Positions 1 to 64,000 of a DNA stretch of 64,000 nt are shown piece by piece. Below the pieces are notes generated by a model, which saw only the letters and a list, made by a program, of their open reading frames with translations, made no database searches and was not told where the DNA came from. This DNA is from Roseovarius sp. W115 (GTDB taxonomy: Bacteria > Pseudomonadota > Alphaproteobacteria > Rhodobacterales > Rhodobacteraceae). Location of the stretch: contig NZ_CP146606.1 of NCBI RefSeq assembly GCF_032842945.2, positions 2,980,501 through 3,044,500 on the forward strand, written 5' to 3'. A program made the position numbers and the translations under genes. Within the stretch, counting starts at the first letter, position 1, and every line of letters begins with the position of its first letter.

Positions 1-1324
1 TAAAGCCCGAGCCCAAGGTGGGTTTGAACACTTTGGCCGCGCCTTCTTCGGCAAACTGCATCAGGGCTTTTTCCAGGTGCTTGGCCTTCATCGGATCACC
101 CGCGCGGCAGTTCTGCAGAAGCTCGGGCGCGAAAGAGGGGATGCCAGTGACGCGGATGGCTTCGCCTTCGGTCAGGGTGTCGCCGATGCGCAGCTGGCCG
201 TGGTTCGGGATGCCGATGATGTCGCCGGCCCAGGCCTCTTCGGCGAGCTCACGGTCGGCGGCGAGAAAGAGAACGGGGTTTGAAACCGCCATAGGTTTTT
301 TCGTGCGCACATGGGTGAGTTTCATGCCGCGTTTGAAATGGCCTGAGGCCATGCGCACGAAGGCCACGCGGTCGCGATGCTTGGGGTCCATATTGGCTTG
401 TACTTTGAAGACAAAGCCGGAAACCTTTGTTTCTTCTGGAGAAATCTGACGCGGTTCCGCCGATTGCGGTTGTGGTTCCGGGCCATAGCTGCCGATACCG
501 TCCATGAGTTCCTTGACGCCAAAGGAGTTGATGGCCGAGCCGAACCAGATGGGGGTCATGTGGCCCTCAAGCACAGATTGCGGGTTCAGCGCAGGGAGCA
601 ATTCGCGCGCCATTTCAAGGTCTTCGCGCAGTTTCTCAATGAGGTTTTCGGGCACATGTTCGGCCAGTTTGGGATCGTCCAGCCCATCAATCGCGATGGA
701 TTCCGCGACCTTGTTGCGATCGGCGCGGTCCATAAGTTCCAACCGGTCATTCAACATGTCGTAGCAACCTATGAAATCGCGCCCCACACCGATGGGCCAG
801 GAGGCCGGGGTGACGTCGATGGCCAGCATCTCCTGAATTTCGTCAATGATCTCGAACGTGTCGCGGCTTTCGCGGTCCATCTTGTTGCAGAAGGTCAGGA
901 TTGGCAGGTCGCGCAACCGGCAGACTTCAAAAAGCTTCTGCGTCTGGCTTTCCACGCCTTTGGCCCCGTCGATCACCATGACGGCGGCATCCACAGCCGT
1001 CAGTGTGCGGTAGGTGTCTTCGGAAAAATCCGAGTGGCCAGGTGTGTCCACAAGATTGAAGCGGAAAGTGTTGAAATCAAAGGACATTGCCGAGGCCGAA
1101 ACGGAAATGCCGCGATCCTTCTCCATCTGCATGAAGTCAGACCGCGTACGCCGAGCTTCGCCTTTGGCGCGCACCTGTCCGGCCATCTGAATCGCACCAC
1201 CATAGAGGAGAAATTTTTCCGTTAGGGTGGTTTTGCCTGCATCCGGATGAGAGATGATGGCAAAGGTGCGCCGCCGGGCAATCTCGGCCGGCAGGTCAGG
1301 GCGATTTGATGCAGTCTCAGACAT
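1..1324 (-). CDS. prfC: Peptide chain release factor 3 (RF3), 3' end cut by the window
   Basis: Translation factor GTPase that recycles RF1/RF2 from the ribosome after peptide release. About 441 codons are present of a family length near 530; the C-terminal part lies beyond the left edge. The protein starts MSETASNRPDLPAEIARRR, and the P-loop HPDAGKTT is at residues 26-33. The later G-motifs follow in order: RGISVSAS (switch I), DTPGHSDF (G3) and CNKMD (G4). The bacterial elongation-factor-type domain II follows, with FVRMASGHFKRGMKL. The start ATG lies at the right end of the gene. It appears monocistronic and is divergent from the SnoaL-like gene. Identification is secure from the GTPase signature and RF3-specific segments. 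Confidence 0.96.
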   Translation of the reverse strand, partial: MSETASNRPDLPAEIARRRTFAIISHPDAGKTTLTEKFLLYGGAIQMAGQVRAKGEARRTRSDFMQMEKDRGISVSASAMSFDFNTFRFNLVDTPGHSDFSEDTYRTLTAVDAAVMVIDGAKGVESQTQKLFEVCRLRDLPILTFCNKMDRESRDTFEIIDEIQEMLAIDVTPASWPIGVGRDFIGCYDMLNDRLELMDRADRNKVAESIAIDGLDDPKLAEHVPENLIEKLREDLEMARELLPALNPQSVLEGHMTPIWFGSAINSFGVKELMDGIGSYGPEPQPQSAEPRQISPEETKVSGFVFKVQANMDPKHRDRVAFVRMASGHFKRGMKLTHVRTKKPMAVSNPVLFLAADRELAEEAWAGDIIGIPNHGQLRIGDTLTEGEAIRVTGIPSFAPELLQNCRAGDPMKAKHLEKALMQFAEEGAAKVFKPTLGSGF

Positions 1325-1487
1325 GCGCGCCGTATAGAGGGGTGCGCCGGGTGGTGCAACAGAGTGGTTGCGCAGGACAGCTGACAGATTTGGTCAGCAG
1401 TCATCCGCCTGATACCGTTCGGCGGTGGACGCGGGACCGAAATCATGAGACGATCAGAACATTATATGAACATCAAGGAGTTTCATC

Positions 1488-1871
1488 ATGTCACTTATGG
1501 ACGTTGCAAATGAATTGGTCGCGGGTTGCCGGGAAGACCGGGAAGGTGCAAATTTGGACAAGCTTTATGCGCAAGATGCGGTTTCGGTTGAGGCGGTTGC
1601 GATGGAAGAGACCGGTATGGACCGCGAGGCTCAGGGACTTGATGCCATAAAAGGCAAACATGAGTGGTGGAACAACAGCATGGAAATGCTGGAGGGCACC
1701 ATTAGTGATCCGATGCCGCATGGCGATGACCGATTTGCTGTGATCTTCAAAATGAAGGTCAAGGAAAAAGCCAGTGGCACCGTGATGGATATGGAAGAAG
1801 TGGGGGTTTACACTGTCAAGGACGGCAAGATCACCCGAGAGGAGTTTTTCTACGCCATGGGCGAGTGCTAA
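1488..1871 (+). CDS. SnoaL-like / NTF2-fold protein
   Basis: A 127-residue cytoplasmic protein with the layout of the SnoaL-like (NTF2 superfamily) cone fold: an N-terminal helix, a middle segment with LDAIKGKHEWWNN typical of the helix before the sheet, then strands ending in VGVYTVKDGKITREEFFY. Members of this fold include small isomerases, cyclases and many proteins of unknown role; nothing here fixes a substrate. The start is supported by AAGGAG about 8 bases upstream of ATG. It is acidic and has no signal peptide. It converges with the Hint-domain gene 8 bp downstream and has no evident operon partner. Confidence 0.8.
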   Translation: MSLMDVANELVAGCREDREGANLDKLYAQDAVSVEAVAMEETGMDREAQGLDAIKGKHEWWNNSMEMLEGTISDPMPHGDDRFAVIFKMKVKEKASGTVMDMEEVGVYTVKDGKITREEFFYAMGEC

Positions 1872-1879
1872 GTGCTGAC

Positions 1880-2893
1880 TCAGTTGCGTGAGGCGCGTTT
1901 GAGAAGGCTGGCTGCATCGCGGTGTTTCAAGAGCTTATCGCTTACCTCGAAATCTTGGTGTGGCTTGTCACCATGTGTGTCGAGCGCTGGTGCAAGACTG
2001 TTGTCCACGTCCTGAGGCAGGGCGGCGCGTGTGCGTGGGTCAACCAGCAGGGTCTCTGCGGCGATCCCCTCTGCGTAGATGATCTGATGGTCATCGAAGA
2101 GAAGTTGAAAGTAGTCGATGAAGCCGCCGTCTTCCTGCACCACGGTGTCACCATTCACCAGGTGTCGCGCGCGGACCAGAACCTCGGCGCGCCCGGCGCC
2201 AAGCGCATCAGATCTTTGATAGATGAAGAGCCGGTGTTCGGGGCTGAGAACGAGGTCATTTGTGTTGTTGAGCGCGCCTGCACGAATGCGGATGGGCGCA
2301 AATTCCCCCACCGCGCGCACGGTGGATTGGCCGATCCAGCGAATTTTTTGCACGCCTTCGTCGCGTGTCAGAACCTCGTCACCCACGCGAAGATCCTCAA
2401 TCGGCACCTGCGCGCCCGAAGCCGTGGTGATCTGTGTGCCTCGGGAAAAGGAAACACAGGCCACTTCGGCAAATTTCTGGCGTGCGGACTCCTGGTTGAC
2501 ACCGACCAATGCGTAGCCCGTTTTTGCGTGAATTTGTGCCAGAGGCAGCACGTAGACCTGCGCGACATGGTCTGTATTGTCGACTTCAACCAGCACAATA
2601 AGTTCCGTGGTTTTGCCGGTGTTCGACATCATTGTCAGGCAACAATCGAGATGGACCTCATTGCCTGCAGTTCCCAGACGCGTGTCCGGTGCCACAGCAA
2701 ATCGGCCATTTATGCCGGGCGACAAGGCCAGACGATGCTGTTGTGCGCCTTTGCGCAAATCATAGACATCGTCGAGGTCAAGTTCGCTTGCAAAGGAAAT
2801 TGGATCGCCATGATTTGCCCCGTTGGTCACACTGAAATCAACGGCCAGATAGACCGGCACAGAGTATGTTGGACCGTCGGAGGCAGAGGTCAT
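1880..2893 (-). CDS. Hint-domain protein
   Basis: A 337-residue protein whose C-terminal half is a Hint (hedgehog/intein) module of the type common in Rhodobacterales. The conserved cysteine is in ACVSFSRGT near residue 146, followed by VPIEDLRVGDEVLT and IRWIG. The block B histidine is in LSPEHRLF near residue 220 and the late DHQIIYAEG segment follows. The first 140 residues form a beta-rich domain that I do not recognise. There is no C-extein. In this family the Hint module is often carried by exported or surface proteins and may perform self-cleavage, but that is inferred from family knowledge. The start has AGGA about 9 bases upstream. It is transcribed divergently from the SDR gene. Confidence 0.85.
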   Translation of the reverse strand: MTSASDGPTYSVPVYLAVDFSVTNGANHGDPISFASELDLDDVYDLRKGAQQHRLALSPGINGRFAVAPDTRLGTAGNEVHLDCCLTMMSNTGKTTELIVLVEVDNTDHVAQVYVLPLAQIHAKTGYALVGVNQESARQKFAEVACVSFSRGTQITTASGAQVPIEDLRVGDEVLTRDEGVQKIRWIGQSTVRAVGEFAPIRIRAGALNNTNDLVLSPEHRLFIYQRSDALGAGRAEVLVRARHLVNGDTVVQEDGGFIDYFQLLFDDHQIIYAEGIAAETLLVDPRTRAALPQDVDNSLAPALDTHGDKPHQDFEVSDKLLKHRDAASLLKRASRN

Positions 2894-3039
2894 AGGGCGT
2901 TCCTGATAACTCGCGCGAACGTATTATTCATGAGATTACTTAGGATTATGGCGGTATCGGGTCAACGCGTTGGTGTTTTGCTGGCATCCTTTCGCGCAGT
3001 TGGTTTAGATGAACAGCAAGCATTGAGGGAGGATATGAC

Positions 3040-3819
3040 ATGGATTTGGGTATAAAAGGTAAACGCGCGCTGGTCTGTGCGTCGTCCAAGGGCCTTGGTC
3101 TGGGCTGTGCGCGCGCGCTGGCAGACGCCGGTGTGGATTTGGTGATGAACGCGCGGGGTGCAGAGGCGCTTGAGGCCGCAGCCGAGGATATTCGGGGAGA
3201 TTTTGGCGTTTCTGTTGAAACAGTTGCGGCCGATGTGACATCTGAGGACACCCGTGCGCCGGTTTTGGAACTGGCAAGGGATGTTGATATTCTCGTGACA
3301 AACGCAGGTGGTCCACCACCGGGCATGTGGTCAGACTGGGACCGCGAGGATTTCATCAAAGCTCTGGACGCCAATATGCTCACACCAATTGCCTTCATGA
3401 AGGCGCTGTTGCCGGGCATGATGGACAAGGGCTGGGGTCGGGTGGTCAACATCACATCGGTGAGTGTGAAAGCCCCGGTGCCGGTTCTGGGCCTCAGCAA
3501 TTCGGCACGTGCCGGGCTGACGGGCTATGTGGCGGGTACATCACGTCAGGTCGCTGGAAAAGGAATATGTATCAATAATTTACAGCCTGGAATTCATGCG
3601 ACAGAACGGGCTGATGCGCTTGATAGCGGTGTGGTGAAGGCGCAAGGAATTTCTATGGACGAAGCCCGCGCGCAGCGTGCTGCGACAATTCCTGTTGGCC
3701 GCTATGGCACAATCGAAGAATTTGGCGCCGCCTGTGCCTTCCTCTGCAGCCAACATGCCGGGTTCATCATTGGTCAGAACATCCTTTTGGATGGGGGTGC
3801 GACCAACACGACGATGTAA
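3040..3819 (+). CDS. SDR-family protein with degenerate catalytic motif
   Basis: A 259-residue Rossmann-fold protein of the short-chain dehydrogenase/reductase superfamily, FabG-like in overall pattern. The nucleotide-binding loop is CASSKGLGLG at residues 13-22 and the NAG motif is in VTNAGGPPPG near residue 88. The C-terminal region ends with the usual GFIIGQNILLDGGAT. The expected Tyr-x3-Lys catalytic pair is absent: the corresponding segment reads GLSNSARAGL, placing Ser and Arg at those positions. This matches a known subgroup of SDR-like proteins with an imperfect tetrad, so oxidoreductase activity should not be assumed. The ribosome binding site GGGAGGA is well placed. alkC follows after 3 bases, which suggests co-transcription. 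Confidence 0.88.
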   Translation: MDLGIKGKRALVCASSKGLGLGCARALADAGVDLVMNARGAEALEAAAEDIRGDFGVSVETVAADVTSEDTRAPVLELARDVDILVTNAGGPPPGMWSDWDREDFIKALDANMLTPIAFMKALLPGMMDKGWGRVVNITSVSVKAPVPVLGLSNSARAGLTGYVAGTSRQVAGKGICINNLQPGIHATERADALDSGVVKAQGISMDEARAQRAATIPVGRYGTIEEFGAACAFLCSQHAGFIIGQNILLDGGATNTTM

Positions 3820-3822
3820 ACC

Positions 3823-4950
3823 ATGGCGCAAGGTTTTTCTTTGAAAGATCAGCTATTTAATGCTGAAAGTATTGGTGATCTGGCGGCTGAGTATGCCGCT
3901 GGTGTGCCCGGTTTTGATGCAGAGGGCTTTCAGGCTCAGGTCATGAGTGGTCTGGCCGAGCGGGAGTTGATGGAGCGGTTGGAATGGATTGCCGACTGTC
4001 TAGAACCACGGCTTGCGTCTAACTTTCCGGACATGGCGGATCAGATCGAAGCAGCAATGCCCCCCAAACTGGATCCGTCCAATACTGACGACGACTTTGG
4101 ACGGTTCATACATGCGGTTCCCGGTATATTGGCGGTGCGGCATGGGCTGGAAAAGCATCGGGAGAGGGCGCTCGATCTGCTCTATACGGCGACACAGCGG
4201 TTTTCGATGGAGTTCTATATCCGCCCGTTCCTGAATCAGTGGCCAGAGGAAACCTGGGCGCGGCTGGAGCGCTGGGTTAGCGATGGTAACTACCACGTAC
4301 GTCGGCTGGTGAGTGAGGGGACACGGCCCTCTTTGCCTTGGGCAAAGAAAATCGAGATTGATCCATTGCGACCGCTGGCGCTTTTGGATGAATTGCATGC
4401 CGATCCAACGCGTTTTGTCACAAGATCGGTGGCGAACCATCTGAATGATATATCAAAATTTAATCCAGATGCTGTGATTGAGCGTTTGCTTTTATGGGCC
4501 AAAATGAGGCGCCAGAACGACAAGGAACTGGCCTGGATCACGCGCCATGCCTTGCGGACGCTGATCAAACAAGGGCATCCAGATGCGCTCGGATTGCTGG
4601 GCTATGTTCAGGATGTACCACTGACTGCTGTTCTGAAGGTTGAACGCACTCACATATGCATTGGAGAAAACCTTGATCTCAGCGCAGAGATTTCCGCGGA
4701 TTTAGATGTTCCGGTCCTGGTCGACTACGTGATGCATTTTCACCGCCCCAACGGTCGTGCCGGGCGCAAGGTTTTCAAGTGGAAGCAGGCAAAGCTGGCT
4801 GGAGGGCATCCGATCACATTGCAGAAAACCCACAAACTCAAGGGCAATGCGACCACTTTCACCCTGCATCCCGGTGCGCATCGCGTTGAGCTTCAGGTCA
4901 ATGGCCAACAGGTTGCAAAGGCTGAGTTCACTCTGTTGAAAGAGGCGTGA
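3823..4950 (+). CDS. alkC: DNA alkylation repair glycosylase AlkC
   Basis: A 375-residue DNA glycosylase of the AlkC/AlkD superfamily, which removes positively charged N-alkylpurines such as 3-methyladenine without base flipping. The helical HEAT-like repeat region covers roughly residues 1-260, including the characteristic segments GNYHVRRLVSEGTRPSLPW and RFVTRSVANHLNDISK. The last 110 residues are beta-rich (from about VLKVERTHI to the end) and fit the Ig-like domain found at the C terminus of AlkC. It starts 3 bases after the SDR stop codon. No strong ribosome binding site is visible, so translational coupling to the SDR gene is likely. Confidence 0.9.
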   Translation: MAQGFSLKDQLFNAESIGDLAAEYAAGVPGFDAEGFQAQVMSGLAERELMERLEWIADCLEPRLASNFPDMADQIEAAMPPKLDPSNTDDDFGRFIHAVPGILAVRHGLEKHRERALDLLYTATQRFSMEFYIRPFLNQWPEETWARLERWVSDGNYHVRRLVSEGTRPSLPWAKKIEIDPLRPLALLDELHADPTRFVTRSVANHLNDISKFNPDAVIERLLLWAKMRRQNDKELAWITRHALRTLIKQGHPDALGLLGYVQDVPLTAVLKVERTHICIGENLDLSAEISADLDVPVLVDYVMHFHRPNGRAGRKVFKWKQAKLAGGHPITLQKTHKLKGNATTFTLHPGAHRVELQVNGQQVAKAEFTLLKEA

Positions 4951-5058
4951 TCACGTTTTCGCGGGTGGGGTGAATTGTGACTGGCACGAAGCTGTGGTGC
5001 TTGCTAGGCGAACCGGAACGCCAAACCACTCTGGCCGCACCACGCAGGACAACTCTAC

Positions 5059-6429
5059 ATGCAAACCACTGCCATCATGGTCATTTTTGGCCTGATCATT
5101 CTTGCCAGCATTTTTGTAGCCCCACGCCGTGCGACGGTCGAAGGGTTTTTCGGAGGGGCCGGGCAGGAGGGGCGTGCGCCCGGGCTTTGGACCCTGGTGC
5201 TCAGCCAGGTCACGACGTGGATATTCGCCCGCTCGCTGATGAATTCGGCCATCCTGGGGTATTTCTACGGAATTTGGGGGGTGCTGGCCTATGCGGCCTA
5301 CTATGGCTCGTTTCTGACAGGCGGGTTTGTCGTGGGCCGGTTGCGGGCGCAGGGCGCAGGGTCGGTGCAGGACTGGCTGCGCGATCACTTTGGCGGGGCG
5401 GGTACGACTTGTTACAATCTCGTCATTGCGCTCAGGCTATTGTCCGAGGTGTTCGCCAATCTGCTCGTCGTGGGCCTGATCTTTGCCGCTGCCTTGCCGG
5501 AGGTCGGAATGGCGCGAGAGGCGTCGGTCCTGCTCGTGGCGGGATTGGGCCTTGCCTACAGCGCTTGGGGCGGGTTGAGCGCTGCGTTGCGTACGGATGT
5601 GTTGCAAATGCTGGTGTTTTTGGTCGTTTTCGCTGTGGCGTTCGTGGCGCTGATCACAAGTCCCGGTTTTGACATCGGAGCGGTTCTGACGGCTGAGGGA
5701 ACAAGCGGCGCCTGGAATGGTCAGGTTCTGTTGCTTGTGGCCTTTCTACAGGTGTTTTCCTATCCTATCCATGACCCGGTGATGATGGACCGCGGGTTTC
5801 TGGCCGATCGTTCCACCACAAGGGCCTCGTTCCTGCATGCGTTCTGGATTTCGTTCCTGTGCATTGTTGGCTTTGGCTTCTTTGGCATCGAAGCGGCTTT
5901 GCAAGGTGCCGCCTATGAGGGCGAACTTTTGGGCACCTGGGCGCAGATGTTTCCGGCCTGGGTATTTACCGCGCTGATGGTGTCGCTTCTGGTCAGCGCG
6001 CTCAGCACATTGGACTCCGCCTTGGCCAGCTCAGCGCGGCTGATGGTCGATGAGCTGGGGATGGCGCCAAGATCCCTCGCGGGTGGTCGCATGGCGATGG
6101 TGGGCTTCATGGCCGCTGGGGCAGCTTTGACCCTGTGGGGCAACCAAAGCCTGTTTGATGCAGTTGCGGTCAGCGGCACCGCCAGTCTTTTCCTAACGCC
6201 GGTAATGGTGGCGGGTTTGGTGATGGGGCTGCGCGTGCCAGTTTGGGCTTATACGGTAAGTTTTGTGGCCGCTATGGCCGGCGCTTTTGGATATTTCCAG
6301 CGAACAGTTCTTTTCGAGGAAACCGCTTTGGCGGACTGGTACAAATATGAGCAACTGCTGGTCATTTGTGTTGTGGTTCTGACCGTTGGATTTGTTTCCG
6401 TTCTGGCCGGTGCGCGGCGCCCAACATAA
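5059..6429 (+). CDS. Sodium:solute symporter family transporter
   Basis: A 456-residue polytopic inner membrane protein of the SSS family (PutP/PanF type), predicted to have 12 to 13 membrane helices. Family features include the N-terminal helix followed by RRATVEGFFGGAGQEG, the TTWIFARSL segment in the second helix, RTDVLQMLVFL, and the sodium-site region SLLVSALSTLDSALASSARLMVDE. The substrate cannot be read from sequence; SSS members carry proline, pantothenate, urea and other small solutes. The gene stands alone between alkC and the tat operon. A double inverted repeat just after the stop may terminate transcription. Confidence 0.85.
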   Translation: MQTTAIMVIFGLIILASIFVAPRRATVEGFFGGAGQEGRAPGLWTLVLSQVTTWIFARSLMNSAILGYFYGIWGVLAYAAYYGSFLTGGFVVGRLRAQGAGSVQDWLRDHFGGAGTTCYNLVIALRLLSEVFANLLVVGLIFAAALPEVGMAREASVLLVAGLGLAYSAWGGLSAALRTDVLQMLVFLVVFAVAFVALITSPGFDIGAVLTAEGTSGAWNGQVLLLVAFLQVFSYPIHDPVMMDRGFLADRSTTRASFLHAFWISFLCIVGFGFFGIEAALQGAAYEGELLGTWAQMFPAWVFTALMVSLLVSALSTLDSALASSARLMVDELGMAPRSLAGGRMAMVGFMAAGAALTLWGNQSLFDAVAVSGTASLFLTPVMVAGLVMGLRVPVWAYTVSFVAAMAGAFGYFQRTVLFEETALADWYKYEQLLVICVVVLTVGFVSVLAGARRPT

Positions 6430-6432
6430 GCG

Positions 6433-6486
6433 CGCGCATTTTTTTGATAAAAAAATGGGACGGAAAATTTGAATTTTCCGTGCGCG
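6433..6486 (+). terminator. Double hairpin between symporter and tatA
   Basis: Two adjacent perfect inverted repeats start 4 bases after the symporter stop codon. The first pairs 6437-6445 with 6449-6457 (CATTTTTTT and AAAAAAATG, 3-base loop). The second pairs 6461-6469 with 6472-6480 (CGGAAAATT and AATTTTCCG). They are flanked by CGCGCA (6433-6438) and TGCGCG (6481-6486), which can close an outer stem. A terminator role is plausible, but there is no long U-tract after the second stem. Confidence 0.45.
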
Positions 6487-6611
6487 TTGAAGGAAAAAAT
6501 CCGCATCTTGAGGTGCATTCGTTCTTCCAACCGGCGGCGGGACCGCTTAGATACGGTTGGTGACAATCCACAGGGACCGCTCAAAGGGGTCCGGGATATG
6601 GGAGACAAACA

Positions 6612-6836
6612 ATGCTGAACAATATTGGCCTTCCGGGCATCCTTCTTATTGCCGTTGTGGTGCTTGTGCTTTTCGGGCGCGGCAAAATCTCTTCGCTGAT
6701 GGGCGAAGTGGGCAAGGGGATCACGTCCTTCAAAAAGGGCGTGGCAGAAGGCAACAAGGAAATCGAAGACGCCACGGATGAGGCAGCCGACATGGCCAAG
6801 GACGTCACGCCTGAAACGGACAAAGACAAGGCGTAA
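6612..6836 (+). CDS. tatA: Twin-arginine translocase subunit TatA
   Basis: A 74-residue TatA that oligomerises to form the conducting element of the Tat pathway for folded proteins. One N-terminal membrane helix ([17 protein letters not shown]) is followed by the hinge [15 protein letters not shown] and the amphipathic helix with FKKG, the standard TatA/E layout. The tail is acidic, ending DKDKA. The start ATG follows GGAGACAAACA. It is the first gene of a tatA-tatB-tatC-DUF815 operon with tight spacing (8 bp to tatB). The Tat-type signal on the TRAP binding protein at 48873 shows one likely substrate of the system in this window. Confidence 0.97.
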
Positions 6837-6844
6837 CCTAAGCC

Positions 6845-7435
6845 ATGTTTGATCTGGGCTGGACCGAGCTCATGGTGATCGGCGTTGTTGCGCTGATTGT
6901 CGTAGGGCCAAAGGATTTGCCGGGCATGTTCCGTGCGGTGGGCAAATTCGTGGGCAAAGCCAAGCAGATGGCGCGCGAATTCAGTCGTGCGATGAACGAC
7001 GCAGCAGACGATGCCGGTGTGAGCGACGTGACCTCGACGCTCAAGAAGGCGACCAATCCGGTCAGTTCCGCGATGGACGAGGTCAAGAAATCCACCGAGA
7101 GCTTTACCGCCAAAACGATGGCAGGCCCGGCGCCGAAACGCGCCGAATTCGACGATGAGCGCAAGGAGATGGTCGAGAAGATTTCCAAACGTTCGGCTGA
7201 GATGGCCAATGACCGCAAGGCGGCCGAAGAAGCGGCAAAGGCAGAGACGACCAAGCCCGCTGCGAAGAAGGCTGCACCGAAGACAGCGGCCAAGAAGCCC
7301 GCCGCGAAGAAACCAGCCGCGACAGCGGCCGCGAAAAAGCCCGCTGTAAAAAAATCGGCGGCCAAGAAGCCCACTGCGAAGAAGGCGCCCGCTAAGAAAG
7401 CTGCGTCCAAACCTGCCTCGGGTGACATCGCATGA
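6845..7435 (+). CDS. tatB: Twin-arginine translocase subunit TatB with Lys/Ala-rich tail
   Basis: A 196-residue TatB, the receptor-complex partner of TatC. The N-terminal FDLGWTELMVIGVVALIVVGPKDLP is diagnostic of TatB, and the amphipathic helix covers about residues 25-55. From about residue 135 the protein is a low-complexity tail of repeated Ala-Ala-Lys-Lys-Pro-type units, like the C-terminal tail of histone H1. Typical TatB tails are variable and dispensable, but this one is highly basic and long. The stop codon overlaps the tatC start (ATGA), which indicates translational coupling. Confidence 0.96.
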   Translation: MFDLGWTELMVIGVVALIVVGPKDLPGMFRAVGKFVGKAKQMAREFSRAMNDAADDAGVSDVTSTLKKATNPVSSAMDEVKKSTESFTAKTMAGPAPKRAEFDDERKEMVEKISKRSAEMANDRKAAEEAAKAETTKPAAKKAAPKTAAKKPAAKKPAATAAAKKPAVKKSAAKKPTAKKAPAKKAASKPASGDIA

Positions 7436-8415
7436 GCGCTGAGACTGATGAGGTAGAACAAAGCTCCGCTCCGCTTATTGAGCACCTGGCAGAGTTGCGC
7501 ACGCGGCTTATTCGGTCGGTTGGCGCGTTTGTGGTGGGTATTGTTCTGGCTTTCGTTGTGGCGGAGCCAATCCTGCAGTTTCTGTTGGCCCCGATTGAGG
7601 CTACGTTGCGCGATCTGGGTGATCCGGCCCCTACGCTTCAATATACAAGCCCCCAGGAATACCTCTTTACACTCTTTCGCATCTCGATGGTGTTCGGCTT
7701 TATTCTGGCTTTTCCTGTGATTGCCCATCAGATGTGGCGCTTTGTGGCGCCGGGGCTCTACAAGAACGAAAAACAGGCGTTTTTGCCTTTTGTTGTCGCG
7801 TCTCCGATCATGTTTATCCTGGGCGCGGCCTTTGCGCATTTCGTGGTCACGCCGCTGGCGATGAACTTTTTCCTTGGCTTTGCCGATGTCAGCTCGATCT
7901 TTGCCAACCTTTTGTCGGGTGCGGTGAGCGAGGTGGAAACTGTAGCCGACCCCAATCTGCCTGTTGTGCCCGACAATTTCGGAGCCGTGGTGCCGGAAAC
8001 GGACGAGGGTATTCGCATCACCTTCTTTGGCAAGGTGAATGAAAGCCTCGACATCACCCTCAAATTCATCATGGCCTTTGGCATCTGCTTCCAACTGCCC
8101 GTGCTGCTCACCCTCATGGGCAAGGCTGGGCTGGTGAGCGCCGAGGGCCTGGGCGGCGTGCGCAAATACGCGATGGTGGGCATCCTTGTGCTGGCCGCGC
8201 TTGTGACACCCCCTGATGTCATCACTCAGCTTATCCTCTTCACCGTGGTTTACGGTCTTTATGAGGTCTCGATCTTCCTTGTGCGCCGGGTGGAGAAGTC
8301 CCGCGAAGCCAAGTTGCGCGCCGAGGGCGTGTGGTTTGAGGATGATGAGGAAGAGGCGGATGAAGACCTGCTCGAAGAGCTGGAAGAGGCCGCTTCGGAG
8401 AAGGACAAATCGTGA
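7432..8415 (+). CDS. tatC: Twin-arginine translocase subunit TatC
   Basis: A 327-residue inner membrane protein with six predicted helices that recognises the twin-arginine signal peptide. Conserved TatC features are the cytoplasmic N-terminal HLAELRTRLIRS, the QYTSPQEYLFTLFRIS segment, FGICFQLPVLL, and ALVTPPDVITQL. The C terminus carries an acidic tail of Glu and Asp after about residue 300, complementary in charge to the basic tail of TatB encoded just upstream; a direct interaction is only speculation. It overlaps tatB by 4 bp and the DUF815 gene by 4 bp. Confidence 0.97.
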   Translation: MSAETDEVEQSSAPLIEHLAELRTRLIRSVGAFVVGIVLAFVVAEPILQFLLAPIEATLRDLGDPAPTLQYTSPQEYLFTLFRISMVFGFILAFPVIAHQMWRFVAPGLYKNEKQAFLPFVVASPIMFILGAAFAHFVVTPLAMNFFLGFADVSSIFANLLSGAVSEVETVADPNLPVVPDNFGAVVPETDEGIRITFFGKVNESLDITLKFIMAFGICFQLPVLLTLMGKAGLVSAEGLGGVRKYAMVGILVLAALVTPPDVITQLILFTVVYGLYEVSIFLVRRVEKSREAKLRAEGVWFEDDEEEADEDLLEELEEAASEKDKS

Positions 8416-9248
8416 GCGACGCCATGGAGCGGATCGCGGCGGCGCTGGAGCGGATGAGCCCGGCGCCGATGGACGCCCCTGATTTTGAGGCTGCAGACGC
8501 GTTTGTCTGGCATGTGGAGCCAGATCGTCTTGAGCCGGTTCTAGACGTCAAACGTGTGGATATGTCCCTTTTGGTGGGTGTTGACCGCTCGCGTGATACG
8601 TTGTTGGCCAATACAGTCCAATTCGCACGTGGTTTGCCCGCGAACAATGCGCTCCTCTGGGGCGCGCGGGGGATGGGGAAATCCTCTCTCGTGAAGGCGG
8701 TGCATGCCGCTGTGCAGGCCGAGGGGCATGCGCTGAAGATTGTCGAGTTGCAGCGTGAAGACTTGCCTAGTGTCGGGCGGCTCTTGAATGTGCTGCGGAC
8801 AAGCGAGGCGCGGTTTCTGCTCTTTTGCGATGACCTGAGCTTTAGCCATGACGACCAGCATTACAAATCCCTAAAGGCGGTGCTGGACGGTGGCATTGAG
8901 GGGCGGCCCGACAATGTGGTGTTCTATGCGACCTCGAACCGCCGCCACCTGATGCCGCGCGATATGATCGAAAACGAACGCTCAAGCGCCATCAACCCTA
9001 GCGAGGCGGTGGAAGAGAAAGTGTCGCTCTCGGATCGCTTTGGCCTGTGGCTGGGTTTCCATCCGTGTTCGCAGGATGAATACCTAGCGATGATCGACGG
9101 CTATTGCGCCGCCCATGGTGTCAAAGTCGACACTGAGACTCTGCGTGCTGAGGCCATCGAATGGCAAGCCACACGCGGCGCACGGTCCGGCCGCGTGGCA
9201 TGGCAGTTCTTTGTTGATCTCGCCGGACGGCACAGGGTGAAGATTTAG
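8412..9248 (+). CDS. DUF815 family AAA+ ATPase
   Basis: A 278-residue P-loop ATPase of the DUF815 family. Walker A is GARGMGKSS at about residues 84-92, Walker B is FLLFCDDLSF near residues 135-144, and a sensor-like ATSNRRHLMPR follows near 180. The function of the family is not established; members resemble AAA+ proteins. A GTG start is used, overlapping the tatC stop (GTGA), with GGAGAAGGAC upstream. Its position as the last gene of the tat operon is conserved in my experience of related genomes, but no functional link to Tat export is shown by the sequence. Confidence 0.9.
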   Translation: MSDAMERIAAALERMSPAPMDAPDFEAADAFVWHVEPDRLEPVLDVKRVDMSLLVGVDRSRDTLLANTVQFARGLPANNALLWGARGMGKSSLVKAVHAAVQAEGHALKIVELQREDLPSVGRLLNVLRTSEARFLLFCDDLSFSHDDQHYKSLKAVLDGGIEGRPDNVVFYATSNRRHLMPRDMIENERSSAINPSEAVEEKVSLSDRFGLWLGFHPCSQDEYLAMIDGYCAAHGVKVDTETLRAEAIEWQATRGARSGRVAWQFFVDLAGRHRVKI

Positions 9249-9319
9249 GGCGCGCCGGATACGGCGAAGGGTGGGGGCAGTGCTCTACGGCGCCATGTTT
9301 TCACCCCGTACCTCATGAG

Positions 9320-9366
9320 CCGATGTCTTTAAAAAACATCGGTTCGGAAACTTTTAAAGTTTCCGG
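9320..9366. terminator. Twin inverted repeats between convergent genes
   Basis: Two hairpins lie back to back between the DUF815 gene and the convergent LysM/M23 gene. CCGATGT (9320-9326) pairs with ACATCGG (9336-9342), and CGGAAACTT (9345-9353) pairs with AAGTTTCCG (9357-9365). Their position between converging 3' ends suits a bidirectional transcription terminator. Neither stem is followed by a long U-tract. Confidence 0.5.
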
Positions 9367-9378
9367 CACCGTATCAGT

Positions 9379-10527
9379 TCACTGCAAAAACGGGATCGGA
9401 TCTACGCTGTCAAAGCCCTTGCGGACCTCGAAATGCACCGCTGCCGCTCCATCGGATCTGATCTCTGCCAGTTGCTCTCCGCGTTCGATGCGGTCGTCCT
9501 TGTCGACCTTCACCTTCACCACATTGGAATAGACCGTCAGCAGGTTGTCTTCGTGTTTGACCACGATGATCGGGATGCCGTTTGTGTCTTTGGTGATGGC
9601 GGCCACGGTGCCATCGGCCGCGGCGCGGACCGGGGTTCCGGGTGGGGCTGCGATGTCGATGCCGTCATTCTTGCCTTTGGCATATTCGCGAATGATGTCG
9701 CCTTTGACCGGGAAGGCCATGCGCGTCTCACGTTTCCTGGTCTCGCCGCTCAGGTCCGGTGCGGCGGTACGCGCCACGGGTTGCGAGGCAGGTGCCGTGT
9801 CTTCTTCGGGCAATGGCTCTGAGGCGCTGGGTGGCAAAGGTGTTGGTGTGCCTGACCCGGGGAGTTCGGTGGCCAGCGGTGTGGCTTCAACCGAAGCGGT
9901 CCGCGTGTCAGCAACTGCTACTGGGATCAAAAGATATTGCCCTTCGCGTACATCGAAATCGGCACCAAGACCGTTCCAATCCGCGAGACTGCGCACTGAG
10001 ACGTTGTAGAGCCGGGCTATGGTAAAGGCTGTTTCACCGCGCTGGACCTGGTGACGGGTCGGTTCAACGCCGGGTGTCGCAGGGGTCAGGGTGCCGGGCC
10101 TTGGGTTGGCACCGTCAGCTGCATCAATCGCGGATCCCGCCAGCGTTGTGATGTCCACGCCATTTGCCGTTGTCGGCCCGCCAGCAGGTTCAGCTACGCG
10201 AGTGGGCAGGGCGATGATTTCATTTTGGCGCAGGGGCGCATCAGGGTTTATGCCGTTGTAGCTGGCCAAGGCGTTCACATCGACGCCAATGCGCTCGGAC
10301 ACCGTGCGCAGCGTATCGCCTCGTTTTGCGACGGCCACCTGATAGCTTGGATAGGAAATGATCCCGCGCGTGTCGGGCGCAGGCCGGTCTGTGTTGGCGT
10401 TGCGGGCCGCAGAAGCGGTGCTCGATGCGCCGCCTCGCAAGTCAAAATCCAAGTCGGAACAGGCGGTCAAGACCATCAATGCAGCGCATCCGGTCAGCGT
10501 GCCCACGCGGCGTAAGCGGAGAGTCAT
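9379..10527 (-). CDS. NlpD-like lipoprotein with two LysM domains and degenerate M23 domain
   Basis: A murein-associated lipoprotein of 382 residues. The chosen ATG follows GAGGACAAAATCGAG and gives a proper signal peptide with lipobox LTAC, so the mature protein begins at Cys. Two LysM modules, from AKRGDTLRTVSERIG and VQRGETAFTIARLYN, bind peptidoglycan. The C-terminal 110 residues are an M23 fold (GIDIAAPPGTPVRAAADG, VHFEVRKG). Two of the usual zinc ligands are missing: the first His is replaced in KNDGID and another in VYSNVVKV. This suggests a non-catalytic activator of amidases, as known for NlpD and EnvC. It is the third gene of a surE-pcm-nlpD-like operon, 80 bp after pcm. Confidence 0.88.
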   Translation of the reverse strand: MTLRLRRVGTLTGCAALMVLTACSDLDFDLRGGASSTASAARNANTDRPAPDTRGIISYPSYQVAVAKRGDTLRTVSERIGVDVNALASYNGINPDAPLRQNEIIALPTRVAEPAGGPTTANGVDITTLAGSAIDAADGANPRPGTLTPATPGVEPTRHQVQRGETAFTIARLYNVSVRSLADWNGLGADFDVREGQYLLIPVAVADTRTASVEATPLATELPGSGTPTPLPPSASEPLPEEDTAPASQPVARTAAPDLSGETRKRETRMAFPVKGDIIREYAKGKNDGIDIAAPPGTPVRAAADGTVAAITKDTNGIPIIVVKHEDNLLTVYSNVVKVKVDKDDRIERGEQLAEIRSDGAAAVHFEVRKGFDSVDPIPFLQ

Positions 10528-10607
10528 CTCGATTTTGTCCTCATCACATGCCCCTTGTTGACCGGGGCTTCTTGTTACAACCTGTATCACATCAGCGCAT
10601 TGCTGCG

Positions 10608-11291
10608 CTACTCATCTCGGTCGACACCTCCCAAAAGAGGCACAAACCGCACCGGAGTCAGTTCGTCATAGTCAAAACCATTTTCGGTTTTTGTCACCCG
10701 AATGAGACTTTGGACCGTGTCAGACTGTCCCACCGGTACAACCATAATACCGCCTATTTTGAGCTGCGCCAAGAGAGGTCCTGGGGGGTCTTCTGCGGCA
10801 GCGGTCACCAGAATTCGGTCAAATGGTGCCTGATCAGGCAAGCCAAAACTGCCATCGCCAGTGAGCACGGTGATATTTGTCAAATCAAGTGCGCGAAAGA
10901 TTTCGGCGGCTTCGCTCGCGAGGCGTGGATGGCGGTCCATTGTATAGACACGGCGGGCCAGTTGGCTGAGGATGGCGGCCTGATAGCCCGAGCCGGTGCC
11001 CACCTCGAGCACCTTGTCACGGGGCTGCACTTTGAGCGCTTGGGTCATCAGCCCGACGACCGAGGGTTGCGAAATGGTTTGTCCGCAGGAAATCGGCAAC
11101 GGCGTATCGTCATAGGCATGCGTGGCGAAGTGACCACGCACGAAAGGGCCGCGATCGATTTTTTCCATAGCCGTAAGTGTCCGCGCATCCGTCACCCCGC
11201 GCGAGCGCAGGGAGAAGAGGAACTGCATCTTGCGCTCCGCTGCGCTTTCCTCGGGGTCTTGAGGAGCCTCTTGAGGGGCGTTTTCACTCAT
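10608..11291 (-). CDS. pcm: Protein-L-isoaspartate O-methyltransferase
   Basis: A 227-residue SAM-dependent enzyme that methylates L-isoaspartyl residues to start repair of aged proteins. The family-specific segment [20 protein letters not shown] is present, followed by motif [16 protein letters not shown] and the post-I region [10 protein letters not shown]. Motif II reads [14 protein letters not shown] and motif [13 protein letters not shown]. The first 25 residues are Glu/Ala-rich and not conserved. It starts 8 bp after the surE stop, in the classical surE-pcm arrangement. No strong ribosome binding site is visible. Confidence 0.95.
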
Positions 11292-11299
11292 TTTTCAGA

Positions 11300-12082
11300 T
11301 CATTCAATCATCGTCAAAGCATCGAGTACATCATGTGCGGTCAGATCAGCCCGCATCGGTGTGACGGAAATATACCCTTTTAAATTCCAATCCGCATCTG
11401 ACCCTTCCGCGGTAGGTTGCTGCTGTGGCGCGCCGGTCACCCACAGGAACTTGCGTCCTGATGGAGAGTGATGTGGTTTGACGCCAAATCCCATATCACG
11501 GCGAAAACCCTGGCGGCAGGCGCGCAGACCTAAGACCTCGCTGCCTGGGACCGGTGGGAAGTTCACATTGTAGAAGATACCATAATCGTCCTGGCTCCAC
11601 ACGCCTTTGTCCAAAAGGGTGCGCACCGTGTGTAACCCGTGCTGTCGCGCGGCTTCGAACTTGTCATCGAGATCTTTGTTGCGTGGGCCGTAGTATTGGC
11701 TGAGCGCAATGGCAGGCAGCCCTTGAAGTGCGGCTTCCATGGCCGCGCCAACGGTGCCGGAATAGACCGCGTTTTCTGCAGAGTTGTTGCCGCGGTTGAC
11801 GCCAGAAAGCACGAGGTCGGGTGGCGTGTTTTTCATCACGTCATGCTTGGCGGCCAGAACACAATCCGCTGGACTGCCCTGCACCGCAAAGCGGCGGGGG
11901 GCCATTTCTGCGATCATCATCGGATTGGTAAAAGAAATGCAGTGCCCCACACCGGATTGCTCAAACGCGGGGGCAACAACCCAAACTTCACCGTTTGGGC
12001 CGGCCAGTTCGGCAGCTATGTCTTCCATGACGGCCAGCCCGGGGGCGGAGATGCCATCATCATTGGTGATGAGAATACGCAA
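11300..12082 (-). CDS. surE: 5'/3'-nucleotidase SurE (TTG start)
   Basis: A metal-dependent nucleoside monophosphate phosphatase of 260 residues. The family begins with (M)RILITNDDG, and here that segment is preceded by a TTG codon with AAGGAG 6 bases upstream; no in-frame ATG fits. An upstream GTG at 12226 would add 48 residues unlike SurE. Metal and active-site motifs are visible: NDDG, the VVAP segment, [22 protein letters not shown] and YNVNFPPV. It is the first gene of the operon with pcm and the NlpD-like protein. Confidence 0.95.
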
Positions 12083-12352
12083 ATTCTGCTCCTTGGGGTT
12101 GCAACGACTGGAAGCTGTCTGCGGATATCTATCCGCGGGGGAAGAGAGGGGCAAGCGTGCATGACGTCTGCCGCAATGTTGCTTGATTTTTGTAGCGACA
12201 TAGCTGCTGTGCGCCGAATGGAGCACCGCTGCGTGGTGAAAAGTCAGCAGTCTTCACAACGTATAGCCTTGTCTAAATGGCGATTTATTTGTGCTGGCAC
12301 AGACACTTTGATCCCGTAAGGTTGGTCAGGCGAAACTGAGTGCGAGATTGGC

Positions 12353-13579
12353 ATGAAGACGGATGTGCAGGTGGCTGTCATCGGCGGTGGAATAGTCGGC
12401 GCGTCTGTCTTGTACTGGCTGGCAAAGCTCGGCTGGACGGACACGGTTTTGCTGGAGCGGCGCGAATTGACCTCAGGCTCAACGTGGCACGCAGCCGGAA
12501 ACACGACGTATTTCGGACCGTATCCAAAAATGACCGCCTTGTTCGCGGGCTCCATTCGCACCTATCTGCAAGCTCAAGAAGAAACCGGACAATCGGTTGG
12601 CTTTCATGAGACGGGTAGCCTCAGGTTGGCCGCCACTGAGCGTGAACTGGAATTGTTTCATGTCTACGCGCCGCGATATGAGGCCATGAGAATACCGTTC
12701 CACATCCGAAGCCCGGAAGAGGTTGCGGCCCTGCACCCCTTCATCGATGTGGGCGCAATTCACGGGGCGGCACATACCCCGACAGATGGTCACGTAGACC
12801 CAACAGGCGCTACGACAGCATTGGCACAGGCCGCCCGGCAGCTCGGTGCGTCGATTGAACGTCACACGCCTGTTGGCGCAATCAGCAAGACTGGAAATAA
12901 ATGGGTTCTTGAAACTGTGCATGGCGTTGTCACCGCAGACCATGTCGTTGTGGCCACTTCATTCTGGGCGCGTGAAATGCTGCAGCCGCTGGGTCTGAAC
13001 CTGCCGATTTACCCGACGCAACATCACGAAATCATCACAGAAAACCTCCCCGAGATCGCCGCATTGGACAAGGAACTGCCCTCTATGCGGGACAGTTGGG
13101 TGTCGTGCAACGTACGCCAAGAGCGAGACGGGCTATTGATAGGTATCTACGAAAAAGAGCCCGAATTCTGGGCGTTGGACGGCATCCCTCCGGACTTCAA
13201 GGAAGAGCTGCTTCCTCCAAACCTTGACCCTTTGATGCCGCATCTGGAACGGCTGATGGAGCGTATGCCGCTTTTTGCCAAGGCCGGGATCAAAGTCGCC
13301 AATAATGGGCCGATGTGTCTGACGCCCGATGGATTGCCTTTGATCGGTCCGCTCCCCTCAATGGAGGGCCTTTGGTTGGCCACAGGGTTCAATGTCGGCA
13401 TTGGAACCGGCGGTGGATCGGCAGAAATCCTGGCCAATTGGATGGTCACGGGTCGGCCACCCAAAGGGCTTGATGCCATCCATGCGGATCGGTTTGGAAA
13501 TGACATCGGCAGAGATGAGGCAACAAGGTCTATCCGACACGTTTATGCGCGGGGCTATCATTTGCCTGATCACATCTGA
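12353..13579 (+). CDS. FAD-dependent oxidoreductase, dimethylglycine/sarcosine dehydrogenase-like, short form
   Basis: A 408-residue flavoenzyme of the DAO fold. The dinucleotide-binding motif VAVIGGGIVGASVLYWLA is at the N terminus, followed by ELTSGSTWHAAG, the segment used for flavin binding in dimethylglycine and sarcosine dehydrogenases. The C-terminal flavin region has LATGFNVGIGTGGGSAEILANWM and the tail RDEATRSIRHVYARGYHLP. In the larger family members this tail leads into folate-binding GcvT-type domains of about 400 further residues. Here a stop follows five residues later, and I see no remnant in the next 220 bp. It could be a natural single-domain form or a truncated gene. It stands alone, divergent from surE. 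Confidence 0.82.
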   Translation: MKTDVQVAVIGGGIVGASVLYWLAKLGWTDTVLLERRELTSGSTWHAAGNTTYFGPYPKMTALFAGSIRTYLQAQEETGQSVGFHETGSLRLAATERELELFHVYAPRYEAMRIPFHIRSPEEVAALHPFIDVGAIHGAAHTPTDGHVDPTGATTALAQAARQLGASIERHTPVGAISKTGNKWVLETVHGVVTADHVVVATSFWAREMLQPLGLNLPIYPTQHHEIITENLPEIAALDKELPSMRDSWVSCNVRQERDGLLIGIYEKEPEFWALDGIPPDFKEELLPPNLDPLMPHLERLMERMPLFAKAGIKVANNGPMCLTPDGLPLIGPLPSMEGLWLATGFNVGIGTGGGSAEILANWMVTGRPPKGLDAIHADRFGNDIGRDEATRSIRHVYARGYHLPDHI

Positions 13580-13803
13580 TGCGGGCTCACGGATGGAACA
13601 GGTCCACTCTTTGGCCTCGCAAAGCCTGTGTTTAACCGTCACATTTATGTTGCGAAACTCCGTTACCTCAATCCCAATATGTGCTGCAATATGTAGGTCT
13701 TGCCAGCCGCAAAACACGAGATATAGTGGTGGACATCAGGGGCGCAGGATCGCGTCCGGAGACATAAGGTACGAGGCAGACTGAGCAGGAGAACGAGAGC
13801 GTT

Positions 13804-14388
13804 ATGATTGCAGAGTTTAGAACTGAATTCGTCAGAGAACCGTCCGCGTTGAAACATCATCCGGCGTTGGTTCTAAATGCGGATTATCGGCCTCTCTCGT
13901 ACTATCCGTTGTCGCTTTGGACCTGGCAGGACGCCATCAAGGCGGCCTATCTTGATCGGGTGGACATCGTGGCCGAATATGAAGACACGGTGCGTAGTCC
14001 GTCCACCGAGATCAAGATCCCCTCGGTTATCGTGCTTAAAGACTACGTGAAGCCGCAAAAGAGGGTCGCCTTCACAAGGTTCAACCTCTTCCTGCGCGAT
14101 CAGTTTTGCTGTCAATATTGTGGCTCGAAGGGAGACCTCACCTTTGATCACGTTGTGCCGCGCGCCAAGGGCGGAATTACAAGTTGGGAAAACGTCGTGG
14201 CAGCGTGCAGCCCTTGCAACCTCAAGAAAGGTGCCAAGAGCCTTCGGCAGTCCAACCTAAGCCTGCGCCGCCCGCCGCGTGCGCCAGAGGCTGAACAGCT
14301 GCGCAATCTGGGGCGGAAGTTTCCACCCAACTATCTGCACGAAAGCTGGATGGATTTCCTTTACTGGGATGCCGAGCTGCAGGCTTAG
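13804..14388 (+). CDS. HNH endonuclease family protein
   Basis: A 194-residue protein with a C-terminal HNH nuclease domain at about residues 95-150. Zinc-binding cysteines are in CQYCGS and CSPCNLKKG. The core reads LTFDHVVPRAKGG with the catalytic DH, followed by SWENVVAAC. The N-terminal 80 residues (ALVLNADYRPLSYYPLSLW) are typical of a widespread chromosomal HNH family of unknown substrate, distinct from restriction or homing enzymes. It converges with the DEAD-box helicase gene, the two stop codons overlapping by 4 bp. The gap upstream shows no clear partner. Confidence 0.93.
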   Translation: MIAEFRTEFVREPSALKHHPALVLNADYRPLSYYPLSLWTWQDAIKAAYLDRVDIVAEYEDTVRSPSTEIKIPSVIVLKDYVKPQKRVAFTRFNLFLRDQFCCQYCGSKGDLTFDHVVPRAKGGITSWENVVAACSPCNLKKGAKSLRQSNLSLRRPPRAPEAEQLRNLGRKFPPNYLHESWMDFLYWDAELQA

Positions 14389-15665
14389 GCAGCCTTACGA
14401 CGGCGAGGCCTGCGCCTCTTGGTGCCTTGAGGTGCCTGGCCATTGCCCGCAGGTTTCGATGACCTGTTCCGGGGTGGACCTGAACGACGGCGTTGCCCTT
14501 GCTTCTGGCCTCGTTTGGGACGCGCTGTGAAATCTGTTGGCGGCGTGCCACCCGCCACAGGGATCGTGATTTTCATCAGTTTCTCGATGTCGCGCAACAA
14601 CCCGGCCTCTTCATGGGCGCAAAAGGCAATGGCTTCGCCCTCTCGCCCGGCGCGTGCCGTGCGGCCAATCCGGTGCACATAATTGTCCGCCACTTCTGGC
14701 AGATCATAGTTGATCACATAGGCGACACCCGGAATGTCGATGCCCCGGGCCGCCACATCCGTGGCCACCAGTACATTGACAGTGCCTTGCCGGAACGCCT
14801 TGAGCGCGCGGTCGCGCTGACCTTGGGTCTTGTTGCCGTGAATGGAAGCAGCGTTGAACCCGTCGGCCACCAGACCCTTCATCAGCTTTTCCGCGCCATG
14901 CTTGGTGCGCGCAAAGACCAGAGTCAGCGCACCGGGGTCATTCGACAGGATTTCGCGCAGCTTGGAGGGCTTTTCCGGGCCGGGCACAAAATGGACCGAC
15001 TGGGTGATCTTGTCGGCGGCTTTGCCCGGAGGTGCCACCTGCACCCGTTTGGGATTGCTCAAATAGGCTTGGCTCAGTTCTTCCATCTGTTTTGGCATGG
15101 TGGCCGAAAACAGCATGGTCTGACGCGGGGTGCCCAGCTTCGGTGCGATTTTGCGCAGGTCATGGATAAAGCCCATGTCGAGCATCTGGTCGGCCTCGTC
15201 CAGCACCAGATGACGCGCGGTTGAAAGATCGAGCGCACGGCGGTCCATCAGGTCGATCAACCGGCCCGGCGTAGCCACGAGGATATCGGTACTCCGGCTC
15301 AGAAGCTTGATCTGTTTGCCGATGGATTGCCCACCCACAACGGTGACAACACGCAGCTTAGTTTTAGCCGTCAGATTGCGCAGGCTGTCGGCGATCTGGT
15401 TCACCAGTTCGCGGGTGGGGGCCAGGATCAGCGCCTTGACCGTTTTCTCGCGCGGCTTGCCGGGCTGATCCAGCAAATGCTGAATGAGCGGCAGGCCAAA
15501 GGCGAGGGTTTTGCCTGTGCCCGTCTGGGCAAGTCCCAGAACATCATGGCCTTCGAGGGCTAGCGGAATGGCTTTGTTTTGGATAGGTGTTGGTTCAGTC
15601 AGACCGGCCTCTTTGATGGCCGTGTTCAATTGGGGCGCAAGGCCCAGCATGTCAAAATCGTACAA
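14385..15665 (-). CDS. DEAD-box RNA helicase (RhlE-like)
   Basis: An ATP-dependent RNA helicase of about 426 residues. The motifs appear in order: FxxLGL/Q-motif region TEPTPIQNKAIP, motif I AQTGTGKT, Ia PTRELVNQ, II DEAD, III SAT, and in domain 2 FARTKHGAEKL, ATDVAARGIDI and HRIGRTARAG. The tail is Arg/Lys/Gly-rich, fitting nonspecific RNA binding. A TTG start is chosen because AAAAGGACACGAC precedes it and the protein then begins YDFDMLGL, as in homologues; the in-frame ATG five codons later is an alternative. A longer reading from 15878 adds 71 residues with no family resemblance. Confidence 0.92.
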   Translation of the reverse strand: MYDFDMLGLAPQLNTAIKEAGLTEPTPIQNKAIPLALEGHDVLGLAQTGTGKTLAFGLPLIQHLLDQPGKPREKTVKALILAPTRELVNQIADSLRNLTAKTKLRVVTVVGGQSIGKQIKLLSRSTDILVATPGRLIDLMDRRALDLSTARHLVLDEADQMLDMGFIHDLRKIAPKLGTPRQTMLFSATMPKQMEELSQAYLSNPKRVQVAPPGKAADKITQSVHFVPGPEKPSKLREILSNDPGALTLVFARTKHGAEKLMKGLVADGFNAASIHGNKTQGQRDRALKAFRQGTVNVLVATDVAARGIDIPGVAYVINYDLPEVADNYVHRIGRTARAGREGEAIAFCAHEEAGLLRDIEKLMKITIPVAGGTPPTDFTARPKRGQKQGQRRRSGPPRNRSSKPAGNGQAPQGTKRRRPRRRKAA

Positions 15666-16091
15666 GTCGTGTCCTTTTCGGAGCGCACAGCCGCAAGGGC
15701 ATGCACGCAAGTACATAATGCCCGCACCGAATGCGCAGGCGAGAGGGTTTGGCGATGCTTTAAGACAGTCGGGCGTATCCCGCGCCGTCTGGCACCGCAT
15801 CAGAAACCCTGCGTGATGGGGAACTGGAAATCTTGGGCTGGTTGCTTGTCCCGGCTTTGCCGCCAGGCTCACGCGCAATCACAGCGATAGGCGGGACATG
15901 GGGCTTTGGCGGCTAAGTGTCAAGCATTCTTTGTGTTTTTGCGGGAGTGTGTGGCGGGGGTGTCTTCGAAGGTTTTGCGATCCAAACTAATAAAATCGCA
16001 TTTCATAGGGCACTGGATCACCATCCAATAGTCTGGCGTTTGCACGGTTTAAGTAGATGGTGGGTTTGAGCTCAGAGCAACGTCGGCTTAA
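15666..16091. other. Intergenic stretch without a recognisable gene
   Basis: About 426 bases between the helicase start and the AT-rich orphan gene. I see no convincing coding sequence, tRNA or repeat. It must hold the helicase promoter. A small hairpin pairs TGGAT (16014-16018) with ATCCA (16023-16027). Base composition becomes more AT-rich after about 15910, toward the orphan gene. Confidence 0.6.
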
Positions 16092-16808
16092 CTACATTTC
16101 TTCAACACTATTCCGCCACTCCAAAGCGGGGCCCTTATGAGTACCGCCTGTATCAACCAACACTTGGATGTGTTCTTGTGAGGGGAAGTCATCGGAGTGG
16201 TGAGGCCAAAATTTCATGACGTGCTTTTCCCACCAGACTGCTGGATCTAATTGATTAATTTTGCCATCATGCACTTCTTCGTAAACGAAACCTTCAGACC
16301 TAAGTTCGTATACAGCTTTATTCAGCGCGGCCTTAAAATCAGGGGCGGCAACATAGTAAACGACAACTGCCTTTTCCCATTCTTTTGGCATACTAACGTT
16401 TGCGCCCCATGACACTAGAATTGGGCATTCAAATAACAGGTTGGTGTAGCTGAAGAGTGGTTCAGAACTATATTGAATTTCGTCTACCAGAGTTTCGTTC
16501 AAAGCATCTGAAAATATCAGGTCCATATCGCAAATACCGGCACACTTTTCGGCTAAGTTTCTACCCAACTCAATAGATGCGCCAGAAGCTTCGACAATGA
16601 GCGCAATGCGAACCTTTTCTTCGTCTTTGTGCTTTAACTTTGAGAAATAAGCATTTTTTACTTGAGGAAATGACCTAAGAACTTTTCCGACTTCAAACCT
16701 TAACACGCCAATCCCACCACCTTTGATATCTCCGAGGAATTCCATATTTGAAGGCTTAGCCTCAGATTGCTCAGGCTCTTTCTTTTTTCCAAAAATCTTT
16801 CCAAACAC
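16092..16808 (-). CDS. AT-rich orphan gene, unknown protein (GTG start)
   Basis: A 238-residue soluble protein that I do not recognise. The GTG start is preceded by AGGAGG at 5 bases, the best ribosome binding site in the region; the protein then begins (M)FGKIFGKKKEPEQSEAK, with a short basic and polar head. No signal peptide or membrane helix is apparent. Conserved-looking segments are FGKIFGKKK, KVRIALIVEASGASIELGRNLAEK, FECPILVSWG and AVWWEKHVMKFWPHH. The last third (from VVVYYVAAPDFKAALN) looks like a separate alpha/beta unit. The gene is clearly more AT-rich than its neighbours, has different codon use, and stands between intergenic spacers, which suggests horizontal acquisition. Confidence 0.75.
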   Translation of the reverse strand: MFGKIFGKKKEPEQSEAKPSNMEFLGDIKGGGIGVLRFEVGKVLRSFPQVKNAYFSKLKHKDEEKVRIALIVEASGASIELGRNLAEKCAGICDMDLIFSDALNETLVDEIQYSSEPLFSYTNLLFECPILVSWGANVSMPKEWEKAVVVYYVAAPDFKAALNKAVYELRSEGFVYEEVHDGKINQLDPAVWWEKHVMKFWPHHSDDFPSQEHIQVLVDTGGTHKGPALEWRNSVEEM

Positions 16809-16974
16809 AAAAGCCTCCTGAGTCACCCAAAAGTTCTGTCATATTCTTTTTTGCACTTACTGTTGGAATTGCCAACGACAGCAAAGTCCTGCGGATTCAG
16901 CGGATCGCAAAGCCGACATGCAATACCCCAATACACCGAGCACCGCCGCTAAACCCACTCACACAGCGCACATC

Positions 16975-17007
16975 AAAAAAGGCGCCGCGACAAAGCCGGG
17001 CGCCTTT
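16975..17007 (-). terminator. Rho-independent terminator of the M23/bactofilin operon
   Basis: Read on the minus strand, AAAGGCGCC (complement of 16999-17007) and GGCGCCTTTTTT (complement of 16975-16986) form a strong GC stem ending in a run of six U, 22 bases after the bactofilin stop codon. This is a textbook intrinsic terminator for the operon. Confidence 0.9.
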
Positions 17008-17028
17008 CAAATCTTTTGGCCGGTGGCC

Positions 17029-17553
17029 TCAGCTCTTGGCTTGCGCCGGAGCCGCCGCAGGGGCGGCTTGCTGTGCGGGCTTCTTTGCGCCTGCGCTGAG
17101 TGGATCATCCTGACGTTGAACCGAGCCTTCGAAATGAGCACCGGATTCAATCGCGATGGTCTTGTGGATGATGTCACCCTCAACACGTGCGGTGGATGTC
17201 AGGCGTACTTTGAGACCGCGCACGCGGCCTACGATACGGCCATTGATCACCACATCATCGGCAATGACTTCGCCTTTGATCGTGGCGCCTTCGCCGATGG
17301 TCAGAAGATGTGCGCGAATGTCGCCCTCAACCGTGCCTTCGACCTGAATGTCGCCGGTTGTCTTGAGATTGCCAGTGACGTGCAAATCGGTCGACAGAGT
17401 AGAAGCCGGGGGTTTCGCCTTGGGGGCTGTTGCCTTGAACTCTCCACTTGCGCCGGATGCTGGGGGAACATCGGTGCGTGTCTCAGGCGTCGCGGGTTTG
17501 GCCGCGGTGTCTGCCTTCGGTGCTGGTTCGTTGATTTTGCTTTTAGAAAACAT
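17029..17553 (-). CDS. Bactofilin
   Basis: A 174-residue bactofilin, a cytoskeletal protein that polymerises without nucleotide and forms membrane-associated filaments that localise cell wall enzymes. The central DUF583 beta-helix spans about residues 50-145, with repeated turns such as LHVTGNLKTTGDIQVEGTVEG and GATIKGEVIADDVVINGRIVG. It is flanked by Pro/Ala/Lys-rich disordered tails, as usual. Its start overlaps the end of the M23 peptidase gene by 11 bp, so the two are almost certainly translated from one message. Pairing of a bactofilin with an M23 endopeptidase is a recurrent alphaproteobacterial module for cell shape. Confidence 0.95.
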   Translation of the reverse strand: MFSKSKINEPAPKADTAAKPATPETRTDVPPASGASGEFKATAPKAKPPASTLSTDLHVTGNLKTTGDIQVEGTVEGDIRAHLLTIGEGATIKGEVIADDVVINGRIVGRVRGLKVRLTSTARVEGDIIHKTIAIESGAHFEGSVQRQDDPLSAGAKKPAQQAAPAAAPAQAKS

Positions 17554-18865
17554 TGTTTGCAGCCTTGATGTAGATCATAGGGTTGACGGCTTTGCCGCCG
17601 ACACGGACCTCATAGTGTAAATGCGTGCCCGTGGAACGTCCAGTGTTCCCCATATCACCAATTCTTTGGCCACGCGAGACTCTTTGACCTTCCTTGACGC
17701 GAATGGCGGACAAATGCGCGTACCGGGTCTCAATTCCGAATTCATGCTTTATTTTGATAAGCCTGCCATAACCCGACAACCATCCGGCATGTGTCACCAC
17801 ACCGTCTGCTGTTGAATAGATGGCCGTGCCATGCGGCGCTGCAAAATCTGTGCCGTTATGCGGTCGTCCCCAGCGAATGCCGAAACCAGACGTGTAGCGG
17901 AAAGAGCTTTTGACCGGCATGGCAAAAGGCGCTTTCTCAGCTGCGATACGGTAGAGGTTGAGCTTGTCCATCTGGTTCAGGATGCGGTTGGCCCGCTCAG
18001 CATCAGGAGAAGGCGTTTCGCCAAGCGTTGAAAAGCTGAGTGGTAGCAAAGGGCCGCCTTGTCCGGAATATCCCCGGCGTACGGTGTTCAGAAGCGACTC
18101 TGTGTTCATACCAGCAGCACGAAACATCTTGTCGAGCGGTTCGACCGATATGCTCATGGCTTCCTCCAACTGGCGGAAAATCTGTTCGTTGCGATCTTCC
18201 ATCAGACGGATCTGCGTGGCCATTTCGTCTGCAGCCAATAGTGCTTCCTGCGCATCCTCAATGACCTTGTCGCGTTCCTGAGCCGTTTGGGCGAGAGCGT
18301 TGGAGAGAAAGTCCACGGTGCTGTCGCCTTCGCCGTCGGCCTCAGGTGTGTTGAGAGGTTCTATATCTGAATTTTCAAGCGCAAGGGCGAGGGCTTCGTT
18401 TTCGTCGCGTGCGGAGTCGCGCTCTTGCATGGCACGACGCAGTGTGGACTGCACAACCTCAATACCGGTTTCCAGTTCACGCCGACGGGTTTCGGATGCC
18501 AAAAGCTCGGTTTGCATCACTGAAATCTGTTCCAGCGCCGAATTGAAACGTTGTTGTGCGGCAAGCGCCTCTTCGGCGCGCAAATTGCGCTCTGCTTCAA
18601 GCGCGTTGAGACGTGTCTCGTACGTGCGCTGATCGCGTTTGGCCTGTTCGCGGAAGTTGCCAGACCCGATTGAGTCCATCACCAGAATAGCTGTGGCGAT
18701 GATGGCCCAGGCCACAACGGCAGAGGCGCCGAGAAAGGCAAAAAGCTGTGACGCCGGTTTCAGGCGGATGAACCGCGTGTCCGTGTCCGAGCGCAAAAAC
18801 ACCCTGCGCTCAGGAAAATTTCGTTCCAACAGATTGTGGATTTTTATCGCAAGACGCGTCCGCAC
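17543..18865 (-). CDS. M23 peptidoglycan DD-metalloendopeptidase with coiled coil
   Basis: A membrane-anchored murein hydrolase of about 440 residues. A GTG start gives (V)RTRLAIKIHNLLERNFPER, which resembles the N terminus of homologues; a longer GTG/ATG start at 18991 would add 42 Arg-rich residues. One membrane helix lies near residues 45-70 (FLGASAVVAWAIIATAILV). A long periplasmic coiled coil follows (about 80-260), rich in Glu, Ala and Arg. The C-terminal M23 domain has all zinc ligands: HNGTDFAAPHGT, RYAHLS and THLHYEV. The bactofilin gene overlaps its 3' end, suggesting that the filament positions this hydrolase. Confidence 0.92.
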   Translation of the reverse strand: MRTRLAIKIHNLLERNFPERRVFLRSDTDTRFIRLKPASQLFAFLGASAVVAWAIIATAILVMDSIGSGNFREQAKRDQRTYETRLNALEAERNLRAEEALAAQQRFNSALEQISVMQTELLASETRRRELETGIEVVQSTLRRAMQERDSARDENEALALALENSDIEPLNTPEADGEGDSTVDFLSNALAQTAQERDKVIEDAQEALLAADEMATQIRLMEDRNEQIFRQLEEAMSISVEPLDKMFRAAGMNTESLLNTVRRGYSGQGGPLLPLSFSTLGETPSPDAERANRILNQMDKLNLYRIAAEKAPFAMPVKSSFRYTSGFGIRWGRPHNGTDFAAPHGTAIYSTADGVVTHAGWLSGYGRLIKIKHEFGIETRYAHLSAIRVKEGQRVSRGQRIGDMGNTGRSTGTHLHYEVRVGGKAVNPMIYIKAANNVF

Positions 18866-19113
18866 GAGGCCCCCATAGTCGTCTTTGGCCAACCATTCCC
18901 TTGTCGGTGCTCTTCTACGCCGCTTTGCCCCATATGTGCTCACTTTCCCATGTGTGCGACATATCAAAACGCCGTCTCGGCACCGTCGCAAATTGCCTAC
19001 ACAGTGCCTCAGCTTTGGGCAAGTGTTTTGACCAACTCATGCCGAAATTGCGACGAAATCCGCTCCAAGCGGCAGAAAATCGCCGACTTAGAAGGGTTTG
19101 GGGGTAACCGATG

Positions 19114-19941
19114 TCAATGCCCGGATTTGACCTCTGTGGCGAGAGGCCAGTAGAAGTCCGGAGGTATCCCGGCCTCTGCGCGTTTTTCTTCGTTGAAAGG
19201 CGGCTTCAGCGCGCCATGAAAGTAGCGCCGCACAAGGGTATGAAATGCCTCTTTGGGGTCCAGCTCATGACGACCACACAGAAAGTGGAACCACTTTGAT
19301 CCGTAGGCCACGTGACTGACTTCTTCGGCATAGATGGTCTTCAATGCATCGACAGCCTTGTCATCCTTGGCCTTGCGGAAAATCTCGATCATGCCGGGGG
19401 TTACGTCGAGACCGCGGGCCTCGAGTACCATAGGCACCACAGCCAGTCTGCCCATGAAGTCATTCACAGTGTCTTCGGCGGCACGCCACATACCGGCATG
19501 GGCATCAAGCGCACCGTAGTGGCTGCCCAACGCTTCAAGACAGTCGCATACAAGATTGAAATGCTTTGATTCCTCATCCGCAGCTTTCACCCAATCATCA
19601 TAGAATCCTATGGGCATGGACGTGTCCGCGAAACGCGGAATGATGTCCCAATGCAGATCAACCGCGTTCAGCTCGATATGTGCCACAGCGTGCAAAATCG
19701 CAATGCGCCCGGCCTCTGTGCCAGGGCGACGTCGCGGCACGTCGCGTGGATCACGCAAGCGCGGCGTCTCTGGGCGTGACGGGCGCAGGGGCACGTCCGC
19801 GTGCCCAATCTGCAAAGGCGTTCCCGCATCTCGCGCCTCGGACCACTGTTGGGCATATGCGCGCGACATTGCGGTTTTCTCACGGCCATCAGCGGTGGTT
19901 AGAACCTCCACCGCCATTTCTGAAAGAGTCTTTTCCGTCAT
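19114..19941 (-). CDS. DUF455 ferritin-like domain protein
   Basis: A 275-residue protein of the DUF455 family, a ferritin-like four-helix bundle related to MiaE-type di-iron enzymes. Candidate iron ligands are HAVAHIELNAVDLHWD (Glu and His), the ADEESKHFNLV segment and YAEEVSHVAYGSKWF, which reproduce the Ex2H pattern of a di-iron site. The reaction is unknown. It starts 12 bases after the bcp stop on the same strand, so the two probably form an operon. Given bcp upstream, an oxidative-stress or iron link is possible but not shown. Confidence 0.88.
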   Translation of the reverse strand: MTEKTLSEMAVEVLTTADGREKTAMSRAYAQQWSEARDAGTPLQIGHADVPLRPSRPETPRLRDPRDVPRRRPGTEAGRIAILHAVAHIELNAVDLHWDIIPRFADTSMPIGFYDDWVKAADEESKHFNLVCDCLEALGSHYGALDAHAGMWRAAEDTVNDFMGRLAVVPMVLEARGLDVTPGMIEIFRKAKDDKAVDALKTIYAEEVSHVAYGSKWFHFLCGRHELDPKEAFHTLVRRYFHGALKPPFNEEKRAEAGIPPDFYWPLATEVKSGH

Positions 19942-19953
19942 GCGATCTGTCTG

Positions 19954-20415
19954 TCACAAGGCGCGTACGGCCTCCAGCACTTCTTCGGCGTGGCCGGGCA
20001 CTTTTACCTTGGGCCAGATCTGTAGGATCTTGCCATCGCCCCCAATCAGAACTGTTGTACGCTCGATCCCCATGTATTTCTTGCCATACATGCTCTTTTC
20101 TTTCCAAACGCCGTATTGCTCACAGATATCTGCTTCGGCATCTGACAAAAGTGGAATGCCCAAACTATGCTTGTCCCGAAACTTGTCATGTTTGGCCACG
20201 GTATCTTTGGAGACGCCAAAGACCTTGGCCCCGGCCGCTTCGAAGTCAGCGTTCAGGCCGGTAAAGGCGATGGCCTCTTTCGTGCATCCCGAAGTGTCAT
20301 CTTTGGGATAGAAGAACAGAACAACAGGTGCCGGGCGCAGTTCGGAGAGCGTCACGTCGTCTCCGCCATCGCGCGGCAGGGTGAAATCAGGGGCCAAATC
20401 GGCGATTTCGGGCAT
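19954..20415 (-). CDS. bcp: Peroxiredoxin, Bcp/PrxQ family
   Basis: A 153-residue thiol peroxidase that reduces hydroperoxides. The peroxidatic cysteine is Cys44 in DDTSGCTKEA. The second cysteine that many Bcp/PrxQ proteins carry five residues later is replaced by Ile49, so this is a 1-Cys form or uses another residue, possibly Cys97 in ADICEQYG. The thioredoxin fold is complete, with KVFGVSKDTVAKHDKF and RTTVLIGGDGKI. The start has a strong GGAGGT. It is divergent from the YhdP-like gene and followed closely by the DUF455 gene. Confidence 0.93.
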   Translation of the reverse strand: MPEIADLAPDFTLPRDGGDDVTLSELRPAPVVLFFYPKDDTSGCTKEAIAFTGLNADFEAAGAKVFGVSKDTVAKHDKFRDKHSLGIPLLSDAEADICEQYGVWKEKSMYGKKYMGIERTTVLIGGDGKILQIWPKVKVPGHAEEVLEAVRAL

Positions 20416-20510
20416 TTAGGGACCTCCAAAAATAAAAAGTGAGTTTTAAATTAGAGTGTAACGCGCGAGAATAAAGGCAGCAGGCAGGCCAAGTGGCCAT
20501 AACGGGAAAA

Positions 20511-23500
20511 ATGACCGAAACGGCAGAGACAAAACCGCGTCGCGGCTGGGTGAAGAAAACCGGCATGCGTTTGGGTGTCGGCTTACTTCTGATAGCCGGG
20601 GTCCTGGCCGTTTTGTTTTCAGCTTTGATTGGCACCCGAATTTCTGCACCAGACTGGGTGCGTGATCGGCTGACCACAGAGATCAATGAAGAGCTTGAAG
20701 GTGTTTCGCTGCACTTTGGGGATGTGGCGGTTGTGCTCAATGAAAACCTCGTGCCGCGTCTGTGGTTGCGTGACGTCATGTTGCGGGATGAGACTGGCCT
20801 GCCAATAGCCAATCTTTCTGATCTACAAAGCCAAGTTGCGCTTAAGCCGTTGATGCGTGGTGAAGTGCAGCCAAGTTACATCAAGCTGAGTGGTGTTCGC
20901 TTGTCTCTGCGCCGCGAAAACACCGGCGCAGTGGGGTTGTCGGTCGGGCAAGCCGATGCGCCTGTTGAAGAGGCCAGCAGTTTGCGCGAACTGATCGGCG
21001 AGACCGAAGCCATTCTGTTGCGCCCAGGGTTTGCCGATCTCACCTTAATTGACGTGGAAAACGTCTCGGTGCGGTATGACGACTTGCGTGCCGGGCGGTC
21101 GTGGAGCGTGGATGGTGGGCGTCTGTCATTGACCCGTGACGACAATGATCTGCGCCTGCGTGGAGACTTTGTGCTCTTGGGCGGGCGAGACTACGCGACC
21201 ACGCTGGAAATGAACTACACGACCCAAATTGGCGAGACTGCCGCCGAGCTTGGTCTCAACTTTGAGGACATGCATGCGCGGGATATTGCGGGCCAGTCGC
21301 CTGCGCTTGCGTGGCTCAGTGCGCTGGACGCACCGATTTCAGGTGCCTTGCGCGTTGCTGTGGAAGAGGACGGTGCGCTTGGGCCTCTTAATGCAACACT
21401 GCAAATCGGGGCAGGTGTGGTTAAACCTAACGAGGCAACCAAACCCATCTCGTTCGATGCGGTGCGCAGTTACTTTACCTATGACCCGGAAGATCAGGAG
21501 ATCCTTTTCAGCGAGCTATCGGTCGATAGCAAATGGCTGAAGACAAGTGCAGAGGGGCGCGCCAATCTGATCGGGGTTCGACAAGGTCTGCCGAGCGAGA
21601 TTGTCCTACAGGTCGGACTTGACCAGATCCAGGCCAACCCGGCGGATATTTACCCCGAGCCCATTACTCTCGGCCCCGCTCGCATGGATATGCGCCTGCG
21701 GTTGGACCCGTTTGTCGCCACATTGGGTGAGTTGTCGTTAAGCGACAATGACGTCAATGTCGTATTGTCCGGAGAAGCGCGCGCAGGTGACGATGGGTGG
21801 ACTGTGGCACTTGATGGCGGGGTTGATGAAATTGGCGATGCTCAGCTTTTGGAGCTTTGGCCCAAGACATTGTTGGCCAATGCGCGCAATTGGATTGCCG
21901 AGAATGTGCGCAGGGCAACTATTCAAAATGTGCAGCTTGCCGTGCGCTCTTTGCCCGAACACAAGCCAGATGTCTTCCTTGGTTTTGATTTCGAAGGCCT
22001 CGACACGCAATATGTCAAACGCGTGCCGATCATCGAGAACGCTGCCGGGCATGCCACGCTTTATGAAAATCAATTTGTCCTTTCTGCGCAATCCGGTTCC
22101 ATCAGCCCCGCCCAGGGTGGGCGGATTGATATTTCCGGCACAAGTTTTGAGATCCCTGATGTCGATATGAAGCGCACGCCCGCACAGGTGCATTTGCGCA
22201 CGCAAAGCACCATCACTGGCGCGCTTTCGCTTTTGGACGAAGAGCCGTTTCGCTTTATGCAAAAGGCGGGGCGGCCGGTCACACTGGCAGATGGACGAGT
22301 TGATTTGTCCGGCCTGCTCAAGTTTCGCATGGTTCCCAAACTAACAACCAAGGACGTTCTCTTTGACGTTGCGGGCACATTGCGCGATGTGCGCAGTGAG
22401 GTTCTTGTGCCGGATCGGGTGTTGAAAGCCAACACGCTTGACCTCAACGTTACGCACGAAGTTCTGAAGGTCAGTGGCCCAGGGCTTCTTGGTCAGGTGC
22501 CCTTTGATGCTCAATTTGAAGCGCTCCTGGCCGAAGAGGCGAACGGTGCGGCTAAGGTTCGCGGCACTGTGGAGCTTTCGGAACGGTTTACCGATGAGTT
22601 TCGGATCAACTTGCCACCTGGCAGTGTATCGGGCTCAGGTCAGGCAGATGTAGAGCTTGATTTTGAGAAGGATAGGCCCGGTGATTTTCGCTTGAGCTCT
22701 GATCTGGCGGGCATTGCTCTGCGGTTGCCTGAGATTGATTGGGCGCTTTCGCAGGGCGGCACGGGAAGCTTGTCGCTTGAAGGTCGGCTCGGTGAGCCGC
22801 CTGTGATTGATCAAATCACGTTGAATGCGGCAGGGCTTGAGGCGCGTGGAAACGTGTCTCTGTTGCCTTCCGGCCAGCTTGATCGTGCGTCTTTTACCCG
22901 CGTACGTGCCGGAAACTGGATTGACGCGCCAATCGAGCTTGTCGGGCGCGGCGGAAACACACCTCCTGCGGTGCGTGTGTTGGGCGGAGAAATTGACCTA
23001 AGAGAGACATCTGTCAACGGTGGAGATGGCGAGGAAGGCACATCTGGGCGGCGTGGACAGACTGGCCCGGTGTCTCTTGTTTTGGACCGGTTAATTGTCT
23101 CTGACAGTATCGCGCTCACTGGGTTCCAGTCGGATCTGGACATGCGCAATGGGCCTGATGGAAAATTCACCGCACGCGTCAATGGAAATACACCCATTGA
23201 AGGCCGCGTTATTCCACGCAACGGGCGCAGTGCGTTTCGCATTCAGTCTCAGGATGCAGCGGGTGTGTTTGCCTCGGCGGGCTTGATCAAGCAGGCGCGC
23301 AATGGGGTGTTGGACCTAACTTTGATTCCGGGAAAGGCGAGCGGCACTTATGAAGGCCGCCTGCAGGTCACAGACGGCATGCGCATCAAAGATGCGCCGT
23401 CCATGGCCGCCCTGCTGAACGCGGTCAGCGTGGTGGGGCTTTTGGAACAAATGGGTGGCGAGGGCATCCATTTTCAAGAAGTTGACGCGCGGTTTCAACT

Positions 23501-23915
23501 CGCGCCAGATCGTATCACGCTCTATTCGGGTAGTGCGGTTGGGGCTTCCATGGGCATTTCGATGGATGGGTACTACTACCCCGAAAATGGGCGCATGGAC
23601 ATGCAGGGGGTCTTATCGCCGGTTTATCTCGTTAATGCTGTCGGCAGGCTGTTTACGCGTCGAGGTGAAGGCTTGATCGGGTTCAACTACACAATACGCG
23701 GCAGTGCTTCTGACCCGCAGGTCGGCGTTAATCCTTTGTCGGTTTTTACACCTGCGATGTTCCGGGATCTGTTTCGCCGCTCACCCCCAGAACGACCGGA
23801 TCTTGAAACATCTCAGAGGGCATCTGATGCGGCGCAACCGGACGCCGCAGCCCCACAAGACCCGCCGAGTGACAGGTTTCGACCGCCCCAGATCGAGGAA
23901 GACGGCGGTCGATGA
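20511..23915 (+). CDS. YhdP/AsmA-like (DUF3971) envelope protein
   Basis: A large protein of 1134 residues of the AsmA-like superfamily (YhdP, TamB relatives), which are thought to bridge the envelope and carry phospholipids to the outer membrane. One N-terminal membrane helix ([23 protein letters not shown], about residues 20-42) anchors a long periplasmic beta-rich region. The C-terminal AsmA_2-like part has [15 protein letters not shown] and [20 protein letters not shown], then [16 protein letters not shown]. The tail is acidic and disordered. The ATG at 20511 is chosen; a GTG at 20493 would add six residues, and neither has a strong ribosome binding site. The stop overlaps the queA start (ATGA). 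Confidence 0.9.
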
Positions 23916-24955
23916 AGCTTTCCGAATTTGATTTCGATCTGCCTGAAGAGTTGATCGCAACGCGTCCTGCGCGGCCACGCCCTTCGGCGCGGCTTTTGGT
24001 GGCTGAGGGGGATCAGACCACGGATGCACATGTCTATGACCTTGGCCATTGGTTGCGACCCGGAGATCGGCTTGTTCTGAACAACACCAAGGTGATCCCG
24101 GCGCGTCTCTTTGGCGAAAGGTTTCGCGAGGGGCCGCAAGGTAGAAGTAAAGCAAAGATTGATGTGACGCTATTGGAGCCCGATGGGCAGGGGCACTGGT
24201 CGGCTATGGTGCGGCCATTGAAGAAGCTGCGCGAAGGTGAACGTATTTGTTTCAATGCCGACTTCTCGGCCACGGTTCTGTCAAAGCAAGAGGGCCAGGC
24301 CACGCTGTCTTTCAATCTGGCAGGCGATGATTTTGACGCGGCGCTGAACCAAGCCGGGGCGATGCCTTTGCCCCCTATATTGCCAGCAAACGTGCGGCAG
24401 ATGCCCAGGACCGCGAAGATTATCAGACAGTCTTTGCCAAGAAAGAAGGGGCCGTTGCCGCGCCCACCGCCAGTTTACATTTCGACCAAGCGCTTTTGGC
24501 TGAGCTTGCAGAGCAGGGCATCGAGTTCACCGAAGTGACTTTGCATGTAGGGGCAGGGACCTTTCTGCCTGTCAAAGTTGAGGATGTGACCACCCATAAA
24601 ATGCATGCTGAATGGGGTGAGGTAAGCGCGGCCGCAGCTGCTGAAATCACAGCGACGCGGGCGGCGGGGGGCGGATCATTCCGGTGGGCACAACGGCGTT
24701 GCGGTTGATCGAAAGCGCCGGGCGAAGCGGTACGATCCAGCCATGGCAAGGGGAGACGGATATTTTCATCTACCCTGGTTTTACCTTCCATGTTGCTGAC
24801 GCTCTGATGACCAATTTCCACCTTCCCAAGAGCACTCTGATGATGCTGGTCTCGGCGATGATGGGGCAGGAGCGGATCAGAGCCATCTATGAGCACGCTG
24901 TGCGCGAAAAGTATCGCTTTTTTCTTACGGGGACGCGTCCTTGTTGATTCCGTGA
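23912..24955 (+). pseudogene. queA: queA, S-adenosylmethionine:tRNA ribosyltransferase-isomerase, three frameshifts
   Basis: QueA makes epoxyqueuosine at the wobble position of tRNAs. The coding sequence is recognisable end to end but split over three frames: 23912 to about 24371 ([20 protein letters not shown]...), then to about 24671 ([21 protein letters not shown]), then to 24923 ([23 protein letters not shown]) and a last few codons ending at TGA 24955. Each break is one missing base in a homopolymer: C5 at 24371-24375, G6 at 24666-24671 and T6 at 24918-24923. Adding one base to each restores a normal protein of about 348 residues ending [12 protein letters not shown]. The pattern suggests sequencing under-calls; genuine decay is the alternative. 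Confidence 0.85.
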
Positions 24956-25059
24956 CAATCGCCTGTCACGAGGGTTTCAACGACATTTGCGAGTCGTGTT
25001 TGAGCCAGACATATACCTGGCCAACCACGTAGAGCGCTCGTAACCATTCGGAGTGCGCG

Positions 25060-26319
25060 ATGTTTTCGGTCTTATCCAGCGCTTGGGCTTTGTTGCTCGG
25101 CATGATGCTGTTGCAAGTCGGGAACGGCATGCAGGGCACGCTCTTGGGTGTGCGTGGAGAGATCGAAGGGTTCTCGACTCTGGAAATGTCCCTCGTCATG
25201 TCTGGATATTTTGTCGGGTTTCTCTTTGGCTCACGAAAAGCACCTGACATGATCCGCCGCGTCGGGCATGTTCGCGTCTTTGCGGCGCTCGCGTCCATGA
25301 TCTCGGCTGTGATGATCCTCTATCCGGCATTTACCAATGTTTACGCATGGGGGGCAGGGCGCATTCTGATCGGGTTCTGTTTTTCCGGCGTGTATGTGAC
25401 CGCTGAAAGCTGGCTCAACAATGCCGCGACCAACGAGAACCGCGGCAAGGCGCTTTCACTTTACATGATCGTGCAAATGGTCGGCATCGTAAGTGCTCAG
25501 GCCCTGATGTTGAGCGCGGATCCGGGGGGCTTTTTGCTCTTTATCATTCCGTCAGTTCTGATTTCGTTATCCTTTGCGCCGATCCTATTGTCCGTCAGCC
25601 CTACGCCGTCTTTCGATTCTACCAAGCCTATGTCTTTGCGAGAAATCCTTCGCATTTCGCCTCTGGGCTGCGTGGGCATGTTCCTTTTGGGCGGGATATT
25701 CTCGGCTCAGTTTGGCATGGCCTCGGTTTACGGGGCCGAAGCTGGTTTAAGTGTCGGGCAAATATCGACCTTTGTGGCAACGTTTTATGTTGCGGCGTTG
25801 CTGATCCAGTATCCGTTGGGATGGCTTTCGGATCGTATGGACCGGCGCCTGCTTATCCTTGGTGTGTCCGCCGCCTGCGGGGTCGGGGCCATTATCGGCA
25901 TGCTTTTTGGAAGTGTGTTCACACTGCTTCTTGTCGCAGCTTTCATTGTCGGGGGCACGTCCAATCCGCTCTATTCGCTTCTCATTGCGTACACCAATGA
26001 CTTTCTGGGCCATGACGATATGGCCGCCGCTGCTGGCGGCATGGTGTTCATCAACGGGTTGGGGGCCGTGTTTGGGCCAATCATCACGGGTTGGATCATG
26101 GGGATCATCGGCCCTAGCGGATTCTTTCTTTTTATAGCCGTACTTTGCGCCGCCATGGTGGCCTATGCGGCTTATCGGATGACACAGCGTGCGGCCCCTG
26201 CGGTGGAAGACACCGACAGCTATGCCGCCGTGGCACCGGGGGCATCCCCCATTGTGGTTGAGGTGGCGCAGGAATACGCCATCGAAACCGCTCAGGACGA
26301 CGAAGAGACAGCACCCTGA
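25060..26319 (+). CDS. MFS transporter (YfkF/YcaD-like)
   Basis: A 419-residue major facilitator with 12 predicted membrane helices. The first helix has LLGMMLLQVGNGMQGTLLGVRG, with GNG and the following acidic/Arg pair as in the YcaD/YfkF sugar-porter-like subgroup. The TM4-5 region has GRILIGFCFSGVYVTAESWLNN, characteristic of this subgroup. Loop motif SDRMDRR follows helix 8. The C-terminal 45 residues are cytoplasmic and acidic. The substrate is unknown. GGAG lies 8 bases upstream of ATG. It is single, between queA and the DUF924 gene. Confidence 0.9.
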   Translation: MFSVLSSAWALLLGMMLLQVGNGMQGTLLGVRGEIEGFSTLEMSLVMSGYFVGFLFGSRKAPDMIRRVGHVRVFAALASMISAVMILYPAFTNVYAWGAGRILIGFCFSGVYVTAESWLNNAATNENRGKALSLYMIVQMVGIVSAQALMLSADPGGFLLFIIPSVLISLSFAPILLSVSPTPSFDSTKPMSLREILRISPLGCVGMFLLGGIFSAQFGMASVYGAEAGLSVGQISTFVATFYVAALLIQYPLGWLSDRMDRRLLILGVSAACGVGAIIGMLFGSVFTLLLVAAFIVGGTSNPLYSLLIAYTNDFLGHDDMAAAAGGMVFINGLGAVFGPIITGWIMGIIGPSGFFLFIAVLCAAMVAYAAYRMTQRAAPAVEDTDSYAAVAPGASPIVVEVAQEYAIETAQDDEETAP

Positions 26320-26434
26320 GTTTGTCACCAAATTGTCACGCAGTATTGCCGCTGTAGTAATTTTTTACTGTGCAGAAGGGTTTAACTGTCGTTTACTCGC
26401 CTTATGTGCGGTGTGTCTTGGTGAGGAGGGTGAG

Positions 26435-27019
26435 ATGAAAGCGCCTGAAGATGTGTTGGGGTTTTGGCTCGACAAAGTCGGCCCCAAAGGCTGGTACGAA
26501 CAATCCGATGAACTGGACGCTGAAGTTCGTGATCAGTTTCAAGGAGCTTGGGAAAATGCGCGCGAAGGCACCTATGGCCTTTGGCTCACCTATTCGAGTG
26601 GGACATTGGCCTACATCATCCTGATGGATCAGTTCCCGCGCAATATGTTCCGTGATCATGCACTGTCTTTCTCCACCGACAAACACGCTCTTGCCGCCGC
26701 CAAGGCCGCCATTCATCGTGGCTGGGACAAGCGCATAGACGGACCCGCGCGGCAATTCTTTTACTTGCCACTTATGCACTCCGAGAACTTGTGTGACCAG
26801 GACCGCTGTGTGCGGTTGATCTGTGAGCGGATGAGTGACGATGATGGCACCAATTTATTGCACGCGCGGGCGCATCGCGAAGTGATCCGTCGATTTGGTA
26901 GGTTCCCGCATCGCAATGCGGCTCTGGGGCGCGCGTCCTCTGCAAAAGAAGAGCAGTTTTTAGAGACCGGTGGCTATGGCGGCATCGTACGTGAGCTGCA
27001 AAAGGCCGACGCGGCCTGA
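26435..27019 (+). CDS. DUF924 family protein
   Basis: A 194-residue soluble protein of the DUF924 family (TPR-like alpha-helical fold), function unknown. Diagnostic segments are EDVLGFWLDKVGPKGWYEQSDELD, the central ILMDQFPRNMFRD, and FFYLPLMHSENLCDQDRC with HREVIRRFGRFPHRNAALGR. The ATG follows GTGAGGAGGG. Readings with earlier starts (from 26189) overlap the MFS gene and add unrelated residues. It is monocistronic, followed by lpdA after 132 bp. Confidence 0.9.
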   Translation: MKAPEDVLGFWLDKVGPKGWYEQSDELDAEVRDQFQGAWENAREGTYGLWLTYSSGTLAYIILMDQFPRNMFRDHALSFSTDKHALAAAKAAIHRGWDKRIDGPARQFFYLPLMHSENLCDQDRCVRLICERMSDDDGTNLLHARAHREVIRRFGRFPHRNAALGRASSAKEEQFLETGGYGGIVRELQKADAA

Positions 27020-27151
27020 AAATTCCTTTCCAAAAGTTGACCTAAATCAAATCTTTAAGGTCGGCACCCGTGGCAAGTTGTTGCGGGTGTGAAATGCTGC
27101 GTTGCGGCGTTCTGCAAAATAGTTTAATATCAAACTAGTTTTGAAACGGAG

Positions 27152-28552
27152 ATGAACATGGCGGCGAAATCCTTCGACATGATTGTGATCGGGGCGGGGC
27201 CCGGTGGATATGTTGCGGCAATCCGTGGCGCGCAACTGGGGATGAATGTCGCCGTTGTAGAACGTGAGCATATGGGTGGCATCTGTCTCAACTGGGGATG
27301 TATTCCGACCAAGGCGATGCTGCGCTCGTCCGAGGTCTTTCACCTGATGCACCGCGCCAAAGAGTTTGGTCTTAAGGCCGACAAGATCGATTATGATCTT
27401 GATGCCGTGGTCAAAAGATCGCGCAGCGTTGCAGGGCAGCTTTCTGGCGGCATTGGCCACTTGATGAAGAAGAACAAGGTTACCACCGTGATGGGGGAGG
27501 CCACGCTGACCGGGAAAGGCAAGGTGTCGGTCAAAACCGAGAAGGGCACCGAAGAGCTCACGGCCAAGAACATTGTGCTGGCCACAGGTGCGCGGGCGCG
27601 GGAATTGCCTGGGCTTGAGGCCGATGGGGATTTGGTCTGGACCTACAAACATGCGCTTCTGCCGCCGCGCATGCCCAAGAAGCTTCTTGTGATCGGCTCC
27701 GGTGCCATCGGGATCGAATTTGCCAGTTTCTACAATACGCTTGGGGCCGACACGACCGTCGTTGAGGTTATGGACCGGGTTTTGCCCGTAGAAGACGCCG
27801 AGATTTCGGCCTTCGCCAAGAAAGCATTCACGAAGCAAGGCATGAAGATCATGGAGAAAGCCATGGTCAAGCAACTCGACCGCGCCAAAGGCAAGGTCAC
27901 TGCGCATATCGAAGTCGGTGGCAAGGTCGAGAAGCATGACTTTGATACGGTGATTTCAGCCGTGGGCATTGTGGGGAATGTTGAAAACCTTGGGCTGGAG
28001 GCTTTGGGCGTAAAAATCGACCGCACCCATGTGGTCGTGGACGCATACTGTCGCACCGGCGTTGATGGACTCTATGCCATTGGGGACATCGCTGGGGCAC
28101 CGTGGCTGGCTCACAAGGCCAGCCACGAGGGTGTCATGGTGGCCGAGCTGATTGCGGGAAAACACCCACATCCCGTCCGCCCTGAAAGCATCGCGGGCTG
28201 CACCTATTGTCATCCGCAAGTGGCCAGCGTGGGCTACACCGAGGCCAAGGCCAAGGAACTGGGCTATGACATCAAGGTGGGTCGCTTTCCGTTTATCGGC
28301 AATGGCAAGGCAATTGCGCTGGGTGAGCCTGAGGGCATGATCAAGACGATCTTTGACACCAAGACGGGTGAGCTTTTGGGGGCGCATATGGTGGGCGCGG
28401 AAGTGACCGAGATGATTCAGGGCTATGTCGTGGGTCGTCAGCTTGAGACCACCGAAGAGGATCTGATGCACACGGTCTTCCCGCATCCGACGCTGAGCGA
28501 GATGATGCATGAAAGCGTGCTTGATGCCTATGGGCAGGTCATTCATATGTAA
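27152..28552 (+). CDS. lpdA: Dihydrolipoyl dehydrogenase (E3)
   Basis: A 466-residue FAD enzyme that reoxidises dihydrolipoyl groups of 2-oxoacid dehydrogenases or the glycine cleavage system. FAD motif IVIGAGPGGYVAAIRGAQLG is at residues 11-30. The redox disulfide is Cys45-Cys50 in GGICLNWGCIPTKA. The NAD domain has VIGSGAIGIEFASFYNTLG, then the second FAD segment GLYAIGDIAGAPWLAHKA. The C-terminal dimer interface has the catalytic His-Glu in FPHPTLSEMMHE. No E1 or E2 genes are adjacent, so this copy probably serves several complexes or was separated from its operon. Confidence 0.96.
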   Translation: MNMAAKSFDMIVIGAGPGGYVAAIRGAQLGMNVAVVEREHMGGICLNWGCIPTKAMLRSSEVFHLMHRAKEFGLKADKIDYDLDAVVKRSRSVAGQLSGGIGHLMKKNKVTTVMGEATLTGKGKVSVKTEKGTEELTAKNIVLATGARARELPGLEADGDLVWTYKHALLPPRMPKKLLVIGSGAIGIEFASFYNTLGADTTVVEVMDRVLPVEDAEISAFAKKAFTKQGMKIMEKAMVKQLDRAKGKVTAHIEVGGKVEKHDFDTVISAVGIVGNVENLGLEALGVKIDRTHVVVDAYCRTGVDGLYAIGDIAGAPWLAHKASHEGVMVAELIAGKHPHPVRPESIAGCTYCHPQVASVGYTEAKAKELGYDIKVGRFPFIGNGKAIALGEPEGMIKTIFDTKTGELLGAHMVGAEVTEMIQGYVVGRQLETTEEDLMHTVFPHPTLSEMMHESVLDAYGQVIHM

Positions 28553-28648
28553 GCTTGGACGCCGCAAGATGCGGAGTTTTGGGTATTTTTGACAAGAAAG
28601 AAGCAAAGGCGGGTTTTCTCGGCTTTGCGCTTCTGAAAGATTGCTGGC

Positions 28649-29206
28649 ATGGCCAGTCTAAACCGCATCGTTCTTTACAAGACCACTCGTGCCTGGCTCG
28701 AAGAGCTGGATCTTGCGTCGATGGATGTGGCCGAGATTTCCGGCAAGCACGGGCGGCGGTATGAGTTCAAATCCTACGAACGCTTTCGGTTTCCCGCTTA
28801 TGATATATGTGCGGGGCCGTTTCTGGATGAAGATGGCGCGCCCAAACAGTTCGACATGATCCTTGCCAATCAGGTGTGGGAGCATCTCGACCGGCCTTAT
28901 GCGGCCACGCGCCATGTGTTGAACATGCTGCGCCCGGGCGGCTATTTCTGGGTCGCTGTGCCATTCTTTGTGCCGTATCATGGTGACCCGGTGGATTGCT
29001 CGCGCTGGACAGCACGCGGGTTGAAAAACCTGCTGATCGAGGCGGGGTTTGATGAGGGCAGGGTGCGCGCTGAGCAATGGGGCAACCGGCTGGCCGGGTT
29101 GCGCAATCTGGGCGAGGAATGGCCGCCTGTATACAATCCGGAACGAGATGATCTGACCAATGATCCAGACTTCCCGATCTGTTCCTGGGCCTTGGCGCAG
29201 AAATAA
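28649..29206 (+). CDS. SAM-dependent methyltransferase
   Basis: A 185-residue protein of the class I methyltransferase fold, short form. After an N-terminal segment with DVAEISGKHGRRYEFKSYERF (equivalent of motif I with a relaxed glycine loop), the motif II region reads FDMILANQVWEHLDRPYAATRHVLNMLRPGGYFW, typical of Methyltransf_11. A later DPVDCSRWTARGLKNLLIEAGF follows the same pattern as O- or lipid/glycan-acting methyltransferases. The substrate is unknown. It lies 96 bp after lpdA and before the LexA box of uvrA. Confidence 0.85.
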   Translation: MASLNRIVLYKTTRAWLEELDLASMDVAEISGKHGRRYEFKSYERFRFPAYDICAGPFLDEDGAPKQFDMILANQVWEHLDRPYAATRHVLNMLRPGGYFWVAVPFFVPYHGDPVDCSRWTARGLKNLLIEAGFDEGRVRAEQWGNRLAGLRNLGEEWPPVYNPERDDLTNDPDFPICSWALAQK

Positions 29207-29245
29207 CTGTGGATAAGTCAAGGATGCTGACAGGTTCTGACGCGT

Positions 29246-29260
29246 GTTCTGTTTATGTTC
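29246..29260 (+). promoter_or_regulatory. LexA (SOS) box upstream of uvrA
   Basis: The direct repeat GTTC-N7-GTTC (29246-29249 and 29257-29260) matches the alphaproteobacterial LexA operator described in Rhodobacter and Rhizobium relatives. It lies 66 bases upstream of the uvrA start codon. A third GTTC lies upstream at 29234-29237, off the N7 spacing. Confidence 0.88.
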
Positions 29261-29325
29261 TCATTTTTAACTTGGAAGACCGAGCGTCCTAAACTATGTG
29301 TTGAGCATCGTGAACCGGGGGTCAC

Positions 29326-32184
29326 ATGGCCGAGCTGAAAAATATCGAGGTGCGCGGCGCGCGCGAGCACAACCTCAAGAATATTGATGTTGATATTCCG
29401 CGCAACGAGCTTGTGGTGATCACCGGTCTTTCGGGCTCGGGCAAATCGTCTTTGGCGTTTGACACGATCTATGCTGAAGGACAGCGGCGCTATGTCGAGA
29501 GCCTCAGCGCGTATGCACGGCAGTTCCTGGATATGATGGAAAAGCCCGATGTGGATCACATCAGTGGCCTTAGCCCGGCGATTTCGATTGAGCAAAAGAC
29601 GACATCGAAGAACCCACGCTCCACCGTGGGTACAGTTACGGAAATCTACGACTACATGCGTCTGCTCTTTGCACGGGTCGGCACACCCTACAGCCCCGCC
29701 ACGGGCCTGCCCATCGAGGCGCAGCAAGTGCAGGATATGGTCGATCGGATCATGGGGATGGAGGAAGGCGTGCGCGCCTATCTTCTGGCCCCCATTGTGC
29801 GGGACCGGAAGGGCGAATACCGCAAGGAGTTTCTGGAACTGCGCAAGCAGGGCTTTCAGAGGGTGAAGGTCGATGGCGCGTTTTACGAGCTGGATGAACC
29901 GCCCACGCTCGATAAGAAGTTCCGCCACGACATTGATGTTGTGGTCGACCGGATCGTTGTGAAAGACGGGTTGGAGACCCGGCTGGCGGACAGTCTGCGT
30001 ACTGCGCTTGATCTGGCTGATGGCATTGCTGTGCTGGAGACCGCGCCCAAGGAAGGGGAACCGGAACGCACCGCTTTCAGCGAGAATTTTGCGTGCCCGG
30101 TCAGCGGTTTCACCATCCCCGAGATTGAACCGCGCCTGTTTTCCTTCAACGCCCCCTTTGGCGCCTGCCCGGATTGTGACGGCTTGGGCATGGAGCTTTT
30201 CTTTGATGAGCGGCTTGTGGTGCCCGACGAGGCCCTGCGCGTGGATGACGGAGCTCTGGCGCCCTGGCGCAAGGGTAAGTCGCCGTACTTCCTGCAAACG
30301 ATTGAAGCGATTGCGAAGCACTATGAGTTTGATGCCAAAGCCCCTTGGAAAGATCTTCCGCCGCATGTGAAGCAGGTGTTCCTGTATGGCTCGGGTGAAG
30401 AAGAGATTAACTTTCGATATGATGAAGCTGGCCGTGTCTATCAGGTGAGCCGTGTGTTTGAGGGGGTTATCCCCAACATGGAACGCCGCTATCGCGAGAC
30501 CGACAGCAACTGGATCCGCGAGGAGTTTGAGCGGTATCAGAACAACCGTCCCTGTGGGGCCTGTGAAGGCTACCGGCTCAGAGACGAGGCGCTGGCAGTG
30601 AAGATCGCGGGCCTGCATGTGGGGCAGGTGGTGCAGATGTCGATCCGCGAGGCATTTGACTGGTGTGAGAGCGTACCAGAGCACCTGACGGCACAGAAAA
30701 ACGAGATTGCGCGCGCGATCCTGAAGGAAATCCGTGAGCGCTTGGGCTTTCTGAACAATGTGGGGCTTGAGTATCTCACTCTGAGCCGCTCGGCAGGAAC
30801 GCTCTCGGGCGGGGAAAGTCAGCGGATCCGGCTGGCCAGCCAGATCGGCTCGGGGCTGACAGGTGTGCTTTATGTGCTCGATGAGCCATCGATCGGCCTG
30901 CATCAGAGGGACAATGGGCGCTTGCTCACCACCTTGCAGAACCTGAGGGATCAGGGAAACACCGTGATTGTGGTCGAGCATGATGAGGAGGCCATTCGCA
31001 CGGCAGACTACGTGTTCGACATTGGCCCCGGCGCAGGTGTGCATGGTGGTGATGTGGTGAGCCATGGCAAGCCCGAGAAGATTGCGCGCGATAAGAAATC
31101 CATCACCGGTCAGTATCTTTCGGGTACGCGCGAAATAGCCGTGCCAACTGAACGGCGGACGGGCAATGGCAAGTCTGTCAATGTGATCAATGCGACAGGC
31201 AACAACCTCAAAGCCGTTGATGCAGAGTTTCCTTTGGGCAAGTTTGTGTGCGTCACTGGCGTATCTGGCGGCGGTAAATCGACGCTGACCATCGAAACAC
31301 TGTTCAAAACAGCGTCCATGCGTCTGAATGGGGCACGTCAAACACCGGCTCCGTGCGAAACGATCAAGGGGCTGGAGCACCTCGATAAGGTCATTGACAT
31401 TGACCAGCGCCCCATCGGGCGTACGCCGCGGTCCAACCCCGCAACCTATACAGGGGCATTTACGCCGATCCGGGATTGGTTCTCCGGTCTGCCAGAGGCC
31501 AAGGCGCGGGGCTACAAGCCGGGGCGGTTTTCCTTCAACGTCAAGGGTGGTCGTTGCGAGGCCTGTCAGGGTGACGGGGTCATCAAGATCGAGATGCACT
31601 TCCTGCCGGATGTCTACGTGACTTGCGAGACCTGTCAGGGCAAGCGGTACAACCGCGAGACTTTGGAAATTCTGTTCAAAGGCAAGAGCATTGCGGACGT
31701 TCTTGATATGACCGTCGAGGACGCCCAAGAGTTCTTCAAGGCTGTGCCCAGTATTCGTGAGAAGATGGACGCGCTCATGCGCGTAGGGCTGGGCTATATC
31801 AAGGTGGGTCAGCAGGCGACAACGCTTTCAGGTGGTGAGGCGCAGCGGGTCAAGCTGTCCAAAGAGCTGAGTAAACGCTCAACCGGGCGGACCCTGTACA
31901 TTCTAGACGAACCGACAACCGGGCTACATTTCGAGGATGTGCGCAAGCTTTTGGAAGTGCTGCATGAGCTGGTGGAATCAGGCAATACGGTGATCGTGAT
32001 CGAACACAATCTCGACGTGGTCAAAACCGCTGACTGGATCATCGACATCGGCCCCGAGGGTGGTGATGGTGGCGGTGAGATTGTGGCAGTGGGAACACCG
32101 GAAGATGTGGCTCAAGTCGGGCAAAGTCACACGGGGCATTACCTCAAGGACATGCTGCCCGCAGGTAAAGTCGCCGCAGAGTAG
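29326..32184 (+). CDS. uvrA: Excinuclease ABC subunit A
   Basis: A 952-residue damage-recognition ATPase of nucleotide excision repair, full length. The first Walker A is [10 protein letters not shown] near residue 35 and the second [10 protein letters not shown] near residue 645. Both ABC signatures are present ([14 protein letters not shown] and [14 protein letters not shown]). Zinc-binding CxxC pairs are in CPDCDG, CGACEGY, CEACQG and CETCQG, with the family signature [17 protein letters not shown]. The LexA box upstream indicates SOS control. The gene is monocistronic. Confidence 0.98.
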
Positions 32185-32414
32185 CTTAAGCGTCTGATGT
32201 GGCTTTAGAGAGTCCGTGAGCTGTGTTTCATGGGCGCTGATTATTTTAAATATTTGTTTTTAAAAAATATTTCATGATTTTTGGGTGTGCGTTCTGCCGC
32301 ATGCCGCGCCGTCGTCACAGTGGCTCACAGAAGCATGAATTTCGGTGCGTTGTTTCGGACGCGGTGCTTCCCACATGTCATTCGACGAACAGCTCAATGA
32401 AAAGGAGCATTGAT

Positions 32415-32750
32415 ATGACACTTCGATTTCTTGGAACGGCATTTGCGATGAGTTTGCCCATCCTTGCGGCTTTGACGCCCAACTCAGCGCTGGCGTCGGA
32501 CAATCGCGACATCGCGGGCGCGCTTCTGGGTGGCATCGCTTTGGGTGTGATTGCAAGTGAGTTGCTGGACAAGGATGATGACCGACATCACCGCAGCTAT
32601 AACAGGCATCACAGGCACGAACACCGCAAGTATCAGTCACAAAGCTACAAATATGGCGATCGGCACAACAATCGTGCGCGCCATCATGGTCAACGCTACC
32701 ACAAGCATCAGCCTGGGTATCACGGCCGGTACGATTATGACAGGCGTTAG
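32415..32750 (+). CDS. Small exported His-rich protein
   Basis: A 111-residue protein with an N-terminal signal peptide (MTLRFLGTAFAMSLPILAALTP, likely cleaved after ALA near residue 27). A hydrophobic Gly/Ala segment (IAGALLGGIALGVIASELL) follows, then a tail of about 60 residues that is very rich in His, Arg, Tyr and Gln. The tail could bind metals or acidic polymers. The family resembles small RcnB-like or glycine-zipper envelope proteins, but I cannot place it firmly. AAAGGAG lies 8 bases before the ATG. A strong terminator follows. Confidence 0.75.
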   Translation: MTLRFLGTAFAMSLPILAALTPNSALASDNRDIAGALLGGIALGVIASELLDKDDDRHHRSYNRHHRHEHRKYQSQSYKYGDRHNNRARHHGQRYHKHQPGYHGRYDYDRR

Positions 32751-32778
32751 GTGCGGCTGACATGTATAGCGGGTTATG

Positions 32779-32817
32779 ACATCCTCGCCGGGTGCCTCCT
32801 GGCGGGGATGTATTTTT
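32779..32817 (+). terminator. Rho-independent terminator after the His-rich gene
   Basis: ACATCCTCGCC (32779-32789) pairs with GGCGGGGATGT (32801-32811) with one wobble, followed by TTTTT at 32813-32817. It lies about 30 bases after the stop codon. Confidence 0.85.
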
Positions 32818-32843
32818 GCGGAGAAAAGCTCTGAAAAGTGAGA

Positions 32844-33050
32844 CTATTTCTCAAGTTTGCGGGTTGAGATCCCGATAATCGAGTAAAGCGCGCAGCTGCT
32901 CATCACCCCTGTGGCAAGGGCAATGCTGCCGGCCACAAGATAAAGCCAGCCAAAGCTCGCGCCTGAATTCAGGAAAAACCCAGCGATCAGGGCAATGCCC
33001 AGGGCAATTCGGATGATCCGATCCAGAGAGCCAACATTTTTCTTCAGCAT
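32844..33050 (-). CDS. DUF2892 (YgaP-type) small membrane protein
   Basis: A 68-residue DUF2892 protein with two membrane helices (IIRIALGIALIAGFF and WLYLVAGSIALATGVM). The N-terminal MLKKNVGSLDRIIR is characteristic of the family, and CALYSIIGIST in the second half contains the conserved Cys. In other bacteria the domain is fused to or encoded with rhodanese proteins and redox-responsive regulators; its role is not established. It lies 96 bp downstream of the Crp/Fnr-type gene on the same strand and is a candidate target of that regulator. Confidence 0.9.
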   Translation of the reverse strand: MLKKNVGSLDRIIRIALGIALIAGFFLNSGASFGWLYLVAGSIALATGVMSSCALYSIIGISTRKLEK

Positions 33051-33125
33051 AACACATCTCCTCTGACGTTGCGCCCTTTGTTGGGCTTAGCTTTGTGAGA
33101 TCTAGAGCACATCGGGAGGCATGTC

Positions 33126-33143
33126 GGTGACTTGGTCACCAAG
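33126..33143. promoter_or_regulatory. Overlapping palindromes between crp-like gene and DUF2892
   Basis: GGTGAC-TTG-GTCACC (33126-33140) overlaps CTTGGT-C-ACCAAG (33131-33143); both are perfect inverted repeats and are mutually exclusive as hairpins. It sits just past the Crp/Fnr stop codon, 76 bases upstream of the DUF2892 start. It may be an operator for a dimeric regulator such as the adjacent one, or a short hairpin. Confidence 0.35.
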
Positions 33144-33146
33144 GTG

Positions 33147-33797
33147 CTATTGGGTGCGTGCAATTTCCTTGAGTGCATCGGCGTCCAGGATACGAACCAG
33201 ACCCCGTTCCAGCTTGAGGATACCGCGCCGGTCCAGCGCCTCCAGACGGCGAGAGATCACTTCCCTGGCAGTGCCAATGATTGTGGCGATCTCGGCGTGG
33301 GTGCTGTGCAGGACACCGGCCTGCGCTCGCGCCAGAAGACACTCGGCAAGCCGCGCCTCGACACGCTGAAACGCCACCTTTTCAAGAAGATGCATCATTG
33401 ACTGCATGCGTGCAGCAAAGGCGGAGAAGACAAAGCCCCGAAAACTCTCGGAGCCTTGCAAGAGTTTGAGAAACAGCGCGCGCGGCACCAAGACAAGTTC
33501 GGCTTTGTCGCGCACAATTGCCTCACCGGAATAGGCTTCACCGCCCAAAAGGCCGAGTGTCGTCTGCACACAGCTCTGCCCCGGTTCCACTGTATAAAGC
33601 AGAATGTCGCGCCCAGTGGGGCCGGTCAGAAACACGTCAACCCGGCCCGATAGCATGATCACAAACCCTTCCGCGGTATCTCCGGGATGAAAAAGTGCTG
33701 CGCCTTCGGGCAAGAGGACCGGCGCAAGGTGATGCAGGTGGTCTTGAGTGTCCGGGTCAAGATGCTCCAGACCAAAGGCATGTGCTGTCCAGGTCAT
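33147..33797 (-). CDS. Crp/Fnr family transcriptional regulator
   Basis: A 216-residue regulator with an N-terminal cyclic-nucleotide-binding-type beta-roll (about 20-120: PEGAALFHPGDTAEGFVIMLSGRVDVFL and YSGEAIVRDKAELVLVP) and a C-terminal HTH_Crp domain (about 145-210: HAEIATIIGTAREVISRRLEALDRRGILKLERG). No N-terminal cysteine cluster for an iron-sulfur centre is present, so it is not an oxygen-sensing FNR. The effector is unknown. The start overlaps the stop of the degraded gene upstream by 3 bases, and it seems to be part of the valine operon message. Confidence 0.92.
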   Translation of the reverse strand: MTWTAHAFGLEHLDPDTQDHLHHLAPVLLPEGAALFHPGDTAEGFVIMLSGRVDVFLTGPTGRDILLYTVEPGQSCVQTTLGLLGGEAYSGEAIVRDKAELVLVPRALFLKLLQGSESFRGFVFSAFAARMQSMMHLLEKVAFQRVEARLAECLLARAQAGVLHSTHAEIATIIGTAREVISRRLEALDRRGILKLERGLVRILDADALKEIARTQ

Positions 33798-34185
33798 TGG
33801 TCAAAGATAATCATAATGACCGCCAGTGCAAAGACGTCCCAAATCACGAGCCTGAAGCGCGCCAGTGATTTGAGAAAAGGTGCCAGGTCCAGAGGATAGG
33901 GCAGGTGGCCTTCGGGTGATGTGCCTGGGTTGAAGTTGATCTGCACCGACAGCGCCGGAGTGGCCAGTTCCAGAACGCGGTTTTTGATGCCGCGTTCGGT
34001 CTCATAGAGGATGGCAGTCGTGATATCGGCATGCGGCAACACCCCGTCGCCAATTTCCACCTAGTCGGCATAGACATGCATCTGCGCCCGCCGCGCTTTG
34101 ACCCAGGCCAGGGACGGGTGCGGTGGCCTTGACATGCCGTCTGCCGCCTTCACAAATGCGCTCCACAATACGGTGTCTCGCTCAT
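33794..34185 (-). pseudogene. Probable pseudogene in the valine operon
   Basis: The region between mmsB and the Crp/Fnr gene reads like one protein of about 130 residues, interrupted twice. An ATG at 34185 overlaps the mmsB stop (ATGA) and gives MSETPYCGAHL followed by TGA. Another frame then gives DTVLWSAFVKAADGMSRPP and ends RAQMHVYAD at an in-frame TAG (34061-34063). Directly after it the same frame continues VEIGDGVLPHADITTAILYETERG to FDQ at 33794. One frameshift and one nonsense codon explain this. I do not recognise the family. The alternative is a short gene of 88 codons starting at the GTG after the TAG, but no ribosome binding site is visible there. Confidence 0.45.
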
Positions 34186-35057
34186 CCGGTGTGGCCGCGT
34201 TTTTCAAAGCGGGGCAGCATGGCCGAGAAATCACGACCACGCCCATCTTCCTCTTCGACAAATTGCTGATAGAGCGCCTGCGCCATCTGACCAATTGGGG
34301 TGTCGGCATCAGCGGATTTGGCGGCCTCCATGGCAAGACCCAGATCCTTTAGCATAAGCTCTGCGGCAAAGCCCGGTTTGTAGTCATTATCCGCCGGGCT
34401 TTGTGGGCCGATGCCCGGGGCAGGGCAATAGGCGTTCATTGACCAGCTGTAGCCCGATGAGGTGCTGACCACGTCAAACATCTTTTGCCGATCCAGGCTG
34501 AGTTTGTCCGCAAGCGCAAAGGCCTCGCACGTGACGATCATGGTCGCGCCGAGGATCATGTTGTTGCATATCTTGGCGGCCTGCCCGTTGCCCGATGGCC
34601 CGCAATGCACGGCCTTTTGTCCCATGATGTCAAAAAGCGGGTTGGCGATGGCGAAGGCGGCATCTGCACCACCCACCATGAATGTGAGCGTGCCTGCCTG
34701 CGCGCCGCCAATCCCACCGGAGACCGGCGCATCAAGGGCCAAAAGGCCCGCAGCCTGCGCTGCATCGGCCACGGCGCGGGCGCTGTCGACATCCACCGTT
34801 GAGCAATCCAGAAGCACAGCGCCGGGTTTCATGGCCGGGATCACCTGATCCGCTACGCTGCGCAGTATGGCCCCGTTAGGCAGCATGGTAATCACCACAT
34901 CAGCCCCCTCAGCCACGGCCTCTGCGGTGGCGGACTGTGTCACCCCATCCGCTGTGGTGCCAGCCGTATCAAAGCCGGTGACATCATGGTGCGCTTTGGC
35001 CAGATTGGCGGCCATCGGTGCGCCCATGTTGCCCAGTCCGATAAATCCGATTTTCAT
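34182..35057 (-). CDS. mmsB: 3-hydroxyisobutyrate dehydrogenase
   Basis: A 291-residue NAD-dependent enzyme of valine degradation that oxidises 3-hydroxyisobutyrate to methylmalonate semialdehyde. The N-terminal IGFIGLGNMGAPMAANLAKA is the beta-hydroxyacid dehydrogenase nucleotide motif. The substrate-binding signature LDAPVSGGIGGAQAGTLTFMVGG is at about 117-139, and the catalytic Lys is in GNGQAAKICNNMI. AAAGGAGG lies well before the ATG, and the start overlaps the hydrolase stop (ATGA). Together with the two upstream genes it forms a contiguous segment of the pathway from isobutyryl-CoA. Confidence 0.96.
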   Translation of the reverse strand: MKIGFIGLGNMGAPMAANLAKAHHDVTGFDTAGTTADGVTQSATAEAVAEGADVVITMLPNGAILRSVADQVIPAMKPGAVLLDCSTVDVDSARAVADAAQAAGLLALDAPVSGGIGGAQAGTLTFMVGGADAAFAIANPLFDIMGQKAVHCGPSGNGQAAKICNNMILGATMIVTCEAFALADKLSLDRQKMFDVVSTSSGYSWSMNAYCPAPGIGPQSPADNDYKPGFAAELMLKDLGLAMEAAKSADADTPIGQMAQALYQQFVEEEDGRGRDFSAMLPRFEKRGHTG

Positions 35058-36103
35058 GAGAGGCCTCCTTTGTCGAAGCTCAGTGTGTCTTGTCCCAATG
35101 GCATCAGCATCTTTGTCGCCGCCAGGCTGGGTGGGGTGTCGAGATCATGTTGCCAAATGGGGCTGCGATCCTTGTCGATCACGGCAGCGCGGATTCCTTC
35201 GAGGAAATCCCCATGTTCTGTGGCACGAAAAGTAAACCGGTATTCCATCTCCAGCGCGCGGCGGATCGTGGCGGCCTGGCCGCGCAGCCGGTGGATGACC
35301 TCGATAGTAGATGCCATCGAAAGAGGGGAGTTGCGCTTTAGCGCCTTGAGCGCGCTTTGGTTAAAGTCGCTCTCGGTGGACGTCAGCGTATTGAGAATTG
35401 CGCGCAGGTCTTCGCCCCCAAAGGCTGCGTCAATGTTAGATTGCAGGATGTCCAGCGTGCCGTCCGGGGCTGGACGGCTGGCAGGGGCAATCAAATTTGG
35501 ATCGCCAGTGGTTTCCAATTGGCGGATCAGATCAGGCCAGTGATCGCGTGGAATGTAGTAATCTGCAAATCCGGCATAGATCGCATCGGCAGGCCCCATG
35601 CGTGTGCCGGTCGTGCCGAGATATTCCCCAAGCCGTCCCGGCGCGCGCGCCAGAATGAACGACCCTCCCACATCTGGTATCAGCCCGATGCCGCATTCCG
35701 GCATGGCGATCTGGCTGGTGTCACAGACAACCCGATGCGAGCCGTGGCAGGAAATCCCCACGCCTCCGCCCATCACAAAGCCCTGCATGAAGGCCACATA
35801 TGGTTTGGGATACTCCGCAATCTTGGCATTAAGACGATACTCATCTCGCCAGAATTTTTGACCATAAGCAAAATCGCCCGCGCGGCCGGCATCGTAGAGG
35901 TCTTGGATGTCGCCGCCTGCGCAGAAGGCCTTGTCGCCTATCGCGTCGATGATCACCAGATCAATCGCGTCATCCTCGCGCCAGTCATCAAGGGCTGCCT
36001 CAATCGCCAGACACATGTCATAGCTCATGGCGTTCAAAGCCTTGGGACGCGTCAGGGTGATCCGGCCCGCACGCCCGGTGATGTGGATGTCGATGTCACT
36101 CAT
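35054..36103 (-). CDS. 3-hydroxyisobutyryl-CoA hydrolase (enoyl-CoA hydratase superfamily)
   Basis: A 349-residue crotonase-fold protein that fits 3-hydroxyisobutyryl-CoA hydrolase of valine catabolism. The N-terminal GRAGRITLTRPKALNAM and oxyanion segment DKAFCAGGDIQDLYDAG lead to the hydrolase-specific QGFVMGGGVGISCHGSHRVV and MPECGIGLIPDVGGSFILAR. The latter holds the Glu and Asp used by these hydrolases. The length is typical of HIBYL-CoA hydrolases (about 350) rather than of enoyl-CoA hydratases (about 260). It lies between the acyl-CoA dehydrogenase and mmsB, which fits that role. Confidence 0.92.
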   Translation of the reverse strand: MSDIDIHITGRAGRITLTRPKALNAMSYDMCLAIEAALDDWREDDAIDLVIIDAIGDKAFCAGGDIQDLYDAGRAGDFAYGQKFWRDEYRLNAKIAEYPKPYVAFMQGFVMGGGVGISCHGSHRVVCDTSQIAMPECGIGLIPDVGGSFILARAPGRLGEYLGTTGTRMGPADAIYAGFADYYIPRDHWPDLIRQLETTGDPNLIAPASRPAPDGTLDILQSNIDAAFGGEDLRAILNTLTSTESDFNQSALKALKRNSPLSMASTIEVIHRLRGQAATIRRALEMEYRFTFRATEHGDFLEGIRAAVIDKDRSPIWQHDLDTPPSLAATKMLMPLGQDTLSFDKGGLS

Positions 36104-36111
36104 AATCCGGA

Positions 36112-37254
36112 CTATGCCTCAGCCAGCATATGGCGTGCAACGATCAGGCGCATGATCTCGTTGGTGCCTTCGAGGATTTCATGCACCCGCAGGTCACGCA
36201 CCAGTTTCTCGATCCCGTAGTCTGCCAGGTAGCCATAGCCGCCATGCAGCTGCAGGCATTGGTTGACGATGTGGCTGCCGGCTTCGGTCACGAATTTTTT
36301 GGCCATGGCGCAATGGGCGGTGGCGTCATGTGCGCCGGTGTCGAGTTTCCAGGCGGCCTGACGCAGGAACACGCGCGCGGCCTGTAGCTCAATCTCCAGA
36401 TCGGCGAGGCGGAATTGCAGCGCCTGAAACTGGTCGATGGATTTGCCGAAAGCTTTGCGCTCAGACATATATGTTTTGGTCAAATTGAGTGCCTGTTGAG
36501 CGGCCCCAAGGCTACAGGCTGAGATATTCAGCCGCCCACCATCCAGCCCCGCCATGGCATAGCTGAACCCTTGGCCTTCTTCGCCCACAAGGTTCTCGGC
36601 GGGAATGGCGCAGTCATCGAACTGGACTTGCGCCGTTGGTTGGCTGCGCCAGCCCATCTTGTCTTCCAACGCGCCAAAGCTGAGCCCCGGCGCACCGTCC
36701 TCTACATACACGGTTGAGATGCCTTTGGGACCATCTTCGCCGGTGCGCACCATGCAGACATAAGCATCCGAATACCCGCCGCCCGAGATAAAGGCCTTGG
36801 TGCCATTCAACGTATAGCCGTCGTTTGTGCGAGTGGCACGCGTCTTCAAAGCGGCGGCGTCTGAGCCTGAGCCGGGTTCGGTCAGACAATAGGAGAGCAC
36901 GGTCTTCATCGGGATCACGTCGGGCAGGACGCGGGATTTGAACTCATCGCTGCCAAAGCTGTCGATCATCCGCGCGCACATGTTGTGGATCGAGAGAAAC
37001 GCCGCCACCGAAGGACAGGCCATGGAAAGCGCCTCAAAGACCAGCGTCGCATCCAGCCGCGTGAGGCCGGAGCCGCCGCTCTCTTCGCTCACGTAAAGCC
37101 CGCCAAAGCCCAGATCGCCGACCTGCGGCCAAAGCTCTTTGGGGATCGTGCCTTGCGCCTCCCAATCGCGGGCATGAGGCGCGATATTCTCCTGACCAAA
37201 GGCATGGGCCATGTCGAAAATGGCGGTTTGTTCTTCACTCAGAGCGAAATCCAA
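36112..37254 (-). CDS. Acyl-CoA dehydrogenase, probably isobutyryl-CoA dehydrogenase (TTG start)
   Basis: A flavoprotein of 380 residues that most likely oxidises isobutyryl-CoA to methacrylyl-CoA. Family signatures include LSYCLTEPGSGSDAAALKTRA, the central KAFISGGGYSDAYV, and YGIEKLVRDLRVHEILEGTNEIMRL, which contains the catalytic Glu near the C terminus. A TTG start is chosen because GGGAGGG lies 7 bases upstream and the protein then begins DFALSEEQ, as in homologues; the ATG five codons earlier sits before that ribosome binding site. It is the first gene of the valine operon (dehydrogenase, hydrolase, mmsB). Confidence 0.94.
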   Translation of the reverse strand: MDFALSEEQTAIFDMAHAFGQENIAPHARDWEAQGTIPKELWPQVGDLGFGGLYVSEESGGSGLTRLDATLVFEALSMACPSVAAFLSIHNMCARMIDSFGSDEFKSRVLPDVIPMKTVLSYCLTEPGSGSDAAALKTRATRTNDGYTLNGTKAFISGGGYSDAYVCMVRTGEDGPKGISTVYVEDGAPGLSFGALEDKMGWRSQPTAQVQFDDCAIPAENLVGEEGQGFSYAMAGLDGGRLNISACSLGAAQQALNLTKTYMSERKAFGKSIDQFQALQFRLADLEIELQAARVFLRQAAWKLDTGAHDATAHCAMAKKFVTEAGSHIVNQCLQLHGGYGYLADYGIEKLVRDLRVHEILEGTNEIMRLIVARHMLAEA

Positions 37255-37393
37255 GGCGATCCCTCCCATGCCGGGCGATAATTGAACGTGTGTTTAATTA
37301 TCAACTGTTGCAGGAGTATTGCAAGGGGCAGGGCCGTACGAGCGCAAAGCGAGCGAAGCAGACGTGCCTACGACCCAGACGGATAGCAGATTT

Positions 37394-37609
37394 TCAGCTT
37401 TCGCGTCCTTCAGCCTTCAACCGTGCCCTCAATTTGCACGCCTCATCCGCCCCTGCCTCCAAGGCGAAAACATACGCATGGGTGAGGAAGAAACACGCAG
37501 TATCCATGTCATTCGCCGCATCCGCAGCCGCGGTGTAGAGGGTGACCAATGCGCGCAAATCCCCCGCCTCGTGGGCGGCAATCATTTGTGCGTCTAAATC
37601 CTCATTCAT
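37394..37609 (-). CDS. Small protein coupled to the Rieske oxygenase gene
   Basis: A 71-residue soluble helical protein beginning MNEDLDAQMIAAHEAGDLRALV. Its length and Ala/Leu-rich pattern suggest one and a half TPR-like helical hairpins (VTLYTAAADAANDMDTACFFLTHAYV). No catalytic motif is visible and I do not know its function. The ATG overlaps the stop codon of the upstream oxygenase gene (ATGA), so it is translationally coupled to it. Confidence 0.8.
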   Translation of the reverse strand: MNEDLDAQMIAAHEAGDLRALVTLYTAAADAANDMDTACFFLTHAYVFALEAGADEACKLRARLKAEGRES

Positions 37610-38766
37610 TCCGCGGCGCGTTGGGTTCCACGATGGGCTTCGACCTTGCTCGCCACCCACTCGTGGAAGCAATGCGTGGGGCTATCCATCACCGGTGAGA
37701 ACCGCCCGCCGTCAAACTGATCTGCGTGGCGCCCGCGCTGCATGCCCTCTACGACAAAAATGTCTTCCTCAAAGACCTCTTTCCACTGCACTGTGTTCTT
37801 GGCGCGCAACTTGGCTTCGGTGTTAGGTTCGGAATAGTAAAGGTGAACATGTTCCATCGTAGCTTCAGGCCCCTTAGCCTCCAGAATGATGGCGAAGGCA
37901 TGGTCCCGGTGAACCCCTAAAAGAACATTGGGGTAAACAGAGATATATTCGGCCTGTTCGTTCCACTTTGCGCCGACATCCTCGAAATCCGGGAACACAG
38001 ACCCGTCGTCGCCCTTAAGCTGGCGGTAAACCATCGTGCCCTGACCGGAATACGCCCCTGGCTTTTCGATGTGATAGTGATCTTCCAGACGCGAATAGCT
38101 GTTGAGGCCCGGATGCACCCAGGGCAGGTGGTAGCTCTCGCAATAATTCTCAACTGCCAGCTTCCAATTGGTGGCAACCTCAAGCTCAAACTTGCTATCG
38201 GCCCCGCCATGATAGAGCGGTTTATCAAACTCTGCCCACCGCGCGATCAAGTCTGCATGCACTTCCTCAAAGGGCGCCGCATCGCCTGAGGCATTGATCC
38301 AGACCACATCGCGCCAGACATGGCTGCGGACCTCCAAGAGACCCAGTTCATCGCGTTTGATAGCATCATGTGTGTTGTGGCCCGGTCCGCCCACATGCGG
38401 GGTTGAAACAAGTTTGCCCTTCGTGGAATAGCACCAGGAATGATAAGGACAGCGGATTGCGCCTTCGATCTTGCGCGGCTCCTCCACCAGGATCATGCCG
38501 CGATGGCGGCAGATGTTTTGAAAGACGCGCACGTCGCCGTCTTTGTCCCGCAAAAGGAGAAGCGGCATGCCCAGAAAGCTGATCGGTTTCGCGTCACCAG
38601 GTTCGGGGACATCGGAGGCGACGGCCAGTCCTGCCCATTGTGAATAGAGCAGGGCGTGCTTTTCTTCTTCGAAAATGGACGGGTCGATGTAATGCGCATT
38701 TGGCAGGCCATTGGCGTGCTCGACGCTGGTGCGGACGGTGGACAGGTTGGTGACGATATCGGACAT
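37606..38766 (-). CDS. Rieske [2Fe-2S] aromatic-ring-hydroxylase-type oxygenase, alpha subunit
   Basis: A 386-residue Rieske non-heme iron oxygenase. The Rieske centre is C-x-H-RGMIL...C-x2-H: CRHRG near residue 87 and CPYHSWCY near 107. The catalytic mononuclear iron site uses ENYCESYHLPWVHPGL near residue 210 (two His) and a downstream Asp. Its domain order and the SYHLPWVHP pattern resemble choline monooxygenase, carnitine oxygenase and quaternary-amine demethylases rather than ring dioxygenases, but the substrate is not proven. The start has GGAGGCCGCTC. It is followed by a coupled 71-residue gene; a regulator gene lies 99 bp upstream on the same strand. Confidence 0.9.
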   Translation of the reverse strand: MSDIVTNLSTVRTSVEHANGLPNAHYIDPSIFEEEKHALLYSQWAGLAVASDVPEPGDAKPISFLGMPLLLLRDKDGDVRVFQNICRHRGMILVEEPRKIEGAIRCPYHSWCYSTKGKLVSTPHVGGPGHNTHDAIKRDELGLLEVRSHVWRDVVWINASGDAAPFEEVHADLIARWAEFDKPLYHGGADSKFELEVATNWKLAVENYCESYHLPWVHPGLNSYSRLEDHYHIEKPGAYSGQGTMVYRQLKGDDGSVFPDFEDVGAKWNEQAEYISVYPNVLLGVHRDHAFAIILEAKGPEATMEHVHLYYSEPNTEAKLRAKNTVQWKEVFEEDIFVVEGMQRGRHADQFDGGRFSPVMDSPTHCFHEWVASKVEAHRGTQRAAE

Positions 38767-38865
38767 GAGCGGCCTCCTGAAATCCGGCGGGACACATCAA
38801 ATCTGCCCGAAAACAGCGGCATTTACCTACATTTCACGACATGGTTTGTCTTGATGCGACAGAAA

Positions 38866-39690
38866 TCAGCGGAATTCTTCGCTCAGCCGCAACAGACGCA
38901 GGTGAAACGGTGGCACTTCATCTTGGGTGATCAGCCCCGATTGCCGCGCGGCCGCCAAAACGGCGCTCGTGTTCTCGCCCAGGTATTCGTAGACCATGCG
39001 TGCGGCGCGGCGTCCCGTGAGCTTCTCACGTACAGTGCGCGTTGCGTACCCTTCCCAGATATTGGATTGAAACGAGGTTTCCGGCGTCAGAAAATTAAAG
39101 GAACAGGCCAAAGAGTTTCTATGTGTGACAACAGCCATGACGCCTTCTTCCTGGCGCAGGACAAGACCTCGGTACTCCCGATTGGCGGATGCCGTTGACA
39201 ATCCCTGAATGCGCATCGCACCGCGCGGCTCAAACCCTCGCAGGAACGTATAGTTGTTGCGTCGTGTCACATGCACCAACCCGGTCGTAAACTGCGTGTC
39301 ATCAATAAAGCTCCGGCGCACAAAACGAAAAAACCCACTCGGGAACAAGGTGTGGGACACTCTGGTTGCTTCGGAGCCAAAATATCCTTGGAGGAAACGT
39401 TGGTTCAACAGGTCAGAGGAAACCGGGTCCAGATCTTCTATCGGCTCCAGTAGGATCCGCGCGTCCACGCCAAAAAACGTGCAAATCTGATCCAATATAT
39501 CTGGCCTTGGAAAGCTTTCTCCAGACAAGTAGCGGTTGAATTGCGTGCGATTGAGGCCGAGGTCCCGGCACAGTCCGGCTACAGACGGATAGCCTGCACT
39601 CAGAATTTTCAGATTTGTTCCAAAGACTGACCGTATGGCCGCAGGGCTGCGCGTCAACTGGTTCTTTTTGGCGTCTGCTTTGTCGAACAC
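38866..39690 (-). CDS. XRE-family transcriptional regulator
   Basis: A 274-residue regulator with an N-terminal helix-turn-helix at about residues 20-80 (VFGTNLKILSAGYPSVAGLCRDLGLNRTQFNRYLSGESFPRPDIL). The C-terminal 190 residues are an uncharacterised ligand-type domain with FPSGFFRFVRRSFIDDTQF and RVREK/RRAARMVYEY segments. It starts at a GTG with weak ribosome binding. Location just upstream of the Rieske oxygenase gene, same strand, suggests that it controls that gene, though this is only from context. Confidence 0.87.
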   Translation of the reverse strand: MFDKADAKKNQLTRSPAAIRSVFGTNLKILSAGYPSVAGLCRDLGLNRTQFNRYLSGESFPRPDILDQICTFFGVDARILLEPIEDLDPVSSDLLNQRFLQGYFGSEATRVSHTLFPSGFFRFVRRSFIDDTQFTTGLVHVTRRNNYTFLRGFEPRGAMRIQGLSTASANREYRGLVLRQEEGVMAVVTHRNSLACSFNFLTPETSFQSNIWEGYATRTVREKLTGRRAARMVYEYLGENTSAVLAAARQSGLITQDEVPPFHLRLLRLSEEFR

Positions 39691-39720
39691 TGATGTCTAC
39701 CAAATTGAGAGATCCAAGAG

Positions 39721-39732
39721 TGATTACAATCA
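39721..39732. promoter_or_regulatory. Short inverted repeat upstream of the XRE gene
   Basis: TGATT-AC-AATCA is a perfect inverted repeat, 31 bases upstream of the XRE regulator start, in an AT-rich divergent intergenic region. It is a candidate operator, for example for autoregulation. Confidence 0.25.
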
Positions 39733-39913
39733 TAGTGCTATTTGCAAGCATTTGGAGAAAAAACATCAAAATCGCATGTTTCTGACGCCAATTAGCATCA
39801 ATCTTGAGAAAAGTTGACACAAATACCCTGGGGATATCGCCAAATACACAGATGTACGAAGGCCACTTGTCACGTATCTTAACAGCCATAGGGATGCGGA
39901 AATTGGGGAAGAT

Positions 39914-40288
39914 ATGTACGGCGTAATTTTATGGAGCGATTCCAAGTGTGACCGGGCGTTAATCTGGTGTGAAGACCATGGAAAACTTGCGTTTTTCAAT
40001 GGACAAACGGACCGGCCAGACACTCTAGAGGAGATTGAAGCAGGGGATCTCGTCAAATTGGAACTGGAAGAAACACGTGATTTCCGCCTGGCGCGAAACG
40101 TCAAGTTGGTATCATCGGATGAATATCCGAAACTGGCAGATACACTGCTGGAAGTCGGGGAAAATTTCTTGGGCCAGCCACAGCAAAAACAACCTGCGTC
40201 TGAGAGCAATGTCATACCATTTGGCCGACCTCGGCCCATGGCGCAGTCAGAGAAAGCTTCAAAGAAGTCGGCTCTGCCGAGGTCGTGA
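39914..40288 (+). CDS. Hypothetical protein, possible small beta-barrel
   Basis: A 124-residue soluble protein of unknown function. The N-terminal 70 residues (MYGVILWSDSKCDRALIWCEDHGKLAF, IEAGDLVKLELEE, FRLARNVKLV) alternate like a small beta-barrel of the cold-shock/OB type, but the RNP motifs of cold-shock proteins are absent. The C-terminal 40 residues are polar and disordered. GGGGAAG precedes the ATG. Transcribed divergently from the XRE gene and convergent with ilvN. Confidence 0.7.
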   Translation: MYGVILWSDSKCDRALIWCEDHGKLAFFNGQTDRPDTLEEIEAGDLVKLELEETRDFRLARNVKLVSSDEYPKLADTLLEVGENFLGQPQQKQPASESNVIPFGRPRPMAQSEKASKKSALPRS

Positions 40289-40301
40289 GCGTCGCTTGCA
40301 C

Positions 40302-40862
40302 CTAATCCCCACGCAAGAGGGCGGCCACTCCGGTGCGCGCAATCTCCTGTAACCCCAATGGGCGCATCAAGTCGGAAAAGGCATCGACCTTTTCCGGCGC
40401 ACCGGTGATTTCAAAGACAAAGCTGTCAAGCGTGCTGTCCACGACGTTGGCGCGAAAGATATCGGCAAGGCGGAGCGCCTCAACACGTTTCTCACCTTCA
40501 CCGGTTACTCGGAGCAAAGCCAGCTCGCGTTCCACTGAAGGTCCCTCCACGGTCAAATCGTTGACCTGATGCACCACAACAATACGACCAAGCTGCGCCT
40601 TGATCTGTTCAATGATCTGCGGTGTTCCGGCTGTGACGATTGTGATGCGTGACTGATGCCCTTCGTGATCCACTTCGGCCACGGTCAGGCTGTCGATGTT
40701 GTAGCCTCGGCCCGAGAATAGCCCGATCACGCGGGCAAGCACGCCCGGTTCGTTGTCTACGATCACTGCCAATGTATGCCGCTCGACCGTGTCGGAAAAC
40801 GTGGGTCGCAAGTTGTAGGCGGAATGGCTCGTGGCGCCTTTTTTGATTTTTAGGGCTGACAT
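40302..40862 (-). CDS. ilvN: Acetolactate synthase small (regulatory) subunit
   Basis: A 186-residue regulatory subunit (IlvN/IlvH type) that gives valine feedback inhibition to acetolactate synthase. The ACT domain occupies about residues 25-105 with the hallmark LAVIVDNEPGVLARVIGLFSGRGYNIDSLTV. The C-terminal half follows the family: ERELALLRV, ARIVDSTLDSFVFEITG-like segment, and PLGLQEIARTGVAALLRG. AAGGATAG precedes the ATG. It is downstream of ilvB on the same strand, separated by the GT87 gene. Confidence 0.97.
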   Translation of the reverse strand: MSALKIKKGATSHSAYNLRPTFSDTVERHTLAVIVDNEPGVLARVIGLFSGRGYNIDSLTVAEVDHEGHQSRITIVTAGTPQIIEQIKAQLGRIVVVHQVNDLTVEGPSVERELALLRVTGEGEKRVEALRLADIFRANVVDSTLDSFVFEITGAPEKVDAFSDLMRPLGLQEIARTGVAALLRGD

Positions 40863-40991
40863 GGGTCTATCCTTTGGGGTTCTTTACGTGTGGAGCGTAG
40901 GGTACGTGTGATGGCAATTTCGTAACGCTGAGGGGCCTCTGTTTTTGAGGTGTTTGACGCGATGGTTTTATCGGCTTTTTGGTATTCGCGA

Positions 40992-42263
40992 TCATGCGGG
41001 CTCTTCCGGTTTTGACGAAGACAACATCACATCGCGCAAGCAAAGCGCGAAAGCGATACAGGCTAATAGCAAAGAAACAACCCGCAAAAGGTCATTTGGG
41101 CCGGTGAGTGATTGTAGCAAAACATATGGCCCGAGCCCCAGCCAAAACGCGATTCCCAAGACCGCGGTTATAGAGTCTTTGTTGAGAACCCCTGCACGAA
41201 GCATAAATAAGGCAGCTGGGGCCATCATTGCAGCTTCGTAGTACCAAAGATAGGGCGAAGACAACGGGATGGCGGTCAACAAAGTCGCCGCACGTAGATC
41301 AAATCCGATTGATACCTTGCGCCACGCCCAAAAAACGGCCGCCGCACAAAATGCAGTGACAACCCACTGCATCGGGAGTGCGGCGTTCTCGGAAAAGCCG
41401 AGTGAAATGAGTGTGGCATAAGGTCCGATCAGAAGGTCGAGTTCCCCAACCGCGCCACGCACAACAGTGCCATGCCGTTCAATAATAGCAAGTAGCTCGG
41501 TCCAGTATTCAGCGCCGTAGATGAGTGTGGGAACTGCAGAGATCAAAATCGTTGTAAGGGTTGCCGCAACGATGGTGCGCCATGCACTACACGCCAGCAG
41601 CGCAAAAGGGATGAGCAATCCAAGTTGGGGCTTCAACGTCAACAAACCAATAAGGACGCCAGCAAGAACGGGACGATCAGCGCGTAACGCAGCAAGTGCG
41701 CCAACAAGTCCCGCACACCACAAAACACTCACTTGACCGTTCAAAAGAGTTGGCAACACCGCCGGCGCCAAAGCGACACAGAGTATGACCTGAACTTTTC
41801 CTGCGCAAAAAGGTTTCACTGCGAACCATAGAGCGCCGACGGAAAGCACTGAAAAAACAGCCCAAGCAGTCGCGAACGGCATCAAGCCGAGAGGCGTGAT
41901 CAAGAGCAGAAACCCCGGCGGATAGAGCCAAGCCATCCACGCTGTGGTGCTTGTTGCGGCAATCTCAATCAACCGCTGCGGATCGAATGCTTCAAGAGGA
42001 ACGCCCTGCAGTGCCAGTTTCGCCGCCGCCCAAAATACAAAAAAGTCGTTTGAAATGGTCTTGAGCTCGGTTGCCTTGATTTCCAAATGGGCCGCAATAA
42101 TCGCTGTTGCACACCATAGGACAGTGACCGCAGCACCAAATATTCCGATTTGCCAGCCGCGTTTTTGATCAAACACGGCCAGCCTTTGATCACCCTGATG
42201 AGCATCGACTGAATAGCTCTGCTTCGTGCCGTCGCGAGCGTTGTTTTGAGGGAGTGATGTCAT
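40992..42263 (-). CDS. GT87/DUF2029 family integral membrane glycosyltransferase
   Basis: A 423-residue polytopic protein of the DUF2029 (GT-C, GT87) family, related to polyprenyl-phosphate-mannose dependent alpha-mannosyltransferases. It has about ten membrane helices. Family patterns are NDFFVFWAAAKLALQG near residue 70, WLYPPGFLLLITPLGLMP, LNGQVSVLWCAGLVGALAAL, and GLLTLKPQLGLLIPFALL. The acceptor is unknown. In the raw sequence it is joined in frame to ilvB because of a one-base deficit; the ATG at 42263, 22 bases after the restored ilvB stop, is the more likely start. It lies unusually between ilvB and ilvN. Confidence 0.82.
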   Translation of the reverse strand: MTSLPQNNARDGTKQSYSVDAHQGDQRLAVFDQKRGWQIGIFGAAVTVLWCATAIIAAHLEIKATELKTISNDFFVFWAAAKLALQGVPLEAFDPQRLIEIAATSTTAWMAWLYPPGFLLLITPLGLMPFATAWAVFSVLSVGALWFAVKPFCAGKVQVILCVALAPAVLPTLLNGQVSVLWCAGLVGALAALRADRPVLAGVLIGLLTLKPQLGLLIPFALLACSAWRTIVAATLTTILISAVPTLIYGAEYWTELLAIIERHGTVVRGAVGELDLLIGPYATLISLGFSENAALPMQWVVTAFCAAAVFWAWRKVSIGFDLRAATLLTAIPLSSPYLWYYEAAMMAPAALFMLRAGVLNKDSITAVLGIAFWLGLGPYVLLQSLTGPNDLLRVVSLLLACIAFALCLRDVMLSSSKPEEPA

Positions 42264-42285
42264 TGCTCTAAACCCACGCCGGAGT

Positions 42286-44042
42286 TTAAACCAGCACCGC
42301 TCCCCCGCATCGATCGCATCCTTGGTCGAGGCGTTCTCGCCCAGAAGCATTTCGTTATGGGCCTTGCCGGACGGGATCATCGGGAAGCAATTTTCGTGCT
42401 TTTCCACCAGACAATCAAAGATCACGGGCCCATCGTGATTGATCATCTCCATGATCGCATCATCAAGATCGGCAGGGTCGTTGCAGATGATCCCCTTGGC
42501 GCCAAACGCCTCAGCCAGTTTGACGAAATCGGGCAAGGCGTCTGACCAGCTGTGCGAATAACGCTCGCCGTGCAGGAGTTCCTGCCATTGCCGCACCATG
42601 CCAAGCCGTTCGTTGTTGAGGATGAACTGCTTAACGGGCAGGCGGTACTGCACCGCGGTGCCCATTTCCTGCATGTTCATCAGCCAGGAGGCTTCTCCGG
42701 CGACGTTGATCACAAGCGCGTCGGGATGGGCGATCTGCACGCCGATGGAGGCGGGGAAGCCATAGCCCATCGTGCCCAAGCCACCCGACGTCATCCAGCG
42801 GTTTGGATCCTCAAAGCCGAGATACTGCGCCGCCCACATCTGATGCTGGCCCACTTCGGTACAGATATACCGGTCATGCTCCTTGGTCAGCGCCTCGAGC
42901 CGATCCAGCGCATATTGCGGTTTGATCGTCTTACCTGCTTGCGTGAAAGCCAGGCAGTTGATCTTTTTCCAGTCATTGATCTGCGCCCACCATTTGCCAA
43001 TGGCGTCGCTGTTCACCTTGCGCCCGCGCTCTGTCCAGACATCTGTGAGCTGTTGCAGCACGGTGGCGACATCGCCCACAATGGGGAAATCGGTGCGGAT
43101 GACCTTGTTGATCGACGAGGGATCAATATCGATATGAGCGCGTTGCGATCCGGGGCTGAACGCATCGAGCCGCCCGGTGATCCGGTCATCAAACCGCGCG
43201 CCGATATTGATCAGTAGATCGCAATCATGCATGGCCATGTTGGCCTCATAAAGACCGTGCATGCCCAGCATCCCGATCCAATTTTTGCCGGACGCCGGGT
43301 AACAGCCCAGACCCATCAGGGTCGAGGTGATCGGAATGCCAGTGGCGTCGACCAGATTGCGCAACAGCTTTGTGGCTTCGTCTCCGGAATTGATCACCCC
43401 GCCGCCCGTGTAGAAGATCGGGCGCTTGGCCGTTTCGAGCGCCTCGACCAGTTCTGCGATGGTCTCGATGTCGCCTTCCATCTGTGGTTGGTAATGCGAT
43501 ACCTTCGTCTTCTCTGGCGGCGTGTAGGTCGCAGAGGCAAACTGCACATCCTTGGGAATGTCCACCAAAACCGGCCCCGGACGACCCGAGGTGGCCACAT
43601 GGAAAGCCTCATGTATGGTTTGCGACAGGCGCTCGGTCTCCTTCACCAGCCAGTTGTGCTTGGTGCAGGGGCGCGTGATGCCAACGGTATCGGCTTCTTG
43701 AAATGCGTCCGAGCCGATCATGAAGGTCGGGACCTGACCAGTGAGAACCACAATCGGAATGGAATCCATCAGCGCATCGGTGATGCCTGTGACCGCATTT
43801 GTGGCCCCGGGGCCAGATGTCACAAGAACAACACCGGGCTTGCCCGTTGAGCGCGCATAGCCTTCGGCGGCATGCACCGCGCCCTGTTCATGGCGCACAA
43901 GAATGTGGCGAATGTCGTTTTGCTGGAAAACCTCGTCATAAATCGGTAGCACGGCACCCCCGGGATATCCGAATACGACGTCCACACCCTGATCCTTCAG
44001 GGCTTGAACCACCATTTTCGCTCCGGTCATCTGACGTGCCAT
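42286..44042 (-). CDS. ilvB: Acetolactate synthase large (catalytic) subunit, one-base frameshift at the 3' end
   Basis: Thiamine-diphosphate enzyme for the first common step of isoleucine/valine synthesis. Catalytic Glu52 in RHEQGAVHAAEG, the FAD-binding middle domain, and the C-terminal TPP region are complete. The TPP GDG motif reads GEA (residues 449-451). The reading frame is normal to near the C terminus (CFPMIPSGKAHNEMLLGE), then lacks one base in a run of five C (42302-42306, plus strand). Restoring it gives an ordinary end AVLV and TAA at 42286-42288, for a protein of 585 residues. A GGAGAG precedes the ATG, and an attenuator precedes the gene. Confidence 0.93.
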
Positions 44043-44084
44043 CTGTTCTCTCCGTTCATGACATCATTCATTTGTCTTACGCAT

Positions 44085-44112
44085 AAAAAAGCCCCCGGTT
44101 TTTTCCGAGGGC
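44085..44112 (-). terminator. Attenuator terminator hairpin before ilvB
   Basis: Read on the minus strand, GCCCTCGG (44105-44112) pairs with CCGGGGGC (44091-44098) around an A6 loop, with one wobble, and is followed by six U (44085-44090). It lies 26 bases downstream of the leader peptide stop codon and 43 bases upstream of the ilvB start codon. Confidence 0.88.
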
Positions 44113-44154
44113 GCATGGGGTACCGTTATGGTGTCCGTTACCGGCCCATGCGCC
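44110..44154 (-). promoter_or_regulatory. Antiterminator stem of the ilv attenuator
   Basis: GGCGCATGGG (44110-44119, plus strand) is perfectly complementary to CCCATGCGCC (44145-44154), a 10-bp stem with a 25-base loop. One arm lies inside the leader peptide reading frame, after the Leu-Val-Val-Ile-Val block; the other overlaps the first 3 bases of the terminator's 5' arm. A ribosome stalled on the Val/Ile codons would leave the upstream arm free and favour this stem. One that reaches the stop codon would cover it and favour termination. Confidence 0.72.
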
Positions 44155-44185
44155 ATTTGCCTACAATTACGACTAGTTCCGCCAT
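44138..44185 (-). CDS. ilv leader peptide (15 residues)
   Basis: A short reading frame encoding MAELVVIVGKWRMGR and ending in TAA. AAAGGAG lies 10 bases before its ATG. The residues Leu-Val-Val-Ile-Val occur in succession, which is what a leader peptide sensing charged branched-chain tRNAs should look like (compare the ivbL, ilvL and leuL principle in enteric bacteria). Followed by the alternative stem and terminator described here. It fits control of ilvB by translation-dependent attenuation. The evidence is direct from sequence; function is inferred. Confidence 0.82.
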   Translation of the reverse strand: MAELVVIVGKWRMGR

Positions 44186-44215
44186 ATTGGCCGACTCCTT
44201 TATACGCGTTCGGGG

Positions 44216-44244
44216 ACACTAGGTTGGGGGTGCGAGGGCGTCAA
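44216..44244 (-). promoter_or_regulatory. Promoter of the ilv leader and ilvB
   Basis: On the minus strand TTGACG (44239-44244) and TAGTGT (44216-44221) are separated by exactly 17 bases. This matches sigma-70-type elements and would start RNA about 24 bases before the leader peptide ATG. Confidence 0.65.
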
Positions 44245-44310
44245 CAGGATTTGTGAAAAAAATGTCGCAGCGCAGCATTTTTCTTTGCGATTGTTGCGCC
44301 GGGTGAATTT

Positions 44311-45255
44311 CTAACGCGCGCGCACTGCCGCGCCAATGAAGTTGCAGATCAGCCTTTCGGCATGAACAAGCGTAGTTTGCCCAACATCCTGAGAGGGTGC
44401 GATTTCCACAATATCCATGCCCACCATGCGGCCTTTGGCAAAGAGTCCGTGAAGCAGTTTGTGCATCTGCACCCAGCTCAGGCCGCCGGGTGCCTGATAC
44501 ATGACACCAGGCATAATCGTTGGGTCAAGACCATCCGCGTCTACGGTGAGGTAGTAGGGCCCACCATTTGGGATGCGGTCCAGCACGGCCTCTATGCCAA
44601 TGTCGTGCATTTCATAGGCGGTAACAATATCCGCCCCATAGGCGCGGGCGACCTCGACCTCTTCTGGCCGCGCGCTTCCGATGCCGCGAATGCCGATTTG
44701 GATGATATCTCCGATCCAGTCCATTTCCGAGGCGCGGCGGATCGGGCTGGAATAGCCCTCACGCTCTCCATTCACATCATCACGCCAGTCGATATGGGCA
44801 TCGACTTGCACCAGTGTGATTTTCTCACCCAGCACGTCAAGCGCACGCAGAACAGGGATGGGGATACCGTGATCACCGCCAATGGATATGAGCGATGCGC
44901 CAGAGGCAAATATCTTGCGCGCTGCGGCCTCGGCGTTGAGGTAATGCGTGTCGGGATTGGACATGTCGGCGACGACGTTCCCGCAATCCACCACCTTGGC
45001 CCCGGTATCGCCCAGAAGGGTGCCTCCGAAATCAAAATTGTAGCTACCCAGCATATAGTCAGGCCGCAACGTCGCCTGCCGGAGCGCATCCGGGGCGCGG
45101 CTTTGATCATTGGCGAGCTCGTCGGGACCATAAGGTTTGCCATATGGGATGCCAAGGATCGCGATATCCGCGTCGAGGGCATCAAGATCATCGACGAAAG
45201 GAAACCCAAGGAACGTATTGGGAACGCTGTCTGGCTTGGTGACGAGCTTGGTCAT
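44311..45255 (-). CDS. speB: Agmatinase/arginase family ureohydrolase
   Basis: A 314-residue manganese-dependent ureohydrolase. The metal-ligand motifs are present in order: GGDHG (about residue 126), VDAHIDWRDD (about 150) and TVDADGLDPTIMPG (about 240). The substrate is agmatine or a related guanidino compound; agmatinase is the closest functional guess, but guanidinobutyrase or proclavaminate-type homologues share these motifs. GGAGGCCCCTT precedes the ATG. The TPR gene and this gene are adjacent on the same strand (32 bp). Confidence 0.88.
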   Translation of the reverse strand: MTKLVTKPDSVPNTFLGFPFVDDLDALDADIAILGIPYGKPYGPDELANDQSRAPDALRQATLRPDYMLGSYNFDFGGTLLGDTGAKVVDCGNVVADMSNPDTHYLNAEAAARKIFASGASLISIGGDHGIPIPVLRALDVLGEKITLVQVDAHIDWRDDVNGEREGYSSPIRRASEMDWIGDIIQIGIRGIGSARPEEVEVARAYGADIVTAYEMHDIGIEAVLDRIPNGGPYYLTVDADGLDPTIMPGVMYQAPGGLSWVQMHKLLHGLFAKGRMVGMDIVEIAPSQDVGQTTLVHAERLICNFIGAAVRAR

Positions 45256-45287
45256 AAGGGGCCTCCGGGGCTGTTTGCCGGTTTAGC

Positions 45288-46574
45288 TTATGCTGCGCTT
45301 TGCAGTGTGGCCAGTGGCGGTGATTTTGCCAGTTCCGGGCGACGCAGAGCAAGAGTGCGTCGCGCTTCTTCGGTTCGGTTGAGACGCATGAGGACATTTA
45401 CGTAGGTGAGTTCCAAAAGATCCCGTTGCGCGCGGCTACCGCCCAGGCGCTCATGCGTGGCCATCACGGGTGTGAGGTGGTCCAACGCGTCAGACCAATT
45501 CTCATGCGCAATAGCCTTGAACGCACGCGCAATCGGCCGCACCAGATCTCCGGCAAAGCCCTTGGCGGTTTCAGCGATATAGGCAAGCCGTTCGCCTTTA
45601 CCGGCCATGGCGTGGCTGAGCGCGGCGTGCAGGTCGGCAAAGCTCTGGCCAGTTTCGGGAAAAAATTGCGCCGCGTAGTCGCTCAAAGCGCTCCAACGTT
45701 CTGGTGCTACAGGTAAGCCAGCCAGATCAGCCCGGTGATAGATCGCTGCTGTGTCTGTTAGCACGTTGATTGGTAAACCTTTGGCCCCACCCGGCGCGAC
45801 GGCGCTGTCCACAACAGACCAGAGCGTCTTTTCATCACCATCTGCCAGCGCCCAAAGTGCTTGATGCCAACTGAGATGGCTGTGCAGAACAGACCGATCA
45901 TCATAGTCCGGCATCCATTTCGCCAGATAAGCCCGGCCCGCAGCAGTTTCGCCTGCCTCGTATTGCGCATGCGCTTTGAAATGCGACCCGTTTGCATTGC
46001 GCGGCTCAATCGCAAGGGATTTCTCCATCAGTGTGATGGACGCATCGGTCTGTCCGGTTTCACACAGTGACAGCGCATGCATCGACATCATCCACCAATC
46101 TTCACCGTAATGCGGCAAGAGCGCGTGGGTGTAAGCCAGAAGGGCGGCTTCGCGGCCCACCTCACCGGAAAACCCGATGAGGCCAAAGACATTGGTGCAC
46201 ATTTGTGCCGCCAGCGCATCGCGGGGATAGCTGCGCACATGCTCTTCGACCATGCGCCGGGTCTCTACCGGTTTGCCCGCAAGCAGCATGTCAAACGCGG
46301 CGATATGGGCCGCCTCACGCGCTGTGACGCCGCTTGTCAGAGACATGGCTGTGCTCACAGAGGTCTTGGCGGCATCCATCTGCGCCGCCATCATCTGTGC
46401 TCGTGCCAGGGCGGCGTGGCCCAAGGCAAATCCAGGGTCAGCTGCAACGGCGTCAGAGAAAGCCTCGACCGCGCCGTAGTTGCCGCTCAGAAAAAGCTGA
46501 ATGCCTGTGTCATAAGCATCGCGCGCGGCATCAGATGTTGTTGTAATGTCGTTGCCGTAGCAATCTTTCCGCAT
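45288..46574 (-). CDS. Tetratricopeptide-repeat protein (TTC38-like)
   Basis: A 428-residue cytoplasmic protein of the TPR38 type. It begins MRKDCYGNDITTTSDAARDAYDTGIQLFL and contains several TPR-like helical hairpins, such as AFSDAVAADPGFALGHAALARAQM, SLAIEPRNANGSHFKAHAQYEAG and RSVLHSHLSWHQALWALADGD. The function of the bacterial family is unknown. The ATG overlaps the response regulator stop codon (ATGA), so it is likely translated with the two-component genes. Confidence 0.86.
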   Translation of the reverse strand: MRKDCYGNDITTTSDAARDAYDTGIQLFLSGNYGAVEAFSDAVAADPGFALGHAALARAQMMAAQMDAAKTSVSTAMSLTSGVTAREAAHIAAFDMLLAGKPVETRRMVEEHVRSYPRDALAAQMCTNVFGLIGFSGEVGREAALLAYTHALLPHYGEDWWMMSMHALSLCETGQTDASITLMEKSLAIEPRNANGSHFKAHAQYEAGETAAGRAYLAKWMPDYDDRSVLHSHLSWHQALWALADGDEKTLWSVVDSAVAPGGAKGLPINVLTDTAAIYHRADLAGLPVAPERWSALSDYAAQFFPETGQSFADLHAALSHAMAGKGERLAYIAETAKGFAGDLVRPIARAFKAIAHENWSDALDHLTPVMATHERLGGSRAQRDLLELTYVNVLMRLNRTEEARRTLALRRPELAKSPPLATLQSAA

Positions 46575-47224
46575 CAGAGAGACACCCCCGTACCCTGCAA
46601 CACGCCATGCTCCAAAGCATAGCGCGTCAGGCCAGCCGTCGAGGAGATACCGAGCTTGCGCTTGATGTTCTTGCGATGTGTTTCCACGGTACGCACCGAA
46701 ATATCGAGTTCCAGAGCGACCTCCTTGTTGGACTTGCCTTGGGCCAATTGCAGCAGGATGGTTTGCTCGCGATTGGTCAATTGTTCTCGGGCATCCGAGC
46801 CATCCGGATTGAGCGACCCTTCCGCCCCGGTGCACAGATACCGCTCACCGCGCATCACCGTGTCGATGGCCTGTTTGATCTCTTCGGTAGGCACATCCTT
46901 GAGCACATACCCCATGGCCCCATGGCTCAGAGCCGATGAGATGTATTCAGGACTGTCATGCATGCTTAGAATGAGGATACGCATATCGGGGCGGCGTTCG
47001 AGCAATATCTCTGTGGTGCTCAGCCCGCCGATACCCGGCATGTTGAGGTCAAGCAGAATGACATCGGGATCCAATCGCTCACTTTGATCAATGATATCCT
47101 GACCGGTCGAGAGGGTCGCGATCACCTTGATATCGTCATAGCTTTCGAGAATGGCCTGAATGCCCTCGGCGACCATGGGATGATCATCAACAATGGCGAT
47201 GCGAATTGGAACAGATGCGGTCAT
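46574..47224 (-). CDS. LuxR/NarL-type response regulator
   Basis: A 216-residue response regulator. The receiver domain is at residues 1-125, with acidic pocket IVDDHPMVAEG and the phosphoacceptor Asp in VILLDLNMPG. The C-terminal LuxR HTH (about 150-210) reads LTNREQTILLQLAQGKSNKEVALELDISVRTVETHRKNI. The start overlaps the kinase stop (ATGA) and its own stop overlaps the TPR gene start. It probably regulates the divergent TRAP operon (dctPQM) in response to the Cache-domain kinase. Confidence 0.95.
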   Translation of the reverse strand: MTASVPIRIAIVDDHPMVAEGIQAILESYDDIKVIATLSTGQDIIDQSERLDPDVILLDLNMPGIGGLSTTEILLERRPDMRILILSMHDSPEYISSALSHGAMGYVLKDVPTEEIKQAIDTVMRGERYLCTGAEGSLNPDGSDAREQLTNREQTILLQLAQGKSNKEVALELDISVRTVETHRKNIKRKLGISSTAGLTRYALEHGVLQGTGVSL

Positions 47225-48648
47225 GCGCTGGCCTTTGTTTCTGGCTCTGTGCCTTCCTGCGGGGGCAATAGGTGTGACAGAGGAACGGTGGCTTCAATAA
47301 CGGTGCCGGTTTTGCTCGACAAAACGCGCAGAGTGCCGTCGAGCTGTTCGATGCGTTCTTGCATATTGCGCAGGCCCAGGCCGCTCGATGGGGTGGCGTT
47401 GGTTTGGGAATGGTCCAGCCCGTGACCATCATCGGCGATGCGCAATGTTGCCCCCTTGGCATGACCGCGCACATCAACGGTGACACGTCCTGCACCGGCA
47501 TGGCGTTCAACATTGGTCAGCGCCTCTTGCGCAACGCGGTAGAGGGCCGTCTTGGCGTCTTTGTCGAGCCGGTTGCGGAAGGGGACAGTTTTGAACTCTG
47601 TCTGAAGTCCGGTGCGTGTGCCGAAATCCTCGACGAGGGATTTAAGGGCCGGGCCAAGCCCCAGATCATCCAGCACACCGGGACGCAGATCACGGCTGAT
47701 GCGGCGGACCTCCTGAATGGCACCGGAGAGATTTTCGATGCCTTTGTCGAGAGTTTCTCCGGCCCGATCATCGCCAGACGCAAAGCGGCGGCGGGCGCTG
47801 TCGAGTGCATAGCGCACGCCAACCAGGATCTGGCTGATCCCGTCGTGCAGCTCGCGTGCGACGCGCCCGCGCTCTTCTTCCTGTGCGTCAAACACCCGTT
47901 GAGTCAGCTTCTTGAGCTTGGCGTCGGCCAAACGGCGTTCACGAATGTTAATGAAGAGGCCCGAGGCAAAGACCACCAGAAGTGCCGCCAGCGTGAGCGC
48001 GCCGATGTAAAGGAATGTCTTGCGAATGCGGGTCTCCACATCGGCCTTGGCGGCATTCACCGTGGCGGTCACATCATCGATGAACACGCCCGTACCGATG
48101 GCCCAGCGCCAGTCCTGCAACCCGATTGTGTAGGTGACCATCTGTGCCTTTTCACCGGTTGAGGGCTTGGTCCACTCATAACTGTGATACCCACCACCTG
48201 AGCGCGCGAGGCGAATGATCTCGTCCGTAATGACGGTGCCAAACGCGTCTTCCAACCCGGTCCAGTTTCGCCCAATCAGTTCAGTGCGACGGGGACTGAC
48301 AAGATTGTTGCCTTCATAATCGTAAACAAAGAAGTACCCGTCCTGACCATAAACCATACCTGCCAGGATTTGCGTCACGGCCAGCTTGGCCTCTTCATCA
48401 TCTGGTGCGGCACGTCCGTAGATATTGATGATGGCAGTGCGCGCAATAGAGAGGTAGTTCTTCAACTCATCCCGTTTGGCGGTAATGAGCTGTTGCTCCA
48501 AGTTGCGGATTTCGCGCTCGGCCAGTTGCCGAGATTGCAGCGTCACCAGAACAGATATCGTCACCGCCGCGATAATCAGCGGCAGCGTGGCTGTCAAAAA
48601 AAGCTTCTGACCATAGTTCAGATGAATGCGAAAACGCTCCAATCCCAT
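47221..48648 (-). CDS. Sensor histidine kinase with Cache domain (NarX/DegS-type)
   Basis: A 475-residue membrane kinase. The N-terminal helix (KLFLTATLPLIIAAVTISVLV) and a second helix near 215 flank a periplasmic single-Cache domain of the SMP_2 type (GYFFVYDYEGNNLVSPRR, WRWAIGTGVFIDDV). The second helix is followed by a HisKA_3 dimerisation domain with the phosphorylated His in RVARELHDGISQILVGV. The HATPase_c domain has AQEALTNVERHA, ADDGHG and GLGLRNMQERIE. Cache domains of this group often bind small carboxylates or amino acids, in keeping with the divergent TRAP transporter. Confidence 0.95.
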   Translation of the reverse strand: MGLERFRIHLNYGQKLFLTATLPLIIAAVTISVLVTLQSRQLAEREIRNLEQQLITAKRDELKNYLSIARTAIINIYGRAAPDDEEAKLAVTQILAGMVYGQDGYFFVYDYEGNNLVSPRRTELIGRNWTGLEDAFGTVITDEIIRLARSGGGYHSYEWTKPSTGEKAQMVTYTIGLQDWRWAIGTGVFIDDVTATVNAAKADVETRIRKTFLYIGALTLAALLVVFASGLFINIRERRLADAKLKKLTQRVFDAQEEERGRVARELHDGISQILVGVRYALDSARRRFASGDDRAGETLDKGIENLSGAIQEVRRISRDLRPGVLDDLGLGPALKSLVEDFGTRTGLQTEFKTVPFRNRLDKDAKTALYRVAQEALTNVERHAGAGRVTVDVRGHAKGATLRIADDGHGLDHSQTNATPSSGLGLRNMQERIEQLDGTLRVLSSKTGTVIEATVPLSHLLPPQEGTEPETKASA

Positions 48649-48872
48649 ACCGAATCGTTAAATCGAATCGGCCGCGTTGCCCAGTAAATTTGCTGAAAAA
48701 CAGGGCAAGAGCGCCTCTGAAAACGTTGAAAACGGGCAGAATGTTGATCGCGCTACGTAGTAGTCGGTATTCCAATCATCCGAATCGCGCGCTAGGGTCC
48801 GCGCACTTGCAACGATCCGCGCCGGGACTTCGACGTCTCTGGCGCATTCATTGACTTGGGAGGACTTACCAT

Positions 48873-49955
48873 ATGGATCGTCGTTCTTTTCTAAAAAATA
48901 CCGCTCTGGGTGGCTCGGCCGCCGCCGCGACATCGCTGGCAGCACCGGCTTACGCTCAGGGCAACCGGACCCTGACCATGGTGACCAGCTGGGGCCGTGG
49001 TCTGGCGGGTGTGTTTGATGCCGCACAAAAATGTGCCGACAACATCAACGCTATGACCGATGGCTCGTTGACCATCGACGTGAAAGCCGCAGGCGAGCTG
49101 GTTGGCGCTTTTGAAGTGTTTGATGCCGTGACCGCCGGTCAGGCCGATATGTACCACGCCGCAGACTACTACTTCGTGAGCCAGCATCCTGGTTTCGCCT
49201 TCTTCACTGGCGTGCCCTTCGGCATGACGGCGACCGAGCTGAACAACTGGTACTACCACGGCAACGGTCAGGCGATGCATGACAAGCTGGGCGAAATCTT
49301 TGGTCTGAAATCCTTCCTGGCGGGTAACACCGGCACACAGGCGGGCGGTTGGTTCGCCAAGGAAATCAAAGGCCCTGAAGACTTCAACGGTCTGAAATTC
49401 CGTATGCCTGGTCTGGGCGGCAAGGCTCTGGGTTACATGGGTGCATCGGTTCAGAACCTGCCCGGCGCAGAAGTGTATCAAGCGCTGGCCTCTGGTGCGA
49501 TTGACGGAACTGAGTGGATCGGCCCATGGGCGGACGAGAAAGCTGGTTTCCAGGAAATCACCAAGTTCTACTACACCGCGGGCTTCCACGAGCCAGCAGC
49601 AGGTCTGTCGCTGGCGACAAACCGCGAAGTGTTCGAGAGCCTGGCACCAGCGCACCAGTCGGCCATCGAGATCGCAGCGGGCCACGCCAACGTGTGGAAC
49701 CTGAGCCAGTTCTTGATGAACAACGGTGCGGCGCTTGAGCGTCTGAAAGCCGGTGGTGTGAATGTTCTGGAATTCCCTGACAGCGTTTGGGATGCCATGG
49801 GCACCGCGTCACAGCAGGTCTATGACGAGTTCATGGGCGATGAGCTTTTTGCGGAAATCTTCAACGATTACCGTGGCTCGATGAAGGCGTCCTCGGGCTG
49901 GCTCACCCAGTCGATCAGCGCCTATCGCAACCAGCGCGACCGCGTTCTGGGCTAA
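48873..49955 (+). CDS. dctP: TRAP transporter substrate-binding protein (TakP-like)
   Basis: A 360-residue periplasmic solute-binding protein. The signal MDRRSFLKNTALGGSAAAA fits the Tat pathway (RRSFLK), with likely cleavage after AYA near residue 28. The DctP fold follows, with the GNTGTQAGGWFAKEI and GTEWIGPWADEKAGF segments, which are shared with the 2-oxoacid-binding protein TakP of Rhodobacter sphaeroides. The likely ligand is a monocarboxylic acid such as a 2-oxoacid, but lactate and related acids are possible. It starts a dctP-dctQ-dctM operon with a strong GGGAGGA. It is divergent from the two-component genes. Confidence 0.94.
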   Translation: MDRRSFLKNTALGGSAAAATSLAAPAYAQGNRTLTMVTSWGRGLAGVFDAAQKCADNINAMTDGSLTIDVKAAGELVGAFEVFDAVTAGQADMYHAADYYFVSQHPGFAFFTGVPFGMTATELNNWYYHGNGQAMHDKLGEIFGLKSFLAGNTGTQAGGWFAKEIKGPEDFNGLKFRMPGLGGKALGYMGASVQNLPGAEVYQALASGAIDGTEWIGPWADEKAGFQEITKFYYTAGFHEPAAGLSLATNREVFESLAPAHQSAIEIAAGHANVWNLSQFLMNNGAALERLKAGGVNVLEFPDSVWDAMGTASQQVYDEFMGDELFAEIFNDYRGSMKASSGWLTQSISAYRNQRDRVLG

Positions 49956-50050
49956 GCCAATCGAAAAAGTACCGGACGGGCCCTTTCCTGGGCCCGTTCA
50001 TCGAGATTAAGATCGAATAACGATCACTCAACAAAAAGGCGTGGGGACAT

Positions 50051-50941
50051 ATGCTGGACGCAATCGTCTGGTTTTTCCAGAATATCGCGCTTGCCTTTTA
50101 TAATTTCGCATATGCGATCACACATCCGGCAAGCTGGCTGAACTGGTCTGACAAAGAAGCGATCATGCGCTTCGTCTATTACGGTGGATCGGTCGAATTT
50201 TTCTTTGTCGTCTTCACGGCGATTTTGGTTATGACCGGTATCGGCTTGTGGCGAAACAGCTTCATGTGGGGCTGTGTGCGCGTCATGGAAGGCTTTGCCA
50301 ACATGGTCGGTCGGCTCTTTGCCTGGGCTGGTCTGATCATGGTGATCCAGCAGATCGTCATCGTCTTTATTCAACGGATTTTTGTACGCCCTGATATTTC
50401 GTTCGGGTTCGGCATTGAACTTGCCTTTGATATCAGCTGGTGGGCCGAAATGCTTAAGCTGCACAACGCTATGGTCGTGGCGCTGTGCTGTACCTACACC
50501 TTTGTGCAGGGTGGGCATGTGCGTGTTGACCTGTTCTATGCAGGGGTAAAATTCCGGACGAAAAAGATCATCGACATGACAGGTAGCATTATCTTCATGT
50601 TGCCCACTGCCGTGCTGGTCTGGATGTATGGCTGGTACTTTATGTGGCGCCACCTCATCACGCCGAAACCGTCGGCCTCTGATACGCTGGACCGCCTGCT
50701 GCTGAAGGCCAAGGCGGTGCGCTGGAACGTGGAAACAATCGGCTTTAGCCCGAACGGCTTCAATGCCTATTTCCTCTTCAAGATTCTCATGGTGGCGTTT
50801 GCCGGCATGGTCTTTATCCACGCCATCGCATTTTTCTATCGCTCTTACCTTGAATGGAAAGAAGGCGAGGAAAGTGAAGGAAAATACCTCGACAAGGACA
50901 GCCTTGGGGAAGGTGAAGAAGCCTATGAGGGGACGCACTGA
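50051..50941 (+). CDS. dctQ: TRAP transporter small permease DctQ, long form
   Basis: A 296-residue small-subunit permease, considerably longer than the usual 160-200 residues. The canonical four helices appear in its middle part: VEFFFVVFTAILVMTGIGLW, FAWAGLIMVIQQIVIVFI, the VVALCCTYTFVQGGHVRVDLFY segment with the typical GGHVRVD, and IIFMLPTAVLVWMYGWYF. The first 50 residues and an insertion before the last helix (about 210-240) are extra. The C terminus is acidic. It follows dctP by 95 bp. The stop codon overlaps an ATG in the palindromic element before dctM. Confidence 0.92.
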   Translation: MLDAIVWFFQNIALAFYNFAYAITHPASWLNWSDKEAIMRFVYYGGSVEFFFVVFTAILVMTGIGLWRNSFMWGCVRVMEGFANMVGRLFAWAGLIMVIQQIVIVFIQRIFVRPDISFGFGIELAFDISWWAEMLKLHNAMVVALCCTYTFVQGGHVRVDLFYAGVKFRTKKIIDMTGSIIFMLPTAVLVWMYGWYFMWRHLITPKPSASDTLDRLLLKAKAVRWNVETIGFSPNGFNAYFLFKILMVAFAGMVFIHAIAFFYRSYLEWKEGEESEGKYLDKDSLGEGEEAYEGTH

Positions 50942-50945
50942 TGGA

Positions 50946-50990
50946 ACGTTTTCAGCAAAAGTGGGAACCGGTTTTGCGGTTCGAAAACGT
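50946..50990. repeat. Palindromic intercistronic element between dctQ and dctM
   Basis: The arms ACGTTTTC (50946-50953) and GAAAACGT (50983-50990) pair perfectly, and inside them GCAAAA (50955-50960) pairs with TTTTGC (50972-50977) around AACCGGTT. The core AGCAAAAGTGGGAACCGGTT resembles an alphaproteobacterial extragenic palindrome that I recall from many intergenic regions. It fills most of the 65-base dctQ-dctM spacer and forms a small in-frame reading frame of 21 codons (50941-51006, MERFQQKWEPVLRFENVTVEA) that ends TAG just before the dctM ATG. Confidence 0.7.
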
Positions 50991-51006
50991 GACGGTGGAG
51001 GCTTAG

Positions 51007-53361
51007 ATGTTGTTTGGACTTGATGGCGTCGAGATCGGCCTGATCATTGTATTTCTATGCCTCTTCGGGGGTATCCTCTCGGGCTTCCCAGTGGCCTTTG
51101 CCATTGGTGGGGCCGGGGTCATCTCCTTTGGCATTATCGCCGCGCTCGACAGTGCCGGATTGCTCATACACCAGGCGATAGACACCGGTTCTGAGGCGTA
51201 TCGCGCGCTTGTTGCGGGTGGGCTAAAAGCCGAGACGATATCCGTCTTTACGCATCCTGATCTGCCGCGAATAGGCACGCCTGTTTTCCCGCAAGGGTGG
51301 GAAACCGCGCTTGATCGCAATGTCAGCTTTGTCGTCAACCGCATGAATGAGCGCGTCTTTGCGGGGCAATCCATCGAAACCCTTCTGGCGGTTTTGATGT
51401 TTGTCCTGATGGGCATCACTCTGGAACGCTCGAAAATCGCCAACGACCTTCTGACCACAATGGCGCGTGTCTTTGGCCCGCTTCCCGGCGGTTTGGCCGT
51501 ATCGGTTGTAGTCGTGGGCGCCTTCCTTGCCGCCTCGACCGGGATCGTGGGGGCGACCGTGGTGACCATGGGCTTGCTGAGCTTGCCGACTATGTTGCGC
51601 AACAACTATAGCCCCGAGATTGCCACAGGCGTGATTGCAGCGTCGGGCACATTGGGGCAGATCATTCCGCCTTCGATTGTGATCGTTCTCCTGGGCACCT
51701 TGGCGGGGGATCTCTATTCCGTTGCACAGGAAAACCGCGCGCAGGAGGCAGGATGTACTGACGCGCTCACCTATCTTGGTGAACCTGCCGTCGTTTCGGT
51801 TGGCACGCTGTTTCAGGCGGCTCTGTTGCCCGGTATTCTTTTGGCCTTGCTCTATGCGCTCTATGCGTTCGGCTATGCGCTGGTGAATCCAAGCCGCGCG
51901 CCTGCGGTGGAAATGGGCAGCACCAATTCCGAGCCGATCACACGCTCGGAAAGCTTCACCTGGTTTTTGGGCGTGCCCACAGCGCTCATTGCAGGTGTGA
52001 TCCTGATGGGACAAATCAACATCGTCGGATCACAAGACCTGACCGTGGACAGCTTTAGTGCACAGGGCCAATCGGCCAGCTTGCGTACAAATGTCAGCCC
52101 CGAGTGTCAGGCTTCGATGATTGAGTTGCACGGCCAGGCTGCGTGGGAAGCGGCGGTTGCTGAACAAGAGGAAATTGATGCGGCTGGTGGCGTTCAGCAG
52201 TCCAAGGAGTTGACCGAGGAAGAGGTCGCCGAGGCGCTGTCGTCCAAGATCGCCAATGCCGCGCCGATCGGGACCGGTGTCGCCATCTTGTTCCTGCTCT
52301 TTGCTCTGGTTCTCGCAGTGGCGCGTGGCATCAAACCGTCTGCCAGCTCCAAACCTTTGTTGGTCGGGGCCGTTGGTGTCGTGCTGGCGTTGCTGGCAGA
52401 CATTTTGATCATTGGCCCTCAGATGTCCTCGGGTGCGTCTTTCCTCGTATTGGCGATCCCAACGGTGCTGGCTCTATACGGATGTGCACATGGGGCAGGG
52501 CGGCTGGCTCAGAATGAGCTTATCCGCGTGGTCTTTCCACCGCTGGTTCTCATTATTGCCGTGCTTGGCTCGATCCTTGGCGGCATCACCAATCCAACAC
52601 CCGCCGCTGCTCTGGGCGCAGGTGGCGCGATCATGCTGGCGGCCTATCGCAAACTGAAAGACGAGGAACGCTCTGGTCGGATCATTCTCTTTGCGACTTT
52701 CGCGATTGTTGTTGCCATTCTGATCGGGGTGAATTTCGATCTGCGCATTAACGTCGCCAACGTCAGTTTTGAAACTTGGGTCGCGTTCTTCTTTGCCAAG
52801 GCGGCGTATCTTTATGCGCTCTTCGGTCTGCTCTTTGCGTGCTGGGTGCTCTTTGCAGGCGGTGTTTTGACCCCGGTGGTGAGAGAAACGGCCAAGGTCA
52901 CGAGTATGGTCTTCACCATCCTCATCGGCTCGCAGCTCTTGAACCTGGTGGTGATTTCCTTTGGCGGTGAACACTACATCCAACAGTTCCTGAAGAGCTT
53001 TGACAACGAGTTCAAGGTCTTCCTGATCGTGATGCTGGTGCTGTTCGTCCTTGGTTTCGTGCTCGACTTTCTGGAGATCATTTACATCGTGATCCCCATC
53101 GTCGGACCAGTCATTTATGGCGGCACGTTTGATCCCAAATGGGTCACGATCATGATTGCAGTGAACCTGCAGACCTCGTTCCTGACACCGCCTTTTGGTT
53201 TTGCGCTCTTCTATTTACGAGGGGTCGCGCCGAAAGAAGTCACGACCGGGCATATCTACCGTGGTGTGGCACCTTTCGTGCTGATCCAGGTGGTGGGTCT
53301 GGCGATCTTGTGGTTCTTCCCGGACATCGTGACGATCCTGCCGGACCTGATCGGGCGGTAA
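51007..53361 (+). CDS. dctM: TRAP transporter large permease DctM, extended
   Basis: A 784-residue membrane protein, about 350 residues longer than a standard DctM (about 430). The DctM signature helices are present: GGILSGFPVAFAIGGAG near residue 18, AFLAASTGIVGATVVTMGLLSLP, SGTLGQIIPPSIVIVLLG, and near the end DFLEIIYIVIPIVGPV with LNLQTSFLTPPFGFALFYLRGV-type sequence. There is an extra 60-residue polar insertion after the first helix, and an insertion of about 250 residues from residue 310 to 560 with an acidic soluble loop and more helices. GGAGG precedes the start ATG. A terminator hairpin follows. Confidence 0.94.
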   Translation: MLFGLDGVEIGLIIVFLCLFGGILSGFPVAFAIGGAGVISFGIIAALDSAGLLIHQAIDTGSEAYRALVAGGLKAETISVFTHPDLPRIGTPVFPQGWETALDRNVSFVVNRMNERVFAGQSIETLLAVLMFVLMGITLERSKIANDLLTTMARVFGPLPGGLAVSVVVVGAFLAASTGIVGATVVTMGLLSLPTMLRNNYSPEIATGVIAASGTLGQIIPPSIVIVLLGTLAGDLYSVAQENRAQEAGCTDALTYLGEPAVVSVGTLFQAALLPGILLALLYALYAFGYALVNPSRAPAVEMGSTNSEPITRSESFTWFLGVPTALIAGVILMGQINIVGSQDLTVDSFSAQGQSASLRTNVSPECQASMIELHGQAAWEAAVAEQEEIDAAGGVQQSKELTEEEVAEALSSKIANAAPIGTGVAILFLLFALVLAVARGIKPSASSKPLLVGAVGVVLALLADILIIGPQMSSGASFLVLAIPTVLALYGCAHGAGRLAQNELIRVVFPPLVLIIAVLGSILGGITNPTPAAALGAGGAIMLAAYRKLKDEERSGRIILFATFAIVVAILIGVNFDLRINVANVSFETWVAFFFAKAAYLYALFGLLFACWVLFAGGVLTPVVRETAKVTSMVFTILIGSQLLNLVVISFGGEHYIQQFLKSFDNEFKVFLIVMLVLFVLGFVLDFLEIIYIVIPIVGPVIYGGTFDPKWVTIMIAVNLQTSFLTPPFGFALFYLRGVAPKEVTTGHIYRGVAPFVLIQVVGLAILWFFPDIVTILPDLIGR

Positions 53362-53379
53362 CACTTGCCAAGAATTGAG

Positions 53380-53405
53380 AAAGGCCGTCCTGAGGGGCGG
53401 CCTTT
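53380..53405 (+). terminator. Terminator of the TRAP operon
   Basis: AAAGGCCG (53380-53387) pairs perfectly with CGGCCTTT (53398-53405), 18 bases after the dctM stop. Symmetrical in sequence, it can also serve the convergent bpt gene. Confidence 0.8.
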
Positions 53406-53425
53406 CCACTTGTGCATGACGCGTT

Positions 53426-54256
53426 TTATTCGTGACGTGTTCGCAGAGGACGGCTGTCGGGTAGCGAGATATTCGCCACCTGCTCGGCAATGGGATCATT
53501 CGACAAAGGATGTCGTTTGGAATCGTAATCCTTCGGATCACGCATTTTCTGCCAGGCGCCACCGGAATAGACCTCAAGCCCGGAAAACCCGGCCTTGTAG
53601 CCCATCTTGTCACTGCCCGGCACCCAATAGCCCAAGTAGACATATGGTAGGTCCGCTTCCTGAGCGATGCGGATGTGGTCAAGGATGATGTAGGTGCCCA
53701 GCGACGTGCCGTTCTGGTCGGTGTCAAAGAATGAGTAGACCATGCTGACCCCGTCATCAAAGACATCCGTCAGGCATACCGCAACAAGCTCTCCGCTCTC
53801 CGGCTCGACATATTCCACCACGCGTGTGCGGATGGGTGTCTCTTCGATCATGGCGGCAAATTCAAAGCTGTCCATGTCTGCCATGCCGCCCGTGGCATGC
53901 CGGTCTTCAAGGTAGCGACGAAAGAGCGCATATTGCTCTTCTGTGGCCCAGGGCGAGGTGGCCCGACGCTCAAGATGGCCTGCGCGTTTCAGCGTGCGGC
54001 GCTGGCTGCGTGAAGGCGTGTGTTCCGCCACATTGATCCGGGCCGACAAACAGGCCGCGCAATCGGCGCATGAAGGGCGATAAAGGACATTTTGAGACCG
54101 CCGAAACCCTTGTTTTGAAAGGGAGTCATTGAGCCTCTGCGCGCCATCCCCTTGCAGCGCCGTGAACAGCTTTCGCTCCATCCTGCCTTCAAGATAAGGA
54201 CAGGGCTGTGGGGCCGTCACATAGAACTGGGGCGCAAGTGGAAGCGTGTGGCGCAT
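53426..54256 (-). CDS. bpt: Aspartate/glutamate leucyltransferase
   Basis: A 276-residue aminoacyl-tRNA-protein transferase of the Bpt (ATE-C) type, which adds leucine to N-terminal Asp or Glu and marks proteins for ClpS/ClpAP degradation. The N-terminal cysteines are in QPCPYLEGR and [13 protein letters not shown], and the [11 protein letters not shown] segment follows. The C-terminal transferase domain has [23 protein letters not shown] and [22 protein letters not shown], characteristic of the family. It is a single gene convergent with the TRAP operon. Confidence 0.95.
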
Positions 54257-54336
54257 GCATGCTCGTGGGTTGATCTAGTAGACCACGATAACAATGAATA
54301 GGTGATGCGCCAAGTCAGAATAGCGACGGTGGCTTG

Positions 54337-54786
54337 TTACATTGCGGCACGACGATTTACGGCAAGTGTACCGAGCATCACATCGGTCAGGCCCTGACCC
54401 CGCGCAGTGGTCAGCATCATCACGCCTGATGCCACAAGAAGTGGCGGGATGACACATGACACTGTAAAGCCGAGGCAGTGCCAAAACGCATATGTCTTAT
54501 CAAGCCGTTCGCCGCGTAAGGTGATGAATTCAATCGACATCAAGCGCATCCCCAGGGTCGCGGAGCCTTGGGTGACTGTGGCAAGGCGATAAAAGAACCC
54601 AACCGTGAGAAACAGCAGCGGCAGGAAAAAGAGCCCTGTAAACGCAGTGAAGGGCAGGATGATGACGCACAAAAACAGCGTGATGATGGTGTCGGCGCAC
54701 CACGCAACAAGCCGTTTCACCGGAACGTCGTGGTAAAACTCCGGTTGCGTGTCCGGATCGGGAATTTGCCAGCTGGTGTCAGTCAT
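54337..54786 (-). CDS. RDD family membrane protein
   Basis: A 149-residue RDD-type protein with three predicted membrane helices (VAWCADTIITLFLCVIILPF, FFLPLLFLTVGFFYRLATV, LGFTVSCVIPPLLVASGVMML). The family hallmarks are the first-helix Arg and Asp pair, here KRLVAWCADTIIT, and TLGMRLMSIEFITLRGERLD. The function of RDD proteins is not settled; proposed roles are in ion transport. A single gene between bpt and the DUF2852 gene, on the same strand as both. Confidence 0.9.
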   Translation of the reverse strand: MTDTSWQIPDPDTQPEFYHDVPVKRLVAWCADTIITLFLCVIILPFTAFTGLFFLPLLFLTVGFFYRLATVTQGSATLGMRLMSIEFITLRGERLDKTYAFWHCLGFTVSCVIPPLLVASGVMMLTTARGQGLTDVMLGTLAVNRRAAM

Positions 54787-54865
54787 GTCACAGATATAGG
54801 TCTCCGCCCCATCGCGTGAAACGAAAGAGCGGAGCAGGTGCAGATCATGGGCGGTGCCTTGCCGG

Positions 54866-55279
54866 TCAGGCAGGCTTGGTGTCTGCGTCTGTGTCGTCTA
54901 CTTTTGCAGCGCGCTCATCAATGAACTGGTCAAACTCGGCCTTGTCCCGTGCGTCGCGCAGACGTTTGAGGAACGCTTCAAAGTTCTGTTGTTCTTCTTC
55001 CAGACGTTGCAGCGTTTCTTCGCGGTAGGCGTCAAATGCCGCATTGCCCGTGCCGCCAGTTCGAGGGTGATGACGGCGGAACTTGTGCGAATGGCATGTC
55101 ATTTTTTTGCTCCAGATCATGTAGGCCAGAAGGGCAAGACCAAGCGGCCAGAACACGATCAGCGACACAGCCAATAGCGCGATCCAGGCACCTTTGCCTT
55201 TTTCATCCAGCCAGGCCTCGGCGCGCGACAACCAACCGGTGGACCCGGTGGCGTGTGGAGAAGTGGCGGCGATGCTCAT
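54866..55279 (-). CDS. DUF2852 protein
   Basis: A 137-residue DUF2852 protein common in alphaproteobacteria. One membrane helix lies at about residues 33-53 (AWIALLAVSLIVFWPLGLALLAY). A short cytoplasmic region with MIWSKKMTCHSHKF follows, then the conserved TGNAAFDAYREETLQRLEEEQQNFEAFLKRLRDARDKAEFDQFIDER coiled coil. Function unknown. AAAGG precedes the ATG. Confidence 0.92.
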   Translation of the reverse strand: MSIAATSPHATGSTGWLSRAEAWLDEKGKGAWIALLAVSLIVFWPLGLALLAYMIWSKKMTCHSHKFRRHHPRTGGTGNAAFDAYREETLQRLEEEQQNFEAFLKRLRDARDKAEFDQFIDERAAKVDDTDADTKPA

Positions 55280-55392
55280 GCGTGAACCTTTCTTTTGTTG
55301 GGTTTAGGTTAATGTGAATGCTCTTCACATTACAGAGATCGTGATCGCCAGAAGCAATTACAAGAGCTAATGTTAAAAATATTTACATAGAG

Positions 55393-55422
55393 AAAAGGAG
55401 CGCTGATCAAAGCGCTCCTTTT
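55393..55422 (-). terminator. Terminator after the small lipoprotein gene
   Basis: AAAAGGAGCGCT (55393-55404) pairs perfectly with AGCGCTCCTTTT (55411-55422). It lies 24 bases downstream of the lipoprotein stop codon on the minus strand, ending in U-rich sequence. Confidence 0.85.
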
Positions 55423-55445
55423 GGATGTTTATTCTAAGTTTACAC

Positions 55446-55784
55446 TTAGGATTGCTTGAAACGGCATCCTTGCTCGCGTGCCAGCTTTACCAGAATGGCT
55501 TCGCGCTTGTTCGAGGCTTCCATCGCTTCATTGGCATTCGCATAGTTTCCGATAACCGCAGGCCAAAAGAAAACTGCAGCCGCCACATTGGCCCCAGACA
55601 TCGTCTTTCCTTTGCGTGCATGCGCGCGAATGTCTTCGAGCTGTTGCATCTGCAGGGCGATGTCGTGGCAACTTAGCTGTCCATTCTCGATCTTATGCGA
55701 TGACACAACATCCGGTGCTACGCAGCCCGAAAGGGCAACTGTCACGACCAGCGCCCCAGCACTAAAATGTATCTTACTCTTCAT
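55446..55784 (-). CDS. Small lipoprotein
   Basis: A 112-residue lipoprotein. The signal peptide MKSKIHFSAGALVVTVALSGC contains the lipobox LSGC, giving a mature protein that starts at Cys21. The mature part carries a helix with IALQMQQLEDIRAHARKGKTM and a hydrophobic ANVAAAVFFWPAVIGNYANANEAMEAS segment. The last Cys could form a disulfide with the Cys near residue 39. Similar small lipoproteins are widespread in proteobacteria and phages, and I do not know the role. It is divergent from glnE. Confidence 0.82.
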   Translation of the reverse strand: MKSKIHFSAGALVVTVALSGCVAPDVVSSHKIENGQLSCHDIALQMQQLEDIRAHARKGKTMSGANVAAAVFFWPAVIGNYANANEAMEASNKREAILVKLAREQGCRFKQS

Positions 55785-55916
55785 GATCCTTGATTCTGCT
55801 CAATGGTTTGTGGCGTCTGTGATGTCACAAAAAGATCAATATTCAGTTTCATCTCCTCGCGGATATTGCTCGTGCGGTGATTGACGCCTCACCGGCTTCG
55901 CCCCATGGTCACGCCT

Positions 55917-58709
55917 ATGAGTTTTGCGTCGCGCATGAACCGTACGCCTGATGCGTTTGACCCCGAAGCCGGGCGCGAGACGCGTGCGAGTTTGCCCGAT
56001 CTTTCTCCAGAACTCGGAGCACTGATTGAAGGGGCCGCGGGGTGCAGCCCATATCTGAAATCCCTCATCCTGCGCGAGGCCGAGTGGCTGCCTTCAGCTC
56101 TGGAAAACCCCGAAGCGTCTTTGGCGGGCCTTTGCGCTGAATTACCTGAAACGTCTCCTGATCAAATGGGCGCAGCTTTGCGCCGTGCCAAAGGGAAAAT
56201 GGCGCTCGTCGTGGCTCTGGCAGATCTTGGTGGTGTCTGGTCGTTGGAGGACGTCACGGGCGCGCTCACCCGGTTTGCTGATGTGACCGTGTCTCTTGCG
56301 CTGCGCACGACCCTTGCCCCGGAATTGCGGCGCGGCAAGGTGCCAGGCATGTCGGAAGATGATCTCGACACGATGGCGGGCATGTTCGTCTTGGCGATGG
56401 GCAAGATGGGGGCAGGCGAGCTCAATTACAGCTCAGACATCGATCTTATCTGTCTCTTTGATGACAGTCGGTTTGATCCCGCTGATTACCATGACGCCCG
56501 CGCCAGTTTTGTGCGCGCCACACGTAAAATGGCTGCACTTCTCAACGACCGAACATCCGACGGTTATGTCTTCCGCACCGATTTGCGATTGCGCCCTGAT
56601 CCGGCGGTGACACCGGTTTGCCTCGCTGTGTCTGCCGCAGAGACCTACTACGAAAGTCTGGGGCGCACTTGGGAGCGTGCCGCCTATATCAAGGCCCGTC
56701 CGGCCGCCGGTGATCTGGATGCGGGGGCGCAGTTTCTGGAAACGATGCGCCCATTTGTGTGGCGAAGGCACCTTGATTTTGCCGCCATCGAAGACGCGCA
56801 TAATATGCGTTTACGCATTCGGGAGCATAAGGGGCTGGGCGGTGAGCTGAACCTGTCTGGGCACAACATCAAACTCGGGCGTGGGGGTATTCGCGAGATC
56901 GAGTTTTTCACGCAGACACGGCAGCTCATTTCAGGAGGGCGCGACGCACATCTCAGGGTGCGTGGCACCGTTGAAGGGTTAGACCGCTTGAAAGAAAGCG
57001 GCTGGATTCCTGATGACGCGGCCAAGACCTTACAACATCATTACAAGTTTCACCGCGAGATTGAGCACAGGCTGCAGATGCTGCGCGATGCGCAGACGCA
57101 GACCCTACCCAATACTGACGAAGAATGGCAGCGTCTGGCCGCCTTTACGGGCCGTTCACTCAAAGATATGCAGGACGATCTCAAGGCACGCCTTGGCGAA
57201 GTACACGAGGTGATTGAAGGCTTCTTTGCACCAGAAGAGGCCGCGTCGCAAACAGCGACACCGGACGGTCTGGACGAAGAAATTATTGCGGGTTGGCCGG
57301 CTTACCCTGCATTGCGGTCGTCGCGCGCGCTGGAAATCTTTCGCCGGCTGCGCCCCGATATCCTGTCGCGCCTGTCGCGCGCTTCAAACCCCAATGAGGC
57401 TTTGCGCGCCTTTGACGGGTTCCTCGCAGGCTTGCCAGCCGGTGTGCAGGTATTCTCGATGTTCGAGGCCAATCCGCAATTGATTGACCTTCTGGTTGAT
57501 ATTGCAGGTACGTCTCCGGCGTTGTCTTCCTATTTGTCGCGCCACGCGAGAGTTTTCGAGGCGGTGATCGCGGGTGATTTCTTTGCCGATTGGCCGGGTG
57601 AAGAGACGCTTTTTGCTGAGGCGCAGGCCCGGCTTGACAGTGAAGATGACTACGAACGCAAGCTGGATGCGGCCCGGCGGTGGCACAAGGAATGGCATTT
57701 CCGCATCGGCGTGCATCATCTGCGCGACCTGAGCGACGCACAGCGGGCAGGGCAGCAATATGCAGACCTGGCCAAGGCGACGTTGCGGGTTGTGTGGGAT
57801 GTGGTGCGCGCGCAATTTGAGGCCAAACACGGTCCGGCGCCGGGGCGCGGTGCTGCTGTTCTGGGGATGGGCTCACTGGGGGCAGGGTGGCTCAATGCCG
57901 GATCAGACCTTGATCTGATTGTGATTTATGACCCAAAGGACGACGACAGCTCTGATGGCCCTCGTCCCTTGGCAGCCAGACCTTATTTTGCACGTCTCAC
58001 ACAGGCTCTGATCACCGCGCTTACGGCCCCGATGGCCGAAGGGCGGCTCTATGAGGTGGATATGCGCCTGAGGCCCTCGGGCAATCAGGGCCCGGTGGCG
58101 ACAAGCTGGGGGTCGTTTCGATCTTATCAGCGGGATGAGGCCTGGGCGTGGGAGCATCTTGCGCTGACGCGCGCCGAGGTGATTGCAGGGCCAGAAGACC
58201 TCAGCGCGGATATCGAGGCATTTCGGCAAGACTTGTTGCAATCCAAAGGCGCGGCTGAACCCGTTTTGGAAGAAATCACCAAGATGCGGGCCCGCATTGC
58301 TGAGGCCAAAACCCCAGAAGGTGAATGGGATACCAAGCTTGGGGCTGGACGCCTGCAGGAAATCGAATTGATTGCACAGGCCGGAGCGTTGATGAACGGA
58401 AATCCGGCGCGCAGCGTGCAAGACGGTCTGGAGAGTGGTGTCGCAATCGGATGGTTGAGTGACGCAGACGGGGCGGCGCTTTCTGAGGCTTATGCGCTTT
58501 GTAAGAAAATTGTTCAGGTGGGCCGACTAGTCAGTGACAAGCCGCTCGACACAGATGCGCTTGGCAAAGGCGCGAAGTCTTTTTTGCTGAGGGAAGCGGG
58601 GTTTGAGCATCTGGGCGAACTGCAAGCCGCTGTGGCTCAAGCCACGTCTGCCGCGGCGGACGTGATAGATGCGGCGCTGAGCCGCAAACCAAAGGATGAG
58701 ACCCCATGA
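55917..58709 (+). CDS. glnE: Bifunctional glutamine synthetase adenylyltransferase/deadenylase
   Basis: A large protein of about 930 residues that controls glutamine synthetase by adenylylation. Both nucleotidyltransferase domains are intact: GAGELNYSSDIDLICLFD near residue 170 (deadenylase half) and GSLGAGWLNAGSDLDLIVIYD near 660 (adenylylase half). Family segments include RGGIREIEFFTQTRQLISGG and GRLQEIELIAQAGALMNG. The chosen ATG gives MSFASRMNR, as in relatives; ATG 55905 and TTG 55881 lie upstream in frame, and no clear ribosome binding site decides. The stop overlaps the next gene (ATGA). No glnB or amtB lies adjacent. Confidence 0.95.
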   Translation: MSFASRMNRTPDAFDPEAGRETRASLPDLSPELGALIEGAAGCSPYLKSLILREAEWLPSALENPEASLAGLCAELPETSPDQMGAALRRAKGKMALVVALADLGGVWSLEDVTGALTRFADVTVSLALRTTLAPELRRGKVPGMSEDDLDTMAGMFVLAMGKMGAGELNYSSDIDLICLFDDSRFDPADYHDARASFVRATRKMAALLNDRTSDGYVFRTDLRLRPDPAVTPVCLAVSAAETYYESLGRTWERAAYIKARPAAGDLDAGAQFLETMRPFVWRRHLDFAAIEDAHNMRLRIREHKGLGGELNLSGHNIKLGRGGIREIEFFTQTRQLISGGRDAHLRVRGTVEGLDRLKESGWIPDDAAKTLQHHYKFHREIEHRLQMLRDAQTQTLPNTDEEWQRLAAFTGRSLKDMQDDLKARLGEVHEVIEGFFAPEEAASQTATPDGLDEEIIAGWPAYPALRSSRALEIFRRLRPDILSRLSRASNPNEALRAFDGFLAGLPAGVQVFSMFEANPQLIDLLVDIAGTSPALSSYLSRHARVFEAVIAGDFFADWPGEETLFAEAQARLDSEDDYERKLDAARRWHKEWHFRIGVHHLRDLSDAQRAGQQYADLAKATLRVVWDVVRAQFEAKHGPAPGRGAAVLGMGSLGAGWLNAGSDLDLIVIYDPKDDDSSDGPRPLAARPYFARLTQALITALTAPMAEGRLYEVDMRLRPSGNQGPVATSWGSFRSYQRDEAWAWEHLALTRAEVIAGPEDLSADIEAFRQDLLQSKGAAEPVLEEITKMRARIAEAKTPEGEWDTKLGAGRLQEIELIAQAGALMNGNPARSVQDGLESGVAIGWLSDADGAALSEAYALCKKIVQVGRLVSDKPLDTDALGKGAKSFLLREAGFEHLGELQAAVAQATSAAADVIDAALSRKPKDETP

Positions 58710-58981
58710 CGCGGGATGCGCTGGACCCCAAGAACCTGATCCGAGAGGCGTACCGCATTGAAGGGATCACAGGCGGTGAGTGCCGGTCGGTCTTTTTGGA
58801 TTGGGCGCTGTCCATGGAGAACACGGCAGATCACCGCGCCGCAATTGAGGGCTTGCTGGAACGCTATGCGCCTGATGCACCGGATCATCCGATGACTGAG
58901 GTTTTGAGAGAAGGCTTGCACGCGGCGCAAGCCCCCAAGCGGCGTGGCGGCTGGCGCTCGCGGTCCCGCGACAATGGGTAG
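58706..58981 (+). CDS. Small conserved protein downstream of glnE
   Basis: A 91-residue soluble protein of unknown function beginning MTRDALDPKNLIREAYRIEGI. Central GGECRSVFLDWALSMENTADHRAAIEGLLERYAPDAPDHPMTEVL-type sequence is helical, and the tail is Arg-rich (RRGGWRSRSRDNG). The start overlaps the glnE stop by 4 bp, so it is translationally coupled. The close linkage suggests co-expression, with no evidence of a functional link. Confidence 0.85.
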   Translation: MTRDALDPKNLIREAYRIEGITGGECRSVFLDWALSMENTADHRAAIEGLLERYAPDAPDHPMTEVLREGLHAAQAPKRRGGWRSRSRDNG

Positions 58982-59047
58982 ATTCACGGAAAAATAAGCC
59001 GTTTATAGGCGTTTAAGCCTCAAAAGATTCACTCAATTTCACCAAAT

Positions 59048-59076
59048 TTGACGCAAATCAGCCGTATTTCTTAATG
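59048..59076 (+). promoter_or_regulatory. Possible promoter of the DUF6778-like lipoprotein gene
   Basis: TTGACG (59048-59053) is followed after 17 bases by TTAATG (59071-59076), about 72 bases upstream of the start codon. The -10 match is weak. Confidence 0.3.
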
Positions 59077-59148
59077 AAATTCCATGCCGATCAGAGGCAT
59101 GACCCCGTATATCGAGCAATCAAAAAAGCCGGGGTCGAAGGAGGGTCT

Positions 59149-59793
59149 ATGAAACCTATTCGTATTTTCGTCATGGCTGTGGCAGGCCTTGCGCTTGCAG
59201 GCTGTTCATCCGTTGATACCGCGACGCGCAACGCCCCGGCACAAGTCGTGGCATCGGGTGCAGTTCCGGTTGATCAATTGTCTTTTGACATCCAAGAGAT
59301 CCGGGTCAGCGTGCCTAAGTCGCTGACCGTGTCAGAGGCCAATCGATACCTGCCCAAAGCCGACATTGTCTGGCGCGAAGATGCGCCTGGAGATCGTCAC
59401 GCACAGGTGCAGGCGATTTTTGAGGACGCAATGGCCCGTGGGGTCAGCGGTCTTCCGCAGGGCACTTTGCCGGTTGTGCTGGATATTCAGGTCACCCGTT
59501 TTCATGCGCTGACGGAAAAAGCCCGTTACACGGTGGGCGGCGTGCATGATCTCGAATTTCTTGTCATCCTGCGTCATCCTGAAACCGGCCAGATGCTTAA
59601 CACTCCCTACCAAGTGACGGCGGACCTCAAAGCCTTTGGCGGGAGTGCGGCCCTGGAGGCGGAAGCGCGCGGTGAAACCCAGAAAGTGCGCATCACAGAC
59701 CACCTGGCCAAGGTCATCCGGACCGAACTCACCAGTCAGGAAGGGTACAAAGCCCCCAAGCATGGCGTTTTGGGCTTTCTCAACAGCATCTGA
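59149..59793 (+). CDS. DUF6778-like lipoprotein
   Basis: A 214-residue lipoprotein. The signal peptide MKPIRIFVMAVAGLALAGC has lipobox LAGC. The mature domain has a segment VPVDQLSFDIQEIRVSVPKSLTVSEANRYLPKADIVWREDAPGDRH-type start and a beta-rich core that includes VVLDIQVTRFHALTEKARYTVGG. It fits the Rhodobacterales DUF6778 family, and its role is unknown. GGAGGG lies 5 bases before the ATG; a frame open from 59074 adds 25 residues and skips this site. A hairpin pairing GACCCC (59101-59106) and GGGGTC (59131-59136) precedes it. Confidence 0.85.
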   Translation: MKPIRIFVMAVAGLALAGCSSVDTATRNAPAQVVASGAVPVDQLSFDIQEIRVSVPKSLTVSEANRYLPKADIVWREDAPGDRHAQVQAIFEDAMARGVSGLPQGTLPVVLDIQVTRFHALTEKARYTVGGVHDLEFLVILRHPETGQMLNTPYQVTADLKAFGGSAALEAEARGETQKVRITDHLAKVIRTELTSQEGYKAPKHGVLGFLNSI

Positions 59794-59830
59794 CCTTTTC
59801 GCCAGCGCTTAAACGACTTAAGGGGACGGT

Positions 59831-61027
59831 ATGACATCGTCCTCTTTGCCTGTGATCCGTCTTAAACCCAAAGCAAATGCCGCCGCCATCCGCCATGGCG
59901 CACCATGGGTTTATGACAATGAGCTGGTCACAGACCGGCGCACCAAGGCGATTGCGCCGGGCAGTATTGCCATATTGGAAGATGCGGCGCGCGCGCCTCT
60001 GGCACTTGTCGCGGTGAACCCATCCTCGCGGATCATGGCCCGGGTGCTGAGCCGTGATGTTTCGACCCGGATCGACAAAACGTGGCTTGCGTCCAAACTC
60101 CAACGCGCCTTGGCCCTGCGCTCCAAGCTTTTTGACGCGGCATATTACCGCCTGATCCATGCAGAAGCTGACGGTTTGCCCGGTGTGATCATAGATCGCT
60201 TTGGTGATATCGCCGTTGTGCAGCCCAATGCCGCCTGGGCGGACGTGCTGTTGTCAGAGCTTACAGAGGCTTTGACGGACGTGGCGGGTGTGTCCTGCGT
60301 CCTGAAGAACGCGTCGGGCCGCGCACGGGGATTGGAAGGGTTGGACGATGTATCCACGACCTTGGCGGGCACCGCGCCTTCGGGCCCCATTCCCGTGCCA
60401 ATGAACGATGCGACATACATGGCTGATCTTGTCGACGGGCAAAAGACCGGGCTTTTCTTTGACCAACGCCCCAACCATGCCTTTGCGGCTCGGCTGGCAA
60501 AGGACGCGCGTGTTTTGGATGTTTTCAGCCATGTGGGCGGCTTTGCCCTCGCCGCTTTGAAGGCCGGTGCCACATCTGCATTGGCGGTAGATGGGTCAGC
60601 TCCGGCTCTGGAGCTTGCTTTGAAAGGGGCAGAGGCTTCGGGTGTCGCTGATCGCTTTGATACGCGCCAAGGGGATGCCTTTGATGTCCTGACCAAGCTG
60701 AACGAAGAGGGCGCGCAGTTTGATCTGGTCATCTGTGATCCGCCCGCCTTTGCGCCCAACCGCAAGGCACTTGAGGCGGGTCTCAGAGCCTATGAGCGCA
60801 TTGCCCGGCTTGCATCCCCATTGGTAAGCGAAGGCGGGGCACTGGTGCTTTGTTCGTGTTCCCATGCGGCCTCACTTGAAAAGTTTCGCGCAAGTTCTGT
60901 GCGCGGCATTGGAAGGGCAGGGCGCGAGGCCACACTTATTCACACCGGGTTTGCCGGACCCGATCACCCGCTGCATGCGTCTCTTGCCGAAAGCGGTTAT
61001 CTCAAAGCTTTGTTTTTCCGGCTATGA
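59831..61027 (+). CDS. Class I rRNA methyltransferase, RlmI-like
   Basis: A 398-residue SAM-dependent methyltransferase of the RlmI/RlmK type, which makes m5C in 23S rRNA. The N-terminal PUA domain covers about 1-75 (HGAPWVYDNELV, GSIAILEDAARAPLALVAVNP). The middle RlmI-like region includes AEADGLPGVIIDRFGDI. The Rossmann domain has VLDVFSHVGGFALAALKAGA and VDGSAPAL, and the catalytic motifs VICDPPAFAPN and LCSCSHAAS. It starts 38 bp after the lipoprotein stop with AAGGGGACGGT and overlaps the PIN gene start (ATGA). Confidence 0.93.
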   Translation: MTSSSLPVIRLKPKANAAAIRHGAPWVYDNELVTDRRTKAIAPGSIAILEDAARAPLALVAVNPSSRIMARVLSRDVSTRIDKTWLASKLQRALALRSKLFDAAYYRLIHAEADGLPGVIIDRFGDIAVVQPNAAWADVLLSELTEALTDVAGVSCVLKNASGRARGLEGLDDVSTTLAGTAPSGPIPVPMNDATYMADLVDGQKTGLFFDQRPNHAFAARLAKDARVLDVFSHVGGFALAALKAGATSALAVDGSAPALELALKGAEASGVADRFDTRQGDAFDVLTKLNEEGAQFDLVICDPPAFAPNRKALEAGLRAYERIARLASPLVSEGGALVLCSCSHAASLEKFRASSVRGIGRAGREATLIHTGFAGPDHPLHASLAESGYLKALFFRL

Positions 61028-61563
61028 GAGCGGTGCTGGACACCTGTGTGATCTACCCAACGGTGATGCGCGAAATGCTGTTGAGTGTTGCTGGCGCAGG
61101 GGCCTACACACCGCTTTGGTCTGCGCGCATCATCGAGGAATGGCAACGTGCCGCACAAAAACTGGGCCCGGATGGTGTGGCGCAAGCTGCATCGGAAGCC
61201 GCATTGCTCAAAGTTTCGTGGCCCAAAGCAGAAGTGACCTGGCCTCCATCTTTGGAACAGCGTTTGTGGCTTCCGGACAAAGCCGACCATCACGTTTTGG
61301 CTGCTGCCATTGCCGGGTCGGCGGATATCATCCTGACGGTGAATGCCAAGGATTTCCCACGCCATATCCTCGCGGAAGAGGGCATCAGCCGGGCTGATCC
61401 GGACGGGTTTCTCATTGGTCTATATGAGGCTCAGCCAGAATTGATCCGTGACGTGGCGCAAAATGTTTTGACCAAGGCCCGGGCGTTGTCGCAAGACGAT
61501 TGGCAGATGCGGCCGCTTTTGAAAAAGGCGCGATTGCCAAGGTTGGGCAAGGCTTTGGGGTAA
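61024..61563 (+). CDS. PIN-domain protein
   Basis: A 179-residue PIN-fold protein, the fold of metal-dependent ribonucleases. Candidate metal ligands are Asp6 (VLDTCVIYP), Glu38 in ARIIEEWQRA, Asp in PDKADHHVLAAAIAGSADIILTVNAKDFP near residue 91, and a later Asp. No antitoxin-like gene sits next to it: it overlaps the RlmI-like gene by 4 bp and converges with the M48 gene. It is therefore more likely a housekeeping RNA enzyme than half of a VapBC pair. Confidence 0.88.
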   Translation: MRAVLDTCVIYPTVMREMLLSVAGAGAYTPLWSARIIEEWQRAAQKLGPDGVAQAASEAALLKVSWPKAEVTWPPSLEQRLWLPDKADHHVLAAAIAGSADIILTVNAKDFPRHILAEEGISRADPDGFLIGLYEAQPELIRDVAQNVLTKARALSQDDWQMRPLLKKARLPRLGKALG

Positions 61564-61566
61564 CGC

Positions 61567-62253
61567 TTACGCTTCCAGCCAGCGCTGTTCCAGTTTTTCG
61601 ATCGCGGCGATGCGTTCCGGCGTCTTGGGGTGGCTCATCAGCCATGCCGGCATTGCGCCTGAGCGCGCTTGGGTCAGGTCTTCAAGCTTGTTGAAAAGCG
61701 TTTTTTGCGGATGCGTACCAATCCCGGCCTTGGTCAAAAGGGCTGCGGCATAGGCATCGGCCTCGTACTCATCCCCGCGCGACAATCGTGCAGCCAATAC
61801 CGTGGTGAGCATATTGGCAATCCAAACACCAACCCCGGGAATGAACCGCGACAGGATCATAGCAAGGGCTGTGCGCAGGGCGTTTTGCCCTGAAAAGTCG
61901 ATCATGCGTCGGCGCGAATGGCCAAGCGCCACATGTCCCAGCTCATGCGCAATCACGCTTGCCAATTCTTCGGCGCTGACCTCGCCGTTTTGGTATTTGC
62001 GATAGAATCCCCGCGTGATGAAAATTCGCCCATCAGGCGCGGCCAAACCGTTCACCGGGTCAATCTCGTAAATATGCACCTTGACCCGATCCAGATCGAG
62101 CGCGCTGGCCATTTTGTCGGTCAGACGTTTGAGCTTGGGATCGGCCAGTTCGGTGGATCGCTCGTCCAGCTCACGCGACGTGCGCCAGACAGAAAACCGG
62201 TACATGACCAGCCCGTAGATGACCGCCAAAAGGATCGGGAAAAACTTAATCAT
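61567..62253 (-). CDS. M48-family metalloprotease
   Basis: A 228-residue membrane-anchored zinc protease. A short N-terminal helix (FFPILLAVIYGLVMYRFSVW) is followed by the protease domain. The zinc motif is SVIAHELGHVALGHSRRR (HExxH) at about residue 104, and the third ligand Glu is in RGDEYEADAYAAALL near residue 165. A second hydrophobic stretch lies near 120-155. The layout matches HtpX-type quality-control proteases, but it is shorter than HtpX (about 290) and lacks its four-helix membrane part. Confidence 0.92.
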   Translation of the reverse strand: MIKFFPILLAVIYGLVMYRFSVWRTSRELDERSTELADPKLKRLTDKMASALDLDRVKVHIYEIDPVNGLAAPDGRIFITRGFYRKYQNGEVSAEELASVIAHELGHVALGHSRRRMIDFSGQNALRTALAMILSRFIPGVGVWIANMLTTVLAARLSRGDEYEADAYAAALLTKAGIGTHPQKTLFNKLEDLTQARSGAMPAWLMSHPKTPERIAAIEKLEQRWLEA

Positions 62254-62305
62254 AACGAAGATATGGGGCGCGTGTCAGGGCCTGACAAGCGACAATTGGG
62301 CATGT

Positions 62306-63550
62306 TCAATGCGCGTTTGACACCAAAACCTCATTCTCTGCGACATGACGTCTTGCCATCCGCTTACACTTGGGTCCGTTCACAAAATCCCGTGCAGGCG
62401 CCATGTTGAACACACCATCCGCCAATTCAGGGAAAATCGCGTAGATTTCCGCGCGTGCCTCGGGCGACACACCATTCAATGACACCGGCCCCATGAAAAG
62501 GCTTTCGCACTCTGCTCCTTCAGCGAAAAGCACGTGATGCTCGTCAAGAAGGATATGATAATACGTCACCTTTGGCTGGCGCACCTGTTCAATGCCATCA
62601 ATCACGGCAAGCGCGCGCACGGGTGCCAGAATCTCATCACAGCCAAACATGTGGCGCGCAATGTTGGAGCTTACCAGAACGCGGTGAAGCGGTGAGACAA
62701 AGAGATTGCGTTCTGGCAGTCCCTGACCCAACGCACCTTTTTGCACACGGTAGGGATAAAGATGCGGCTGTTCTTTGAGTTCGGCCGTTCCGAGCGTGCG
62801 ATGGCCGATCCAGCGAATGGGTTGCGCACCGTTATCCTTTGTTAAAACAAGATCACCGACCTTTAAGGTTTCGATCGCTTGCGGGCCGCTGTTGGTTGCG
62901 ATCAAGGTGCCTGCAACAAAACAGGGCGGGCTAGGCTGACCGGGTTCTGGGGTGGCCTCCTGAAAATCGCCATTGGCATCACGGCGGAACGCCGTGCCAT
63001 TGGGCGCACCACTGGTGAAGGTTTCTCCGCCCAGGTCATTTGTGCCAGTGAACCCCGGCGGCGGCGGAAGAAGCACGGCGTTTTGGCCGTATGAAAAGGA
63101 TATGAATTCCCCGGTGTTCGTGTCCAGCAGGTAAAGCGTGTCGTTCCGGGTGCCTTCACCGTCTTCCAGAAACCCCTGATTTGAATTGTTATCGGGCAAC
63201 CCGGCATCATAGAACCCATCCGGTTCGGCCCCGTCATACTGACCAACAACAGTGGCAGTGCCATTTGGCCCAAGATCGTCACCTGCGTTGAACTCAAAGA
63301 GCAGACCGCGCTTGGCACTCCAGATCTGAACGCCGTCTAGATCAATATTTACGCCGCCAACGGTCTGAATTTCGATGAATTCATCAGCCTTGTTCGCACC
63401 GCCGTCGCCATCGGTGTCAAACGCATTGCCCCCGGCATTATCGGCCAGAAACTCTGAGAAAAAAGTCCGTTTGAAAGCGTGACTGCCATTCTGCTCAACT
63501 CTAATTTGATCGGCTAAGACCGGGATGCCGTGCCTAACTGTTAAAAGCAT
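62306..63550 (-). CDS. Lamin-tail/Hint-domain protein
   Basis: A 414-residue protein with two domains. Residues 25-150 form a lamin-tail (LTD) type beta-sandwich with the start FFSEFLADNAGGNAFDTDGDGGANKADEFIEI and a DTLYLLD-type strand. Residues 195-350 are a Hint domain: PCFVAGTLIATNSGP with the nucleophile Cys, AIETLKVGDLVLT, IRWIGHRTLG, FVSPLHRVLV with the block B His, and YHILLDEHHVLFAEGAECES. LTD domains are found on secreted proteins in bacteria. The likely location is the cell surface or outside, though no classical signal peptide is visible. It is a second Hint gene in this window. Confidence 0.88.
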   Translation of the reverse strand: MLLTVRHGIPVLADQIRVEQNGSHAFKRTFFSEFLADNAGGNAFDTDGDGGANKADEFIEIQTVGGVNIDLDGVQIWSAKRGLLFEFNAGDDLGPNGTATVVGQYDGAEPDGFYDAGLPDNNSNQGFLEDGEGTRNDTLYLLDTNTGEFISFSYGQNAVLLPPPPGFTGTNDLGGETFTSGAPNGTAFRRDANGDFQEATPEPGQPSPPCFVAGTLIATNSGPQAIETLKVGDLVLTKDNGAQPIRWIGHRTLGTAELKEQPHLYPYRVQKGALGQGLPERNLFVSPLHRVLVSSNIARHMFGCDEILAPVRALAVIDGIEQVRQPKVTYYHILLDEHHVLFAEGAECESLFMGPVSLNGVSPEARAEIYAIFPELADGVFNMAPARDFVNGPKCKRMARRHVAENEVLVSNAH

Positions 63551-63633
63551 ATGGTCAAAGTTAGTAATTTATTAGCAAAGTTTAAGGCTGATGCGTGTTC
63601 TGGCAGATCTTTGCGAGACTTTGACCCGTGAGT

Positions 63634-64000
63634 TTATCGCACCAAAAGCTCTAAACTCTGCTTTGATAGCCGCTCAACACCGGTCTCTGTCACCAGTACG
63701 CAATGGCCCAGGCTCATTCCAAGTCCTGCGTCGCTGTCGGCCAGAATCATGTGCAGGAAAAACACTTGACCAGACTGCATGGGCAGCGGGTTTCCCTCGT
63801 AAAACATCGGGAAATCGACCCAAATCGGATTGTAGATTGCCCCCATGCCGTAGCCGCAGGCCTGCATCCGGGCATGCGAGAACCCGTGACTGTCCATCAC
63901 TTTGGTATGGGCATCAAACACCAGACCCATCGGATCACCGGGTTTGATCGCCGCTTCGCAGGCTTCAAGTGCTTCATACGCGGCGGCGTGCATACGTTTT
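63634..64000 (-). CDS. M24-family (creatinase/prolidase-like) hydrolase, 5' part outside the window
   Basis: The last 122 codons of a gene that begins beyond the right edge. The fragment is the C-terminal part of the pita-bread fold of M24 proteins: AYEALEACEAAIKPGDPMGLVFDAHTKVM, RMQACGYGMGAIYNPIWVD, and FYEGNPLPMQSGQVFFLHMILADSDAGLGMSLGHCVLVTETG. The metal-ligand His that standard aminopeptidases carry in GHGIG is replaced in CGYGMG, as in a subgroup of M24 proteins whose members are probably hydrolases of small amides such as creatine or ectoine. The remaining ligands cannot be judged. Confidence 0.85.
   Translation of the reverse strand, partial: KRMHAAAYEALEACEAAIKPGDPMGLVFDAHTKVMDSHGFSHARMQACGYGMGAIYNPIWVDFPMFYEGNPLPMQSGQVFFLHMILADSDAGLGMSLGHCVLVTETGVERLSKQSLELLVR

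Follow-up and report, generated by a model that had tools for sequence, protein, structure and literature searches.

In enteric attenuators, the control codons lie inside the first arm, a protector hairpin is present, and exclusion between the alternative hairpins is full. Two reports stand closer to the locus described here (papers given by PMC number are cited from excerpts throughout). Attenuation of ilvBN in Caulobacter crescentus, with tandem Ile and Val codons, is mentioned in PMC4117421, citing Tarleton, Malakooti and Ely 1994, and an alphaproteobacterial ilvB leader peptide is called previously described in PMC1273637, citing Vitreschak et al. 2004. In alphaproteobacteria, control of ilvB by attenuation is therefore a kind of regulation already known, and the statement of an initial annotation, that such leaders are much less described in this class, is partly right in view of these earlier reports. 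PMC2965389, PMC2873474 and PMC5107571 gave no match to ilv terms.

The leader upstream of ilvB and its conservation

The window analysed is a stretch of 64,000 nucleotides from Roseovarius sp. W115. Upstream of ilvB on its minus strand, the following parts were mapped.

44239..44244, minus strand: -35 element TTGACG, read from the window letters
44216..44221, minus strand: -10 element TAGTGT, with a 17-nt spacer to the -35, read from the window letters
44195..44201, minus strand: ribosome-binding site AAAGGAG of the leader, read from the window letters
44138..44185, minus strand: leader frame MAELVVIVGKWRMGR, from ATG at 44185 to stop TAA; 179 of 208 relatives have a leader of this length, 15 codons
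44162..44176, minus strand: control codons CTA GTC GTA ATT GTA; CTA and GTA are heavily over-used in leaders
44145..44154, minus strand: 5' arm of the P1 stem, GGCGCATGGG (leader codons 11-14); both-sided changes, synonymous sites fixed
44151-44145, minus strand: 5' side of the P1 core, 7 pairs, from the predicted fold
44135..44144, minus strand: P2 hairpin CCG-GUAA-CGG, whose loop contains the stop codon; 178 of 201 relatives have this arrangement, and shuffles average 83
44122..44132, minus strand: P3, a small and weak hairpin ACC-AUAAC-GGU, from the predicted fold of the window
44110..44119, minus strand: 3' arm of the P1 stem, CCCATGCGCC, its last three bases common to the terminator; from letters and alignment
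44091..44112, minus strand: terminator hairpin, 8 pairs and a loop of 6; from letters, terminator scan and alignment
44085..44090, minus strand: U-tract of the terminator, six T, read from the window letters
40992..44042, minus strand: ilvB, acetolactate synthase large subunit (synthesis of valine, leucine and isoleucine), the putatively regulated gene, ATG at 44042

Promoter, leader, stem, terminator and U-tract, as first annotated, were all confirmed letter by letter at these places. The 10-bp stem is present, but it does not merely touch the terminator as had been claimed, since three bases, 44112-44110, are common to both. Between the end of the leader stop and the terminator lie 25 nt. 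Separately, the ilvB frame of the window continues without a stop into a GT87 domain, giving 1016 aa; seven compared relatives end at 584-585 aa, with ...VLV or ...VMV ends. This ilvB-GT87 fusion looks like a frameshift near the ilvB 3' end, real or due to a sequencing error.

The ilvB start was located in 195 of 198 genomes of the same family. A total of 213 loci were compared, made up of 130 listed places (30 + 100), three further loci and 80 named loci, genome repeats included; within the retained set of 80 named loci, Roseovarius and other Rhodobacteraceae matched the ilvB protein start best. An automatic rule recognized both leader and terminator in 208 of the 213 upstream regions, 194 of these 208 being distinct in the compared segment. 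Many loci are close relatives or one genome represented twice, and the shuffle controls leave this relatedness in. Conservation of the leader frame had been proposed as a check, and the frame is indeed kept.

The full call was absent in five loci (L044, L185, L045, L202 and L224). The L202 sequence was too short, and in L224 leader and terminator are present with a score below the calling threshold. No terminator was called automatically in L044, L185 and L045, the first two of which are probably one genome, a Nereida; these upstream regions have neither the leader nor the terminator. In L044 the TTGACG promoter is kept and the leader region is gone, a natural loss of the attenuator. The element is missing from at least two genomes. 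Two loci, L034 and L116, have the terminator hairpin with a poor U-tract. At the level of the order, R1, a model of the element, matched 139 of 149 genomes at E <=0.001, all rows falling in one family; among the genomes without a match are six of genus g24 (G023, G531, G551, G557, G587, G605). In the window's own genome, R1 gave 88.4 bits at the ilvB leader site and 19.7 at the next match.

Outside the family, the automatic rule called 19 of 106 ilvB loci, and eight of the 19 were accepted by eye (L148, L157, L254, L283, L303, L311, L316, L318). The sequences of these eight differ, and the order of parts is kept: Leu/Val/Ile run, P1, stop, 3' arm of P1, terminator. The stop, read by eye, lies in the loop of the inner hairpin in six of them (L148, L157, L254, L311, L316, L318) and not in L303 and L283; bases shared between P1 and terminator were seen in L283 only. 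In five further loci of other alphaproteobacteria (L138, L140, L154, L268, L319), a terminator-like hairpin stands close after the ilvB promoter, with no evident Leu/Val/Ile leader.

Codon usage in the leaders is strongly biased. CTA makes up 39.7% of 277 leader Leu codons and GTA 51.6% of 560 leader Val codons, versus 2.0% and 4.8% in the ilvB genes of 110 of these loci. High sensitivity is reported to need one particular synonymous codon, and in the Salmonella leu leader replacement of CUA by CUG lowered sensitivity (excerpts of PMC1183508). The bias toward rare synonyms is separate evidence that the ribosome is meant to stall at these codons. The codons of the stem arm are, for their part, nearly fixed synonymously: among 167 leaders ending in RMGR, CGC was found in 164, GGC in 150 and CGG in 161. 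Selection for the peptide as a product was considered as the main cause of the conservation and set aside, because of this synonymous fixation and because divergent members alter the peptide and retain the stem.

Could such an arrangement arise by chance? A combined rule, drawn up after the site had been seen, asked for a ribosome site, a frame of 10-20 codons with four consecutive Leu/Ile/Val, a stem of at least 8 pairs and an adjacent terminator. When the window was cut into 2548 overlapping stretches of 300 nt, four satisfied the rule, each of them spanning the ilvB leader site; none of 5000 mononucleotide shuffles did. Generic scans behaved differently: a consensus promoter scan did not return the leader promoter, and a terminator scan gave 5 terminator-like sites in 4 kb, not above the 3.8 of shuffled sequence. 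Of 208 relatives, however, 183 have the pattern TTGACn-N16-18-TAnnnT upstream of the leader, 176 of them with a spacer of 17; 20 shuffles gave 0.45 on average. The probability that the arrangement is a functionless accident is negligible in our view, as conservation, both-sided changes (see below), codon bias, R1 matches and the shuffles all contradict it, and no point in its favour was found.

P1, the stop-codon hairpin and the terminator

Alignment A1 contains 145 of the 194 distinct segments: 8 odd ones were dropped, 41 divergent ones were kept, and 104 of the 145 others were taken in order. P1, P2 and the inner terminator are paired in 92.4% of its cells. Changes on both sides of a pair were found in 15 of 18 pairs, compared with a shuffled mean of 4.1 and with 4-11 in slid versions, and in 59 cells, compared with 15.1 shuffled and 12-37 slid. 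The initial annotation had named compensatory changes in stem and terminator as a check, and these both-sided changes come out in its favour. In P2, every one of the three pairs shows both-sided changes.

The stop codon lies inside P1 in 201 of 204 sequences, the exceptions, as called, being L027, L029 and L095. In 178 of the 201 it falls in a hairpin loop; 200 shuffles of the enclosed bases gave 83 on average and 99 at most. P2 reads CCG-GUAA-CGG in 101 sequences and CCG-GUGA-CGG in 20; rare forms keep the hairpin in other letters (GCCC-UGAC-GGGC, UCUC-UAA-GAGA, GGCC-UGA-GGCC, CCGC-UGA-GCGG). Unaided RNAalifold output gives P1 and the terminator and lacks P2. At least three hairpin loops, terminator counted, are present in 96 of 204 predicted folds, P3 being weak. 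A stop codon in the loop of a small hairpin within P1 looks like a new feature, one that the initial annotation had missed. No protector hairpin of the classical kind, covering the control codons, was identified in a non-exhaustive scan.

We then considered how P1 and the terminator share their bases. Automatic calls gave an overlap of 1-6 bases in 194 of 208 loci and of zero in 14, some of the latter being poor or doubtful. By equilibrium folding of the free RNA, the P1 core and the full terminator each exceed 50% in 175 of 204 predicted ensembles. All 10 loci without shared bases fall among these 175; the ten include the doubtful L032 and L036, as well as L205, a repeat of L068. In the predicted fold of the window, the 7-pair P1 core closes around P2 and P3 and abuts the complete terminator with no base between. 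With the 5' side of P1 made unavailable, to mimic a ribosome standing on the stop codon, the outer terminator pairs exceeded 50% in 203 of 204. With three bases shared in the window, none in a minority of loci and predicted coexistence in 175 of 204, simple mutual exclusion is doubtful. The initial proposal of an attenuator reading Leu/Val/Ile codons is supported, whereas its 10-bp stem as a classical antiterminator is put in doubt by the predicted coexistence and by the loci with zero overlap. Coexistence of P1 and terminator, as predicted by these models, looks new.

A similar leader before transporter genes

At gathering score, Rfam gave no match of any family, riboswitch and T-box included, in the 64 kb. 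With E up to 1, two matches appeared around the site: Atu_C8 and, on the opposite strand, a 20-base one that looks like chance. The former, RF02502 (Atu_C8, 'Rhizobiales sRNA'), spans the window leader end to end with 20.4 bits against a cut-off of 50; as the cut-off is missed and the layout is alike, we say that the window leader works like Atu_C8, not that it is one. Below cut-off, RF02502 also matches the ilvB leaders of G448 and G385. Its matches in G289 and G471 did not have the appearance of such leaders and were rejected.

Over the cut-off, RF02502 was found in 6 of 36 genomes of the family of G304 (L320, L334, L335, L336, L337, L338). All six loci have a Val-containing leader, P1 with GCGC[AG]TGGG, a stop in the inner hairpin and a terminator, followed by the frame of an MFS transporter; in the five that were measured, the gap from P1 to terminator is 8 nt. 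Judged by this organization of their sequence, the six inspected loci are leader-peptide attenuators of the ilvB-leader layout.

The model R1 led to the same kind of gene. It matched in 60 of 289 genomes of the class, where ten matches of at least 36 bits were taken as real; seven weaker ones were inspected and showed nothing evident, and another weaker match, in G304 at 25.5 bits, is an over-cut-off RF02502 locus. The six matches of at least 36 bits outside the family of the window (L371-L376, from six families) precede an MFS transporter frame. Ten second, weaker matches in Rhodobacterales were also fetched: three (L359-L361) precede a transporter, and the seven others (L362-L368) were set aside. 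Both proteins that were scanned passed TIGR00710 (Bcr/CflA family efflux MFS transporter), the others being named by eye. Ten homologs at E <1e-120 were submitted to the automatic rule, which called a terminator in six and a leader in five of those six, and neither in the remaining four (L399, L403, L405, L406). The transporter homolog of the window's own genome, 47% identical, has no such leader, nor have the 28 same-genus homologs scanned, out of 58 genomes with a match. The presence of the same device before Bcr/CflA-type transporter genes in other alphaproteobacteria looks like a new link. Among the openly licensed papers listed for alphaproteobacterial ilvB attenuators, stop-codon hairpins, RF02502 and transporter attenuators, two concern a transporter attenuator, but none was seen to deal with this link or with the stop-codon hairpin.

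Proposed mechanism and relation to known attenuators

A translatable leader with clustered pathway codons is followed by an intrinsic terminator placed between leader and gene, and one arm of the conserved helix lies where a non-stalled ribosome would sit. The initial claim of an attenuator reading Leu/Val/Ile codons before ilvB is backed by the conserved leader, the codon bias and the both-sided changes, and the element is, on this sequence evidence, very probably a ribosome-mediated transcription attenuator. How it responds to amino acids, and in what order the steps follow, we infer as follows. The signal sensed would be the supply of charged Leu, Val and Ile tRNA. With ample amino acids, the ribosome would reach the stop codon and hold P1 and P2 open, and the terminator would form. 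Under shortage, it would stall on CUA GUC GUA AUU GUA, P1 with P2 would fold downstream of it during the stall, and RNA polymerase would continue into ilvB.

How a folded P1 might prevent termination was approached through spacing. In 21 representatives, the control codons and P1 were picked by eye and shared bases were trimmed. The distance from the last control codon to the P1 core is 1-13 nt and that from P1 to the terminator 0-12 nt, and their sum is 8-15 nt (mean 10.5, sd 2.3). Where one distance is longer, the other tends to be shorter (rho -0.77), and none of 10000 permutations was as tight. Among the 16 representatives in which P1 and terminator share no base, this anticorrelation comes to rho -0.46 (p 0.076), and 218 of 10000 permutations were as tight; with shared bases left untrimmed, the sum is 0-15 and 7 of 10000 were as tight. 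Automatic distances, taken from the last Ile/Leu/Val codon with later ones counted, were 10 nt in 130 of 204 with sums of -7 to 16. They were superseded by the hand-read table, in which the gap of L148 is taken as 10; the sums for L318 and L254 were 4 and 9 automatically, in other registers, versus 13 and 15 by hand.

Excerpts of PMC4824070 put the RNA protected downstream of the ribosomal A site at about 10 nt, and the free RNA that must lie between A site and terminator for the latter to fold at 10-15 nt; they report about 90% termination for a stop at a distance of 28 bp and less than 10% for one at 5 bp. A folded P1 would shorten the path from ribosome to terminator to about this limit. 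The geometry therefore suggests that the stalled ribosome may itself be docked against the terminator by P1, so that ribosome and P1 would hinder the terminator jointly. We favour this reading tentatively, giving it somewhat less than an even chance, since the anticorrelation is weak once only representatives without shared bases are counted, the untrimmed sum spreads over 0-15, the first control codons of the window are up to 22 nt from the terminator by the hand-read count, and a P1 starting 1-5 nt past the last control codon would be partly covered by the ribosome.

Two other readings keep P1 and drop the docking. As a classical antiterminator, P1 would compete with the terminator for the shared GCC by a short branch migration, much as has been proposed for Corynebacterium ilvBNC. 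Such a competition fits the overlap of 1-6 bases called in 194 of 208 loci. The 3' arm of P1 is also transcribed before the terminator, which would give it a kinetic lead, and quick transitions between overlapping hairpins have been proposed for Corynebacterium (excerpts of PMC11857589). Since equilibrium folding is silent on kinetics, and in view of that proposal, competition may be partial. We give this reading a somewhat smaller chance than docking, because coexistence of the full terminator with the P1 core is predicted for 175 of 204 ensembles and no base is shared in 14 of 208 automatic calls (some doubtful), in seven of the eight accepted distant leaders and in the five measured Atu_C8 leaders. 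Alternatively, P1 and the inner hairpins might block the terminator by bulk alone, if a branched structure that ends at the terminator's base or close to it is unable to enter the RNA exit channel of RNA polymerase. P1 does abut the terminator in the predicted fold of the window, and representatives have shared bases or a short gap. We consider this improbable nonetheless, as gaps of up to 12 nt in accepted members leave the terminator room.

A more distant reading is that the leader serves chiefly to make a trans-acting product, either the terminated RNA or the peptide, with control of ilvB secondary. Action in trans is described in the same class for rnTrpL/peTrpL of Sinorhizobium meliloti (excerpts of PMC10117765), and an Rfam family of like layout is filed as an sRNA. 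However, the peptide varies while the stem persists in other letters, and cis control accounts for both the location before ilvB and the codon bias, so that we regard a trans-acting main product as very improbable.

Returning to docking, the observations can be drawn together in one composite, which is possible and rather doubtful as a whole. In this alphaproteobacterial class of attenuator, the stem would act as a folding bridge and not as an antiterminator, holding the stop codon in its inner hairpin, folding only during a stall and docking the ribosome onto the terminator. The gene under control of the cassette would be ilvB in Rhodobacteraceae and, in other orders, a Bcr/CflA-type transporter, and the Rfam 'sRNA' would be its terminated leader. 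If stem and terminator truly coexist, the textbook rule of mutually exclusive hairpins misses a common bacterial group. What is regulated would then be how close the ribosome stands to RNA polymerase, and natural variants are available for testing this. By the RF02502 link, what is filed as an sRNA family would become an attenuator leader. The cassette being shared also draws attention to a transporter with a possible connection to branched-chain amino acids or to a slowing of translation.

Among known systems, the Caulobacter and other alphaproteobacterial ilvB leaders are of the same class and precede the same gene, with an Ile/Val-codon leader and a ribosome-dependent terminator; the likeness follows the descriptions in the citing papers, and these leaders may or may not have the stop-codon hairpin and the coexistence. 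The uORFC-8-2 motif of Rhodobacterales is likewise a proposed case of ribosome-mediated attenuation, but its gene is cysS, and it is likened here by description and not by structure (excerpts of PMC8632094). Corynebacterium ilvBNC, the ilvB-II motif, has a leader of 15-17 codons before ilvB, Leu/Val/Ile codons among them, and overlapping hairpins. It differs in belonging to another phylum and in having three hairpins with an antiantiterminator, and the excerpts of PMC11857589 and PMC10272879 on it make no mention of a stop-codon hairpin. Atu_C8 shares the Val-rich leader, P1, the stop in an inner hairpin and the terminator; it differs in preceding an MFS transporter instead of ilvB, and in having no base shared between P1 and terminator in the five leaders measured. 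With the enteric trp, leu and ilv attenuators, the ilvB leader has in common that the stalled ribosome would decide whether the terminator forms, and that CUA is the preferred Leu control codon (excerpts of PMC1183508). Unlike in those attenuators, its control codons precede the first arm instead of lying inside it, and neither a protector hairpin nor full exclusion was identified in it.
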